Below are positions 1 through 64,000 of a stretch of DNA of 64,000 nt, piece after piece. The position numbers were made by a program, and so were the translations under genes. Position 1 is the first letter of the stretch. Every line of letters begins with the position of its first letter. The stretch comes from Gammaproteobacteria bacterium (GTDB lineage: Bacteria; Pseudomonadota; Gammaproteobacteria; Eutrophobiales; Eutrophobiaceae), in the NCBI GenBank assembly GCA_030829985.1, contig JAURNW010000018.1:1-64000 (forward strand). Direction: 5' to 3'. Below the pieces are notes generated by a model. The model was not told where the DNA came from. It ran no database searches and saw nothing but the letters and a program-made list of their open reading frames with translations.

Positions 1-91
1 TGAGAATAATAGTCGGTGTCTTCACGATGATCCCAATGAGCGGCTGCTTATCCTCATTTGATTGATTAATACTCTGTTTGATATTAGCCAA
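1..91 (-). CDS. Possible N-terminus of an HpcH/HpaI-type aldolase, cut by the window edge
   Basis: Leftward open frame of about 30 codons that runs off the left edge. It begins at a TTG at 91 and contains PLIGIIVKTPT, which resembles the start of HpcH/HpaI aldolases, where a G-x-W/I-V-K-T-P-S segment opens the barrel. There is no clear ribosome binding site in front of the TTG and the only ATG nearby is in another frame that stops after 24 codons. The match rests on one short segment, so the family call is a guess. If real, it is divergent from katG and shares the control region 92-351. Confidence 0.28.
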   Translation of the reverse strand, partial: MANIKQSINQSNEDKQPLIGIIVKTPTIIL

Positions 92-194
92 GACATGGTT
101 TATTTAAACCATATTTTAGTCTTTCACTAAAATAATATCCGATGATTTTGAAATCAATAATCGCGATACCCAATTAAATTACTCCTTATTCGCA

Positions 195-291
195 GTCTAA
201 ATCAAACCTAAATTTAGACCAATTCTAAACTGGCACGAGTTGTGCCTAGACTAAGTCTAAATCTGAATATACAGAAACCAGTTATTTAGAC
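195..291. promoter_or_regulatory. Cluster of four GTCTAAAT half sites upstream of katG
   Basis: The octamer GTCTAAAT occurs at 195-202 and 255-262 and its reverse complement ATTTAGAC at 212-219 and 284-291, so the orientation alternates. Overlapping palindromes lie inside: TTTAGA-N5-TCTAAA at 213-229 and TAGACT-A-AGTCTA at 247-259. This is the only long non-coding stretch before katG and looks like a multi-site operator for a dimeric regulator. The T-N11-A spacing of some copies would suit a LysR-type regulator such as OxyR, but the sites do not fit the published OxyR spacing, so I do not name the regulator. Confidence 0.5.
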
Positions 292-351
292 GATTAGTAC
301 GCATGAAGCTTTTAAATAATTATTAATAAACTATAAAGAGAGGATATTTAT

Positions 352-2584
<2,233 letters not shown>

Positions 2585-2612
2585 TCGAAAGTTTTTCTAA
2601 GCTATAAAAAAG

Positions 2613-2645
2613 ACGGCAGCGTTTAATAGCGCTGCCGTTTTTTTT
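2613..2645 (+). terminator. Intrinsic terminator of katG
   Basis: Perfect 9-bp stem ACGGCAGCG (2613-2621) / CGCTGCCGT (2630-2638) with an 8-base loop, followed by a run of T to 2645. It lies about 30 bases after the katG stop. Confidence 0.9.
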
Positions 2646-2844
2646 GTACAAAATTATTTAATAATGTTGTGCTAATAGTTCAAACAAGCAGCTTCAATAT
2701 ACTCTACACCGAACCGTGCATTATGTTTGACTTGGTGTAATGCAGACGAATCTAATTATGTCGTTTAATTCATAAGCTACTATTATTTAACAATAGACAT
2801 ATAATACATAATTAAATCAACAAGCAATTGGTCTTGCACTATAT

Positions 2845-3660
2845 ATGATGAGTTACCCAAGCATTATTATTTTACTGTTAATGACATCGATTTTGTCTGG
2901 GTGTGGTCCGATGGCTCTGGTTGGTGCTGTTGGGCAAACTGTTAATAATGCAGCTTATAATTCGGCTGAAAGAGATGCGAATAATCCACAGAAAAGTCGC
3001 GACTCACAAGCACTTGAAGTCGCTATTGCGAATATGAATCTCGGGGTTGAGTATATGCAACAGGGTTCTTACGATAATGCATTGACAAGACTGAAACGTT
3101 CACTGCGTGCCAAACCGGATTTTGCGCCTTCACATAACGTTCTCGGCTTGCTCTATCAACGTTTGGGCGATCCGATTGAGTCAGAAAATTATTTTAAAAA
3201 AGCTATCTCACTGGATTCATCAGATTCTTCAACATATAACAACTATGGTTTGTTGCTTTGTAGTCTGGATCGTCATGATGAAGCAGAAGTATTGTTTTTA
3301 AAAGCCGCGAATAATCCTTTATATGATTCCCCTGAAATTGCACTAACCAATGCAGGAACCTGTGTCATTGAGAGTAAACCTGAAGCAGCAGAAAACTATT
3401 TCAAACAAGCTTTGAATAAAAACCCCCGGTTTTCTTATGCCTTGTTGCAAATGGCTGAGATCTCTTTCAATAGAAATCAATATGAATCAGCCTTCCAGTA
3501 TTTTAAACGCTATCAGGATAACGCGAATCAGACTCCAAAAAGCTTATGGATAGGCATTCAAATTTGTAAAGAATTAGATCGCAAGGATGAGGTCTCAAGT
3601 TATGAATTATTACTGCGTAATCAATATCCCGATTCAAAAGAAGCTAGAAACATGCAATGA
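2845..3660 (+). CDS. pilW: PilF/PilW-type TPR lipoprotein (type IV pilus assembly)
   Basis: 271 residues with a lipoprotein signal peptide: hydrophobic stretch and a lipobox ending LSGC (Cys20), then a linker and about five tetratricopeptide repeats (residues 65-260). The spacing and wording of the repeats (LNNYG-like YNNYGLLL, ALLQMAEISF, the final YPDSKEARN) match PilF/PilW, the outer-membrane pilotin that places and multimerises the PilQ secretin. No other pilus gene is near; in many gammaproteobacteria pilW sits between rlmN and hisS, so this may be a second, orphan copy or a relative with another partner. The start is either of two adjacent ATG codons; the ribosome binding site is weak. 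Confidence 0.7.
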   Translation: MMSYPSIIILLLMTSILSGCGPMALVGAVGQTVNNAAYNSAERDANNPQKSRDSQALEVAIANMNLGVEYMQQGSYDNALTRLKRSLRAKPDFAPSHNVLGLLYQRLGDPIESENYFKKAISLDSSDSSTYNNYGLLLCSLDRHDEAEVLFLKAANNPLYDSPEIALTNAGTCVIESKPEAAENYFKQALNKNPRFSYALLQMAEISFNRNQYESAFQYFKRYQDNANQTPKSLWIGIQICKELDRKDEVSSYELLLRNQYPDSKEARNMQ

Positions 3661-3861
3661 TGGTACGCATATTATAAATACATAATAGTTTCATCCGTTG
3701 AACAAATTCAGTGTTTCTATTAGTGTTGTTTTGTCGATAAAAACCCTTCTTACTTACGTTAAAGATTTTGACGATTGTTTTTTGAGTATATTTTGATATG
3801 AATCAATAATTACCTAAACATTCATTAGTATCCTAAACGCTACATTAATAGAAGTTGTGAT

Positions 3862-4776
3862 GTGACGGTGAATGACACTATTCAAAAACTGGCAATTTTG
3901 TATGCGGATGTTACAGGTAGTACACATATTTATGAAAAATATGGGGATGTTATTGCTCGCGAAAACATCGGAACCTGCATATCAATCATAGCAGATGTTG
4001 TTTCCAGTCTCGGTGGCGAACTTGTTAAAACTATTGGTGATGAGGCTATGTGCTCATTCCCTAAACCAGACAAAGCAATAATCGCTGCAAAGGAAATGCA
4101 TGAAGCACTTCGTGATGCTAGTGAGTCAGGAAAGTTTAGTATAGGAGAGTTACATGTAAAAATAGGTTGGCATTATGGGGCAGTAAAATATAGAGGAAAT
4201 GAGATTATTGGTGAAGCCCCAGTAACCGCTCAGCAGATTATCAAACTTGCAAAAAAGGACGAGATTCTGACCAGTAGTAAAAGCATTGATGCCTTATCAG
4301 AAGAACTTAAGCAAAATGCACGATTTATAGATTCTCTGGAGGCAGAAGCCTGGGTTGGTCAACTAAAAGTTTATGGGATTCCATGGGAAGAAGACAAAGA
4401 TGTAACGAGAATAGGTTCATTAACATCTGTCGAAGATGTGACAGTACACAAAGCGCTTCTGCTCGATTATACAGATAATCAAATTCGCCTTAATTCAGAA
4501 CACCCCCATTGCCATATCGGTCGACATAAAGACAATGAACTTTGTGTCGATGGAAAATTCACATCAAAGTTGCATGCTGAGATTGTTTACAGACATGGCG
4601 TCTTTTATTTACGTGATAATAGTACAAACGGCACTGCGGTATATTTTGCCCATGGCAAATCTATTCGCTTGCATAGAGAGGAAGAAGTTCTTTCCGGTCA
4701 TGGTACGATTTATTTTGGAGGTACTCCGTTAAACGACCCTCATGCTGGAGTTATATTTAGGTGCGTGGATATTTAA
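3862..4776 (+). CDS. Class III nucleotidyl cyclase fused to a C-terminal FHA domain
   Basis: 304 residues from a GTG start. Residues 8-180 are a class III adenylate/guanylate cyclase domain: the metal-binding aspartates are Asp16 (YADVTGST) and Asp60 (KTIGDE), and Lys56 stands just before the second one, as in adenylate-forming members. A complete FHA domain follows from about 205: GRHKDNEL, SKLHAE and STNGT, the loops that bind phosphothreonine peptides. There are no membrane segments, so it is cytoplasmic. The likely job is to make cAMP or cGMP in response to Ser/Thr phosphorylation of a partner, but no kinase or phosphatase lies in the window. The gene stands alone, between a TPR lipoprotein and the relic of a SulP transporter. 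Confidence 0.85.
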   Translation: MTVNDTIQKLAILYADVTGSTHIYEKYGDVIARENIGTCISIIADVVSSLGGELVKTIGDEAMCSFPKPDKAIIAAKEMHEALRDASESGKFSIGELHVKIGWHYGAVKYRGNEIIGEAPVTAQQIIKLAKKDEILTSSKSIDALSEELKQNARFIDSLEAEAWVGQLKVYGIPWEEDKDVTRIGSLTSVEDVTVHKALLLDYTDNQIRLNSEHPHCHIGRHKDNELCVDGKFTSKLHAEIVYRHGVFYLRDNSTNGTAVYFAHGKSIRLHREEEVLSGHGTIYFGGTPLNDPHAGVIFRCVDI

Positions 4777-4788
4777 TTTATTACTCAA

Positions 4789-4951
4789 ATGAGCAAATGT
4801 TTTACAGATTTAACTTCAGGAGATATATGGGGTGGCTTAGCTGCTTCAGCAGTTGATCTGCCACAAACAATGGCATTTGGTATAGACATTATCAACACCA
4901 TATGGTTTTGACGCTTCTCAAGGAGCAATGGTAAAGCTTACAATGCAGTAA
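4789..4951 (+). pseudogene. Relic of the N-terminus of a SulP-family anion transporter
   Basis: An ATG at 4789 opens 40 codons containing GDIWGGLAASAVDLPQTMAFG, the hallmark of the first membrane segments of SulP (SLC26-like) sulfate/bicarbonate transporters (usually GGLxAAxVALPxAMAFG). It stops at 4911. Just before the stop another frame takes up the expected continuation, PYGFDASQGA, and then stops at 4951. So a frame shift near 4895 and a large deletion have removed the rest of a protein of about 500 residues. Nothing more of SulP is seen before the next gene. Confidence 0.55.
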
Positions 4952-5022
4952 GACTGTGTTTAACCGTGCATGCATGTTCTATAAGATCGCAAAGCAGTTC
5001 GTTTTAATTGTACAATCATGGC

Positions 5023-6678
5023 ATGTCAGCATTTATCGCTATTACACCTCTCGCCATAGTATTTTTATTACTGGTTATTTTGCAATGGCCAGCTAAACGA
5101 ACTATGCCGGTTGGTCTTCTGGTGACAATATTGCTGGCCTTGTTTTATTGGCAGGTTGCACCGATAACGATTGCTGCTGCCAGTATTGAAGGACTCATTA
5201 TTGCGACAAAAGTACTCTATATAATATTTGGCGCATTATTGTTGTTATTTATGTTGGTTCAATCTGGAGCCGTAAGCACAATACGTCATGCCTTTACTAA
5301 AATTTCTCCTGATCCAAGAATACAAGCCATCATTATTGCCTGGACGTTTGGTGCTTTTATAGAAGGGGCATCTGGATTTGGTACGCCGGCTGCAGTAGCA
5401 GGTCCTTTACTTGTTGTGTTGGGCTTCCCTCCATTAGCAGCGGTGATGTGTGCGTTGATAATACAAAGTACACCCGTCTCTTTCGGTGCTGTTGGAACAC
5501 CTATATTAATCGGCGTGCATGATGGTTTGGCCGGGCAAGCAATTGTAAACACTTATATTGAATCACATGCCCAATTCAACTCTATAAATGATCTGGTTTT
5601 TTCTATAGGTGCTCAGGTTGCTTTAATACATGCCTTTATTGGTAGTCTTATTCCATTATTTGTTGTTGCATTATTGACTCGTTATTTTGGAGCCAATCGT
5701 AGTTGGCGAGAAGGACTACAAGTCTGGAAATTTGCTTTATTTGCAGGACTGGTTTTTGTTATACCGTATGCTGTATTTGCCAATGTACTGGGCCCTGAAT
5801 TCCCTTCATTGATTGGCGGCTTTATTGCGCTTATAACAACAGTCTCAGCCGCGAAGGCTGGTTTGTTTCAACCCAAAACAATATGGCAGTTTCCGGAAGA
5901 ATCAGATTGGTTAGAAAACTGGAAAGCATCTGAGCCTATCCATCAAGTAGATATACATCAGAAAAAAATCCCTCTGTGGAAAGCATGCTTACCATACATT
6001 CTGATTGGTTTATTGTTAGTCGTTACTCGACTGCCAGAATTACCATTCAAAACGTTTTTATCGGGCTTTAAAATATCTGTACCGGCAATTCTGGGTACTC
6101 ATATCAATACATCAATTAATTTTTTGTATTTGCCAGGAAGTATCTTCATTCTTGTTGTCCTTGTTTGCCTGCCATTGTACAAGATGTCGAAAGTTGAATG
6201 TTTTAGCGCATTTAAAAGTACCGCTCGGGCATTCAAAAATGCGGCAGTAGTATTTATCTTTGCAGTACCAATGGTCCGTATCTTTATTCAATCAGACATT
6301 AATAATGCTGATCTGGCTAGCATGCCGATTGAACTTGCGCAAACAATAGCGACTTTATCAGGTCAGGCATGGCCTGTATTTGCAGCGCCAATAGGAGCAT
6401 TGGGTGCTTTTATTGCGGGTAGTAATACGATAAGCAATCTTACTTTTTCATTATTTCAATTCGGGATGGGTATAAAAATTGGTCTGTCTCCATTATTAGT
6501 TGTTGCCTTACAAGCAGTGGGAGGTGCTGCTGGAAATATGATCTGTATCCACAATATCGTCGCTGCATCTGCAACATGTGGATTATCAGGTCAAGAGGGT
6601 AATTTAATACGAAAAACAATTATACCAACCGTGTATTATCTGTTTATGGCAGCAATTATCGCTTTGATTTTGATTTGA
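5023..6678 (+). CDS. Lactate permease family transporter (LctP/LldP)
   Basis: Polytopic inner-membrane protein of 551 residues with 12 or more hydrophobic segments. Family signatures of LctP (TC 2.A.14) are clear: [28 protein letters not shown] and the C-terminal [11 protein letters not shown] and [15 protein letters not shown]. These symporters take up L-lactate, D-lactate or glycolate with protons. No lactate dehydrogenase or glycolate oxidase gene lies nearby, so the substrate is open. I start at the ATG at 5023; the frame is open 15 bases further to a TTG with nothing to favour it. It begins directly after the SulP relic and ends 8 bases before the next gene. Confidence 0.85.
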
Positions 6679-6685
6679 TCGTTCT

Positions 6686-7612
6686 ATGAAAAAATATATT
6701 TTATTTTTATTTATATTTTTTATGGCTGCTTGTGGTCAATCGGATTTTGAACTTGGCTTACAAGCTTATGACGCTCATGAATATGAATTAGCATTTAACA
6801 AATTTTCAGCATTGGCCAAATCGGGCGATGGTAAAGCACAGAGTTACCTTGGTTTGATTTACGAAAGAGGGTTAGGCATAGAGAGGGATTATAATCAGGC
6901 GGCTGATTGGTACCAAAAGGCTGCAGAAAAAGGAGTGGCCGAAGCTCAAATTAGATTAGCTCAACTTTATATTCTAGGTCTGGGAGTCAAACGTGATTAT
7001 TGGTTGGCATTAAAATGGGCGCGGAATGCCGCAGTACAGGGCAATGCAGAAGCTGAAGCAAATCTCGGCTTTATGTTTCATGAAGGAATAGGCGTTAAAC
7101 AGGATTATAAAGAAGCGGTTAAGTGGTATCGAAAGGCTGCGGAACAAGGCACTGCCAGTGCTCAGCATGATTTAGGCGTAATGCTGGAAAATGGTCTGGG
7201 CATAGAACAGGATTATGCTGCCGCTATTGATTGGTATCAAAAAGCAGTTGCTCAGAATTTTGTGAATTCACAAAAAAATCTACTCAATATGTATCAAGAA
7301 GGCTTAGGTATACCAAATGATAATGCTGATGCACTAGCCTGGTTTACTACCGCAGCTCAAGAAAAAAAACTGATAGCGCAATATCATCTCGGAAATATTT
7401 ATTTCAGGGGTATTATCGTTGAACAGGATTTCGTAAACGCTTATGCCTGGGTTGGTATAGCCGCTGCCGGAGGTTATAAACCGGCCGAGATTAAACGAGA
7501 CGAAATAGAAGATTATATGACGCCCGATGAACGGGAAAGAGCACATACACTTGCAAAGGAACTGTGGAAAAAATATGGCTTGAATAATTCTGAAGAAACC
7601 AGCAAAAGTTAA
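6686..7612 (+). CDS. Sel1-repeat lipoprotein
   Basis: 308 residues. A signal peptide with lipobox MAAC (Cys16) is followed by six or seven Sel1-like repeats of about 36 residues, each with the A-x-x-x-LG-x-x-Y/M-x-x-G-x-G-V/I pattern (for example AQSYLGLIYERGLGIERDY and AEANLGFMFHEGIGVKQDY). Sel1 repeats are protein-interaction solenoids; in exported bacterial proteins they often act in envelope signalling or stress, but no partner can be named. It follows the permease by 8 bases and is probably cotranscribed with it. Confidence 0.85.
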   Translation: MKKYILFLFIFFMAACGQSDFELGLQAYDAHEYELAFNKFSALAKSGDGKAQSYLGLIYERGLGIERDYNQAADWYQKAAEKGVAEAQIRLAQLYILGLGVKRDYWLALKWARNAAVQGNAEAEANLGFMFHEGIGVKQDYKEAVKWYRKAAEQGTASAQHDLGVMLENGLGIEQDYAAAIDWYQKAVAQNFVNSQKNLLNMYQEGLGIPNDNADALAWFTTAAQEKKLIAQYHLGNIYFRGIIVEQDFVNAYAWVGIAAAGGYKPAEIKRDEIEDYMTPDERERAHTLAKELWKKYGLNNSEETSKS

Positions 7613-7747
7613 AAATAAAATAATAGATTAAATCTATTCGCATACTGTTCTATTGATCGCGCCCAGGCAGATTTTTCTATCTCGATTACAAACATAAGTT
7701 TGTAGTATCTTCAGCAAAGTATTGGTGTTGCTTATAAAATTTAAATG

Positions 7748-8425
7748 TTAATCAACAATTATAAGTTCATTCGCTAATTCGTCTTTATCATCTTCGTTAA
7801 TCGGAAAATGCTCAGCGAGCAATTTACCTGTTTGGGTAATACCATCAACAATACCTGTTGTGTATTGCTTTTGCCTGAAATTGGTAACGATACTGTCACA
7901 AATGCGACTCCAGTCCGCCTGACTTAATTTAGCGCTAATAGCATCATCCCCCATTATTCTGACCTGATGTTCGTAAAGAGAGATATAAATAAGTATGCCG
8001 GTGCTATCTTTAGTATTGCGTAAACGATTTTGTTGAAAGGCCGCGGCGGCGGCGCGATCGACTTCCGCTTCTACTTCACTGTCTGGGATGAAGGGCAGAC
8101 GCAGTACAGGGAAGAAGTGAGTCAATAATACGCCTAATATGAAACCAAGAAGGATGGTTAAAAGAATTGACGTTAGGTCAAAATTAAAACTACTCCAACT
8201 TGTGGATGATGTGTCGTTATGAAATAGACACCAGCCTATCGCAACGCAAATTAAGGAGAAGATTAAACCGAATATATCTTCTGCTCGATCATAACGACCG
8301 GATGCACTGGCAATTACAGGAATGATTTCACCAGAAGTATGTTTTTCTGCATTAACGATTGCGTGTTTGATTGTATCGTGATCAGCAGTTGAAAAGAGAG
8401 TACTCGCTTTAATTAGACCTACCAT
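7748..8425 (-). CDS. TPM-domain membrane protein
   Basis: 225 residues. The N-terminal part (about 15-60) resembles the start of a TPM fold (SGEIIPVI), two hydrophobic segments follow (about 48-66 and 85-105), and the rest carries the TPM continuation (GILIYISLYEHQVRIMGD). TPM proteins (Psb32/YgcG/DUF477) are membrane-bound, suggested to have phosphatase or quality-control roles; the function is not established. Its start overlaps the end of the next TPM gene upstream by 7 bases, so the two are translated together. Confidence 0.75.
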   Translation of the reverse strand: MVGLIKASTLFSTADHDTIKHAIVNAEKHTSGEIIPVIASASGRYDRAEDIFGLIFSLICVAIGWCLFHNDTSSTSWSSFNFDLTSILLTILLGFILGVLLTHFFPVLRLPFIPDSEVEAEVDRAAAAAFQQNRLRNTKDSTGILIYISLYEHQVRIMGDDAISAKLSQADWSRICDSIVTNFRQKQYTTGIVDGITQTGKLLAEHFPINEDDKDELANELIIVD

Positions 8426-9177
8426 GATCCTGATGCGCCTCCACCGCCTGATGAACCGCCACCGAATCCGCCGCCGGAACCACCTGAACCTGCATTACGT
8501 AATATGAAAAATAACAGAACCCCGATAGCGACAATTAATGCCCAGGCCCAGCCGCTGCGTCCTGTTTTAAATAAATTAATAATTAACATAACCAAACCAA
8601 TAATGCCGATAATGAGCGCCGGGAAATACCACCATGGTGTAGTGGGTTTAGGTAATGCAAGTCCTCTTGCCATGGCATCGAGACCACGCACACCATCTAA
8701 TATTCCCAGAGAAAAATCACCATTCTTAAATTGTCGGATAATGAGATTATCCATGATGTCCTGTGCTGCATAATCGTGTTTGCGACCCCAGTCTGCGCCA
8801 AGTTCAATGCGTGCTTTACGGTCTCCTTTAGAGACCAGAAGCAGAATACCGTAATTTCGATCTTGAAAACCAATGCCCCATTCATTAAAAAGCTCAGTTG
8901 CATAACCTTCTATGCCAAGGCTACTGGCAGCATGATGTGATAGTGAAGGTATTGTGACGACGTATATCGGAATTTTTTCCTCGGATAATATTTTGGAGGC
9001 GATAGAATTTATTTCATTGCGTTCCTTATCTTGAATGATATTGGCATTGTCGACAAAGTAGTCAGCCTCTGGTGGCTTGTCTGGAAACGTAACCGCGAAA
9101 CTGTTCGTGAAAAACAACAGTAAAATAGAAACTGTAATTGCACTCTTAAATTTAAATTGATGTATATCTGATTGCAA
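8419..9177 (-). CDS. Exported TPM-domain protein with a Gly-rich tail (YgcG family)
   Basis: 252 residues from a TTG at 9177, which has a strong ribosome binding site (GGAGG at 9185-9189, 7 bases away). The frame stays open to 9267 but has no comparable site there. Order: signal peptide (ending NSFA), TPM domain (residues 30-155, with VDNANII, YGILLLVSKGDRKARIELG), two membrane segments, and a C-terminal tail of Gly and Ser ending in W. This glycine tail after the membrane anchor is typical of YgcG proteins. They are often next to LemA genes, but none is here; instead a second TPM gene follows. Confidence 0.85.
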   Translation of the reverse strand: MQSDIHQFKFKSAITVSILLLFFTNSFAVTFPDKPPEADYFVDNANIIQDKERNEINSIASKILSEEKIPIYVVTIPSLSHHAASSLGIEGYATELFNEWGIGFQDRNYGILLLVSKGDRKARIELGADWGRKHDYAAQDIMDNLIIRQFKNGDFSLGILDGVRGLDAMARGLALPKPTTPWWYFPALIIGIIGLVMLIINLFKTGRSGWAWALIVAIGVLLFFILRNAGSGGSGGGFGGGSSGGGGASGSW

Positions 9178-9416
9178 CTGTTTGCCTCCATTCTGATTAT
9201 GTCTGCATGCTTTATAAATAAAATAGCACAGTTCTCTATTTTGTTCTCTTTCGATCAATAACAACATGACTTATCAATGCAATCTGGACTCGGGTCTTAC
9301 AGAATCGCGCTTGATTTTTTCATGATTATCCCCATTTACAGTATCTATATTACTGAGTCTATTAATCAAAAACCTGACGAAAGATAAATCAAATCGTACT
9401 TAATTTATTCATAATC

Positions 9417-9445
9417 TTGACATGAATACAAAAGAGGCGGATTAT
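9417..9445 (+). promoter_or_regulatory. Sigma-70 type promoter of an orphan transcript
   Basis: A perfect -35 box TTGACA (9417-9422) and a -10 box GATTAT (9440-9445, four of six bases) are 17 bases apart. Transcription would start near 9452 and run to the terminator at 9581-9616. Confidence 0.55.
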
Positions 9446-9451
9446 CGCGCG

Positions 9452-9616
9452 CCATGAAAACTAATATTACAAAAAAGCAGGACTTTATGTGGCATCGCAC
9501 TTATCTGTGTGTGGCCAAGTTTCGCCTGTGTGTTTGTGGGTTTTAATGATCTAATTTAAAGATTGTAAGCAGTTTCCCGAAAAGGCCGCAGGTGTTAAAA
9601 CCCGCGGCCTTTTTTT
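9452..9616 (+). ncRNA. Candidate small RNA of about 165 bases
   Basis: A good promoter on the left and an intrinsic terminator on the right enclose about 165 bases with no recognisable gene. The terminator stem is AAAGGCCGC (9581-9589) / GCGGCCTTT (9604-9612) followed by T. A 30-codon frame (9454-9546) begins almost at the predicted transcript start, so it would have no leader or binding site; its peptide (KTNITKKQDF...) matches nothing I know. Alternative: the decayed start of an exported protein, since another frame reads like a signal peptide (LCGIALICVWPSFA). I favour a small RNA. Confidence 0.42.
9581..9616 (+). terminator. Intrinsic terminator
   Basis: Stem AAAGGCCGC (9581-9589) with GCGGCCTTT (9604-9612), loop of 14 bases, T-run 9610-9616. 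No gene on the plus strand ends in front of it, which is why I propose the small transcript above. Confidence 0.85.
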
Positions 9617-9620
9617 ATGG

Positions 9621-9711
9621 CCAAGGATGGCCGGTATGTCGCGAGAGGACAGGAGTCCGGAGCGGCGATGCCAAGGATGGCCGGTATGTCGCGAGAGGAC
9701 AGGAGTCCGGA
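9621..9711. repeat. 50-bp tandem repeat, two copies
   Basis: A 41-base block beginning CCAAGGATGGCCGG is present at 9621-9661 and again, base for base, at 9671-9711; the period is 50. It starts directly after the T-run of the terminator. The block is GC-rich compared with its surroundings and contains GGAC-AGGA-GTCC, able to form a small hairpin. It codes for nothing convincing. Similar GC-rich direct repeats occur between genes in other gammaproteobacteria, as far as I recall, but I cannot confirm identity. Confidence 0.9.
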
Positions 9712-9806
9712 TCGGTGCAGGAAAGCAGTGTTAAACGGAGGTAACAATTTAATACGACTAACTTAAATAATATATGGAGGCTCATAGAAAACAATGAGAT
9801 AGTAAA

Positions 9807-10196
9807 ATGAAACACAATAATAGAATTGCCAATTTAATAGTCTGGCTATTATTAATTTCTCAGTCTGTAATGGGGCAGGGGATTGATTACACCGCCAGAA
9901 ACTATACAACATACTCTTGTCAGTTATTTGCAAAAGATGCTTATTTCGCTGCATATACTTACAAGGATGGTGTCGTGCTCCAGGATATCCTGGAGTTAAT
10001 TGAACATGCGCCTGTTTCTGAAAACATGAAACATCGTGTATTTCAGGCAACTCAATTTGTGTGGAAAAACCAGTTGGACAATCCTGTATTAGCACAGAAC
10101 CTGGCTATGGGTCTGTGTTTAAAGCCTAAACAAGAAATGGCGCCGATTGATGAGCCATGGGTAACTTCACCGAGGACAAGTAAGGAGTTTTTCTGA
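9807..10196 (+). CDS. Small secreted protein of unknown function
   Basis: 129 residues. A signal peptide (IVWLLLISQSVMGQG) is followed by a mature part with two cysteines (Cys38 and Cys104) that could form a disulfide. The pattern of helices, KHRVFQATQFVWKNQ and a final MGLCL, looks like a small helical periplasmic protein. I do not recognise a family. The first ATG in frame is used; a stop lies 12 bases upstream. A short frame of seven codons at 9774-9797, which begins inside a GGAGG, precedes it. The neighbours (tandem repeat, CBS protein on the other strand) give no hint. Confidence 0.7.
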   Translation: MKHNNRIANLIVWLLLISQSVMGQGIDYTARNYTTYSCQLFAKDAYFAAYTYKDGVVLQDILELIEHAPVSENMKHRVFQATQFVWKNQLDNPVLAQNLAMGLCLKPKQEMAPIDEPWVTSPRTSKEFF

Positions 10197-10253
10197 AGAA
10201 TGTTAACCGCACAGGGATGTGCAATCTATTGTTCTACTCGAACTGAAGATAAG

Positions 10254-10634
10254 CTATCTTTTTTTCATTAATTCTTTTAATACATCAAAGGTAGAAATTA
10301 TGCCTTCAAGATAATCACCCGTCATAACGAGGACATGGTGAACTTTATGTTTAGCCATTAATTCCATAGCGCCTGATACTGTTTCATCGGGGCTAATTTT
10401 GATTATTTCTTTTGAGCAAATTTCCCATGCTTTTATATCGCTCTTTTTGATACCTATTGATTCAGCGTAGATCATGTCCTGTTCAGTAATTATGCCAATA
10501 ACATGTTTATCGTCATCAAGCACAACAACACTGGAAATAGAACTCCAGTCAATGTCCTTAAGTACGTTTTCGATAGTTGTATCTGTGTTAACGGTAACTA
10601 CAGGACTGCATAACTCTGAGGCCAGCTTATTCAT
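10254..10634 (-). CDS. CBS-domain pair (Bateman module) protein
   Basis: 126 residues made of two CBS motifs and nothing else: residues 8-58 (VVVLDDDKHVIGIITEQDM) and 70-124 (HHVLVMTGDYLEGIISTFDV). Such stand-alone modules bind adenine nucleotides and regulate a partner protein. No enzyme partner is adjacent; cysteine synthase lies upstream on the same strand, but 107 bases apart. Cytoplasmic. Confidence 0.85.
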   Translation of the reverse strand: MNKLASELCSPVVTVNTDTTIENVLKDIDWSSISSVVVLDDDKHVIGIITEQDMIYAESIGIKKSDIKAWEICSKEIIKISPDETVSGAMELMAKHKVHHVLVMTGDYLEGIISTFDVLKELMKKR

Positions 10635-10741
10635 AATTATATGTACTCATCTAATATTGATACTACGGCAAGTAAACCAACACTTATATAAAGACGTAAA
10701 TGGATCGTCTTTCTTATACAGTCCCAATAAACTTTATGTAA

Positions 10742-11653
10742 CTAAAATAAATCTTCAATTGAGAGATAACGTTCTCCGGAATCATAACTAAAGACTAATA
10801 CACGGCTGCCAGGTGCAAACTCACCTTCTTTCTGTTTGACGGCGGCTAAGGTTGCACCTGATGATATTCCGATAAAGATACCTTCTTCTCTAGTGCAACG
10901 TCGCGCCATTTCAAAGGAATCTTCTTCAGAGACGAGAACTGTACCGTCAAGGATATCAACGTTAAGAACATCGGGGACAAATCCAGCTCCTATGCCTTGA
11001 AGGCGGTGCAAGCCTTTTTCTCCACCACTGATAACGGGTGATTTTTCAGGTTCGACGGCAAACACTTTCAAATGTGGAAACTTCTCTTTTAACACTTCAG
11101 CACAACCAGTGATATGACCGCCAGTGCCAACACCGGTAATCATATAATCGATCCCTTCCGGGAAATCAGCCAGAATTTCTTGCGCTGTAGTTTCTCTATG
11201 CGCTTCTACATTAGCTGGATTTTGAAATTGCTGTGGCATCCAGCCGTTTGGATGTTCTTCCAATAACTCCTTGGCCTTGGCAATCGTACCGCCCATACCC
11301 AGTTCTTTCGGTGTCAAGACCAGTTCAGCACCAAGTGCATGCATATATTTACGACGTTCTATCGACATCGATTCCGGCATCGTGAGTATTAAACGATAGC
11401 CTTTGACAGCAGCGACCAGGGCCAAACCAATACCTGTATTACCGGAGGTAGGTTCAATAATAACCGTGTCTTTATTGATCAAGCCTTTAGCTTCCGCATC
11501 TTCAACCATGGCTTTGGCAATACGGTCTTTGATACTACTACAGGGATTGAAGCTCTCAGTCTTCATCCATACCTCAATATCGTCCCGAAATAAATTGTTA
11601 ATAGCAATATGAGGAGTGTTACCAATAGTTTGCAGAATATTGTCGTATTTCAT
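10742..11653 (-). CDS. cysK: Cysteine synthase (O-acetylserine sulfhydrylase)
   Basis: 303 residues, a PLP enzyme of fold type II that makes cysteine from O-acetylserine and sulfide. The PLP lysine is in NPCSSIKDR (family form NPGGSVKDR), the substrate loop is [10 protein letters not shown], the phosphate loop [10 protein letters not shown], and the C-terminus has [10 protein letters not shown]. The length fits CysK/CysM. The Cys and Ser in place of the usual Gly-Gly before the lysine are a small departure. CysK and CysM cannot be told apart safely from this alone. The 280 bases upstream are the divergent control region with the peroxiredoxin gene. Confidence 0.85.
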
Positions 11654-11933
11654 AATGATTTCCTGTTAATAACGTAAACGAGTCAGCGTCTTTACGCGTT
11701 TAGTAGTTTGATATTTCATTATAACGCTTGAATACCTTGAATAAATTAGTTTCTAAAATTGATGTTAATAATTGTATTGTATAGGTTTATTGCAGTTGGT
11801 GTTTTAAATGTATGTTATTGTTTTTATTGGTATAAAAAGATAGGTTGTGCGCAATTAAAATAGGTGGACATTTATCAGGATGCCTCTTATTCTGCGCGTG
11901 CCCAAGTATCAAACAATAACGAGGAAATTAATA

Positions 11934-12428
11934 ATGACAATAAAAGTAGGTGATAGTATTCCAGCCAGTTCATTTATGTGGATGGGCTCAGATTCAGAAA
12001 TTGACGTTCGCACCAGTACAAACGATGAAATATTCAAAGGTAAAAAAGTAGCCGTATTTGGTCTACCTGGTGCTTACACTCCTGTTTGTTCAGCAGATCA
12101 TCTGCCCGGTTTCGTAAAAGTAGCTGAAGCATTATTAGCTAAAGACGTAGATAGTATTGTATGCATCTCTATAAATGATCCATTTGTTATGGACGCCTGG
12201 GCAAAAGAGCAGGGCGTTGGTGACAAAATCCAGATGCTTTGTGATCCAACCGCTGCATTTACCAAGGCAATTGGCCTTGAACTCGATCTAGCTGATTTTG
12301 GTCTTGGTATCCGTTCAGAACGCTACTCAATGATTGTTGATGATGGTGTTGTTTCTGCATTGAATGTTGAAGAAAGCATTCTTGCTTGTGATGCCAGTAG
12401 CGCAGACGCATTACTTGCACAGGCGTAA
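11934..12428 (+). CDS. Peroxiredoxin, Prx5 type
   Basis: 164 residues from the ATG at 11934, which has GAGGA 8 bases upstream; the frame is open to 11880 but that part is not family sequence. Thioredoxin-fold peroxidase that reduces hydrogen and alkyl peroxides. The peroxidatic Cys52 is in PGAYTPVCSADHLPG, and the conserved Prx5 features NDPFVMDAWA and LGIRSERYSMI follow. A further Cys in SILACDAS near the C-terminus could be the resolving residue, which would differ from one-Cys members reduced by glutathione. Cytoplasmic. It may carry part of the peroxide defence lost with katG. Confidence 0.88.
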   Translation: MTIKVGDSIPASSFMWMGSDSEIDVRTSTNDEIFKGKKVAVFGLPGAYTPVCSADHLPGFVKVAEALLAKDVDSIVCISINDPFVMDAWAKEQGVGDKIQMLCDPTAAFTKAIGLELDLADFGLGIRSERYSMIVDDGVVSALNVEESILACDASSADALLAQA

Positions 12429-12494
12429 GCAACGTATTAGAAAATAATATCGCAAGATACGATAAGTCCACGCTATAACAATACGTGTGGAAAA

Positions 12495-12550
12495 TGAGGA
12501 GTTAAACGGTAGTAAATGAAGAGGCCGTTTAATTCCTCATAAATTTTTAT
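12495..12550. terminator. Two-way terminator between peroxiredoxin and GNAT genes
   Basis: A 15-bp stem with one mismatch: 12495-12509 pairs with 12525-12539, loop of 15 bases, then ATAAATTTTTAT on the plus strand and CATTTTCC on the minus strand. The right arm covers the stop codon of the leftward GNAT gene. It serves two convergent genes. Confidence 0.75.
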
Positions 12551-12959
12551 CCATTCTTATATGCTGAATTCCGGCATCATCAAATATGTCGCCATGTTCC
12601 TGAAAGCCATTTTTTTTATAAAAGTCGATGGCTTCGATTTGGGCGTTTAAAAACAGGTTTTTCATGCTCATTGTTATGGCTATAGACAAGAGTTCCTGCA
12701 ACATCATTTTACCAATGCCATAATTTCTATACGGTTTTAAAACCGCCATCCGTCCAATTTGTCCCGATTTCAGTAAACGCGCAGTAGCAACATAATAATT
12801 ATTCTTTTTCACGATCAGGTGTATGGCATCAATGTCACTGTCTTCCCATTCCAGTTCTTCCGGTACATTTTGCTCTTCGATAAAAACGCGAGTCCGGATG
12901 TCTCGTAGATGTGGTTCCATGTCACTCCAGGATACTTGCATCACATCAAACTCATTCAT
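12537..12959 (-). CDS. GNAT-family acetyltransferase
   Basis: 140 residues, one GNAT domain. The acetyl-CoA loop is in RMAVLKPYRNYGIGKMML (motif A, R/Q-x-x-G-x-G/A), and DFYKKNGF is the usual motif B. The N-terminal RTRVFIEEQNVPEELEWEDSD resembles the ElaA/YjcF-type GNAT proteins. The substrate is unknown. The start codon overlaps the end of roxA by 8 bases, so both are translated from one transcript. Confidence 0.85.
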   Translation of the reverse strand: MNEFDVMQVSWSDMEPHLRDIRTRVFIEEQNVPEELEWEDSDIDAIHLIVKKNNYYVATARLLKSGQIGRMAVLKPYRNYGIGKMMLQELLSIAITMSMKNLFLNAQIEAIDFYKKNGFQEHGDIFDDAGIQHIRMDKNL

Positions 12960-14097
12960 CGAAATAGAAACATCCCGCGTTATATAATTTATGAATTAGA
13001 TCCAATGCTGATTCTTCATTACCAAATTTAAGTGTTTCTATATAGTCGAGGCGGTGTTGACTGGATAAATATTGAATTAAAGACAGTTGTTCTAATGCTA
13101 ATTGCAGTTCGTTTCCCGCATAAAAGAATTTAAGGTTTTCATGATCTTCAATATACGAAAACCGAATATTTCCATAGCGATTTAAATATCCGTTTTGCTT
13201 GAATTGTTTTTTAAACGCATCATTATCCAGCTCATTCTGTTCGGTTTCATAATGATTCATGTCTTCAGTAATGAAACGACCAAACCAACTGGCAAATTCT
13301 GCATCATCAGAGACAGCCGAAAGTATCATTTCGCGCATCGAACGAATATGCTCAGTTTTAATTTCTCCAGATGAATCTTGTAGTTGTAAATCCTGGTCAG
13401 TGTAAAATTGATCCTTGGCTACATCATTAAAGTTTACCGTATAGGCGCTCAACAACTCCTTTTTTGAGGGTGCACGAAAGCCTACCGAAAAGGTCATGCA
13501 ATCATCCAACGCAATACCATGATGCGCAACGCCCGGTGGCAGATAGAGCATATCGCCAGGCTCAAGTATCCAGTCTTGTTCAGCCTTAAAATCCGCTAGT
13601 ATCTTTAACTCAAGTTCATCGAGAAAATCATCTTCTGTATAATCATGTTCATTAATATGCCAGTGCCGACGACCTTGTACTTGTAATAAAAATACATCGT
13701 AATTATCCAGATGCGGACCCACGCTGCCATTAACTGGCGCATAACTGACCATAATGTCATCGACACGCCAGACAGGCACAAAATTAAACTCATCAAGCAA
13801 CTGATTAAGAGCAGGGATGTGATGATTAACAGCCTGAACTAATAAAGACCAGTGTGATTTTGGCAGACTGGTAAAATCGTGTTCCTGAAAAGGCCCGTGT
13901 TGTAGTTGCCATGAATTATCTTTTACGCGCTCCTGAATCAAGCGCGATTCGATACCTTCTTCGCAGGCCAGACCAGCAAGTTCTTCAGCAGTGATTGGAC
14001 TTTGATAGTTCGGAAAAGATTGCTTTATCAACAGCGGTTTCTTTTGCCAATATTGTTTTAAAAAGTCCGCGGGACTTAAGTTACCGAGAAAATTCAT
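12952..14097 (-). CDS. roxA: Ribosomal oxygenase RoxA (L16 arginine 3-hydroxylase)
   Basis: 381 residues. A 2-oxoglutarate and Fe(II) dependent JmjC oxygenase that hydroxylates an arginine of ribosomal protein L16. The iron ligands are His129 and Asp131 (GPHLDNYDVF) and His192 (LPPGVAHHG), in the order and spacing of E. coli YcfD. The N-terminal QYWQKKPLLIKQ and the C-terminal winged-helix part are also as in YcfD. Cytoplasmic. It is followed by the GNAT gene with an 8-base overlap. Confidence 0.92.
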   Translation of the reverse strand: MNFLGNLSPADFLKQYWQKKPLLIKQSFPNYQSPITAEELAGLACEEGIESRLIQERVKDNSWQLQHGPFQEHDFTSLPKSHWSLLVQAVNHHIPALNQLLDEFNFVPVWRVDDIMVSYAPVNGSVGPHLDNYDVFLLQVQGRRHWHINEHDYTEDDFLDELELKILADFKAEQDWILEPGDMLYLPPGVAHHGIALDDCMTFSVGFRAPSKKELLSAYTVNFNDVAKDQFYTDQDLQLQDSSGEIKTEHIRSMREMILSAVSDDAEFASWFGRFITEDMNHYETEQNELDNDAFKKQFKQNGYLNRYGNIRFSYIEDHENLKFFYAGNELQLALEQLSLIQYLSSQHRLDYIETLKFGNEESALDLIHKLYNAGCFYFDE

Positions 14098-14187
14098 ATT
14101 AAAATTATGGCGATTATATTAATAATCAATAACTATTATATAGTTTTTAATTTACTTAATTAGTCGTTAAAAATGTTTGTATAAATA

Positions 14188-14460
14188 TTATTTTTTAAAT
14201 GTTCGAGATTTTTTCAATGCCGGATTTATTTCATCCAATTCAGCCTGAACCTGTTCGCGACTGCAATGATAAATAATCTCTCGTCCCATGACACTCCCAA
14301 CGTAAGCTTGTTCGTTTTTAGTGGGTGTTAATTCGCATTTAATACTGTGCACTCCTTCGCCAATGACAACAGTGATTTGGCCGGGACGTTTATCATATAC
14401 AAGTACATCCATCGTTTTGCCACTTTCTGTATTTGTGACTGTAATCGTTTCGTTTTGCAT
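14188..14460 (-). CDS. Small protein of unknown function
   Basis: 90 residues, no signal peptide or membrane segment. The N-terminal half reads as beta strands (TITVTN, MDVLVYDKRPGQITVVIGEG), the C-terminal half as a charged helix (VQAELDEINPALKKSR). One Cys pair (KCEL, YHCSR) is present. The AATGATTTTT-poor surroundings and a plausible AAGAG binding site support expression. I do not recognise the family. It stands between roxA and the divergent gltA and may share the promoter region with gltA. Confidence 0.65.
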   Translation of the reverse strand: MQNETITVTNTESGKTMDVLVYDKRPGQITVVIGEGVHSIKCELTPTKNEQAYVGSVMGREIIYHCSREQVQAELDEINPALKKSRTFKK

Positions 14461-14563
14461 AGGTATATTTACTCTTGAGCCGTAATTAATAACTTTGTTT
14501 TATAGACTACTGGATACTATATTAGTAGGCTGCACAACGATATCACACTTATGAGGATGGTTT

Positions 14564-15844
14564 ATGGGCGAACATGCAAAATTAACCCTTGAAGGCAAGG
14601 ATTACGAGTTCCCTGTCTTTATTGGCAGCGAAGGGGAGAAGGCAATTGATATTTCCAGTCTGCGTGCAAAGACAGGCTATGTTACGCTGGACCCTGCTTA
14701 TGTAAACACGGGTGCCACTACCAGTGCTATAACCTATCTGGATGGTGAGCAAGGTATCCTGCGCTACCGAGGCATTCCAATTGAACAATTGGCGGAACAT
14801 TCCACCTTTGTCGAAACAAGTTATCTGCTAATTCACGGCCACTTACCGAATAAAGAGGAACTCCAACAATTCTCCGGTCTGTTAACCAGACATAGCATGA
14901 TTCACGAAGACATGAAGCATTTTTTTGATGGTTATCCGCAATCAGCTCATCCTATGGCGATTTTGTCTTCCATGGTTTGTTCACTCTCTGCCTATTATCC
15001 GGAATCATTAAATGTTTATGAGAATATGGATATTCAGTCAACGCGTTTACTTTCGAAATTACGCACCATCGCGGCGTTCAGTTTTAAAAAGAGCATTGGT
15101 CAACCGATCATGTACCCACAAGATCGTTTAAGCTATTGTGAAAATTTCCTGCAAATGATGTTTGCTGTTCCAAGCAGAGATTTTGAATTTGATCCAGACA
15201 TAGTGCGCGCACTGAATATATTGCTTATTTTGCATGCGGATCATGAACAAAATTGTTCAACTTCTACAGTACGCTTAGTCGGTTCCAGTCAAACTAATTT
15301 ATATGCTGCAATGAGTAGCGGCATACTCGCTTTATGGGGCCCGTTACATGGCGGTGCTAATCAGGCTGTAATTGAAATGCTGGAAGAGATTCAACGTTCG
15401 GGAATGAAATGTTCAGAGTTCGTCGAAAAGGTTAAAGATAAAGACTCTAAAATAAAGCTGATGGGTTTTGGACATCGGGTTTATAAAACCTATGATCCGC
15501 GCGCGAAGATTCTTAAAGAGATGACAGACTTGATACTCAGTAAAAAAGGAAAAAGCGATCCGTTATTGGATCTTGCCAAGGAACTTGAAGAAGCAGCATT
15601 AACCGACCCTTATTTTATCGAACGCAATCTTTATCCGAATGTGGATTTCTACAGTGGCATACTCTACAAGGAAATGGGAATTCCGATAAACATGTTCACT
15701 GTGATGTTTGCTATAGGCCGTTTACCCGGCTGGATTGCACAATGGAAAGAAATGATGGATGACCCAAATAGCAAAATCGGTCGGCCACGACAGATCTACA
15801 CGGGCGCAACTGAACGGGAATATGTTGCGATGGATAAACGGTAG
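14564..15844 (+). CDS. gltA: Citrate synthase, type II (hexameric, NADH-sensitive class)
   Basis: 426 residues, entry enzyme of the TCA cycle: oxaloacetate plus acetyl-CoA to citrate. Catalytic residues are seen in WGPLHGGANQ (His), GFGHRVYK (His) and PNVDFYSG (Asp). The N-terminal beta domain (residues 1-50) marks the Gram-negative type II enzyme. Start ATG has GAGGATG upstream. Monocistronic; a hairpin follows. Confidence 0.95.
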   Translation: MGEHAKLTLEGKDYEFPVFIGSEGEKAIDISSLRAKTGYVTLDPAYVNTGATTSAITYLDGEQGILRYRGIPIEQLAEHSTFVETSYLLIHGHLPNKEELQQFSGLLTRHSMIHEDMKHFFDGYPQSAHPMAILSSMVCSLSAYYPESLNVYENMDIQSTRLLSKLRTIAAFSFKKSIGQPIMYPQDRLSYCENFLQMMFAVPSRDFEFDPDIVRALNILLILHADHEQNCSTSTVRLVGSSQTNLYAAMSSGILALWGPLHGGANQAVIEMLEEIQRSGMKCSEFVEKVKDKDSKIKLMGFGHRVYKTYDPRAKILKEMTDLILSKKGKSDPLLDLAKELEEAALTDPYFIERNLYPNVDFYSGILYKEMGIPINMFTVMFAIGRLPGWIAQWKEMMDDPNSKIGRPRQIYTGATEREYVAMDKR

Positions 15845-15856
15845 TAGCGGTTTTAA

Positions 15857-15881
15857 AGCGGGTGAATTGTATTCACCCGCT
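15857..15881. terminator. Strong hairpin between gltA and metH
   Basis: Perfect 11-bp stem AGCGGGTGAAT (15857-15867) / ATTCACCCGCT (15871-15881) with a 3-base loop. There is no proper T-run on the plus strand and only TTTAAAA on the minus strand, so it is a terminator-like or 3'-end protecting hairpin for the two convergent genes. Confidence 0.6.
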
Positions 15882-15930
15882 ACAGATCTAAAATAGGAAT
15901 TCCCTGCCAGTTCCAGGTCTTTAGTTTTGA

Positions 15931-18900
15931 TTATTCAGTATCATCCGGATCATAGCCCAGATTTGGTGAGAGCCAGCGTTCCATGGTTTTGTAGTCCATT
16001 CCTTTTCTATGCGTATAGTCTTTTACCTGATCGCGATTGATCTTACCTAAGCCAAAATATCTTGAGTCAGGGTGCGAGAAGTACCAGCCAGAGACTGCTG
16101 CTGTCGGATACATCGCAAATGAATCTGTGATTTCTATTCCGGTATTTTCTTTAACCTTGAGGATTTCCCACAATAATACTTTTTCAGTGTGATCCGGGCA
16201 AGCAGGATAACCAGGAGCAGGGCGTATGCCTTGATAAGCCTCACTGATTAATTGTTCGTTATCGAGCGCTTCATCTGAGGCATAACCCCAGAATTCTTTT
16301 CTTACTTTTTCATGTAAGCGTTCAGCAAAGGCTTCCGCCAGACGGTCGGCAAGTGCTTTTACCAGGATAGCGCTGTAGTCATCATGATCTGCTTCAAAGG
16401 CGGCGATTTTTTCTTCAATACCAAAACCCGTCGCGATAGCAAAGGCACCAAAATAATCTTCAACGCCCGTTTCTTTAGGCGCAATAAAATCAGCTAAGGC
16501 ATAGTTAGCCTGACCGGGCGGTTTAACTGTTTGTTGTCGTAATGAATGTATTGTTGTTAACAATCCATTACGTTTTTCATCGGTATAGACTTCAATATCA
16601 TCATGACCGATTGAATTCGCAGCGAAGAGCCCATAAACACCTTTTGCCGTAAACCATTTTTCGTCGACTATCTTTTTCAGCATTGACTTGGCATCGTTAA
16701 ACAGGCGCGTTGCTTCTTCACCAACGATCTCATCAGACAAAATTCTTGGGTATTTGCCTGCCAATTCCCATGCAACAAAGAAGGGCGTCCAATCGATACA
16801 GTCTGCAAGTTCATCCAGGGGGTAATCTTCGAGTACGTGCATACCTAATTGTTTTGGTTTTGTCGGGATGTAGTTATCCCAGTCTATAGGCGCACGATTT
16901 TGTCGTGCTTCTTCCAGAGTTAACCATTTTATTCTTTGCTGTTTGCCAGCATGACGTTCACGTAGGGTGTCGTATTCTTCACTGATTTCTTTTACAAAAT
17001 CAGCTTTCATTACATCACTGATTAACTTGGTCGAAACACCGACTGCACGTGATGCATCTTTAACGTGGACGACGGGATGGTCATAACCAAGATCTATTTT
17101 TACTGCGGTATGCGCGCGCGATGTGGTTGCACCACCAATCATTAATGGTAAATCAAAACCCTGTCGTTGCATTTCTTTCGCGACATGGACCATTTCATCT
17201 AAAGACGGTGTGATTAAGCCACTTAAGCCAATGATGTCTGCATTATGTTCACGCGCGGCATCCAATATCTTTTGAGCAGGAACCATTACACCGAGATCGA
17301 ATACTTCAAAGTTATTACATTGCAATACGACGCCGACGATATTTTTACCAATATCATGCACGTCGCCTTTAACCGTAGCCATGATGATCTTGCCATTACT
17401 TTCTCTATCACCATCACCTTTTTCTGCTTCTATATAAGGGATTAGATAAGCCACTGCCTTTTTCATGACGCGGGCACTTTTAACCACTTGTGGTAAGAAC
17501 ATTTTGCCAGCGCCAAATAGATCCCCAACGATATTCATACCGTCCATTAGCGGTCCTTCAATTACATGGATGGGTTTAGCGGCTTGTTGTCGTGCTTCTT
17601 CAGTATCTTCTTCTACGTAATCCGCGATACCTTTTACCAGAGCATGCGCTAATCTCTCTGCAACGGTGCCTTTACGCCATTCGAGGTCTACTATCTTTTC
17701 TTTTGCTGCGCCACCTTTTACCGTTTCGGAAAATTCGACCAGTCGATCAGTTGCATCTGCACGACGATTTAATAAAACGTCTTCGATGTATTCCAGTAAG
17801 TCTTTCGGGATTTCATCATAAATACCGAGTTGTCCGGCATTGACGATAGCCATGTCCATGCCTGCTTGTATGCCGTGATAAAGAAAAGCGGCGTGCATGG
17901 CTTCACGCACCGGGTTATTACCGCGAAAAGAAAAAGACACATTACTTAATCCACCGCTCACTAATGCATGCGGCAGGTGTTCTTTAATTAAACGTGTGGC
18001 TTCAAAGAAGGAGACCGCATAGTTGTTATGTTCCTCCATGCCAGTCGCCACGGTAAGGATATTCGGATCGAAGATGATATCTTCCGGTGCAAACCCAACC
18101 TTGTTAACTAATATGTTATAGGAACGTTTACACAGTTCAAAACGGCGTTCGGTCGTGTCGGCTTGGCCCGCTTCATCAAAGGCCATTACCACAACAGCAG
18201 CACCATAACGTTTAACCAGTCTGGCGTGTTCGATGAATTTCTCTTCACCTTCTTTCAAACTGATCGAATTGACGATGCCTTTTCCCTGCACACAACGCAG
18301 ACCGGCTTCTATAACACTCCATTTGGATGAGTCAATCATGATCGGAACGCGGCTGATATCCGGTTCAGAGGCAATCAGTTTCAGGAAGTCGGCCATTAAT
18401 TGCTCGGACTCGAGCATGCCTTCATCCATACAGATGTCGATAATCTGCGCGCCATTCTCCACCTGTTGGCGCGCCACTTCCAGCGCTGCATCCAGATCTT
18501 GATCTTCTTTAATCAATTTCAGAAAACGTGGTGAACCGGCAACGTTAGTCCGTTCACCAACATTCACAAAATTAACTTCCGGAGTGATATTAAAAGGCTC
18601 GAGTCCACTGAGTCGCTGATGGACGGGAAGTTTGGGTAAGTTCCTCGGAGTAATATCAGCGACAGCCTTGGCCATAGATTTGATATGGGCCGGTGAGGTG
18701 CCACAGCAACCACCTACAATATTTAGTAGTCCTGAAGATGCCCATTCCTGAATATGCACCGCCATAGGGTCAGCATCGAGGTCGTATTCTCCGAATTCAT
18801 TCGGTAATCCAGCATTAGGATGAGCGCTAATATAACACTGAGAAAATCTAGAAAGTTCTTCAATATATTGACGTAAGTCATTGGGACCTAAGGCACAATT

Positions 18901-19635
18901 TAGTCCAACTGTAAGTGGATTCGAGTGCCTCACCGAATTCCAGAAGGCCTCGGTAGTTTGTCCTGTCAATGTTCGTCCAGAGGCATCGGTAATGGTGCCT
19001 GAGATCATGATCGGTCGGTTGACTTCGTGATCTTCGTAGAATTGATCAATTGCGAAAAGCGCTGCCTTGGCATTCAAGGTATCGAATATCGTTTCGACCA
19101 GAATCAGATCGGCACCACCATCTATCAAACCGCGTAATGCCTCGGTATAGGATTCGACCAGTTCTTCATAGGTGACATTACGATAACCGGGGTTGTTAAC
19201 GTCCGGTGATATCGAACAGGTTCGGTTAGTTGGCCCGAGAACGCCGGCTACAAAACGCGGTTTGTCCGGGTTTTGCTGTTCGAATTCATCTGCGACAGAA
19301 CGGGCGAGGGCAGCACCGTCTTTGTTCAGTTCGTAGACCAGATCTTCCATCTGGTAATCGGCCATTGCGATGGAGGTCGAGTTGAAGGTATTGGTTTCAA
19401 CGATATCCGCGCCAGCATCAAAATAGGCTTTATGGATGGATTTTATAATATCGGGGCGTGTAATCGATAAGAGATCATTGTTTCCTTTTAAGTCACAAGG
19501 ATGATCTTTGAAGCGTTCACCACGATAATCGTCTTCTTCCAGTTGATAAGACTGAATCATCGTACCCATAGCGCCATCCAATATCAGGATGCGGTCTGCC
19601 ATAAGTTGTTTAAGTTGTTCTGTTTTATCCGTCAT
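15931..19635 (-). CDS. metH: Methionine synthase, cobalamin-dependent
   Basis: 1234 residues from the ATG at 19635 (a GTG four codons earlier is also possible). Transfers methyl from methyltetrahydrofolate to homocysteine. Four modules in order: homocysteine domain with zinc ligands GLNCALG and GGCCGTS; pterin domain ([13 protein letters not shown]); cobalamin domain with the lower ligand in GDVHDIGKN; and the AdoMet reactivation domain ([15 protein letters not shown]). Full length. Control: an SAH riboswitch and a sigma-70 promoter lie upstream. It needs vitamin B12, which links it to the cobalamin uptake operon 2.5 kb away. Confidence 0.96.
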
Positions 19636-19699
19636 TTCGCATATCACTTTATTATATTTGATAATTAAAACGATTGACGGTTTATTGAAGAGCCGTCAT

Positions 19700-19726
19700 C
19701 TCGCTTAGTGTTAACTATTAAGCGAG
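19700..19726 (-). promoter_or_regulatory. Hairpin in the metH leader (expression platform)
   Basis: Perfect 8-bp stem CTCGCTTA / TAAGCGAG with an 11-base loop, between the SAH aptamer and metH. A second stem, TGACGG / CCGTCA, follows nearer the gene and ends in ATCGTTTT, a weak terminator. These are the likely switching elements. Confidence 0.55.
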
Positions 19727-19740
19727 CGCGGTTTTTTAGT

Positions 19741-19791
19741 GCTACGACTGAGCCTGGCAACAGCGTTTACTGTTGTCGCAGCGCTCCTCAG
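19741..19791 (-). promoter_or_regulatory. SAH (S-adenosylhomocysteine) riboswitch in front of metH
   Basis: Read on the minus strand, the leader has GAGGAGCGCTGC and CCAGGCTCA, the conserved strings of the SAH riboswitch. The fold fits: P1 CTGAG (19791-19787) with CTCAG (19752-19748); P2 CAACAG (19775-19770) with CTGTTG (19763-19758); and the pseudoknot helix GCTGCGAC (19782-19775) with GTCGTAGC (19748-19741), eight pairs. The known class turns genes on when SAH accumulates and sits before ahcY, metH and metF. Here it would raise methionine synthase when SAH builds up. Confidence 0.85.
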
Positions 19792-19811
19792 AACGTATTT
19801 GAAGGATGCGA

Positions 19812-19840
19812 AGTATAGACTATGACACTCTCTATTCCAA
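19812..19840 (-). promoter_or_regulatory. Promoter of metH
   Basis: On the minus strand: -35 TTGGAA (19840-19835), 17-base spacer, -10 TATACT (19817-19812). The predicted start, near 19805, lies just before the SAH aptamer. Confidence 0.65.
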
Positions 19841-19870
19841 GATTAGTGGTGTGCTTGTGCTAAAAAATAG

Positions 19871-20134
19871 TTATTCAGTAATAGCATGTGAGGTCTTGGG
19901 ACGTAATATAAACCACGCGATGTAACCAATAGGCCAGACTAATAAGACCCATGTCATGCCTTTGGTCAATGCTAACGCAGCAGCAATGACAAAGATAAGC
20001 GGTAAAATCGCACCTTTAGCGCCCATATCACGTGTGGCAGCGTCACCGTATATCCAGAGTATGCTGCACACATAAACCGAGCATAAAATAATGAAGATAA
20101 ATACTTCCGTTGAGTTACTAAATGTAAAGGACAC
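19871..20134 (-). CDS. Small two-helix membrane protein beside the OFA transporter
   Basis: 87 residues with three hydrophobic stretches (10-28, 43-57, 61-77) and a conserved-looking YGDAATRDMGAKG between the first two. No signal for cleavage. It starts 30 bases after the OFA transporter gene on the same strand and is probably in its operon, perhaps as an accessory subunit. I do not recognise a named family. Confidence 0.72.
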   Translation of the reverse strand: MSFTFSNSTEVFIFIILCSVYVCSILWIYGDAATRDMGAKGAILPLIFVIAAALALTKGMTWVLLVWPIGYIAWFILRPKTSHAITE

Positions 20135-20164
20135 TGTTTTTCTCCTGAAATTTCTATAAAGAAA

Positions 20165-21853
20165 TTAATCTTTCATATGATGCCTGGCATTAACGGGCCG
20201 CATCGTGGCATTCGCAATCAATGCGACAAATAAAATGACTGCCATCAGATACATCGTTGTGTTGTAAAGGCTAGATGTTGGATCGACTGTTCCAATGGGT
20301 GCTATTTCCATCAACTTGCTTATGGTTACTGTTTTGGCGGCTACCAGTTGATCGAGTTGATCGAGACCGGCACCAAACTTTGCCTGAAAATCAGCCGGGC
20401 TAATCTTTGATACTAAATCAGTAATTGCATTCTTTACTGATATTTCTCGCAAAGACGTAATTGCCAGAGGCCCAAACACACCCGCGCTGGCCCATGCAGT
20501 TAATAAACGACCATGTATACCGCCGACATATTTAGTACCAAAGATATCGGCCAGATAAGCCGGTATGGTTGCAAAACCACCACCATACATGGTGAAAATA
20601 ATCATTGTGGCAGCATAAAAATAAACCAGCCAGACCACAGAGGGATTTACACTCACCTGATGTGCCGTATAAGGAATTGAGCAATAGAGAATGATGCCGA
20701 GAGTAAAAAAGACCCAATAGGTATTCCGGCGGCCAAGATAATCTGAGGCACTTGCCCAGACAAATCGACCGACCATATTAAATGCACTAATCATCAAGAC
20801 ATAGGTTGAAGCAAAGCCAAAATCGACAATATTGGGCAGGGTAGAGCCAAATATTTCATTCATCATCGTTTTGGCAACGGCTAAAACACCGATCCCGGCG
20901 GTTACGTTAAAACATAACACGATCCAGAGTTGGTAAAACTGCGGTGTTTTTAATGCCTCATCAATATGTACGCTATGGTGGGAAATCATGGCGTGTTGTG
21001 AATCCTCAGGGGGTGGTACCCAGCCTTTTGGCTTCCAGCCTTCAGCAGGGACTCTATAGCCAAATGCAGCACACATCATTATGACAAAATAGACTGCGCC
21101 CAAGGTAAAAAAAGCTTGTGCCACACCAACGGTACCGGTTCCAACAACATAAACACCGGCATCACCCGGCACCAGCATATTGGCAATATCATTGGCACCA
21201 ACGATAACGACTTCTTGAAGGTTGCCTGCGATTTCAGCGAGGCGTCGGCCTGATTCATCGGTAGTTAATGCGACACTCTCAACAGTACCGAGATAATCCG
21301 GTGCTTTGTAAAATAACTTGATAAAAGGTTCGATCATGAATTTAGCAATCATGGCGCCACCACCGAAGCCCATAATGGCAATACCCGTAGCCATACCACG
21401 TCTGTCTGGAAACCAACGGATAAGTGTACTTACAGGGGAGACATAACCTAGTCCTAAACCACAGCCGCCGATAACACCGTACCCCAGATAAAGTAGCCAA
21501 AGTTGTCCAGTTAATATACCTATGCCGCCAATCACGAAACCACCACCCCAGCAAAAGGCAGCGACAGTCCCCACCATGCGTGGCCCCACTTTTTCTAACC
21601 ATTTACCAGCAACGGCGGCGGATAGTCCGAGGAAAACAATTGCAACAGTAAAGACCCAGACTACGCTTTTCAGCGTCCAGTCATCTGCCGCACTGGTGAC
21701 GACACCAAGACGTTTTATCAGGGAGGGATTGAATAAACTCCATGCGTAAACTGAGCCAATACAAAGATGAATGCCTAAGGCGGCCGGGGCAATTAACCAT
21801 CGATTAAAGCCTTCTTTAGCGACGATATGTTGTTTAGACAATAGATCAAGCAT
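20165..21853 (-). CDS. OFA-family MFS transporter (oxalate/formate antiporter type)
   Basis: 562 residues, 12 membrane segments of the major facilitator type. OFA signatures include GIHLCIGSVYAWSLFNPSL at the first helix, GCGLGLGYVSPVSTLIRWFPDRRGMATGI in the middle and YLADIFGTKYVGGIHGRLLTAW near the end. An inserted hydrophilic stretch of about 60 residues (190-250) lies between helices 6 and 7. Members move oxalate, formate, pyruvate or other small acids; the substrate cannot be read from sequence. It is divergent from the cobalamin riboswitch and followed by a small membrane protein. Confidence 0.88.
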   Translation of the reverse strand: MLDLLSKQHIVAKEGFNRWLIAPAALGIHLCIGSVYAWSLFNPSLIKRLGVVTSAADDWTLKSVVWVFTVAIVFLGLSAAVAGKWLEKVGPRMVGTVAAFCWGGGFVIGGIGILTGQLWLLYLGYGVIGGCGLGLGYVSPVSTLIRWFPDRRGMATGIAIMGFGGGAMIAKFMIEPFIKLFYKAPDYLGTVESVALTTDESGRRLAEIAGNLQEVVIVGANDIANMLVPGDAGVYVVGTGTVGVAQAFFTLGAVYFVIMMCAAFGYRVPAEGWKPKGWVPPPEDSQHAMISHHSVHIDEALKTPQFYQLWIVLCFNVTAGIGVLAVAKTMMNEIFGSTLPNIVDFGFASTYVLMISAFNMVGRFVWASASDYLGRRNTYWVFFTLGIILYCSIPYTAHQVSVNPSVVWLVYFYAATMIIFTMYGGGFATIPAYLADIFGTKYVGGIHGRLLTAWASAGVFGPLAITSLREISVKNAITDLVSKISPADFQAKFGAGLDQLDQLVAAKTVTISKLMEIAPIGTVDPTSSLYNTTMYLMAVILFVALIANATMRPVNARHHMKD

Positions 21854-21984
21854 GAATTGTTAACCCCTCTGGCAGAACTGTTATGTATTTACAGGTGTCA
21901 CATTAATATTTTTATTCAGGCAAATAGTTATTATAAATATTATTGTTCGTTGCCTGATTTTTAGATTGCAATCAAATTTTTCAT

Positions 21985-22012
21985 TTGACTAAGACAGGAT
22001 AATCAGTATTCT
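21985..22012 (+). promoter_or_regulatory. Promoter of the B12 uptake operon
   Basis: -35 TTGACT (21985-21990) and -10 TATTCT (22007-22012), spacer 16. The start would be near 22019, just before the riboswitch. Confidence 0.5.
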
Positions 22013-22027
22013 GCGCGATTGAAAGTA

Positions 22028-22226
22028 TTAGGTGCCAACTACATTACAGTAGTTGTGTTAAACGGGAAGTCGGTGCGTATTTTTTACAATGCCGACGCTG
22101 CCCCCGCAACGGTAAGCGAGTCAAATCTATTCATTAAGTCACTGTGTCGACTGTATTTAATCGGCATGGGAAGGCGAATAGACCAATGCTAACTGCATTA
22201 CTCGTAAGCCCGGAGACCGGCCTGAT
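22028..22226 (+). promoter_or_regulatory. Cobalamin riboswitch
   Basis: About 200 bases with the conserved blocks in order: AGGTGCC, AAACGGGAAGTCGGTG, CCGACGCTGCCCCCGCAAC, GGTAAGCGAGTC, CACTG, GGGAAGGCG and the B12 box AGCCCGGAGACCGGCC (22207-22222). It binds adenosylcobalamin and switches the genes off. Downstream a small hairpin (GGTGC-GGCGG-GCACC) lies just before the ribosome binding site of the receptor gene, so control of translation is likely. Confidence 0.95.
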
Positions 22227-22366
22227 ATTACTAAACCACGCTGCGGGCGGCTGTGCAGGCTATTCAATTGACCTCGATTGTTTTCTGTAGTCATTTCAAT
22301 GCCTCTTTGTATCTCCCCAGCATAATGAAATTAAATGGTGCGGCGGGCACCTTGGGAAGTTCTGCA

Positions 22367-24406
22367 TTGACTAAGATTATTTTAAAGTTTTACTTCTGTT
22401 CATTTCTATCATTAACAAGTTTTGTTTCGGCTGCGAGTTTCGATCTAGACCCATTGACCGTAGTTTCGACTCGATTAGATAAAGAAATAGCTTACGCACC
22501 AAAAAATGTCACCATCATAAGTTCGGAACAAATTGAACGATCTCCGGCAAAAACCATTCCTGAATTACTCTCTTTGGAAGCTGGAATTTTAAGCCGAAGT
22601 ACGTTTGGTAATTCAGCGGTCAGAAGCACGATAGATATACGTGGGTTTGGTGCCAGCTCGACTCAAAATACATTAATATTGCTTGATGGTCGCCGTTTAA
22701 ATGATGTCGATCTCTCGAGTGTCAATTACACCTCCATTCCTATAAATAATATTGAACGAATTGAAGTTGTCCGTGGTTCCGGTGGTGTGCTCTATGGCGA
22801 TGGTGCTGTCGGTGGCGTAATTAACATTATTACCAAGCGTGCAAGTCCAGGAAAAAAAACAGTCCTTGCAAAAGCTGCTTTTGGTTCTTTTGCAACAAGT
22901 GAATTTAAAGGCGGGTTATCTACTGCAACAGAAAAGTACGGGATCAATATTGCCGCAAATTATATCGATTCAAATGGATATAGAAGCAACAATGATCTCA
23001 GGCAAAAAAATATTCAGGCGGATCTGAGACGTGATCATGTTGGTGGTGAGATATTTGTTAAGACCGGGGCATCTGATCAGGATTTAGATCTTCCGGGAAA
23101 CAGAACAGTTGATCCAACCATCGGGCTTGATGAATTAGGCAGAGACAGAAGAGGAACTAATACGCCAGATGATTATGCGAATGAGAAAATTGAGTTTATT
23201 ACTGCTGGCATTAAACAAAAATTCAACAATGGCATAGATGCTATTTTCGATGTTGGTTTTCGTCATAAAAATCAAAACACCTTTCTCGAACAAGCTGGTT
23301 TCCCAAATTCACTAGACACCGATCTTGATGTCTGGTCTTTTACCCCGCGCATGAAACTTGAGCCTGAACTATTTTCTACCAGCCACAACCTTACTGTTGG
23401 CGCTGATATTTACTATTACAATTATAATTCTGATACAGCTCCCACATTTGCAACCATTAATACACCTGTGCATAAAGTAGGAATGGATCAAGAGAGTTAT
23501 GCAATCTACGCAAATGATTTAGTCGGTATTACAGATGCTTTCTACTTTGAGTTTGGAATTCGTTTACAGCATATTAATGTCAGTGCAAAGGACCAGTTTG
23601 ATGCTACCGCTCCGGGTGGGGCATTCGATTCAGGTGCAGGCGTTTTTTCTAAAGACGATACTGAAGAAATGTATAATCTGGGACTTCGTTATTTATTCAA
23701 CGATGTCTTATCAGTTTATGGCAACGTTGGCAGAAGTGTACGTTTTGGAGCCATAGATGAAATCTACCAGTTCAATGCGCTTTTTTTAAGAGAGTTTTCA
23801 GTCATAGACCCGCAAACATCCAAACATTTGGACGTTGGATTAAACTATGATGCTGAAAAAATATCAGGCTCTGTTTCTGCCTACTATATGGATCTTAAAG
23901 ATGAGATTCACTTTAATCCGGCAACGTTTACTAATTTGAATCTCGATCCTACTGAACGCAAGGGTATTGAGTTAACGGTTAAATTTACGCCGTTGGTTAA
24001 TTTCTCAATAAATGGTAATTATGCTTATATCGAATCAACGTTTGATGAAGGTCCTTTTGCAGGCAATGAAGTACCTCTAGTTCCCAAGCATACTGCTAGT
24101 CTATATGCTAATTGGGATATTAATCATTATTTCTCCCTGGCTACATCATGGCGTTATGTCGGAAAAAAACGCTTCGACAACGATCAAACTAATGATTTTG
24201 GTCAGGAAATACCCAACTATGATATATGGGATTTAAAATTAACCGGTAGCTATCAGGCATGGTCTAGCAGTTTTTCTATCAATAATATACTTGACGAAAA
24301 AGCATTTGATTTTGGTGTAAGAAGTACCGGCGTCGCTGGCAGATATAATGGGCAACCATTGCCAGAACGGAGTTTCACAATATCGATAGGTTATAATTTT
24401 AATTAA
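22367..24406 (+). CDS. btuB: TonB-dependent receptor, probably for cobalamin (BtuB-like)
   Basis: 679 residues from a TTG at 22367, preceded by GGGAAG at 7 bases and followed by a clean signal peptide (TKIILKFYFCSFLSLTSFVSA). An ATG at 22325 is in frame but has no binding site. Then a TonB box region (PLTVVSTR), the plug domain (residues 40-150, with IRGFG, LLDGRRLND, IERIEVVRG and GAVGGVINI) and a 22-strand barrel ending GYNFN. It carries cobalamin across the outer membrane. The substrate is inferred from the riboswitch and from pduO downstream; by sequence alone it is only a TonB receptor. Confidence 0.88.
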   Translation: MTKIILKFYFCSFLSLTSFVSAASFDLDPLTVVSTRLDKEIAYAPKNVTIISSEQIERSPAKTIPELLSLEAGILSRSTFGNSAVRSTIDIRGFGASSTQNTLILLDGRRLNDVDLSSVNYTSIPINNIERIEVVRGSGGVLYGDGAVGGVINIITKRASPGKKTVLAKAAFGSFATSEFKGGLSTATEKYGINIAANYIDSNGYRSNNDLRQKNIQADLRRDHVGGEIFVKTGASDQDLDLPGNRTVDPTIGLDELGRDRRGTNTPDDYANEKIEFITAGIKQKFNNGIDAIFDVGFRHKNQNTFLEQAGFPNSLDTDLDVWSFTPRMKLEPELFSTSHNLTVGADIYYYNYNSDTAPTFATINTPVHKVGMDQESYAIYANDLVGITDAFYFEFGIRLQHINVSAKDQFDATAPGGAFDSGAGVFSKDDTEEMYNLGLRYLFNDVLSVYGNVGRSVRFGAIDEIYQFNALFLREFSVIDPQTSKHLDVGLNYDAEKISGSVSAYYMDLKDEIHFNPATFTNLNLDPTERKGIELTVKFTPLVNFSINGNYAYIESTFDEGPFAGNEVPLVPKHTASLYANWDINHYFSLATSWRYVGKKRFDNDQTNDFGQEIPNYDIWDLKLTGSYQAWSSSFSINNILDEKAFDFGVRSTGVAGRYNGQPLPERSFTISIGYNFN

Positions 24407-24463
24407 ATGCTAAAATAATAAAATATCGAATGTTTATTCAAAAATCTACACAGGTGTATAGCT

Positions 24464-24991
24464 ATGTCTAACAAAAATAATGTGATTTTATTTTTACTAA
24501 TCTTAATCGTGGCTTTTTCACGACTTGTGCCACATCCACTCAACTTTACACCTATAGGAGCGCTTGGTCTTTTTGCAGGGGCTTATCTTCTTGATCGTAG
24601 ATCGTGGATGTTACCGCTATGCGCACTACTGTTGAGTGATTTTTTTATTGGATTTTATGAACCCATTGCGATGATATTTGTTTATCTTGGGTTTGCTTTA
24701 AGTGCGTTTTTAGGCCGTTTCCTGTTATCAGAAAAACGCGCCGCTCTCAGGATAGGTGGAGCGGCCCTTTGTTCAGCAACTATATTCTTTATCTTGTCTA
24801 ATTTTGGAACATGGCTAAGCGGCACATTATATCCAATGTCGTTAGCAGGTTTGACCCAATGCTATGTGATGGCGATACCATTTTTCGGTAATACTCTATT
24901 GGGCGATCTTTTTTATACGGCAGTATTATTTGGTTTCTTTGAAGCGACTCAAACATGGATGCAAAAAAGATACATCACTAAAACAGCCTGA
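24464..24991 (+). CDS. DUF6580 membrane protein of the B12 operon
   Basis: 175 residues with five or six membrane segments and the motif FTPIGALGLFAGAYL near the N-terminus, typical of DUF6580. The fold class resembles the S-component of ECF transporters, and this family often lies in cobalamin-regulated operons. It may take cobalamin across the inner membrane; that is inference. It is 57 bases after the receptor gene and 23 before pduO. Confidence 0.8.
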   Translation: MSNKNNVILFLLILIVAFSRLVPHPLNFTPIGALGLFAGAYLLDRRSWMLPLCALLLSDFFIGFYEPIAMIFVYLGFALSAFLGRFLLSEKRAALRIGGAALCSATIFFILSNFGTWLSGTLYPMSLAGLTQCYVMAIPFFGNTLLGDLFYTAVLFGFFEATQTWMQKRYITKTA

Positions 24992-25014
24992 TTTAACAAC
25001 AAAAGAACAAGGCA

Positions 25015-25575
25015 ATGGCTAATCGATTGACTAAAATATATACCTGTACCGGCGATGATGGCACGACGGGTTTGGCGGATGGTCTGCGTGTTGATAAATC
25101 CAGCATTCGTGTTGAAGTGATGGGTAATATTGATGAACTAAATAGTCTCATCGGTGTTCTCGAAGCGAATGATATACCGGATGATATTTCGGGGTATTTA
25201 TTGAACATACAACATCGATTATTCGATATGGGCGGAGAGATAGCAGTGCCAGGTAAGGCAACGATTGCGCCTTCCTCAGTAGATAGGATTGAAGAACTCA
25301 TTGATAGCTATAACGAAGACCTGCCAAGGTTAAAAGAATTCATATTGCCAGGAGGAGCGTTGACAGCGTCAATTTGTCACTTAGCCAGAAGTGTCTGTCG
25401 GCGGGTAGAGCGTAGCCTGGTCTGTATGAGTAGATCGGAATATGTCAATCCAGAAACCATACGTTATATTAATCGTTTATCTGATTTGTTATTTGTTCTT
25501 GCACGAACCCTGAATCAGGGGAAGGGTGGTAAGGAAATATTCTGGGATAGCGAACGATTAAAACGTTCTGTCTAA
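25015..25575 (+). CDS. pduO: Cob(I)alamin adenosyltransferase, PduO type
   Basis: 186 residues, all-helical. Transfers adenosyl from ATP to cob(I)alamin. The N-terminal ATP loop (TCTGDDGTTGLADGLRVDK), GNIDELNSLIG and the RRVERSLV motif near residue 135 are diagnostic of the PduO/MMAB type. Last gene of the riboswitch operon; the next gene is on the other strand and the stops are 4 bases apart. The start codon is ATG at 25015 after AAGAACAAGGCA. Confidence 0.92.
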   Translation: MANRLTKIYTCTGDDGTTGLADGLRVDKSSIRVEVMGNIDELNSLIGVLEANDIPDDISGYLLNIQHRLFDMGGEIAVPGKATIAPSSVDRIEELIDSYNEDLPRLKEFILPGGALTASICHLARSVCRRVERSLVCMSRSEYVNPETIRYINRLSDLLFVLARTLNQGKGGKEIFWDSERLKRSV

Positions 25576-25579
25576 TAAA

Positions 25580-26239
25580 CTAATATTTTTTGTGTAACTC
25601 CATTATTCGTCCTTCGCGTTTCATGTCGAGTTTTTCAAGGAATGACATACCTAATAATGTGACCACTGGAAAATCACCTTCATGGACAGCACCTTTTACA
25701 TTTCGTAGTTCTATATCGCCCACCTTTACTTTATTTAGATTGACAACATAAACTTTGTCTTTACCTGATGCTGTATAGGAAAAACGTTCCTCGCCAGTAT
25801 ATTTATAATCAATCCCAAGTTTTTTGGCCACATTACTATTCATTGAAACCAGGGTCGCACCTGTATCAACTACAAAGCTAACGTGTGAACCATTGATTGA
25901 GCCGCTGATGCTATACATCCCACCAGCGTCAGGTGTAAGGATTAATTTTTTACCATCAGTCGGCTTTTTGAATTTATTTCCAATATGCGTCCCCAGAACA
26001 TAGGTTTCTTGATCACCATCAATTTCAATTATCGCTTCTTTACTATTAGCTTGAATCAACAAAACACCTTCCGGGCTTGCTATCCCTTTTGCCAGTACAC
26101 GTTGCTTCCCATCGATAGTAACAATTGCCTTATCTTGAAATAGACCATTGATAATAATTTTCTCAATAGCATATGCTGATTGACATATAAGTATTAGAGC
26201 TAAATACAGAGCTAGTCGATTTATTTTAGAAAAAGACAT
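25580..26239 (-). CDS. Periplasmic retropepsin-like aspartic protease (TIGR02281 type)
   Basis: 219 residues. A signal peptide (LALYLALILICQSAYA) is followed by a beta-rich N-terminal part (25-105) and a single aspartic protease domain: active-site FVVDTGATLVSMNS at about 130 and the GMSFLEKLD flap partner near the end. Such proteins are active as dimers, one DTG per chain. The substrate is unknown. Confidence 0.85.
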   Translation of the reverse strand: MSFSKINRLALYLALILICQSAYAIEKIIINGLFQDKAIVTIDGKQRVLAKGIASPEGVLLIQANSKEAIIEIDGDQETYVLGTHIGNKFKKPTDGKKLILTPDAGGMYSISGSINGSHVSFVVDTGATLVSMNSNVAKKLGIDYKYTGEERFSYTASGKDKVYVVNLNKVKVGDIELRNVKGAVHEGDFPVVTLLGMSFLEKLDMKREGRIMELHKKY

Positions 26240-26334
26240 TAAAGCTTAAATTGTTATTTATTTATAAAATATTAAATGTAATGATTTGAAACAATATTTT
26301 TATAAACGTTCTGTTAAGAGATAAATGATTAATC

Positions 26335-27456
26335 ATGATTATTATATTAAAACCTGATTCCGATAAGGGTAGCACCGAATACACTAATTTAGTGGAATAT
26401 CTGGATAGCTTGCCGAATATTACGATTCGCATGCATGAAGAAATCGGTGAGCATCAACGATTAACAGAGTTTTATCTTGTTGGCGATACCTTGCCATTAG
26501 ATGATTCATATATTGGTAATTTACCGCTGGTGGAACGTGTTGTCAGGGTTTCACGCGAATACCGTGTTCTGGGTCGACATAAAGAAGACAGTCGAGCCAG
26601 CTATTTTGATTATAATGGTGTCAGATTCGGTCAAGACGAGTTTAATATTTTTGCTGGTTTATGTGCGGTCGACACGCGTGAACATGTTGAAATCATGATG
26701 CGTGCCTTAAACGAACTAGGACTAAACTGCACCCGTATGGGCGCATATAAACCGCGTACCAACCCTTATTCATTTCAGGGATATGGCAAAGGGTGCTTGC
26801 CCTACGTGTTTGAATTGGCAGGAAAATATGGCATAAAAGTCATCGCCATGGAGATTACGCACGATATTCATATAGATGAAATTAGTGAGGCACTGGAAAG
26901 CTCAGGGAATCCAACTGGAGTGATGTTGCAAATTGGTACCCGTAATACTCAAAATTTTGAGTTGTTGAAAGCCGTAGGGCGACAACGGAAGTTTCCTGTG
27001 TTAATCAAAAGAGGCTTCGGCATTACACTCGAGGAATCGTTAAACGCGGCTGAATATCTCGCCAGCGAAGGCAACCATAATGTCGCGTTTTGTCTGCGTG
27101 GTATGAAGACCAATATGGGTGATCCACATCGTAATCTGGTGGATTTCGCGCATGTGCCAGTGGTTAAACGCTTTACACACATGCCCGTTTGTATTGATCC
27201 ATCTCATTCAGTTGGCTCAAGAGACTATGACCCTGACGGAATTCTGGATGTCATGCACGCTGCTGCACAAGGGGTTATTGCTGGTGCAAACATGGTTTTG
27301 GCAGATTTTCATCCAGCACCAACAAAGGCTCTGGTTGACGGACCACAAGCTTTAATGATGAATGAACTGGAATGGTTCATTGAAGATTTGAAACTTGCTC
27401 GGGAAACTTACCTTAAACGAGTCGCTTTACACGATAAATATTTTGTTACGACTTAA
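26335..27456 (+). CDS. aroF: 3-deoxy-7-phosphoheptulonate synthase, type I beta
   Basis: 373 residues, first enzyme of the shikimate pathway (phosphoenolpyruvate plus erythrose 4-phosphate). A ferredoxin-like regulatory domain (1-80) is followed by the barrel with KPRTNPYSFQGYG, IGTRNTQN, LIKRGFG, CLRG and the metal-binding CIDPSHSVGSR. This is the type Iβ architecture, unlike E. coli AroG. Its TAA stop shares a TTAA with the stop of gluQ on the other strand. Confidence 0.92.
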   Translation: MIIILKPDSDKGSTEYTNLVEYLDSLPNITIRMHEEIGEHQRLTEFYLVGDTLPLDDSYIGNLPLVERVVRVSREYRVLGRHKEDSRASYFDYNGVRFGQDEFNIFAGLCAVDTREHVEIMMRALNELGLNCTRMGAYKPRTNPYSFQGYGKGCLPYVFELAGKYGIKVIAMEITHDIHIDEISEALESSGNPTGVMLQIGTRNTQNFELLKAVGRQRKFPVLIKRGFGITLEESLNAAEYLASEGNHNVAFCLRGMKTNMGDPHRNLVDFAHVPVVKRFTHMPVCIDPSHSVGSRDYDPDGILDVMHAAAQGVIAGANMVLADFHPAPTKALVDGPQALMMNELEWFIEDLKLARETYLKRVALHDKYFVTT

Positions 27457-28328
27457 TCTAGCGTTATTTCTCTGATTTGAGATATATTTTTAAGTGTCCA
27501 ATTATTTATAGCCCACTGAAGTATCTCTTGAACGGATGCGTTAGATAAATGTTTCTCCGGTGATTGCCCCAGAAATACTAATGCTTTAGTCAAAGTTTCT
27601 GCCGGATTATCGATATAATCCGCTTTTGCGGTAGAGGCTTTACTTAGTTTATTTCCGTATTTGTCAATTACGACAGGCAAGTGTGTGTAATGAGGTGTAG
27701 CCGATTCAAGTAGTTTTTGTAAATAGATTTGCCTGGGGGTTGAATCGATTAAATCGGCACCCCTCACAATATCTGTAATAGACTGTTCTGCGTCATCAAC
27801 TACGACAGCCAAGTGATAGGCAAATTGCCCATCTGCACGTTTAATTACAAAATCACCAACCTCGGTGTGCAGTGATTGAGAATAGGAGCCTTGCAATTTA
27901 TCATTAAACGAAATATCACGGTCATCAGTTTTGATGCGTATTGAACGTCCTGTTTTGCCTTTTGCGATACCATTACGGCATGTGCATGAATAAGGACTCT
28001 CTGCTATTTCTTTACGTGTACATGCACAGGGGAAAGTGAGCCCGGATTTGTTTAGCCGTTCAAGAGCTGATTCATAGAGTGGAATGCGCTGGCTTTGATA
28101 GACGACTTCGTCATCCCAGAATAATCCGAGGTTTTCGAGTTGATGAAGAATGATCTTGTCTGCACCATTAACGGTCCTTTGTGTATCTATGTCTTCTATT
28201 CGAACCAGCCATTTACCTTTCCGTTGACGAGCCTGTAAATAGCTACCTAAGGCAGTAACGATAGAGCCAAAATGAAGTGGGCCGCTTGGACTTGGGGCGA
28301 ATCGACCAATATAGCCGTTGCTCGGCAT
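27453..28328 (-). CDS. gluQ: Glutamyl-Q tRNA(Asp) synthetase
   Basis: 291 residues, truncated relative of GluRS that attaches glutamate to queuosine in tRNA-Asp. HIGH-like motif FAPSPSGPLHFGS, IEDIDTQR, a zinc site of Cys and Tyr in ACTRKEI...YSCTCRNG, and KLSKAS as the KMSKS-like motif. No anticodon-binding domain, as usual. Sits next to dksA as in many gammaproteobacteria. Queuosine supply also appears in the window through queF. Confidence 0.94.
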   Translation of the reverse strand: MPSNGYIGRFAPSPSGPLHFGSIVTALGSYLQARQRKGKWLVRIEDIDTQRTVNGADKIILHQLENLGLFWDDEVVYQSQRIPLYESALERLNKSGLTFPCACTRKEIAESPYSCTCRNGIAKGKTGRSIRIKTDDRDISFNDKLQGSYSQSLHTEVGDFVIKRADGQFAYHLAVVVDDAEQSITDIVRGADLIDSTPRQIYLQKLLESATPHYTHLPVVIDKYGNKLSKASTAKADYIDNPAETLTKALVFLGQSPEKHLSNASVQEILQWAINNWTLKNISQIREITLD

Positions 28329-28439
28329 AGTGAAACAATTAAATCGTTGTGAGTCTATTCAGGAACAAACTTTAATGTGAAACCTGAATAATGGAGAATG
28401 AAAAGAAAAATTATATTTCACTTTCACACTAAACGTTAT

Positions 28440-29219
28440 TTAACCTAACTGACGTTCTTTAATCTCATCCAGCGTTTTGCAATCAATACATAGAGTTGCA
28501 GTCGGCCGTGCTTCAAGTCTACGTACACCGATTTCAATACCACATACTTCACAATAGCCATAATCGCCACTATCCAGAGTCAAGATTGCTTCATCAATCT
28601 TTCTGATCAGTTTTCTTTCTCTGTCTCGAGTACGTAATTCCAGTGCGAATTCTTCTTCTTGAGTAGCTCTATCATTTGGGTCAGGGAAGTTAGATGCTTC
28701 GTCTTTCATATGGTTGACGGTTCGATCAACTTCTTCCATCAGATCACGTTTCCAGGCATTTAATATGGTACGGAAATGTTCTGTTTGCTCTGTGCCCATG
28801 TAATCTTCACCTTTTCTTTCTGTGTAAGGTGCAACTTTTGTTTTTTTATCTGTTTTAGTGGTGATCTTGGTTACTTTTGCCATTCCTTTATTATTCTTCT
28901 TCTTTGCAGGTTTAACGGATTGTTTTTTTACGACCGTTTTTTTAGCCGTCTTTTTCGGAGTAATTTTTTTCTTGGAAACTTTCTTTTTGGCAGCTGTCTT
29001 TTTCTTAGCTACTTTTTTCCTGGAAACTTTCTTTTTGACGGCCGACTTTTTCTTAGCTACTTTCTTTTTCGAAGCAGCTTTTTTCTTGGCAACCTTTTTC
29101 TTTGCCGTTTTTTTAGGAGCGACTTTTTTCTTGCTAACCTTCTTCTTTGTTGAAGGCGCCTTCTTTTTAGTCACTTTCTTTTTAGCAGTTTTTTTACTCG
29201 TTTTTTTCTTGGTAGCCAT
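28440..29219 (-). CDS. dksA: DksA with a histone H1-like lysine-rich N-terminal extension
   Basis: 259 residues. The last 147 (from Met113) are an ordinary DksA: coiled coil with DPNDRATQEEEF at the tip and a four-Cys zinc finger (CEVCGIEIG and CIDCK). DksA binds the RNA polymerase secondary channel and works with ppGpp. The first 112 residues are about half lysine, built of KKKVAKKK-like blocks with Ala, Val, Thr and Ser, like the C-terminal tails of bacterial histone H1 (AlgP, HctB). Such a tail should bind DNA or RNA. An internal ATG at 28883 could give a normal DksA, though AGGA touches it with no gap. The start at 29219 has GACTTGGAAT upstream. Followed by gluQ. Confidence 0.88.
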   Translation of the reverse strand: MATKKKTSKKTAKKKVTKKKAPSTKKKVSKKKVAPKKTAKKKVAKKKAASKKKVAKKKSAVKKKVSRKKVAKKKTAAKKKVSKKKITPKKTAKKTVVKKQSVKPAKKKNNKGMAKVTKITTKTDKKTKVAPYTERKGEDYMGTEQTEHFRTILNAWKRDLMEEVDRTVNHMKDEASNFPDPNDRATQEEEFALELRTRDRERKLIRKIDEAILTLDSGDYGYCEVCGIEIGVRRLEARPTATLCIDCKTLDEIKERQLG

Positions 29220-29307
29220 TCCAAGTCTCCGACCTATAAAAATCAGCGTGCATCTATACCAGAAAGGTTGAAGCTAAGCAATAAATTATCAATTAATAAT
29301 AATTTCA

Positions 29308-30033
29308 TTATTTCATTCCTGGTGTCTCTACGTAAAGCCTGGTTGCTCCAGCAACAGCGACTGGCATAGCCAAAAAATTAACAACCGGGATCATGGTTAA
29401 TAACATGACGCCGGTTCCGAAACCAAAAGCAAGTTGACGATTATCTGCGAATTTTTCACGCTGTTGTTTAAAAATAATGTCATGATTTCCCATTGGATAA
29501 TCGCCATATTCTATAGCCATCATCCAGGCCGTGAATAAAAACCAGATCATCGGCGCTGCTACATTAACCATTGGTATGATAAATAATATCAGAAGGGGAA
29601 TTGCCCGGATAATAAAATAAAGCAATTTTTGAAATTCAGACTTGATTGATAGAATAATAACCTGCAACAAGGCTTGTTCATTTTCAGACATGATTTCATT
29701 GCCTGTTAATGACCTTTCGACTGCGGCGGCTAAAAACCCGTTAAACGGGGCCCCAATCAGGTTGGCAATAATCGAAAAACCAAAGAAGACTATCGTTAAT
29801 GCAACGATTACAAAGATAGGCCAAAGCAACCAGGTTAACCATTCAAGCCATTGCCATTGTGCTAACAGACTACTAATCAATTCATTTAATGAGGTTGCCC
29901 CATAGATGATAACGCCAGCAAATAAGAGACTGTTTATAAGTAATGGGATGACGACATATAGACGAACCCCGGGTTGCAGAATTAACTTGAATCCTGACAA
30001 CAGGTAGTTGAAACCTTGTTTAAATTGATTCAT
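29308..30033 (-). CDS. cysZ: Sulfate transporter CysZ
   Basis: 241 residues with four long hydrophobic segments (about 20-45, 65-95, 135-165, 195-225). Family features are FKQGFNYLLSGFKLILQPG at the start, IGAPFNGFLAAAVER in the middle and QLAFGFGTGVMLLTMIPVVNF near the end. CysZ brings sulfate in for cysteine synthesis. The reading frame is alone on this strand between queF and dksA. Confidence 0.92.
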   Translation of the reverse strand: MNQFKQGFNYLLSGFKLILQPGVRLYVVIPLLINSLLFAGVIIYGATSLNELISSLLAQWQWLEWLTWLLWPIFVIVALTIVFFGFSIIANLIGAPFNGFLAAAVERSLTGNEIMSENEQALLQVIILSIKSEFQKLLYFIIRAIPLLILFIIPMVNVAAPMIWFLFTAWMMAIEYGDYPMGNHDIIFKQQREKFADNRQLAFGFGTGVMLLTMIPVVNFLAMPVAVAGATRLYVETPGMK

Positions 30034-30057
30034 TACTATTTCTTAATCCAGTAACGG

Positions 30058-30429
30058 TCAAACGGGAGACCATCCCTCTTTGATATGTTCAACAGCAACA
30101 CTGGTATAGATTCCACCTCTTACATTGAAAGTAGCGGTTAATCGCATAAATCGTGGTGCACTTGCTGTTACTAAATCATCCAGAATTTTATTGGTAACGG
30201 CTTCATGAAAGGCGCCTTGATCACGATACGACCAGACATAAAGTTTTAATGCTTTTAATTCGACGCATAGTTCATCCGGAATATACTCAATTTCAAGTGT
30301 AGCGAAATCAGGCTGGCCTGTTTTAGGACATAAACAGGTAAATTCAGGAATCTCAATCCGGATAGTAAAATCACGTTCCGGTTTAGGATTTGGGAATGTA
30401 TCAATTGCATCAGTAGCTTGGGTGGACAT
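30058..30429 (-). CDS. queF: NADPH-dependent 7-cyano-7-deazaguanine reductase (QueF, short form)
   Basis: 123 residues. Reduces preQ0 to preQ1 in queuosine synthesis. The catalytic Cys is in [15 protein letters not shown] and the preQ0-binding motif in [20 protein letters not shown]. It is the single-domain type, shorter than the two-domain E. coli enzyme. No preQ1 riboswitch is seen in the 199 bases upstream shared with smc. Confidence 0.94.
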
Positions 30430-30628
30430 ACTGTAAAATTCTCTATTAAGTTACAAAAATCGAACCATAACATAGTTCATTTATAATGTTATTGCATAGC
30501 TGAACAGTAATTTTTTACATATATTAAAACATTAATCTAATCATATAGATATGATTATAAGTTAATGTAAAATATAGTTCATATATTCACTTGGACAGAG
30601 AACATGATCTCTAGTATCGTATCGCCCC

Positions 30629-33600
30629 ATGCGTTTATGCAATATAAAACTTTCAGGCTTTAAATCATTTGTAGATCCGACCAATCTTATCATCCCCGGT
30701 AGCCTTGTTGGCATCGTTGGACCGAATGGTTGTGGCAAGTCAAATATTATTGATGCTGTTACATGGGTAATGGGAGAGAGCTCTGCCAAACATCTCCGTG
30801 GAGAATCATTAACCGACGTCATTTTTAGTGGTTCCAGCTCCCGACAACCTGTTGGCCAGGCTTCTGTTGAACTCGTATTTGATAATACAGAGAAAAAGCT
30901 TGGCGGACAGTACGCCAGTTACAATGAAATATCAGTTAAACGACAGATAAATCGCGATGCTGTTTCAACTTATTATCTAAATGGTACACGTTGTCGCAGA
31001 AGAGATATTACAGCTATCTTTTTGGGAACCGGTTTGGGTCCCCGTAGTTATGCCATCATTGAACAGGGCATGATTTCAAGGTTGATTGAGGCTAAGCCTG
31101 AAGAATTGAGGGTATTTATTGAAGAGGCTGCCGGCATATCCAAATATCGCGAACGCCGACGTGAAACAGAAAATCGTATAAGACATACGAAAGAAAATAT
31201 TGAGCGTTTAACTGACATTCGAGAAGAGCTAGAGAAACAATTAAACCATTTGCAACGACAGGCAAAGGCTGCTGAACGTTATAAAAACCTGAAGCAGGAA
31301 GAACGTAAATTAAGCTCGGAACTTCTGGCGCTTAACTGGCGTGATTTAAACACTGAAATGAGTAAACTTCGGGAGGAGGCTGGCAAAAGAGAAAATGCGG
31401 TAGAAGCTTCCATCGCAAGAGTACGCGAAACTGAAGCGGCGATAGAAAAACAACGCGATGGACTGAGTGAAGCAAACCAGCACTTTAATAATATGCAGTC
31501 CGAGTACTATAAAGTGGGAAGCGACATCTCTCAGTATGAACAAAAACTACAGCATACACGTGAAAAAATCACATCTATTGAATCAGAGCTTGAAAAAGTA
31601 CGCTATACGCATGCGGATACAGTAAAGCAGCATGAGCAGGACAAGGCTGAGTATGAAAAATTACATTCCGAACTAGCATCGCTTGAACCTAAATTACATG
31701 GGTCCAGAGACGAAAGTAACAAAGCTTATGAAATTCTTAATAATGCTGAAGAAGCAATGCAAGGATGGCAAATCGAATGGGATGCTTTCAATGAATCATT
31801 TTCCGAGTTTACTCGTCAAGAACAAAGAGATAAAACCAGACTAGAACATCTTGAGTTTGGGCTTGGAGAACTTGCTGAACGTCGAATATTATTGGATCGA
31901 GAAATAGTAAAATCTGAAGAATCTGATTTAAACAGTCAAATTCAAGAGTTAACAAAAAACCTGGAAGTTGAAGAGGAAAAGCAATCCGCATTACTAAAAC
32001 AACATTCCGAGAAACAAAATATAGTCAAAGAACATCGTGAAAACGTCAGGACTTTATCTACAAAACTGGATGCTGCACGCCAAAAGTTTCAGCATCTAAA
32101 AGGACGTTTAGCTTCTCTGGAAACAATACAACAATCAGTCGTTGATGATAATCAAGAGTTAACTGACTGGTTGAAAGAGAACAGGCTGGATCAACATCAA
32201 CGCCTTTCCCAATCCATCAAAATTGATTCACACTGGGCGCATGCACTGGAAACTGTCATGGGCAATCATCTACATGATATCTGTGTAGATGATATCAGCA
32301 ATTATTTTGACAGATTAGAGCAAGCGCCGGGTAAAGTTGGATTTATTAACTCAAGTCGGAGTAACGTTAATGATTCAGCTAAAGAATTTCCGCGTCTGAT
32401 AGATAAAATTACCACTGATATAAGCGTTCCATCTGTTCTGGAGCAGGTCTATTTGGCAGAGACTACAGAAGAAGCCAGTAGCATGATCGCAAGTTTGTCT
32501 ATAGGAGAAAGCGTTGTTACTGCTCATGGCGTCTGGATGAGTCATGATTGGGTCGTTATTAATAACATTAACGAGGCAAGCAGTGGAGTATTAAACAGGG
32601 AATCTGAGATCACTGAACTTAAACAGGAACTTGAAAGCAGTGAAGTTGAAATAAAAAACATAGAGATTGAACTCAAGGGAAATGAAGAGTCGCTGGAACA
32701 GGCTGAAGCGACAGTAGATGAACAACAAACCTTGTTGAACAGTCAACAACAGGGTATTTCAGATGTGCGCTCCAGACTTGCGTCAGCCCAAACAGAAGTT
32801 GAACAACAATCTATCCGGTATCAACAGTTTGTTGAAGAACGGGATTTGAATCAAGATCAGAATAGAACAGATAAAACAGAAATCGATTCTATTAGAGAAC
32901 GTTTAGAACAACTTGATAAAGATAAAGCTCAATTACAGGAACAGCGAACGGAGTTGTCTGAAATAAAAGATCGCCACCGTGAATCATTGAATAACGCCAG
33001 GGCCCGCTGGCAAGAAACACATAATGAAAGTCATGGTATTGCCCTGCAACTTGAATCGTATAGTTCACGTCGCGCATCTTATGAACAGGCTATCAAACGA
33101 AACGATATTCAAGTCGCTCAGCTTGAGGCAAGAATAAATGATTTGGAAAATGACCTGTCAGAAAATAAAGCACCTATCAATGAATTACAGGAAAAAATAG
33201 AAGCGCGTCTGCAAGATAAAATACATGCAGAAAAGAATCTCAGTGATGCCAGAACAAATGTGCAGACTATTGAAACTAATATGCGAGAGTCTGAGCAGAA
33301 CCGACATAAATATGAGCAAGACCTCGAAACGCTCCGCTCCGACCTTGAAAAAGCACGGCTTGGTGTCAATAGTTGTCAGGTAAGAATTGAAACAGTAGAG
33401 GAAAAATTATCTGCTGATGAACAAAATGTACAAGCATTGCTTGAAACAATGGAAGAGGCTGCAAATCAGGAAGACTGGAGTAATCAGTTAGAAACCTTAG
33501 AACGAAAAATTCAACGTTTGGGTCCAATTAATCTTGCTGCTATTGATGAGTACACGCAGAATTCCGAGAGAAAAGAATATCTTGATAGCCAGCATAAAGA

Positions 33601-34135
33601 TTTGGTCGATGCCTTATCGACTCTTGAGAATGCAATACACAAAATTGATAAGGAAACCAGAACACGCTTTAAAGAAACTTTTGATGAGTTAAATACAAAC
33701 ATCAAAGATATGTTTCCAAAACTGTTTGGTGGTGGCCATGCCTATCTGGAGTTAACCGGAGACGATTTGTTACAGACCGGTGTCGCTATTATGGCGCGTC
33801 CTCCAGGTAAGAAAAATAGCAATATCCATTTGTTATCAGGTGGAGAAAAAGCACTAATCGCTGTTGCACTTGTGTTTGCTATATTCAAATTGAATCCGGC
33901 TCCTTTCTGTATACTTGATGAGGTTGATGCGCCGCTTGATGATACAAACGTGGGACGTTTCAGCGAATTGGTTAAATCAATGTCTGATGAAGTCCAGTTT
34001 ATTTTCATTACGCATAATAAAATTACGATGGAAATCGCTAATCAACTTCTCGGTGTCACAATGCATGAAGCAGGTGTGTCACGCCTTGTGTCTGTCGATA
34101 TGGACGAAGCAGTTGAGATGGCCGCCTCTGCTTAA
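30629..34135 (+). CDS. smc: Chromosome segregation ATPase SMC
   Basis: 1168 residues. Head parts at both ends: Walker A GPNGCGKSN at about 32, the ABC signature LLSGGEKALIA and Walker B ILDEVDAPLDD near the C-terminus. Two long coiled coils flank a hinge (about 510-640, with ALETVMGNHLHDICVDD). Works as a dimer with ScpA and ScpB, not in the window. Many gammaproteobacteria have MukB instead; this one uses SMC. First of the row smc-zipA-ligA. Confidence 0.96.
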   Translation: MRLCNIKLSGFKSFVDPTNLIIPGSLVGIVGPNGCGKSNIIDAVTWVMGESSAKHLRGESLTDVIFSGSSSRQPVGQASVELVFDNTEKKLGGQYASYNEISVKRQINRDAVSTYYLNGTRCRRRDITAIFLGTGLGPRSYAIIEQGMISRLIEAKPEELRVFIEEAAGISKYRERRRETENRIRHTKENIERLTDIREELEKQLNHLQRQAKAAERYKNLKQEERKLSSELLALNWRDLNTEMSKLREEAGKRENAVEASIARVRETEAAIEKQRDGLSEANQHFNNMQSEYYKVGSDISQYEQKLQHTREKITSIESELEKVRYTHADTVKQHEQDKAEYEKLHSELASLEPKLHGSRDESNKAYEILNNAEEAMQGWQIEWDAFNESFSEFTRQEQRDKTRLEHLEFGLGELAERRILLDREIVKSEESDLNSQIQELTKNLEVEEEKQSALLKQHSEKQNIVKEHRENVRTLSTKLDAARQKFQHLKGRLASLETIQQSVVDDNQELTDWLKENRLDQHQRLSQSIKIDSHWAHALETVMGNHLHDICVDDISNYFDRLEQAPGKVGFINSSRSNVNDSAKEFPRLIDKITTDISVPSVLEQVYLAETTEEASSMIASLSIGESVVTAHGVWMSHDWVVINNINEASSGVLNRESEITELKQELESSEVEIKNIEIELKGNEESLEQAEATVDEQQTLLNSQQQGISDVRSRLASAQTEVEQQSIRYQQFVEERDLNQDQNRTDKTEIDSIRERLEQLDKDKAQLQEQRTELSEIKDRHRESLNNARARWQETHNESHGIALQLESYSSRRASYEQAIKRNDIQVAQLEARINDLENDLSENKAPINELQEKIEARLQDKIHAEKNLSDARTNVQTIETNMRESEQNRHKYEQDLETLRSDLEKARLGVNSCQVRIETVEEKLSADEQNVQALLETMEEAANQEDWSNQLETLERKIQRLGPINLAAIDEYTQNSERKEYLDSQHKDLVDALSTLENAIHKIDKETRTRFKETFDELNTNIKDMFPKLFGGGHAYLELTGDDLLQTGVAIMARPPGKKNSNIHLLSGGEKALIAVALVFAIFKLNPAPFCILDEVDAPLDDTNVGRFSELVKSMSDEVQFIFITHNKITMEIANQLLGVTMHEAGVSRLVSVDMDEAVEMAASA

Positions 34136-34219
34136 CGACTCCAACAGTTTGTTATCAGCTTTGCTTGTTTGCATTACTACTATTCTATTGCAGTATATAA
34201 CTCTGGATTATAAGCGCTT

Positions 34220-38741
<4,522 letters not shown>

Positions 38742-38882
38742 GATACTTAAGGTAGTATTGCCATTTTTTTAGCTAAGCCTTTGATTGTAGATACATATAT
38801 AGTTCATTATATATACGTGTAAAACAGACAGTTCAAACGTTTATTGCAATACACAAAATAATAGCACAAGAGGGTAGGCCTG

Positions 38883-39461
38883 ATGGCCAATAACATTACA
38901 GATAAACAACTTGTAGAGCGTGTTCAGAATGGCGAAAAGGCGGCCTATGATCTGCTTGTGCTTAAATATCAACAGCGCATTATTAATCTTGTCTCGCGAT
39001 TTGTCAGGAACCATAGTGATGCTTTAGATGTCACACAAGAAGCATTCATTAAAGCTTACCGGGCATTACCCAATTTTCGAGGTGATAGTGCTTTTTATAC
39101 ATGGCTTTATCGAATTGCTGTGAATACAGCAAAGAATCACCTTGCTGTACAATCACGTAGACCTAGAGATAGTGATTATGATGTCTCTGAAATTGAACAA
39201 ATTGAAGGTAATAGTGCTCTAACAGAACAGGCAACACCTGAAAACATATTGCTTAAAGATGAATTGCAGGCAACAGTATTAAAAGCTATTGAAGAACTGC
39301 CTGAAGATTTAAAAACGGCTATCATGCTCCGGGAAGTTGAAGGTTTGAGTTATGAAGAAATTGCAAGTGTTATGGAATGTCCAATTGGTACTGTTCGATC
39401 TCGAATATTCCGGGCACGTGAAGCGATTGATAATGAGATGAATCCATTACTTCAAAATTGA
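38883..39461 (+). CDS. rpoE: RNA polymerase sigma-E factor
   Basis: 192 residues. Extracytoplasmic-function sigma factor for envelope stress. Region 2 (residues 25-95, DVTQEAFIKAYRAL, FYTWLYRIAVNTAKN) and region 4 (130-185, GLSYEEIASVMECPIGTVRSR) are complete. First of the operon rpoE-rseA-rseB-mucD. GAGGGTAGG upstream provides a binding site. Confidence 0.96.
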   Translation: MANNITDKQLVERVQNGEKAAYDLLVLKYQQRIINLVSRFVRNHSDALDVTQEAFIKAYRALPNFRGDSAFYTWLYRIAVNTAKNHLAVQSRRPRDSDYDVSEIEQIEGNSALTEQATPENILLKDELQATVLKAIEELPEDLKTAIMLREVEGLSYEEIASVMECPIGTVRSRIFRAREAIDNEMNPLLQN

Positions 39462-39478
39462 AATATAGGCTAAAGATA

Positions 39479-40057
39479 ATGAATGAACAAAACAAAGAAC
39501 TGCTTTCCGCATTAATCGACGGTGAAGTCGATCTTGACAACAAGATGCTTGATACCATGACTCATGATCAGGAAATGAAAGATAAGTGGTCACGTTATCA
39601 TCTAATAGGCGATTGTCTACGTGGTCAGTTACCGGAAAAAATTTCTGGTTATGCGACAAGTTGTGTAACTGATGTGCTTACAAACGAACCGACAGTTCTT
39701 GCTCCGCAAAAATCTAAACAATTTAATCTTAAACCGCTTGCTGGATTTGCCATTGCCGCATCTGTTGCGATGGTTGCTGTTTTTAGTGTCCAACGTGGTA
39801 ATGATGTCGACCCGGTTTCTACTTCATCCTCAATTGCATCCACATCAGTCAATGAAATTATTGCGCAACCTAAAACTTACAGTTTTCCTGAAGTTCAAAT
39901 GTTGCCTGCATCTGTAAGTGACACAGACACACCAGAAGCAATAGCAAACAAACGATTAAATAATTATTTAATGAACCATAACGAATATCGGAGTAATGGC
40001 AGTGTAAATGGCATGTTACCTTATGTCCGCCTGGTTACGATTGAGTCGCAGGAATAA
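39479..40057 (+). CDS. rseA: Anti-sigma-E factor RseA (MucA-like)
   Basis: 192 residues from the ATG at 39479; the frame opens earlier at a TTG overlapping rpoE. The cytoplasmic part (1-80: LLSALIDGEVD, KWSRYHLIGDCLRGQ) holds sigma-E; one membrane helix (86-105) follows, then a periplasmic part ending in LPYVRLVTIESQE. Regulated proteolysis by DegS and RseP homologs releases sigma-E. Confidence 0.9.
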   Translation: MNEQNKELLSALIDGEVDLDNKMLDTMTHDQEMKDKWSRYHLIGDCLRGQLPEKISGYATSCVTDVLTNEPTVLAPQKSKQFNLKPLAGFAIAASVAMVAVFSVQRGNDVDPVSTSSSIASTSVNEIIAQPKTYSFPEVQMLPASVSDTDTPEAIANKRLNNYLMNHNEYRSNGSVNGMLPYVRLVTIESQE

Positions 40058-40063
40058 CTTTAA

Positions 40064-41041
40064 TTGAAATTTCACTCGTTATTTATCTCGTTAGTACTTT
40101 TTTTCGGATGTGTTTCTGTAGTTTCTTCTGAAGAAACCAGACCTGACCCGCAGACATTAATTAACGAGATGTCTAAGGCAAGTCGTGAATTGAATTATGA
40201 TGGTGTGTTCGTTTATCGACTGGGTAAACAAGTTGACACAATGCGAATAATTCATAAATCTGATGCGGATGGTTCTATTGAGCGTCTGGTTTCATTAACC
40301 GGGCATGCCAGGGAAGTGATTCGAGATAAAGACCAGGTAAGGTGTTATTTTCCCGAAAATAAAGCAGTTGTTGTTGAAAAAAGCCGTTTAGGCAAATTAA
40401 TTTCAACTTATTTACCTCATCCTATCAAATCTATTTCTGAATTTTATATTTTTGAAATTGCTGGTGAAGATCGGGTTGCGGGTCTGGATGCGTGGATTAT
40501 CAACATCAGGCCTATTGACAAGTATCGTTATGGATATCAGCTCTGGATTGATAAAAAATCCAGACTTTTGCTTAAATCCGAACTTAAAAACCAGTTAGGT
40601 GTGACGCTTGAACAAATTATGTTTGCACAATTGAATGTATTGGATGAAATTGAAGACGCTCTGTTAGAGCCATCTGTTTCTGATAAAGACTATACCTGGC
40701 ACCATAACGAAAACAAAGAAAACATCGATGTGACCTCTAATGATAAACAGTGGAAGGCGACATGGATGCCCGCTGGATTCACAATGAGCGAACAATCAAG
40801 AGAAGCGATGATTACCAGTCATATGCCTGTTGATCATCTGATCTATTCTGATGGTCTGGCAATGGTGTCTATTTATGTAGAAAAATTAAATCAGCAACCC
40901 GATGCAAATACAGGTCATTCTAATTTTGGTGGAGTAAATACCTATGCAACTCACACGGGTGGTTATCAAATTACCGCAGTCGGTGAAGTACCTGAAGCTA
41001 CAGTCAAATTAATGGCGGCTTCAGTAAAATCGTATCAATGA
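40064..41041 (+). CDS. rseB: Sigma-E regulator RseB (MucB)
   Basis: 325 residues from a TTG with AGGA 10 bases upstream. Signal peptide (LFISLVLFFGCVSVVSS), then the two-domain MucB/RseB fold: MSKASRELNYDGVFVYRLGKQVDTMRI (lipid-sensing domain) and a smaller C-terminal domain (MPAGFTMSEQSR). It binds the periplasmic part of RseA and protects it until mislocalised lipopolysaccharide is sensed. Confidence 0.93.
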   Translation: MKFHSLFISLVLFFGCVSVVSSEETRPDPQTLINEMSKASRELNYDGVFVYRLGKQVDTMRIIHKSDADGSIERLVSLTGHAREVIRDKDQVRCYFPENKAVVVEKSRLGKLISTYLPHPIKSISEFYIFEIAGEDRVAGLDAWIINIRPIDKYRYGYQLWIDKKSRLLLKSELKNQLGVTLEQIMFAQLNVLDEIEDALLEPSVSDKDYTWHHNENKENIDVTSNDKQWKATWMPAGFTMSEQSREAMITSHMPVDHLIYSDGLAMVSIYVEKLNQQPDANTGHSNFGGVNTYATHTGGYQITAVGEVPEATVKLMAASVKSYQ

Positions 41042-41145
41042 TTGATTATATATAAAATTATTTTAAGCTTTGTTTAATTTTAATATTATACGCAACTGAT
41101 ATTTATCAATATCCAGATGGCGATCCAACACGGAACAGCAATGTA

Positions 41146-42564
41146 ATGTATCAAAAATTATCTATATCTATTGTCAGTTTATTTTTTCTATCTTATACCA
41201 GCTTGCTTCAGGCACGTTCACTTCCTGATTTTACAGATCTTGTCAGTAAAAATTCATCTGCGGTAGTTAACATAAGTACCAGCAGTAAAAGTACAGGGCC
41301 AAAAGGGTTGCCTCCAGGATATAATCTGCCTGATATCCCTGAAGACAGTCCTTTTTATGAATTTTTTAAAAAATATTTTGGTGAAATCCCGGAAGGACAA
41401 GAACCTTCACAAGAACGTTCATCATTAGGTTCAGGCTTTATAATTTCTCAAGATGGTTATGTTATTACTAATCATCATGTAGTACTTAATGCGGAAGAAA
41501 TAATTGTAAGGCTAAATGATCGCCGTGAATTTGTTGCCGAATTAATCGGTAGTGATGAAAGAAGTGATATCGCTGTTTTAAAAATTAATGCAACTGATCT
41601 CCCATCATTGAAAATGGGCGACTCATCGAACCTTAATGTTGGGGAATGGGTTTTAGCGATTGGCTCTCCCTTTGGATTTGATGCTTCTGTTACAGCAGGA
41701 ATTATCAGTGCTATTGGTCGTAGCCTGCCAAATGAAAATTATGTTCCCTTTATACAAACTGATGTTGCAATTAATCCTGGCAACTCAGGTGGCCCACTGT
41801 TCAACCTTGATGGTGATGTCATTGGTGTTAATTCGCAAATATATAGTCGAACAGGCGGGTTTATGGGCTTGTCATTTGCTGTGCCCGCAAATGTCGTTGA
41901 AAACGTGTATAAACAATTAAGAAACAAAGGCCGGGTTAGCAGAGGCTGGTTAGGCGTGTTAATTCAGGATGTTACCCGTGAATTGGCTGAATCGTTTAAC
42001 ATGGACCATCCTCATGGGGCATTGATAGCAAAGGTTTTATCTGAAGGTCCAGCAGAAAAGGCCGGGATTGAAGTAGGTGATATCGTGGTCAAATTTAATG
42101 GGCAGAAGGTTAGTTTTTCTTCAGATTTACCTCCATTAGTCGGCTCAACAATGGTAAATACAACTGTACCAGTTGAGATTATAAGACGATCAAAACATAA
42201 AACTATACAGGTTAAAATATCAGAGTTACCTACTGACGATGAGGTAATTGCAAAGGATTCGGATACGCCGAAACTTCCCGATGAAAATGTTTTAAATGTC
42301 ATTGCTAAAGACCTGACAAAAGAACAGAAAAAAGAGTTAGATCTGGAAGATCATGGTGTTCTGGTTGAGACAATTGGTGCTGGTCCGGCACAAAAAGCAG
42401 GCATTCGACAAGGTGATCTCATACTATTGTTGAACAATATCAAAATTAAAGATGCCTCACACTTTTCAAGCTTGATTAAAGAGCTACCTAAAGGCAGGTC
42501 TATTCCTGTATTAATTCAACGCCGAGGCGGACCAATTTTTCTTGCATTAAAAATAGATGACTAA
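41146..42564 (+). CDS. mucD: Periplasmic serine endoprotease MucD (DegP/HtrA family)
   Basis: 472 residues. Signal peptide (ISIVSLFFLSYTSLLQA), trypsin-like domain with the triad TNHHVV (His), SDIAVLKI (Asp) and NPGNSGGPL (Ser), then two PDZ domains (about 265-350 and 370-465). Degrades or refolds damaged envelope proteins. It lies 104 bases after rseB, so it may also have its own promoter. Confidence 0.94.
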   Translation: MYQKLSISIVSLFFLSYTSLLQARSLPDFTDLVSKNSSAVVNISTSSKSTGPKGLPPGYNLPDIPEDSPFYEFFKKYFGEIPEGQEPSQERSSLGSGFIISQDGYVITNHHVVLNAEEIIVRLNDRREFVAELIGSDERSDIAVLKINATDLPSLKMGDSSNLNVGEWVLAIGSPFGFDASVTAGIISAIGRSLPNENYVPFIQTDVAINPGNSGGPLFNLDGDVIGVNSQIYSRTGGFMGLSFAVPANVVENVYKQLRNKGRVSRGWLGVLIQDVTRELAESFNMDHPHGALIAKVLSEGPAEKAGIEVGDIVVKFNGQKVSFSSDLPPLVGSTMVNTTVPVEIIRRSKHKTIQVKISELPTDDEVIAKDSDTPKLPDENVLNVIAKDLTKEQKKELDLEDHGVLVETIGAGPAQKAGIRQGDLILLLNNIKIKDASHFSSLIKELPKGRSIPVLIQRRGGPIFLALKIDD

Positions 42565-42814
42565 TAATACCGGGCAGGTCTTATTTATATACACAAGAGA
42601 AGACTGTTGTTTATGTCATGATATGCTTGAGGGTCTCAAAATCTGGCAAAATCGATTTAACTTTAAAGTCGAGATGATTGACATTGATCATGATCCAGTC
42701 TTAACAGACCGATTTTCAGCTCGAATACCGTTGCTTGCGGCGGGCGATACTGAAATATGTCAATATCATCTCGATGAGCAAGCGTTATCAAATTATTTTG
42801 AAGGCGAGACTTAG
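42557..42814 (+). CDS. Glutaredoxin-like protein (DUF836)
   Basis: 85 residues, thioredoxin fold with EDCCLCHDM, so the redox motif is C-x-x-C (with Cys at 17/18 and 20). ARIPLLAAGD is the cis-proline region. Its start overlaps the mucD end by 8 bases. This family is often next to lepA or mucD in gammaproteobacteria; the partner is unknown. Confidence 0.85.
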   Translation: MTNNTGQVLFIYTREDCCLCHDMLEGLKIWQNRFNFKVEMIDIDHDPVLTDRFSARIPLLAAGDTEICQYHLDEQALSNYFEGET

Positions 42815-42929
42815 TCCTTAATTTCAAAATTATTTTTCTATATTCCATTTATGGCCTGAACAAGATCGTATAGAATCGCGCATTTTGTAGACACTCAGTC
42901 CAACAATACCACCATAAGTGACGCTATTA

Positions 42930-44726
42930 ATGCAGCATATACGTAATTTCTCCATCATTGCCCATATAGACCATGGTAAATCAACCCTGGCAGACCGTTT
43001 CATACAAATGTGTGGCGCTTTAACAGAACGAGAGATGTCCGCACAAGTTCTGGACTCAATGGATATAGAACGTGAACGCGGTATTACTATCAAGGCTCAA
43101 AGTGTTACGCTTTTTTATGATGCTAATGATGGTCAACGTTATCAACTAAATATAATTGATACCCCGGGTCATGTTGACTTTAGCTATGAAGTATCTCGAT
43201 CATTAGCTGCCTGTGAAGGCGCACTGCTGGTTGTTGATGCGGCTCAAGGTGTTGAGGCGCAAAGTGTCGCAAACTGTCTGACAGCAATTAATAATAATCT
43301 TGAGGTTTTACCCGTATTAAACAAAATTGATCTGCCTTCCGCAGAACCGGAGCGTGTGATCAATGAAATTGAAGAAATCATTGGTATTGATGCACAGGAA
43401 GCACTACGGGTCAGTGCCAAATCAGGTGAGGGTGTAAAAGAACTTCTGGAAGAATTAATAAAAAAAATTCCACCACCCAAAGGAAATACAGAAGGATTGC
43501 TGAAAGCATTAATTATAGATTCATGGTTTGATAATTATTTAGGTGTTGTTTCATTAGTTCGGATTGTCGATGGCCAATTACCAGTAGGGAAAAAAATCAG
43601 GATCATGTCTACCGGTAGAGATTTCATCGTTGATCAAGTCGGTACCTTTACTCCTAAACGAACCCCTAAAAAAATGCTCAATACGGGCGAGGTCGGATAT
43701 GTCGTTGCTGGCATCAAAGAAATTGATGGTGCACCGGTAGGAGACACATTAACTCTCACTGAAGCGCCATCAACAGAACCATTGCCCGGCTTTCAGAAGA
43801 TTAAACCGCGCGTTTTTTCTGGTTTGTTTCCGATTGATTCTTCAGACTATGAATCATTCAGGGAAGCATTGTCAAAACTCCGCTTGAATGATGCAGCACT
43901 TCACTATGAACCAGAAACATCACAAGCTCTGGGTTTTGGATTTCGTTGTGGATTTCTTGGTATGTTACACATGGAGATTGTTCAGGAACGCTTGGAAAGG
44001 GAATATGATCTGGAACTAATTGTCTCTGCTCCTACTGTAATCTATCAGGTGCTTACAACCAGTAATGAAGTTATCAGTATTGACAACCCATCTAAACTAC
44101 CACCACCGAATCAGGTACTGGAAATTCGTGAACCCATTATTACAGCAGATATTCTCGTGCCACAGGAATATCTTGGCAACGTAATAGCATTATGTATTGA
44201 AAAACGAGGTGTTCAGAAAAAACTCCAATACTTGGGTAAACAGATAGCATTATCATTTGAAATACCGATGAGTGAAGTTGTCCTGGATTTTTTCGACCGA
44301 CTAAAATCCGTTAGTAGAGGTTTTGCATCATTTGATTATGCCTTCAACCGTTTTGAAGCGGCCAAATTGGTTAAACTTGATATTCTGATAAATAATGAAC
44401 GTGTTGATGCATTGTCTTCTATAGTACATCAGGACTTATCAGTCAGCAGAGGACGAGATCTAACAGAAAAGATGAAAGAATTTATACCTCGGCAAATGTA
44501 TGAAGTTGCAATTCAAGCGGCTATCGGTTCGAAAATATTAGCCAGACAAACCGTAAAGGCAATGAGAAAAAATGTGACAGCAAAATGCTATGGTGGAGAT
44601 ATATCACGTAAGCGAAAATTACTTGAAAAACAAAAGGCCGGTAAAAAACGCATGAAACAATTTGGTTCTGTTGAAATACCACAATCGGCTTTTATGGCAA
44701 TCCTTCATGTAGGTAAAGATAAATGA
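42930..44726 (+). CDS. lepA: Elongation factor 4 (LepA)
   Basis: 598 residues from the ATG at 42930, which gives the family start [19 protein letters not shown]; a GTG at 42918 is 4 codons earlier. GTPase with P-loop [17 protein letters not shown] and [11 protein letters not shown] like domains and the LepA C-terminal domain. It binds ribosomes and helps under stress or in initiation. Overlaps lepB by 4 bases (ATGA). Confidence 0.96.
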
Positions 44727-45541
44727 ATTTTGATTTTTCAGCATTATTAGTGTTCTTAACCCTGATCAGTGGGTTTATCTGGTTAATCTATAATCTTGTT
44801 TTTGCACCTGCTCGTGATAAATCAGCTATTTCCTCTGACGATGCCGAACATGCATCCAAGAGTGAGGAGCAATTGAAATTGCCTCTCATTGTAGAATACG
44901 CAAAATCATTTTTTCCTATTTTCCTTATCGTCTTAATACTCCGTTCATTTATATTCGAGCCTTTCAAGATTCCATCAGGTTCAATGATGCCAACCCTGCT
45001 AATAGGTGATTTCATCCTGGTGAATAAATTCGATTATGGTATACGATTACCAGTGCTCAATTACAAGATCATTGAGAACAAAACGCCTGAAAGAGGCGAC
45101 ATTGTTGTGTTTCGTTATCCTGAAGACCCAAGTATTCCATTTATTAAACGAGTTGTTGGATTACCCGGGGATAAAATTACTTATAAGGATAAAACTCTAT
45201 ATATCAATGATATATCGGTTACACAGTCCATGAATGGACGTTATAATGCCCATGGTTCAGGCCTGATGATGGATGGAGTCTCTTTGAGAATCGAACATTT
45301 GGACGATATAGACCACGAAATACTGGTATCTCCAAACAGGTTATCGCAGGAACTGGAAGTTCATGTGCCAGAGGGCCATTATTTTGTTTTGGGTGATAAT
45401 AGAGATAATAGTAAAGACAGTCGTTTTTGGGGGTTCGTGCCAGATGAGAATCTCGTCGGACGCGCCTTTATGATTTGGATGAATTGGGACACTAAGAATG
45501 GTGGTGTAGATTTTCATCGAATTGGTACAATGATCAAATAA
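44723..45541 (+). CDS. lepB: Signal peptidase I
   Basis: 272 residues. Two N-terminal membrane segments (about 5-22 and 62-80), then the periplasmic catalytic domain. The Ser is in [10 protein letters not shown] and the Lys in [25 protein letters not shown] is the conserved box E. Cleaves signal peptides from exported proteins. Overlaps lepA by 4 bases. Confidence 0.96.
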
Positions 45542-45564
45542 TCTTTAATTAATTCAGGGGCATT

Positions 45565-45969
45565 ATGAAACATATTTCTCAACGACAGGGTGGAATGACA
45601 GCACTTGGCATATTTATTATATTGGCAATGCTAGCTTGTTTTGTATTATTTGGTTTAACAGCGTTTCCTTTGTATAACGAGTATTTTGCCGTTACTAGTG
45701 GTATGCAATCGGTAGCCAATGCAGATCCAAAGCTGAGAACAACCACAAAAGAGGCTAGAAAAATATTCCTACGAAATGTGGAACTTAATAATGTGGAACG
45801 ATTTACAGATAAGTCAGTAAAAGAATTGGTCAATGTTCAAAAGTCTAAAGATGGCAAAAAGAAATACTTGAACGTGAAATATCAGGCTAGTAATAAACTC
45901 TTTAAAAATATATTTCTTATGATGGATGTAGATGAAACCATTGAGCTGACCGGGAGTGCGCCACAATAA
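45565..45969 (+). CDS. DUF4845 membrane protein
   Basis: 134 residues: short basic N-terminus with QRQGGMTALG, one membrane segment (14-37) and a periplasmic domain of about 95 residues. The N-terminus looks like a prepilin cleavage site, but the family is not part of a pilus. DUF4845 stands between lepB and rnc in Pseudomonas and relatives; function unknown. Its stop codon region overlaps the start of rnc. Confidence 0.85.
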   Translation: MKHISQRQGGMTALGIFIILAMLACFVLFGLTAFPLYNEYFAVTSGMQSVANADPKLRTTTKEARKIFLRNVELNNVERFTDKSVKELVNVQKSKDGKKKYLNVKYQASNKLFKNIFLMMDVDETIELTGSAPQ

Positions 45970-46634
45970 GTAATTTTATTGATTATATATTCAAAGATAA
46001 GAGTCTGTTAGAGCAGGCTCTGACACATCGTAGTATAGGAAATCATAATAATGAAAGACTTGAATTTCTGGGTGATGCAATATTAGGGTTTATTATAACT
46101 GACGCGCTTTATCACAAATTTCCAAAGGCATCTGAGGGTGATTTAACGAGATTAAGGGCATCCTTGGTCAAAGGGGAAAAGCTCGCGGTAATCAGTAGGG
46201 AAATTCAACTTTCAAATGAGATAAGACTGGGCACAGGGGAGTTAAAAAGTGGTGGTTGGCGACGGGATTCGATTTTGGCCAACACGCTTGAAGCCCTGAT
46301 AGGGGCCATCTATCTTGACTCAAATATTGACTTGTGCCGTGAATTTATACTCAACTTGTACAAATCGCACCTTGATAAAATAGAAACTTCAGATATTAAA
46401 AAAGATGCCAAAACGCAATTACAAGAATATCTCCAGTCCCGCAAAGAAAACGTCCCTGTGTATGAAGTGATTTCGGAAGTAGGCTCATCACATGAACCTG
46501 AATTTACTGTCTCATGTAAAGTCGATTTATTTGATGAAGTTATTTTAGCGAAAGGAAAGAGCAAACGGAAAGCAGAACAGGCAGTAGCAAAAAAAGTCAT
46601 AGCGATGCTGTCATCAAACGAGTTGAAAAATTAA
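45966..46634 (+). CDS. rnc: Ribonuclease III, apparently starting at ATA
   Basis: 222 residues if it starts at 45966. Family sequence begins only a few residues later (FIDYIFKDKSLLEQALTHRS), followed by the catalytic signature ERLEFLGDAILG, EALIGAIYLDS and a C-terminal double-stranded RNA binding domain. The frame has no ATG, GTG or TTG until 46164, which would remove the catalytic signature. An ATA at 45966 has GGGAG nine bases upstream, and lies where a normal ATGA overlap with the gene before would be; A for G at 45968 keeps that stop (TAA) but spoils the ATG. An ATT at 45978 has no binding site. The enzyme processes rRNA and double-stranded RNA. Confidence 0.9.
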   Translation: MSNFIDYIFKDKSLLEQALTHRSIGNHNNERLEFLGDAILGFIITDALYHKFPKASEGDLTRLRASLVKGEKLAVISREIQLSNEIRLGTGELKSGGWRRDSILANTLEALIGAIYLDSNIDLCREFILNLYKSHLDKIETSDIKKDAKTQLQEYLQSRKENVPVYEVISEVGSSHEPEFTVSCKVDLFDEVILAKGKSKRKAEQAVAKKVIAMLSSNELKN

Positions 46635-46636
46635 AT

Positions 46637-47530
46637 ATGGATGAATTCAAAACAGGCTATGTAAGCATTGTTGGCAGACCTAATGTTGGAAAATCAACGC
46701 TATTAAATCATCTTATTGACCAAAAATTGAGTATTGTTTCCAGAAAACCGCAAACGACCCGCTGGAATCTACAAGGCATAAAAACATCTCCCGAATCGCA
46801 AATAATATTTATCGATACTCCGGGATTGCAAAAACAACCCACCTTAGCCTTAAATAGGCATATGAATCGTGAAGTATCACACTCACTCGATCATATCGAT
46901 ATCGTCTTATTTATTGTTGAAGCATTGAAGTGGAACGAATTAGATGAGAATGTTGTTGAAGCGTTAAAAAATATCTCATCAAACAAGTTATTTCTGGTGA
47001 TCAATAAAATAGATAAAGTTTCTGATAAAAGTCAGTTGTTATCTTATATCGAAACAATCTCCGGGATGATTGAGTTTAAGGAAATAATTCCAGTTTCAGC
47101 AATAAAAGAAAATGGTTTAGCTGATTTGGAATCATTAATTGTCAGAGACCTGCCGGTTGCGCCAGCACAATTCCCGGAAGACCAAATCACTGATCGTAAT
47201 GAAAGATTTTTTGCTGCAGAGTTTATAAGAGAGCAATTAATTTCGCGACTTAGTGACGAACTGCCTTATCGTTTATCTATAACAATCGATGAATTTAAAG
47301 AAGATGAAAATATCATACATATTCATGCTTGCATCTGGGTTGAAAAGAAAGGACAAAAATCAATAATCATTGGAAAAGAAGGCAAGGTATTAAAAGCAGT
47401 AGGTCAAGCAGCAAGGCTTGAACTGGAAAGGTTGTATGGAAAAAAAATAAATTTAAAGACCTGGGTTAAAGTTAAAAGCAAATGGGCTGATTCGGAACAA
47501 GCATTAAAACAATTTGGTTATTACGAATAG
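46637..47530 (+). CDS. era: GTPase Era
   Basis: 297 residues. GTPase domain with P-loop GRPNVGKST, DTPGLQ and NKIDKV, then a C-terminal KH domain (IIGKEGKVLKAVGQAARLE) that binds 16S rRNA. Needed for 30S assembly. Two bases after rnc, so translationally linked. Confidence 0.96.
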   Translation: MDEFKTGYVSIVGRPNVGKSTLLNHLIDQKLSIVSRKPQTTRWNLQGIKTSPESQIIFIDTPGLQKQPTLALNRHMNREVSHSLDHIDIVLFIVEALKWNELDENVVEALKNISSNKLFLVINKIDKVSDKSQLLSYIETISGMIEFKEIIPVSAIKENGLADLESLIVRDLPVAPAQFPEDQITDRNERFFAAEFIREQLISRLSDELPYRLSITIDEFKEDENIIHIHACIWVEKKGQKSIIIGKEGKVLKAVGQAARLELERLYGKKINLKTWVKVKSKWADSEQALKQFGYYE

Positions 47531-47552
47531 ATTTTGATTTGTATCATTTTGA

Positions 47553-48269
47553 ATGAAAGTCGATCTTACACCATGTTATATCTTACATAGTAGAGATTAT
47601 CGTGAAAGCAGTCTTATTCTGGAGGTTATGTCCAGAGAGTATGGCCGCGTCAGCCTTGTTGCAAAAGGTGCCAAGAGAAATAAAAAACATCAGGGTATAA
47701 ATTTCAACCTTTACCAAAAATACCTTATGTCTTGGGTCAGCAGGTCTGAGTTAGGCACATTGATTGACGTCGAAATAGCATCGACAATGAACTCAATGAG
47801 TCCTCAGCAGATGATGACCGGCTTTTATATGAATGAGATCGTATTGAGGTTACTACACAAGCATGAGTCGCATCCTGAACTATTTGACTCTTATGATGCA
47901 ACTATTTTTGAGCTGGCTGCTGATAATACTGATCAGGCGTTATTACGATATTTTGAAAAAATATTATTACAGTCGTTAGGTTATGGTGTGATTTTTGACC
48001 AGGATCAGAGCACTGGAAGCCCTGTTGTTGCTGGAGATAACTACTACTATAAACTTGATATTGGTCCTTGTTCTGACGTACAGGCAAACGGTATTGTTGT
48101 TTCAGGTAAAACTCTAATAGAGTTAAATAATGAAACCTTGTTGGACAATAAAAATAAAAATGAAGCAAAAATTTTATTAAGGTCATTATTAAAGCAATAT
48201 CTGGGAGACAAACCTTTAGCCAGTCGGCAATTATATGAGGCTTATATTAAAAACAAACTAACGAGTTGA
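47553..48269 (+). CDS. recO: DNA repair protein RecO
   Basis: 238 residues. N-terminal OB fold (CYILHSRDYRESSLILEVMSREYGRVSLVAKGAKR) and a helical C-terminal domain (NEIVLRLLHKHESHPELFDSY). It loads RecA with RecR on single-stranded DNA. Some members have a zinc-binding Cys cluster; it is not seen here. Between era and pdxJ, the usual place. Confidence 0.92.
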   Translation: MKVDLTPCYILHSRDYRESSLILEVMSREYGRVSLVAKGAKRNKKHQGINFNLYQKYLMSWVSRSELGTLIDVEIASTMNSMSPQQMMTGFYMNEIVLRLLHKHESHPELFDSYDATIFELAADNTDQALLRYFEKILLQSLGYGVIFDQDQSTGSPVVAGDNYYYKLDIGPCSDVQANGIVVSGKTLIELNNETLLDNKNKNEAKILLRSLLKQYLGDKPLASRQLYEAYIKNKLTS

Positions 48270-48327
48270 TGTACCTGCAAATTGATTATCGTTACAATAT
48301 CATTTTTCAATTCTAAAATTTATTCTT

Positions 48328-49059
48328 ATGTTACTTGGTGTAAATATTGATCACATAGCAACGCTTCGTCAGGCTCGTGGGACACGTTATCCTGATCCAG
48401 TCAGTGCTGCTCATCTAGCAGAACAGGCGGGAGCAGATTCAATAACTGTACATCTACGCGAAGATCGTCGACATATTCAGGAAAGAGATGTTCGTATTTT
48501 AAAAGATACTTTGCTAACACCAATGAACCTTGAGATGGCGTTAACTGATGAGATGATGCTGATTGCTGAATCAATAAAGCCACAATTTTGTTGTCTAGTG
48601 CCAGAAAAACGTGAGGAGCTAACAACAGAAGGAGGCCTTGACGTCGTTGCTCAATTACCACGTATAAAAGAAAGTTGTCAGCGCTTAAATGAATCAGGAA
48701 TAAGGGTTTCTTTATTTATTGATGCAGATGAAAAACAAATACAGGCTGCAGCAGAATCTGGCGCACCTTATATAGAAATACATACCGGACATTATGCCGA
48801 TACAGTTGATGATAAGAGCAAGGCAGTGGAATTGGATAGAATAATAAAATCTGTTGAATTTGCGACCAAAATTGGACTGAAGGTGAATGCTGGTCATGGT
48901 TTAAATTATACTAATGTAATAGAAATAGCAGCTATAGCAGATATACTGGAATTAAATATTGGGCATAGTATTATCTCTCGCGCTGTTTTGTCCGGATTAA
49001 CAGAAGCAGTTAGCGAAATGAAAAGGCTGATTAATATAACAGCATTTTCATCAAATTAA
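48328..49059 (+). CDS. pdxJ: Pyridoxine 5'-phosphate synthase
   Basis: 243 residues, TIM barrel. Condenses 1-deoxyxylulose phosphate with the PdxA product in vitamin B6 synthesis. Features are [40 protein letters not shown] and [11 protein letters not shown]. The acpS gene that often follows is not here; prfC follows instead. Confidence 0.95.
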
Positions 49060-49086
49060 TTTTACCTCTTTAAGACTACCAAGTAG

Positions 49087-50661
49087 ATGTCAAATCAACG
49101 CGCGCAAACTCAAAAAAGACGTACCTTTGCGATAATTTCTCATCCGGATGCGGGTAAAACAACCGTTACGGAACAGCTTTTATTATTCGGTGGTGCAATT
49201 CAAATGGCCGGAACAGTTAAGTCCAGAAAATCAGATCGTCATGCCACATCAGACTGGATGCAAATGGAAAAGGAGAGAGGTATATCTGTCACCAGTTCTG
49301 TAATGCAATTTGAATATAAAGATAAGGTTGTTAATCTGTTAGATACCCCCGGGCACGCAGATTTCTCTGAAGATACCTACCGTACGCTAACTGCCGTTGA
49401 TTCTGCATTGATGGTAATAGATGTTGCTAAAGGCGTAGAAGAACGAACTGTTAAGTTGATGGATGTTTGTCGTTTAAGAGACACCCCCATTATTACTTTT
49501 ATTAATAAGCTGGATCGAGAAGGCAAAGAGCCAATTGACCTGCTGGACGAGATTGAAGCAGAACTTGGCATAAAGTGTGTGCCTTTTACCTGGCCGATCG
49601 GAATGGGTTCAAGGTTGAAAGGCATTTATAATTTAATTGATGACAGTTTGCGTTTGTATGATAAAAAAGCCGGTGTTAATCATGGAAAATTAATTGCCGG
49701 TTTGCATAGTGAAGACGCAAAACAAATATTGGGCGATCAAATTAATGACATCGATGAAGAGATTGAATTAATTCAAGGTGTTTACGATGTATTTAATAAG
49801 GATGATTTTTTATCAGGTCGAATCACACCTGTGTTTTTTGGGACTGCGTTAAATAATTTCGGTATTGAAGAATTTCTGGATTGTTTGATTGAGCATGCTC
49901 CATACCCACAGGCTCGGGATGCTGAAGAACGTAAAATTGGATCCGAAGAAGAAAAGTTAAGTGGGTTTGTATTTAAAATACAGGCCAATATGGATCCTGC
50001 TCATCGGGATAGAATTGCATTTCTCCGCTTATGTTCGGGTAACTACCAAAGAGGCATGAAAATTCACCATGTAAGGTTAGGGCGAGATGTTCAAATATCA
50101 AACGCATTGACTTTTATGGCCGGAAATCGTGAACAAGCAGAAGAAGCATGGTCCGGAGATGTTATTGGTCTGCATAATCATGGCACGATACAGGTAGGTG
50201 ATACATTTACTCAGGGTGAAAAACTAAATTTCACTGGAATACCTCATTTTGCGCCTGAATTATTCAGACGTGTCCAATTACGCGATCCTTTAAAGTTGAA
50301 AGCACTACAAAAAGGGTTGACCCAATTAGGTGAAGAAGGCGCAACCCAGATATTCAGGCCGCTTAATAGAAATGATTTGATACTTGGTGCAGTCGGTATA
50401 CTTCAGTTTGATGTTGTTGCCTGGCGCCTGAAAGAAGAATATAGCGTCGAGTGTTCATATGACAATATTCCTGTCGTGGCCGCCCGCTGGATTGAATGCC
50501 ACGACAATAAAATGCTCGATGAATTTCGTAAAAAAGCCAGTGATAACATTGCTCTTGATGGGGGCAAACACTTAACTTATCTGGCACCTTCCATGGTTAA
50601 TCTTAATTTAACAATAGAACGCTGGCCTGATATTAAATTTCATGCTACCCGAGAGCATTGA
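49087..50661 (+). CDS. prfC: Peptide chain release factor 3
   Basis: 524 residues. GTPase that removes RF1 and RF2 from the ribosome. P-loop [23 protein letters not shown] and [10 protein letters not shown], with RF3-specific features [13 protein letters not shown] and ARWIECHD. Distinguished from EF-G by length and lack of domain IV. 27 bases after pdxJ; ends 4 bases before the convergent rne. Confidence 0.95.
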
Positions 50662-50665
50662 TACA

Positions 50666-53107
50666 TCAATTCTTGTTTACTTCCTCCGGTACGGCCACTT
50701 TAGCTTGCTGATTATCATTTATGGGTGCTTTGGGTGCTTGCGTTTGAATATCATTAGGGGTTGAATCCACATGATTATTGCTGACACTATTTTGATTTTG
50801 CGCAGGCTTTTCGGAAGTTGCAATTTGTGATGCTTCATTGCTCCTATCTGGAGTAGTATTACTGCTAACTTTATCTATCTGTTTATCAACTGAATTATTT
50901 TCAACAGGTTTAGGTGTTTCAGACTGGTTATTATGAGCGTTATGGTTATTTCTCTCGGATGAATTATTCTCATTAGCCGAATCATTACTTACCTGATGAG
51001 TTGCTTTGTTTTCAACAGCATTAATCTCAGCACTTGTATTACCAGGCTTATTATTTTCAGCACCAGTATTCGCAGACTTATTATTCTCACCTAGATTAGT
51101 AACGGTATTGGCTTGATTACTTGTATCGTTATTAACATTTTCCTGTTTACGTCTTCGACCACCACGGCGTCCGCGACGTGATCCTGAATTCGAATTGCGT
51201 TTAGCAGCATCAGCACTATTTTCAGGGGTATTATCCTTGTTATCACGCGGCTTTCTGTTTCGCTGTTGATTGTTCGGATTAGCATTAGGATTAGAATTTG
51301 GATTTCGTCTTTGTTTATCGCGACTAGAGTCATTATTGCGGTCATTCCTTGGACGATTACTCTGACGTCGAGTATTGGTAGGCTTTGTCGTTGACTCGTT
51401 CTTTTCGTCAGGCACACCAAACAAACTACCAAATAATCTTGCGATCAAACCCTTAGACTTATTTTTGATTGCAGTAACCGGTACGGGTGACGCGGGCACA
51501 AATTGTTTAACTGCAGGTTGCTCAAGAACACCTTTTTTCTCAGGGTTTATAACGTTATTAGAAGTATTGATTTTGTCATCGTCTTCAAGCTTATAACTAG
51601 CCATTTGGTGTTCACTTTGTTTGGCTTCACTTAATCTTATTCTTTGAACTGAATATTGGGGGGTAACCATTAGTGAATCCGGAATTACCAGGATTTCAAC
51701 ATCCAGACGGTGTTGAATTTCACTTATGGGTTGTCTTTTTTCGTTCAACAGAAATGTTGCTGCATCTACAGGTACTCTAACAACTACTTTTGCTGTCATG
51801 TCCTTCATCGCTTCTTCTTCGATAATGCGCAGTATTGAAAGTGCTAATGATTCAACATCACGAATAGTTCCTTGACCATCACAACGAGGGCAGGGTATCT
51901 GGCTTGATTCACCTAAAGACGGTCTGAGTCGTTGGCGTGACATTTCAAGCAGACCAAAACGGGATATCCGACCTACCTGAACACGAGCACGGTCCATTTT
52001 CAGACTTTCACGCATAGCATTTTCAACTTCACGCTGATTGCGAGTATTCAACATATCAATAAAATCAATGACAATTAGACCGCCGATATCGCGTAGTCGT
52101 AGTTGTCGTCCGATCTCTTCAGCAGCTTCCAGATTGGTATTAAATGCAGTTTCTTCAATATCACTGCCTTTAGTCGCTCGGGCTGAATTTATATCAATAG
52201 AAATTAATGCTTCGGTGTGATCTATAATGACAGCGCCACCAGATGGTAAGCGGACTTCTCGCGAGAATGCGGTCTCAATCTGGTATTCAATTTGATAACG
52301 AGTGAAAAGGGGGTCGCTATCCTTATAAAGTTTCAATTTTTCCAGATTATGGGGCATGACCTGAGTCATAAAATCATGGCAGCGTTTATGTACCTCAGGG
52401 TCATCAATCCATATCTCATTAATATCTTTTCGTAAATAGTCACGAATGGCGCGAATAATAACTTCGCTTTCCTGATAGATAAGAAAAGAAGCAGGGCGTT
52501 CCTCGGAAGCGGTACTAATTGCTGCCCAAAGCTGAGATAAATAGTCCAGATCCCATTGTAGTTCTTCTGATGATTTACCGACTCCAGCGGTTCTTAATAT
52601 AAGTCCCATCCCTTCAGGAACGACCAGACCACTCATTGCATCGCGAGCCTCTGAGCGATCACTACCTTCGATTTGTCTGGAAACGCCCCCGGCACGAGGA
52701 TTATTTGGCATGAGTACAAGGTATCGTCCAGCCAGGCTAACAAAAGTAGTTAATGCGGCACCTTTGTTGCCGCGCTCTTCTTTTTCTATCTGGACAATAA
52801 ATTCCTGACCTTCGCTAATTGCATCACTGATACTAATTCGACCAGATCGCGGATTATCTGCCTGTTCAGGTTTGAAAAAACTGCGGGCTATTTCTTTAAA
52901 AGGTAAGAAACCATGTCTATCAGCGCCATAGTCAACAAATGCGGCTTCAAGACTTGGTTCTATTCGAACTACTCGTGCTTTATAAATATTGGATTTTTTT
53001 TGCTCTCGACCAACTGATTCTATATCGAGGTCATATAATCGTTGCCCATCTACAAGTGCGACACGCACCTCTTCCGGCTGAGATGCATTTATCAGCATAC
53101 GTTTCAT
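50666..53107 (-). CDS. rne: Ribonuclease E
   Basis: 813 residues. The catalytic half holds the S1 domain (35-125), the 5' sensor, DNase I-like domain with the metal aspartates in [10 protein letters not shown] and VIDFIDM, and the zinc link CPRCDGQG. The C-terminal 290 residues are low-complexity: an Arg-rich patch ([14 protein letters not shown]), then Asn, Ser, Glu and Gln runs. That tail would be the disordered scaffold, but the E. coli enolase and PNPase motifs are not recognisable. Makes mRNA and rRNA cleavages at the membrane. Confidence 0.95.
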
Positions 53108-53545
53108 TGTTATTATTCCTTAAGCCTCGCTCTACCTTAATTGCATTACCACGTATGATTTTTATCAAATGTGTGGTTTGCGTTGGGAGCGCGGACACTT
53201 ATTTTTGCTCATTTTGTTTGGGTTGAGCATAATTACAACCCTATGTTTGGACTTCATGTATTCGCATTATTTCGAATACTTTTTATTTAATCCCCAAACA
53301 CCACCTGTTACATAATTATGGTTTGTAATATATCCTCAGTATTCAATGTATATTACGTAAAATATTCTTTTGGAATGATATTTTTAGTTTTATCATCCTG
53401 ACCATTTCTATGACCAAACTTTAAAATTGTTTCGCACCAGTTTTGTGCATTATACACTGACTGTGATGAGTCTAAATCTGAATGCCAAGTTTGAGCCGCA
53501 TAATATAGCAATCTTGCTGGTTTACAGCAATAAAATGAGCAAAAA
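53108..53545. promoter_or_regulatory. 438-bp divergent control region between rne and rluC
   Basis: No gene is seen. On the right, TTGTTT (53427-53432) and TATACA (53451-53456), 18 apart, could be the rluC promoter. The left part should be the long rne leader, by which RNase E controls its own mRNA in E. coli; no conserved hairpin is obvious. A single GTCTAAAT copy is at 53470-53477. Confidence 0.5.
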
Positions 53546-54505
53546 ATGAATCAAAACCATTTAAAAAAAATCAATTCAAAACAGGTAGTTATAACATCTG
53601 ACAATGCAGGCCAACGAATTGATAATTTTCTCATCCGTTATTTTGGTCGAATTCCTAAATCTCGCGTCTATCAAATGTTGCGTAAAGGCGAGGTTAGAAT
53701 CAATAGTGGGCGGATTAAACAGACATATAAGTTGGTGGAAGGAGACAATGTACGAATTCCCCCGATCTTTCTTGATGAGCGTGGAGTTACGATTCCGACT
53801 CGTTCGCTGCAACAGAAAATAAGCGATGCCATCATTTATGAAGATGAAGGCCTGATAGTTATTAATAAACCAGCAGGGATAGTCGTCCATAGTGGTAGTG
53901 GACAGGCACATGGGGTCATAGAAGCATTTAGATCGATGGGCGGCGACTATGAAAAGCTGGAATTAGTACATCGACTGGACAAAGATACGTCTGGATGTCT
54001 AATGCTGGCTAAAAATATACCTGTATTAAGAAAATTGCACGAAGCTATAAACAACAATGAAGTTGCAAAATCATATTGCGCTCTTCTAGCCGGGTGCCTG
54101 GCTGATAAAGAGATAACTGTTAATAGCGCTTTAAGTAAGAATTCAGTCAGTTCGGGAGAACGTATCGTTAAGATAGATGAAAACGGTAAGTCGGCAACTA
54201 CCATTATCAGTCGCGACCAGGTCTTTCCATCGGCCACCCTGGTCAATATAAAGTTAATAACTGGTCGAACCCATCAAATTCGTGTGCACAGTGCATCTAT
54301 AGATCACCCGGTAATAGGGGATATGAAATATGGTGATCGGTCAATCAATCAGGAATACAAAAAACGAGGTTTAAAACGAATGTTTTTGCACGCAAAAACC
54401 TTAAAACTAAGATCACCAGTCAATCAACAGCCATTAATCATCGATGCGCCGCTTGAGACGAAATTGGTCAATTTCATAGAAAAACTGAGTGATACAAAAT
54501 CATGA
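53546..54505 (+). CDS. rluC: 23S rRNA pseudouridine synthase RluC
   Basis: 319 residues. An N-terminal S4 RNA-binding domain (18-80, RIPKSRVYQMLRKGEVRIN) precedes the synthase fold with the catalytic Asp in HRLDKDTSG and GRTHQIRVH. Modifies U955, U2504 and U2580 in E. coli numbering. Divergent from rne, as is usual in gammaproteobacteria; the HAD phosphatase that often follows is missing. Confidence 0.93.
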   Translation: MNQNHLKKINSKQVVITSDNAGQRIDNFLIRYFGRIPKSRVYQMLRKGEVRINSGRIKQTYKLVEGDNVRIPPIFLDERGVTIPTRSLQQKISDAIIYEDEGLIVINKPAGIVVHSGSGQAHGVIEAFRSMGGDYEKLELVHRLDKDTSGCLMLAKNIPVLRKLHEAINNNEVAKSYCALLAGCLADKEITVNSALSKNSVSSGERIVKIDENGKSATTIISRDQVFPSATLVNIKLITGRTHQIRVHSASIDHPVIGDMKYGDRSINQEYKKRGLKRMFLHAKTLKLRSPVNQQPLIIDAPLETKLVNFIEKLSDTKS

Positions 54506-54625
54506 ACAGAATCTCCAAAATATTGTCATATTTGGTAATTCTTTAAAGACTGATATTAATAGTTTGACTTAAACCCTATAATCGCATCACACTAACAAAT
54601 AATTAACATTAAGTATAATATATAT

Positions 54626-55573
54626 ATGGCTGATAATAAAGAATATAATGATCAAAATAATTTTGAAAAATCACTCGTTAATGAACTGGCTAGAGAGGTT
54701 CTCAGTGAGCAACGTCGTAATCGACGCTGGGGTATTTTCTTCAAATTGTTATTCGCCTTATATCTGCTCACGTTTCTGATAATTTATTTTGTTAATAATA
54801 CTGATACAGGCACCTTTAGTAGTGATAAACATACCGCGCTAATTGAAATTAACGGCGTCATTGCTGCTGATTCAGAAGCAAGAGCAGACTATGTTGTCAC
54901 TGGCTTAAGAAAAGCTTTTAAGGATGAGAATACAAAAGGGATAATATTACGAATAAATAGTCCCGGTGGCAGTCCGGTTCAAGCGGGGTATATCAATGAT
55001 GAAATTAAACGTCTTAAAAAAGAATATCCTGAGATTCCAGTTTACGCAGTGATTAGCGATATGTGCGCTTCTGGTGGTTACTACATCGCTGCGGCAGCAG
55101 ACAAGATTTACGCTAATAAGGCAAGTATTGTTGGTTCTATAGGCGTTATTATGGCTGGTTTTGGTTTTGTTGATGCTATAGATAAATTGGGCGTTGAGCG
55201 ACGATTATTGCATGCGGGTAAAAACAAAGGTTTCATGGACCCTTTTCAGCCGCTCAAAGCGGATGAAGAAGAGCATGTACAAGATCTATTAAATGAAATT
55301 CATCAACAATTTATTAATGTGGTGAAAGAAGGTAGAGGTGATCGACTAGCAGAGGATGAAAGACTATTTTCAGGCTTGATTTGGTCTGGAGAGGAATCGA
55401 TCAAACTCGGATTAGTTGATGAACTCGCGAGTGCCAGTCAAGTTGCTCGTGATGTAATTGGTGCTGAAGATATCATTGATTATACAAAACATGAAAATTA
55501 TCTAGATCGATTTGCTAAACAAATGGGTTCAGCAATGTTGCATAGTTTGAATGATTCAATGCGGTTACAGTAA
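54626..55573 (+). CDS. sppA: Signal peptide peptidase SppA, short form
   Basis: 315 residues with one N-terminal membrane segment (36-54). S49 protease: Ser in MCASGGYYIAAAAD, SIVGSIGVI and the Lys in AGKNKGFMDPF, as in the single-domain type, half the length of E. coli SppA. Degrades cleaved signal peptides in the membrane. Head to head ends with maf. Confidence 0.9.
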   Translation: MADNKEYNDQNNFEKSLVNELAREVLSEQRRNRRWGIFFKLLFALYLLTFLIIYFVNNTDTGTFSSDKHTALIEINGVIAADSEARADYVVTGLRKAFKDENTKGIILRINSPGGSPVQAGYINDEIKRLKKEYPEIPVYAVISDMCASGGYYIAAAADKIYANKASIVGSIGVIMAGFGFVDAIDKLGVERRLLHAGKNKGFMDPFQPLKADEEEHVQDLLNEIHQQFINVVKEGRGDRLAEDERLFSGLIWSGEESIKLGLVDELASASQVARDVIGAEDIIDYTKHENYLDRFAKQMGSAMLHSLNDSMRLQ

Positions 55574-55576
55574 TGT

Positions 55577-56155
55577 TTATGGGAGCTTGACGCCTTGATG
55601 ACGCAACATTTTGCACAGGCTGATTAATGGTAAACCAATCAATGCAGTAGGATCATCTCCTTGCATTCGTTCTACCAAACTGACACCCAGTTTTTCCGAC
55701 ATAAAACTACCTGCACAATTATAAGGTTGTTCTTTAATCAAATAGGCTTCAATTTCAGATTCTTTCAGGTTTCTGAAAGTTACCTGGTAAATGATGACAT
55801 CCTTTTGCATATTATTTGTACGGGTGTTGATTACGCAAAGGCCAGTAAAAAATGACAACGTCTTGTTACTCATTGCCATTAACTGTCGCTTGGCCGTAGC
55901 GTGATCACCGGGTTTGCCCAAAATCTTGCCTTCACATTCAAGCGCTTGATCTGAGCCTATGACAATAGCATCGCTAGATTTTGCGGCAATATGGCTTGCT
56001 TTTGTCTCAGCCAACCTCAGGACGAAGTCATATACAGTCTCTCCCTGTATAGACTGCTCATCTATATCGGGAGATTCCGTCGTAAAGTTAATCTGGAGAC
56101 GTTCCAATAATGTCTTACGATACGGTGAAGACGAAGCAAGTATGATGTTGTTCAC
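55577..56155 (-). CDS. Nucleotide pyrophosphatase Maf (YceF type)
   Basis: 192 residues from a GTG at 56155, close to family length; the frame is open to a TTG at 56203 with no binding site. Features are ILASSSPYRKTLLERL, SPDIDE, VIGSDQALECEGKILGKP and GGSF-like CAGSFMSEKLG. YceF acts on 7-methyl-GTP and similar nucleotides. It lies, in reverse, between sppA and yceD; in E. coli yceF and yceD are also neighbours. Confidence 0.88.
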   Translation of the reverse strand: MNNIILASSSPYRKTLLERLQINFTTESPDIDEQSIQGETVYDFVLRLAETKASHIAAKSSDAIVIGSDQALECEGKILGKPGDHATAKRQLMAMSNKTLSFFTGLCVINTRTNNMQKDVIIYQVTFRNLKESEIEAYLIKEQPYNCAGSFMSEKLGVSLVERMQGDDPTALIGLPLISLCKMLRHQGVKLP

Positions 56156-56297
56156 GCTAATATGAGCTCTCGAAAAGGATAATTTGCGCTGTATTTTGGA
56201 CAAATTGTAATAAATATCAAATAAGTCAGTTATTTAACAGGAATACGGCGATAATATTTTGACACCTTAGGGGTCTATCGATAAAATTCGCCGCCTG

Positions 56298-56810
56298 ATG
56301 CCTACTGACCAATCGCGATCTATAAATCCATTGCGTCTAGCAAAAGCCAAAGAAAGAATTGTAGGTAGCTTACAACTCGGTTCATTGGCCCGCCTGAAAG
56401 GGCTTTTGCTGGAAAACAAGGGGGAACTGAAATACAGCCTGACCTTCGATTATGATGAAGCTGGAGTTTGCGTAGTTGGGAGCAGTATTGAGTCTCGGTT
56501 AATACTTCAATGTCAGCGGTGTTTTAAACCGGTTGAAGTCGAGATTAATAAAAGCTCGTTGCTAGGGGTAGTGAATGATGATGAAGATGCATTTGATTCA
56601 TTAGCGAGAGAATATGAACCCTTACAACTCAATGACAGTCTTATTACGGTCGAAGAGCTGGTTGAGGATGAGTTGTTGTTATCTATCCCGCTTTCTGCGC
56701 TTCATCCATTGGATCAGTGCACAGCGATAGAAGACTTGGAACGAATTAATGCAGAGGCAAAACTAAATCCGTTTTCTGGTTTAGCGGCTTTAATAAAAGA
56801 TAAAGATTAA
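56298..56810 (+). CDS. yceD: YceD (DUF177), 23S rRNA accumulation protein
   Basis: 170 residues. The conserved part is LILQCQRCFKPVEVEI (a CxxC pair) followed by an acidic strand (YEPLQLND) and EELVEDELLLSIPLSALH. The family sits before rpmF and is needed for proper 23S rRNA levels. First gene of the fatty-acid operon; 38 bases before rpmF. Confidence 0.9.
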   Translation: MPTDQSRSINPLRLAKAKERIVGSLQLGSLARLKGLLLENKGELKYSLTFDYDEAGVCVVGSSIESRLILQCQRCFKPVEVEINKSSLLGVVNDDEDAFDSLAREYEPLQLNDSLITVEELVEDELLLSIPLSALHPLDQCTAIEDLERINAEAKLNPFSGLAALIKDKD

Positions 56811-56848
56811 TCAATATAATTAGTTAAATTTTCAGGAGACTAGTACTC

Positions 56849-57034
56849 ATGGCAGTTCAAAAAACGAAAAAATCAAGCTCAAGACGTGATATGCGTCGTT
56901 CACATGATGCCTTGTCTTCAGCAACGCTATCGGTGGAACCTACCTCAGGTAAAGTACATTTACGTCACAATATTTGCCCGGATGGATATTATCGAGGTGA
57001 GAAAGTCATCAATGTAAAAGGCAGTCAGGAATAA
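56849..57034 (+). CDS. rpmF: 50S ribosomal protein L32
   Basis: 61 residues: [20 protein letters not shown] at the start and [15 protein letters not shown] at the end, both typical. No four-Cys zinc ribbon. GGAGAC upstream. Confidence 0.96.
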
Positions 57035-57094
57035 TTGACCTGATTGTCTATTCTGGTGCTCTCCAGAGACTATAGAAATAACTCTGGATAGACT

Positions 57095-58123
57095 ATGCCT
57101 TCGAAAACTACAATTGCAATTGACGCAATGGGTGGCGACTTTGGCCCATCAGAAATTGTGCCCGCCGCGCTTTTTGCGCTCAAAAAAAATAGTGAACTAT
57201 GCTTATCACTGGTTGGTAAAGAAGATCTCATTATTGAACAGCTAAAAAAGCATAATGCGCTCAATAACGAACGCATCAATATCGTTCATGCATCTGAAGT
57301 AGTTGAGATGCATGAGCCTCCTTCACAAGCACTGCGAAATAAAAAAGAATCTTCAATGAGGATCGCTATCGAGCTCGTGCGTGACGGTCACGCCGGTGCC
57401 TGTGTAAGTGCGGGCAATACAGGCGCATTAATGGCTACATCAAGATTTGTTTTAAAAATGTTACCTGGAATGGACAGACCAGCAATATGCACTACCTTGC
57501 CGGGTAAGAATGGTCATACACATGTTCTGGATTTAGGTGCCAATGTTGATTCAAGTTCCGAGCAATTATTTCAATTTGCAATTATGGGTGCGCAATTAGC
57601 CAGTGCTGTTGAAGGTAATGAAGAGCCAACCATAGCCCTACTCAACGTAGGTGAAGAAGATATCAAGGGTAATGACCGCGTTAAACAAGCGGCGACTTTA
57701 TTGACAGAAAGTCATTTGAATTATATTGGTTTCGTTGAAGGCACTGATTTATATACTGGTGAAGTTGATGTGATTGTATGTGATGGTTTTGTTGGAAATA
57801 TCGCCTTAAAAGCAAGCGAAGGTTTGGCTGAATTTCTCCGTTATCATGCAACACTGGAATTTAAAAGTAACATATATTCAAGATTTGCAGCCCTGGTATC
57901 TTTGCCAGTGCTTAAATCATTAAAACGAAAAATTGATCCAAAACAATATAATGGTGCTTCATTACTAGGCCTGAGAGGGATTGTTATCAAAAGCCATGGC
58001 GGAGCAGACAGGGATTCGTTTGCCACTGCAATTCAAGAAGCCATCATCGAAGTAGAACATAATGTTCCAGAAAAAATTAATGCGAAACTGGAACAATTGT
58101 TGATCGACAGGCAAAGTCTTTAA
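57095..58123 (+). CDS. plsX: Phosphate acyltransferase PlsX
   Basis: 342 residues. Converts acyl-ACP to acyl-phosphate for phospholipid synthesis. [26 protein letters not shown] and VGNIALK are family motifs. Its stop overlaps the fabH start by one base (TAATG). Confidence 0.95.
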
Positions 58124-59088
58124 TGTATTCAAAAATAACAGGTACAGGCTCATATTTGCCTGAACGCATTCTTACTAATGCAGACCTGGAATTAATGGTC
58201 GATACCTCAGACGAATGGATACGTTCCAGAACCGGTATCGAAAAGCGTCATATAGCAGCTGATGATGAAAGCACCTGTGACCTTGCTGAAAAAGCGGCAT
58301 TATCTGCCATAGAAGCTGCAGGCATAAAAAATGATGATATAGATTTAATCATTATCGGCACAACCACCCCTGACCTTATCTTTCCAAGTACAGCATGCCT
58401 GCTACAGCAACGTTTAGATATTCATGGCTGCCCGGCATTTGATATACAGGCTGTTTGTACCGGGTTTATATATGCAATGAGTGTCGCCGATCAATTTATA
58501 AGTAATGGCAACGCAAAGTGTGCTCTTGTTATAGGCGCTGAGTGTGTCTCACGTATTATTGATTGGAAAGACAGAAATACATCTGTAATTTTTGGTGACG
58601 GAGCTGGCGCTGTAATTCTTCAGGCAAGTGAAACACCGGGTATTTTATCAACTCATATCCATGCAGATGGTCAATATCAGGATTTGTTAAAAGTCCCTGC
58701 TGGTATTTCATCGAACTATGACATGCTTAAAGCAGAGAAAGCATTTGTCACCATGCAAGGTAATGAAGTATTTAAAGTTGCAGTAAATACGCTGGGTCGA
58801 ATCGTTGACGAGACGCTTGAAGCAAACTCTATGCAAAAAGAAGATATCGACTGGTTGGTACCGCATCAGGCCAATACACGTATTATTTCTGCTACTGCCA
58901 AAAAACTAGGCATGTCTATGGACCGTGTCATTGTTACTGTTGATCAGCACGGTAATACTTCAGCTGCATCAGTGCCGTTAGCGCTTGATGTTGCCGTCAG
59001 AGATGGCCGAATCAAAGCAAATGAAACAGTTTTGTTGGAAGCATTTGGTGGTGGTTTTACCTGGGGTTCTGTACTGTTACGTTATTAA
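58123..59088 (+). CDS. fabH: Beta-ketoacyl-ACP synthase III
   Basis: 321 residues. First condensation of fatty acid synthesis, acetyl-CoA with malonyl-ACP. Catalytic Cys112 (AVCTGF), His in VPHQANTRI and Asn in QHGNTSAAS are all present. Lies in order plsX-fabH-fabD-fabG-acpP-fabF. Confidence 0.96.
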
Positions 59089-59118
59089 TTGATTTTCAAC
59101 TGTTTATAAAAAATAAAA

Positions 59119-60054
59119 ATGAGTAGTAGTTCCAAACTTGCCGTCGTATTTCCAGGTCAAGGTTCCCAGTCTTTAGGCATGATGGATAGTGTGCTTGAAA
59201 AATACCCCGATATTAATAATTCATTCGCTATCGCATCAGATATTTTAGGTTACGATCTACTGGAAATTATAACTTCAGATCCAGAAGAAAAACTTAATCA
59301 AACCGAAATAACCCAACCCGCATTACTGGTTTCCGCTTATGCAATATGGTCTGCCTGGTGCAAAAACATTGATGTAAAACCGACAGTGTTAGCAGGTCAT
59401 AGCCTCGGAGAATATACAGCGCTGGTTTGTGCCGACGTGATAAGTTTTGAAGATAGTATCGCGCTTGTGGCTGAAAGAGGCCGATGTATGCAAAGAGCCG
59501 TGCCTAATAACATGGGTGCAATGGCAGCAATTCTCGGATTAGATGATGCTCAGATTGTTAAGGTTTGTAATGATAGTGCAGAAGATGAAATTGTGTCTGC
59601 TGCAAATTATAATTCACCCGGACAAGTTGTAATCGCAGGTCATAAGGCGGCTGTCGAAAGAGCTATTAATGCTGCAAAAGATGCCGGAGCAAAACGTGCA
59701 ATGATCTTGCCCGTCAGTGTGCCTTCTCACTGTCTGCTTATGAAAGAGGCCGCCGATGAATTTGCTGAAACATTGAATAAAATTACATTTAATGATGCCA
59801 CAATACCCGTATTACAAAATGTTGATGCTGTAGTGAAATCAACGGCCGATGAAATCAAAGCGGCATTACTGGAACAATTATATAAACCAGTACTATGGGT
59901 TGATTGCATAAATAGTATAAAAAATATGGGTGTAACCAGGGTGGTTGAATGTGGTCCCGGCAAAATCTTATCTGGGTTAATTAAGCGTATAGATAGAGAA
60001 CTGGATATATCATCAATTCATGATGCAGATTCTCTTTTAAAAGCATTAGCATAA
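59119..60054 (+). CDS. fabD: Malonyl-CoA:ACP transacylase
   Basis: 311 residues. FPGQGSQSLGM at the start, catalytic Ser in GHSLGEYTAL, Arg in ERGRCMQ and His in VPSHCLLM. Loads malonyl on acyl carrier protein. Confidence 0.96.
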   Translation: MSSSSKLAVVFPGQGSQSLGMMDSVLEKYPDINNSFAIASDILGYDLLEIITSDPEEKLNQTEITQPALLVSAYAIWSAWCKNIDVKPTVLAGHSLGEYTALVCADVISFEDSIALVAERGRCMQRAVPNNMGAMAAILGLDDAQIVKVCNDSAEDEIVSAANYNSPGQVVIAGHKAAVERAINAAKDAGAKRAMILPVSVPSHCLLMKEAADEFAETLNKITFNDATIPVLQNVDAVVKSTADEIKAALLEQLYKPVLWVDCINSIKNMGVTRVVECGPGKILSGLIKRIDRELDISSIHDADSLLKALA

Positions 60055-60071
60055 TTTAAGAGAAACATAAG

Positions 60072-60818
60072 ATGATTGAAAAATATAAAGATAAGACAGT
60101 AATTGTAACTGGTGCCAGTCGTGGCATAGGCAAAGCCATTGCTAATAAATTTGCAGAACAAGGTGCCTTTGTGATTGGTACAGCTACTACAGAAGCATCA
60201 GCCAATCTAATCACAAAAAGTCTTACGGACGCCAATCTGGCTGGTACAGGACTGATATTGAATATATCCGACAAGTCCTCAGTTGAGGATTTTGAAAGCA
60301 AACTGAAGCAATTCAATGCCCCCGGTATACTTGTTAATAATGCCGGAATCACGCGTGATAATTTATTGATGCGTATGAAAGATGATGAATGGGAAGATGT
60401 TGTTAATACTAATTTAACCGGGATGTACCGTGTTACAAAACTATGTTTACGTGCAATGATGAAAGCACGTTATGGCCGAATAATTAATATTAGTTCCGTT
60501 GTTGGTTTGTCAGGCAATGCTGGACAAACAAATTATTCTGCATCAAAAGCCGGTATGATCGGTTTCACTCGATCTTTAGCGAGAGAAGTTGGTTCAAGAG
60601 GCATTACTGTAAACGCCGTGGCGCCAGGTTTTATTGAAACTGACATGACAAATGAATTGAGTTCTGAAGTTCGTGATTCCGTGTTAAATCAAATTGCTTT
60701 GGGACGTTTAGGGCAAGCAGATGAAATAGCTAGTACAGTTGATTTTTTAGCATCAGATGAAGCGGCCTATATTACCGGACAAACTATTAGCGTAAATGGT
60801 GGGATGTATATGGGGTAG
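60072..60818 (+). CDS. fabG: 3-oxoacyl-ACP reductase FabG
   Basis: 248 residues, short-chain dehydrogenase. NADPH loop GASRGIGKAIA, NNAGITRDN, catalytic Ser in NISSVVG and Tyr-x3-Lys in NYSASKAG. Reduces 3-oxoacyl-ACP. Followed by 152 bases before acpP. Confidence 0.96.
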   Translation: MIEKYKDKTVIVTGASRGIGKAIANKFAEQGAFVIGTATTEASANLITKSLTDANLAGTGLILNISDKSSVEDFESKLKQFNAPGILVNNAGITRDNLLMRMKDDEWEDVVNTNLTGMYRVTKLCLRAMMKARYGRIINISSVVGLSGNAGQTNYSASKAGMIGFTRSLAREVGSRGITVNAVAPGFIETDMTNELSSEVRDSVLNQIALGRLGQADEIASTVDFLASDEAAYITGQTISVNGGMYMG

Positions 60819-60970
60819 AGTCTATAATTAACATTAAAAAATATATTTAAAACACTGATATATAAGAATATATATATCTGTCAATAATCTAAGTTGCAAG
60901 AAGATTTCATTTCACTAAACTTAGCACACGAAAAACGGCCAATGAGCCGCTAAGGGAGGATTTATTAATC

Positions 60971-61207
60971 ATGAGTAGTGTTGAAGAACGCGTAAAAAAA
61001 ATCGTTGTAGAACAACTGGGCGTTAAAGAAGATGAGGTTACTAATCAAGCATCTTTCGTAGATGATCTAGGTGCAGATTCTCTGGATACGGTAGAATTGG
61101 TTATGGCATTGGAAGAAGAATTCAAAACTGAAATTCCCGATGAAGAAGCTGAAAATATAACTACAGTTAACCAGGCAGTTAGTTACATCAATGCACATCT
61201 AGAATAA
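60971..61207 (+). CDS. acpP: Acyl carrier protein
   Basis: 78 residues, acidic. The phosphopantetheine Ser is in [17 protein letters not shown] lies upstream of the ATG at 9 bases, a strong site that suits its high expression. Confidence 0.97.
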
Positions 61208-61231
61208 CCAAAAATAAAAAGGACACACAAG

Positions 61232-61270
61232 GCCGCGTATTGATAGATCTCTTGCGCGGCTTTTTTATTT
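61232..61270 (+). terminator. Intrinsic terminator after acpP
   Basis: Stem GCCGCG (61232-61237) / CGCGGC (61255-61260) extended by A-T pairs, loop of 17 bases, then TTTTTTATTTT. It would attenuate transcription into fabF, in keeping with the high need for ACP. Confidence 0.85.
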
Positions 61271-61340
61271 TACGGTTGTAATTTCAGATTGTGATAATCA
61301 TTATCTGAATATCAGTTTAAATAACTACAGGTATTGTCGA

Positions 61341-62582
61341 GTGAGTAAACGTCGAGTAGTAGTAACAGGTCTGGGCATGGTAACGCCTGTTGGGAATAAT
61401 GTAGTTGAAAGCTGGAATAATATTCTCGCGGGTAAAAGTGGTATTGCCCTGATAGAACATTTTGACACCTCTGAGTTTAGTGTTCGTATCGGTGGTTCTA
61501 TCAAGAATCTCGATGTTGATCACTACATCCCTAAAAAAGAACAAAAGAAAATGGATCCTTTTATTCATTACGGTCTTGCTGCAGGCATTCAAGCGCTTAC
61601 AGATTCTGGTCTAGAAGTTACCGATGAAAATGCATCACGCATTGGTGTTGCGATTGGTTCAGGCATTGGAGGCTTACCTGGTATTGAAAAAGGCACTCGC
61701 GATTTTATTAAGGGCGGACCAAGAAAAGTTTCACCTTTCTTTATTCCAAGCAATATCATCAATATGATTTCTGGGCATCTTTCCATTATGTACGGATTAA
61801 AAGGACCTAATTTCGCTATTTCAACTGCCTGCACAACAGGTACACACAACATCGGTGATGCCGCTCGATTAATTGAATATGGTGATGCGGATGTCATGAT
61901 CGCTGGTGGTGCAGAAATGGCAAGTTCCGAAAATGGAGTAGCTGGTTTTGCATCAGCTCGAGCGCTCTCAACCCGAAATGATGAACCCGAACGGGCAAGT
62001 CGACCCTGGGACAAGGGAAGAGATGGTTTTGTATTGAGTGATGGTGCAGGTGTCGTTGTGTTGGAAGAATATGAGCACGCCAGAAAAAGGGGCGCAAATA
62101 TTTATGCGGAAGTGGCCGGTTATGGCATGAGTGGAGATGCTTATCATATGACTGCACCATCTGTGAATGGCGAAGGTGCGGCGAACTGCATGATAAACGC
62201 CTTAAGAAACGGCGCTGTTAATTACAATGAAGTTGACTATATTAATGCACATGGTACGTCGACCCCGGCGGGGGATATCGCAGAAACAATGGCAGTAAAA
62301 CGAGTCTTTAAGGATGATGCAAAATCGGTGGCTGTCAGTTCCACTAAATCGATGATTGGTCATTTATTGGGTGCCGCTGGTGGCGTGGAAGCCATATTCT
62401 CGATATTAGCGATTCGCGATCAGGTCGCACCACCAACAATTAATCTTGATGATCCTGATCCTGAATGTGATTTAGATTATGTTCCTCATACCGCACGGGA
62501 AATGAAAATCGATGTTGCGCTTTCTAACTCATTTGGTTTCGGTGGCACCAATGGGTCTCTCGTTTTTAAAAAAATAACTTAG
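61341..62582 (+). CDS. fabF: Beta-ketoacyl-ACP synthase II
   Basis: 413 residues from a GTG. Elongating condensing enzyme. Catalytic Cys in STACTTGTH and the two His in [11 protein letters not shown] and [25 protein letters not shown] closes the chain. Confidence 0.96.
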
Positions 62583-62603
62583 CTGTATAGATTACAAATA
62601 CAC

Positions 62604-63440
62604 ATGGCACTCAAATCCTTTGTAAATGGTAAGTCGAGTGATGAAATTTCCTTGCTTGATCGTGGTTTGCAATACGGCGATGGCTTGTTTGAAACCATTG
62701 CCGTTGAGCATGAACAGCTATTATGCTGGGATGAACACATTGCCAGATTAAATGTGGGCTGTAGTCGATTAAATATCCAGCCAGTTGCTGAAACTAAATT
62801 ACTCGAAGAAGCTGCTCGATTGGTTAAATCAATCGAAAGGGGTGTCATTAAGATCATCATTACTCGAGGGCAGGGCGGTCGTGGTTATGCCACGCCAAAA
62901 GACAATAACAGCAGCAGGATAATTACTTTGTATCCATGGCCTGACTATGCGCATGAAAACTCATTGTCGGGTGTGCAAACCAGAGTGTGTGATTATCGTT
63001 ATGCAATAAATCCTGGCTTGGCAGGTATAAAACACCTTAATCGTCTGGAACAAATATTAGCCCGGTCAGAATGGGAAGAAAGTTCAATCGCTGAAGGCAT
63101 CGTCATGGATCAGAATGATAATGTTATCGAAGGGACCATGAGTAATATCTTTTATGTTACTGAAAGCGTTTTACTTACCCCGGATTTAAGCTCTAGCGGG
63201 ATTAACGGTGTTGTTAGACAAAAAATTATCGAACTGGCCGCGACAATGCAATTAGAAGTGCGTATAACAAAAACACCACTTGATGCCTTAATGTCAGCAG
63301 ATGAAATTTTTATGTGCAACAGCATTATTGGTGTATGGCCAATAAAAATGATTGATGAAAAACCTTTCCAGGTCGGAGAAACCACCCATCAAATCAGACA
63401 GTCATTAGAAAAATATCAATCTATACCAACGCTATGTTAA
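62604..63440 (+). CDS. pabC: Aminodeoxychorismate lyase
   Basis: 278 residues, PLP fold type IV. Releases p-aminobenzoate from aminodeoxychorismate in folate synthesis. The PLP Lys is in IKHLNRLEQILAR; LLDRGLQYGDGLFETI and GTMSNIFY are family features. Overlaps mltG by 7 bases. Confidence 0.93.
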   Translation: MALKSFVNGKSSDEISLLDRGLQYGDGLFETIAVEHEQLLCWDEHIARLNVGCSRLNIQPVAETKLLEEAARLVKSIERGVIKIIITRGQGGRGYATPKDNNSSRIITLYPWPDYAHENSLSGVQTRVCDYRYAINPGLAGIKHLNRLEQILARSEWEESSIAEGIVMDQNDNVIEGTMSNIFYVTESVLLTPDLSSSGINGVVRQKIIELAATMQLEVRITKTPLDALMSADEIFMCNSIIGVWPIKMIDEKPFQVGETTHQIRQSLEKYQSIPTLC

Positions 63441-64000
63441 AACGCCTGCTCGGATTAATAACGCTCGCTTTATTTTTTTCTGTTATTACCGCGGTTTTAT
63501 TACATAAGGATTATAAAACTTACCTCGATACACCGCTGACTATTGAAAGTCCGGCAGTATTTACAGTGGAAGCGGGGATGTCTTTTTCCGACGTCAATCG
63601 GCAGCTTAGTCAACTCGGTCTTAATCGTAATGCAGAGTACCTTGAAATTCTTGCTCGCTACTCCGGTAAAGCAAATAAGATCAAAACTGGAGAATATTTA
63701 TTGCCAGTGGGATTAAAGCCTGAAGAATTGCTGGACGTATTTGTCGCTGGTAAGGAAATTCAATATTCATTTACCTTGCTTGAAGGTTGGCACATTAGAG
63801 AAATGCTGGAAGCTATTCATGCCACGGATTTGCTTATACATACATTGACTGATGTCAGCGAAGACACGCTTATGCAGGAGTTGGGCTATACCGAAACAGT
63901 AGCGGAAGGATTATTTTTCCCTGACACCTATTCCTTCCCGAAAAACACGACTGATAAGGCTTTTTTACAAAGAGCCTATCAACAATTACAGCATGTATTA
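63434..64000 (+). CDS. mltG: Endolytic murein transglycosylase MltG, 5' part
   Basis: 189 codons to the right edge, incomplete. ATG at 63434 inside the end of pabC. One N-terminal membrane segment (4-22), LysM-like part (FTVEAGMSFSDVNRQLSQLGL) and the start of the YceG domain (EGLFFPDTYSFPK). The catalytic Glu lies beyond the edge. It cuts nascent peptidoglycan and sets strand length. Confidence 0.94.
   Translation, partial: MLKRLLGLITLALFFSVITAVLLHKDYKTYLDTPLTIESPAVFTVEAGMSFSDVNRQLSQLGLNRNAEYLEILARYSGKANKIKTGEYLLPVGLKPEELLDVFVAGKEIQYSFTLLEGWHIREMLEAIHATDLLIHTLTDVSEDTLMQELGYTETVAEGLFFPDTYSFPKNTTDKAFLQRAYQQLQHVL

Follow-up and report, generated by a model that had tools for sequence, protein, structure and literature searches.

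The question raised by this locus is how RNase III can be made at full length from a gene, rnc, whose reading frame offers none of the usual start codons ahead of its conserved sequence. In the window, by which is meant the whole 64,000-nucleotide stretch of DNA that was analysed, the open rnc frame runs from 45945 to 46634 with its stop at 46632-46634, and, as a preliminary description of this DNA had pointed out, it holds no ATG, GTG or TTG (canonical codons) before the TTG at 46164. The codons that precede this first canonical codon number 73 of 229, the largest share among the 55 long non-overlapping frames of the window, the runner-up having 26 of 104.

The rnc reading frame and its product

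The genes of the region lie in the order lepB, DUF4845, rnc, era, recO, and the coordinates of the relevant features are collected in Table 1. The rnc frame opens with GCT GAC CGG GAG TGC GCC ACA ATA AGT AAT TTT ATT GAT TAT ATA TTC. Family sequence had been placed near 45978, and the match to TIGR02191 does begin there, at residue 12 of the open frame; the ATA at 45966, the GGGAG site ahead of it and the ATAA in which it sits are likewise present as described.

Table 1. Features of the rnc region, in positions of the window.
Feature	Position	Strand	Basis or remark
DUF4845 protein gene (PF16137); its TAA (45967-45969) overlaps ATA	45565..45969	+	Frame, profile match
rnc frame ahead of ATA; open, non-conserved, without canonical start	45945..45965	+	Frame, relatives
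GGGAG, Shine-Dalgarno-like, 9 nt before ATA	45952..45956	+	Duplex of -6.9 kcal/mol against the 16S rRNA tail as presumed by us
Candidate start codon ATA, overlapping the DUF4845 stop (ATAA)	45966..45968	+	Sequence; same overlap in relatives
RNase III gene rnc; 222 codons and the stop when taken from ATA	45966..46634	+	Frame, profile matches, catalytic acids
TTG, first canonical start codon of the rnc frame	46164..46166	+	A start here loses E38, E41, D45, E65
era, next gene, with ATG	46637..47530	+	Frame, profile

Against TIGR02191, the profile of bacterial RNase III, the frame scored 239.7 bits (cut-off 166.25), and in Pfam its product matched PF14622, PF00636 and PF00035, that is, an RNase III domain plus a dsRNA-binding domain. 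Residues E38, E41, D45, E65 and E117, which we take to be the catalytic acids of the Escherichia coli enzyme (its sequence, its numbering and their role being assumed here), are present in the window and in 19/19 rows of the clade defined below, the first four being encoded before the first canonical codon. At the position aligned to E. coli D114, presumably a metal-site residue and one which the profile does not demand, the window has an asparagine (AAC at 46281-46283, in ILANTLEAL). The same residue is found in 48 of the 50 family loci, and 40 loci from elsewhere in the class have N (7), D (28) or G (5). As this position varies among RNases III, membership of the family of enzymes rests on the profile and the other acids.

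Start codons among relatives

RNase III was searched for in 96 genomes, including that of the window, and a match was found in 90. Within the family, 49 of 53 genomes gave a match, the same 53 being the whole sample of the order. Starts were read at all 50 family matches (two of them from genome G034) and at 40 of the 41 matches from the class (G058 was left out), a locus being scored as without a canonical start where no ATG, GTG or TTG occurs from the upstream in-frame stop to the phenylalanine of the YxF motif in the first helix. On this definition the canonical start is absent from 21 of the 50 family loci vs 2 of the 40 other class loci, and all 11 of the same-genus relatives searched are without one.

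In a tree of 57 RNase III rows made with IQ-TREE, 19 rows from genera g1, g7, g17 and g6 form one clade with support of 97/97; the outgroup of this tree is not one side of a branch, as two of its seven rows (L053, L085) fall among family rows. A canonical start is missing from 18 of the 19 clade rows, each from its own genome, so the non-canonical state is conserved, and a recent mutation private to the genome of the window is ruled out by its clade-wide extent. A general loss of canonical starts in the clade was not seen, era keeping ATG in 14/14 parsed clade loci (of 19). The tree requires at least four changes of start state within the family, whose non-canonical loci outside the clade are L020 (genus g3, ATA in ATAG), which has no firm position on the tree, and the identical pair L025/L026.

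The RNase III rows of this pair, both without a canonical start, come from genomes of different genera (L025 from G034, L026 from G026), and their identity is perhaps due to contamination of one assembly. G034 also carries a second rnc (L033).

Translation ahead of the first canonical codon

To assess selection in the region ahead of TTG 46164, dN/dS was computed for a stretch of 58 codons, from the YxF phenylalanine up to the last codon in front of the place taken by that TTG in the window. For the 55 of 171 clade pairs with finite dS the median was 0.075 and the maximum 0.17, synonymous change being saturated or undefined in the remaining pairs. The stretch is under purifying selection and is therefore translated; taken with the retention of the catalytic acids, this means that the full domain is made and that the window needs a start other than ATG, GTG or TTG. 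Eight clade rows (L003, L005, L006, L009, L010, L011, L014 and L019) have a canonical codon 5 to 10 codons beyond the YxF phenylalanine, from which a slightly shorter protein might be made, and in the other eleven, the window included, the next canonical codon is at least 26 codons past it. The open stretch is depleted of canonical codons at a borderline level only (1 in 297 codons vs 4.7 expected, p = 0.049), so that active avoidance of ATG is no more than a possibility.

The overlap with the DUF4845 gene

An ATA, ATC or ATT lies within -5 to +5 nt of the DUF4845 stop in all 18 non-canonical clade rows, the chance of such a codon being about 0.31 per locus when estimated from the codons of that frame within DUF4845 (165 of 1878), for loci which are related and not independent. 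In 13 of the 19 clade rows it is an ATA at -1, forming ATAA or, in L007 and L014, ATAG; L005 and L011 have an additional ATT at +2. Elsewhere the codon is an ATC at +2 (TAATC; L003, L009), an ATA at -5 (L017) or +5 (L019) or, in L018, an ATC directly after the in-frame TAA of DUF4845, both genes being in one frame. The sole clade row with a canonical codon, L016, has GTG at -1 (GTGA) and also ATA at +8. Two candidates near the stop make the exact start ambiguous in L005, L008, L011, L012 and L015. In 18 of the 19 clade rows the open rnc frame overlaps DUF4845 by 4 to 34 nt, and at L020, outside the clade, it opens at the ATA itself.

Elsewhere in the family, the same overlap reads ATGA (L021, L024), GTGA (L029) or TTGA (L023), or there is a GTG at -5 (L022, L030; GTGAATGA). 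The preliminary description had suggested that ATGA be looked for in relatives, and that one G-to-A change had turned ATGA into ATAA. The former is found in two of them, and the latter fits the family as a whole, ATGA being the probable ancestral state; the change is not, however, one of this genome and would belong to an ancestor of several genera.

Components of translation initiation

Candidate tRNAs were scanned at 22 loci picked by hand out of 30, from 38 matches. An initiator-type tRNA (L112) has a CAU anticodon and a GGG/CCC anticodon stem and looks normal, and on these features a changed initiator tRNA was rejected. The infC gene of the window's genome (L093) has ATC behind GGAGG, as is usual for IF3 genes, and an ATG 14 codons further up was judged to lie in the end of the preceding gene. 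In the family, the codon behind the purine-rich site of infC is ATC, ATT or ATA in 18/18 parsed loci (of 30); with this usual arrangement, discrimination by IF3 is presumably normal.

Shine-Dalgarno pairing was compared at 37 of the 50 family loci, 7 having no candidate near the stop and 6 an upstream frame longer than 200 codons; one included locus, L035, has as its nearest upstream frame (51 codons) one that is not DUF4845. The median was -8.0 kcal/mol for 20 loci on ATA, ATC or ATT vs -5.7 kcal/mol for 17 canonical family loci (p = 0.0009), a difference to be considered with caution, as the best of several candidates was taken, of which ATA/ATC/ATT offer more, and the rows are related rather than independent. 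The 20 loci are the 19 clade rows, L016 being scored on its ATA, and L020. In L016 itself pairing is -1.9 for the GTG vs -7.8 for the ATA at +8.

Comparison of rnc and era across the class

For the class, 184 genomes with a completeness of 90% or more were sampled, of which 176 had an RNase III match; 33 of the 176 were left out. The eight genomes without a match were G055, G083, G102, G119, G123, G139, G201 and G209. Outside the family, 145 rnc loci (40 + 105) were considered and 143 parsed, L197 and L236 giving no anchor. Two of the 143 (L053, L086) are without a canonical rnc start, and none was found among the 103 parsed loci of the second set. L053 (G063), which has no canonical start before YxF, reads TGG where its genus-mate L153 has TTGA. 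In L086 and L156, from the two sampled genomes of genus g43 (family f26), the only candidate is CTG, which forms CTGA with the upstream stop, and the sister genus, also with two genomes, has TTG and GTG; the putative CTG start is an independent non-canonical start of rnc, in a genus unrelated to the clade.

As a control, era was without a canonical codon at none of 64 parsed loci (of 90), and in a second set (113 of 143 parsed) at one, counted within 26 codons. An ATG within 26 codons of YxF is lacking at 79 of 143 rnc loci vs 12 of 113 for era, and in the 113 paired loci it is absent from rnc alone in 55 and from era alone in 7 (exact sign test, p = 2.4e-10), a comparison in which some families are sampled twice and which counts available codons, not proven starts. 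This suggests that rnc tends to weak starts across the class, the AUA clade being the extreme case, and that there is selection on its output.

Discussion

The explanation we consider likely is that RNase III is made at full length from AUA, by means of the Shine-Dalgarno site and probably translational coupling, and that its output is most likely kept low. Nearly the whole clade is without canonical starts, and purifying selection acts on the part of the gene before the first canonical codon. From the overlap and its persistence we infer that initiation takes place precisely at AUA, and the start is well supported. The ribosome would be placed by the GGGAG upstream, and the AUA at 45966-45968 would be read by the ordinary initiator tRNA as fMet, giving a protein of 222 residues with the initiator. 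A second, probable route is termination-reinitiation, in which ribosomes ending DUF4845 at the overlapping UAA restart on rnc. In the relatives this role would fall to an AUA, AUC or AUU no more than 5 nt away from the DUF4845 stop. Synthesis from these codons would most likely be low because they are poor starts and are discriminated against by IF3; low output from AUA is plausible in view of published reporters with other AUA/AUU starts, and it may be what selection keeps. RNase III synthesis may moreover be tied to the translation of DUF4845 and to the activity of IF3, possibly rising when IF3 falls.

Other origins of this arrangement have to be weighed. The preliminary description had left room for a sequencing or assembly error at 45968, hiding a true ATGA and a normal rnc start. 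One base change would restore the usual overlap and the assembly is a draft of 35 contigs, but the 18 clade rows from separate genomes that lack a canonical start speak against such an error, and its chance is vanishingly small. It is extremely improbable that a short protein begins at the later TTG while the full-length gene is dying. No canonical codon of the frame precedes that TTG, and a gene finder that accepts ATG, GTG and TTG alone would presumably choose it; against this, four of the acids would be lost, purifying selection acts in the clade on the part that would be missing, and the place of the first canonical codon differs among relatives. A fusion protein, formed by frameshifting or stop readthrough out of DUF4845, would agree with the rnc frame running open into DUF4845 in all but one of the clade rows. 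However, rnc of L018 shares its frame with DUF4845 and is separated from it by an in-frame TAA directly before the ATC, so that a DUF4845 frameshift cannot supply RNase III there, and the frame of L020 opens no earlier than its ATA. Nor is there a common slippery sequence, the last DUF4845 codons being CAA, CAG, GAA, GAG, AAA, AAG or GAT, and a fusion is very improbable.

A neutral origin deserves more attention, and is possible if on balance unlikely. Given translational coupling with DUF4845 and a good Shine-Dalgarno site, AUA would suffice as a start, and low RNase III would not be selected for; ATG would have become ATA when the DUF4845 stop drifted from TGA to TAA in an AT-rich ancestor. 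Of the stops in the window, TAA is used most often (31 of 55 frames, with 15 TGA and 9 TAG), the stronger Shine-Dalgarno pairing of the clade looks like compensation, the depletion of canonical codons is borderline, and one clade member, L016, has GTG. Yet the step from ATAA back to ATGA is a single transition which keeps the DUF4845 stop, and only 1 of 19 rows is canonical; canonical codons are few although synonymous sites are saturated in most clade pairs, and the more frequent lack of ATG in rnc than in era across the class suggests selection on output.

The preferred reading, a weak AUA start that holds RNase III low, can be widened into a general start-codon throttle on gammaproteobacterial rnc, tightened in places to AUA/AUC/AUU or CUG and linking RNase III to IF3 and DUF4845. 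This takes the state "no ATG, only GTG/TTG", found in about half of the sampled rnc loci, as the general one, and we think it rather unlikely as a whole, although the frequent absence of ATG compared with era suggests that the throttle may extend more widely among rnc genes. If it were true, the capacity for RNA processing would be linked to the capacity for initiation. For the clade itself a simple hypothesis can be offered, that of a processing nuclease kept scarce and possibly tied to IF3. Starts other than ATG, GTG or TTG that persist over long evolutionary times are known for only a few chromosomal genes of bacteria, and RNase III would add one; gene finders that allow ATG, GTG and TTG alone would presumably present the RNase III of these genomes as truncated and apparently dead.

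A close known system is the rnc-era-recO operon of E. coli, with the same enzyme and the three genes in this order. RNase III of E. coli regulates itself by cleaving its own leader RNA, whereas control by a weak start codon would act on translation. In the same organism pcnB is limited by its start codon, as Binns and Masters reportedly found in 2002.

Both infC (IF3) and pcnB of E. coli start at AUU, according to PMC4245954, and like them rnc is a chromosomal gene whose candidate start lies outside ATG/GTG/TTG, in the AUH class. It differs from them in that the start overlaps an upstream stop and AUA is the commonest codon, and rnc of the window is not known to be autoregulated. Natural starts in Staphylococcus aureus include AUA for infC, ccpN and citZ and AUU for cvfC1, and reporters with AUA or AUU reached about 10% of the AUG level in poor medium and, for one gene, up to 30% in rich medium (PMC13009471). 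As in that work, the AUA of rnc stands behind a good Shine-Dalgarno site; the organism there is Gram-positive, the genes are others, and the starts were mapped by experiment, in contrast to ours, which are read from sequence. Studied in vitro, IF3 prefers strong pairing at the third base and selects against mismatches (PMC10158994). In a search of open-licence PMC literature, no paper was recognised, from the portions of text returned, as describing a non-canonical rnc start. With its candidate AUA, rnc is a new gene in the known, small kind of non-canonical starts to which infC and pcnB belong.
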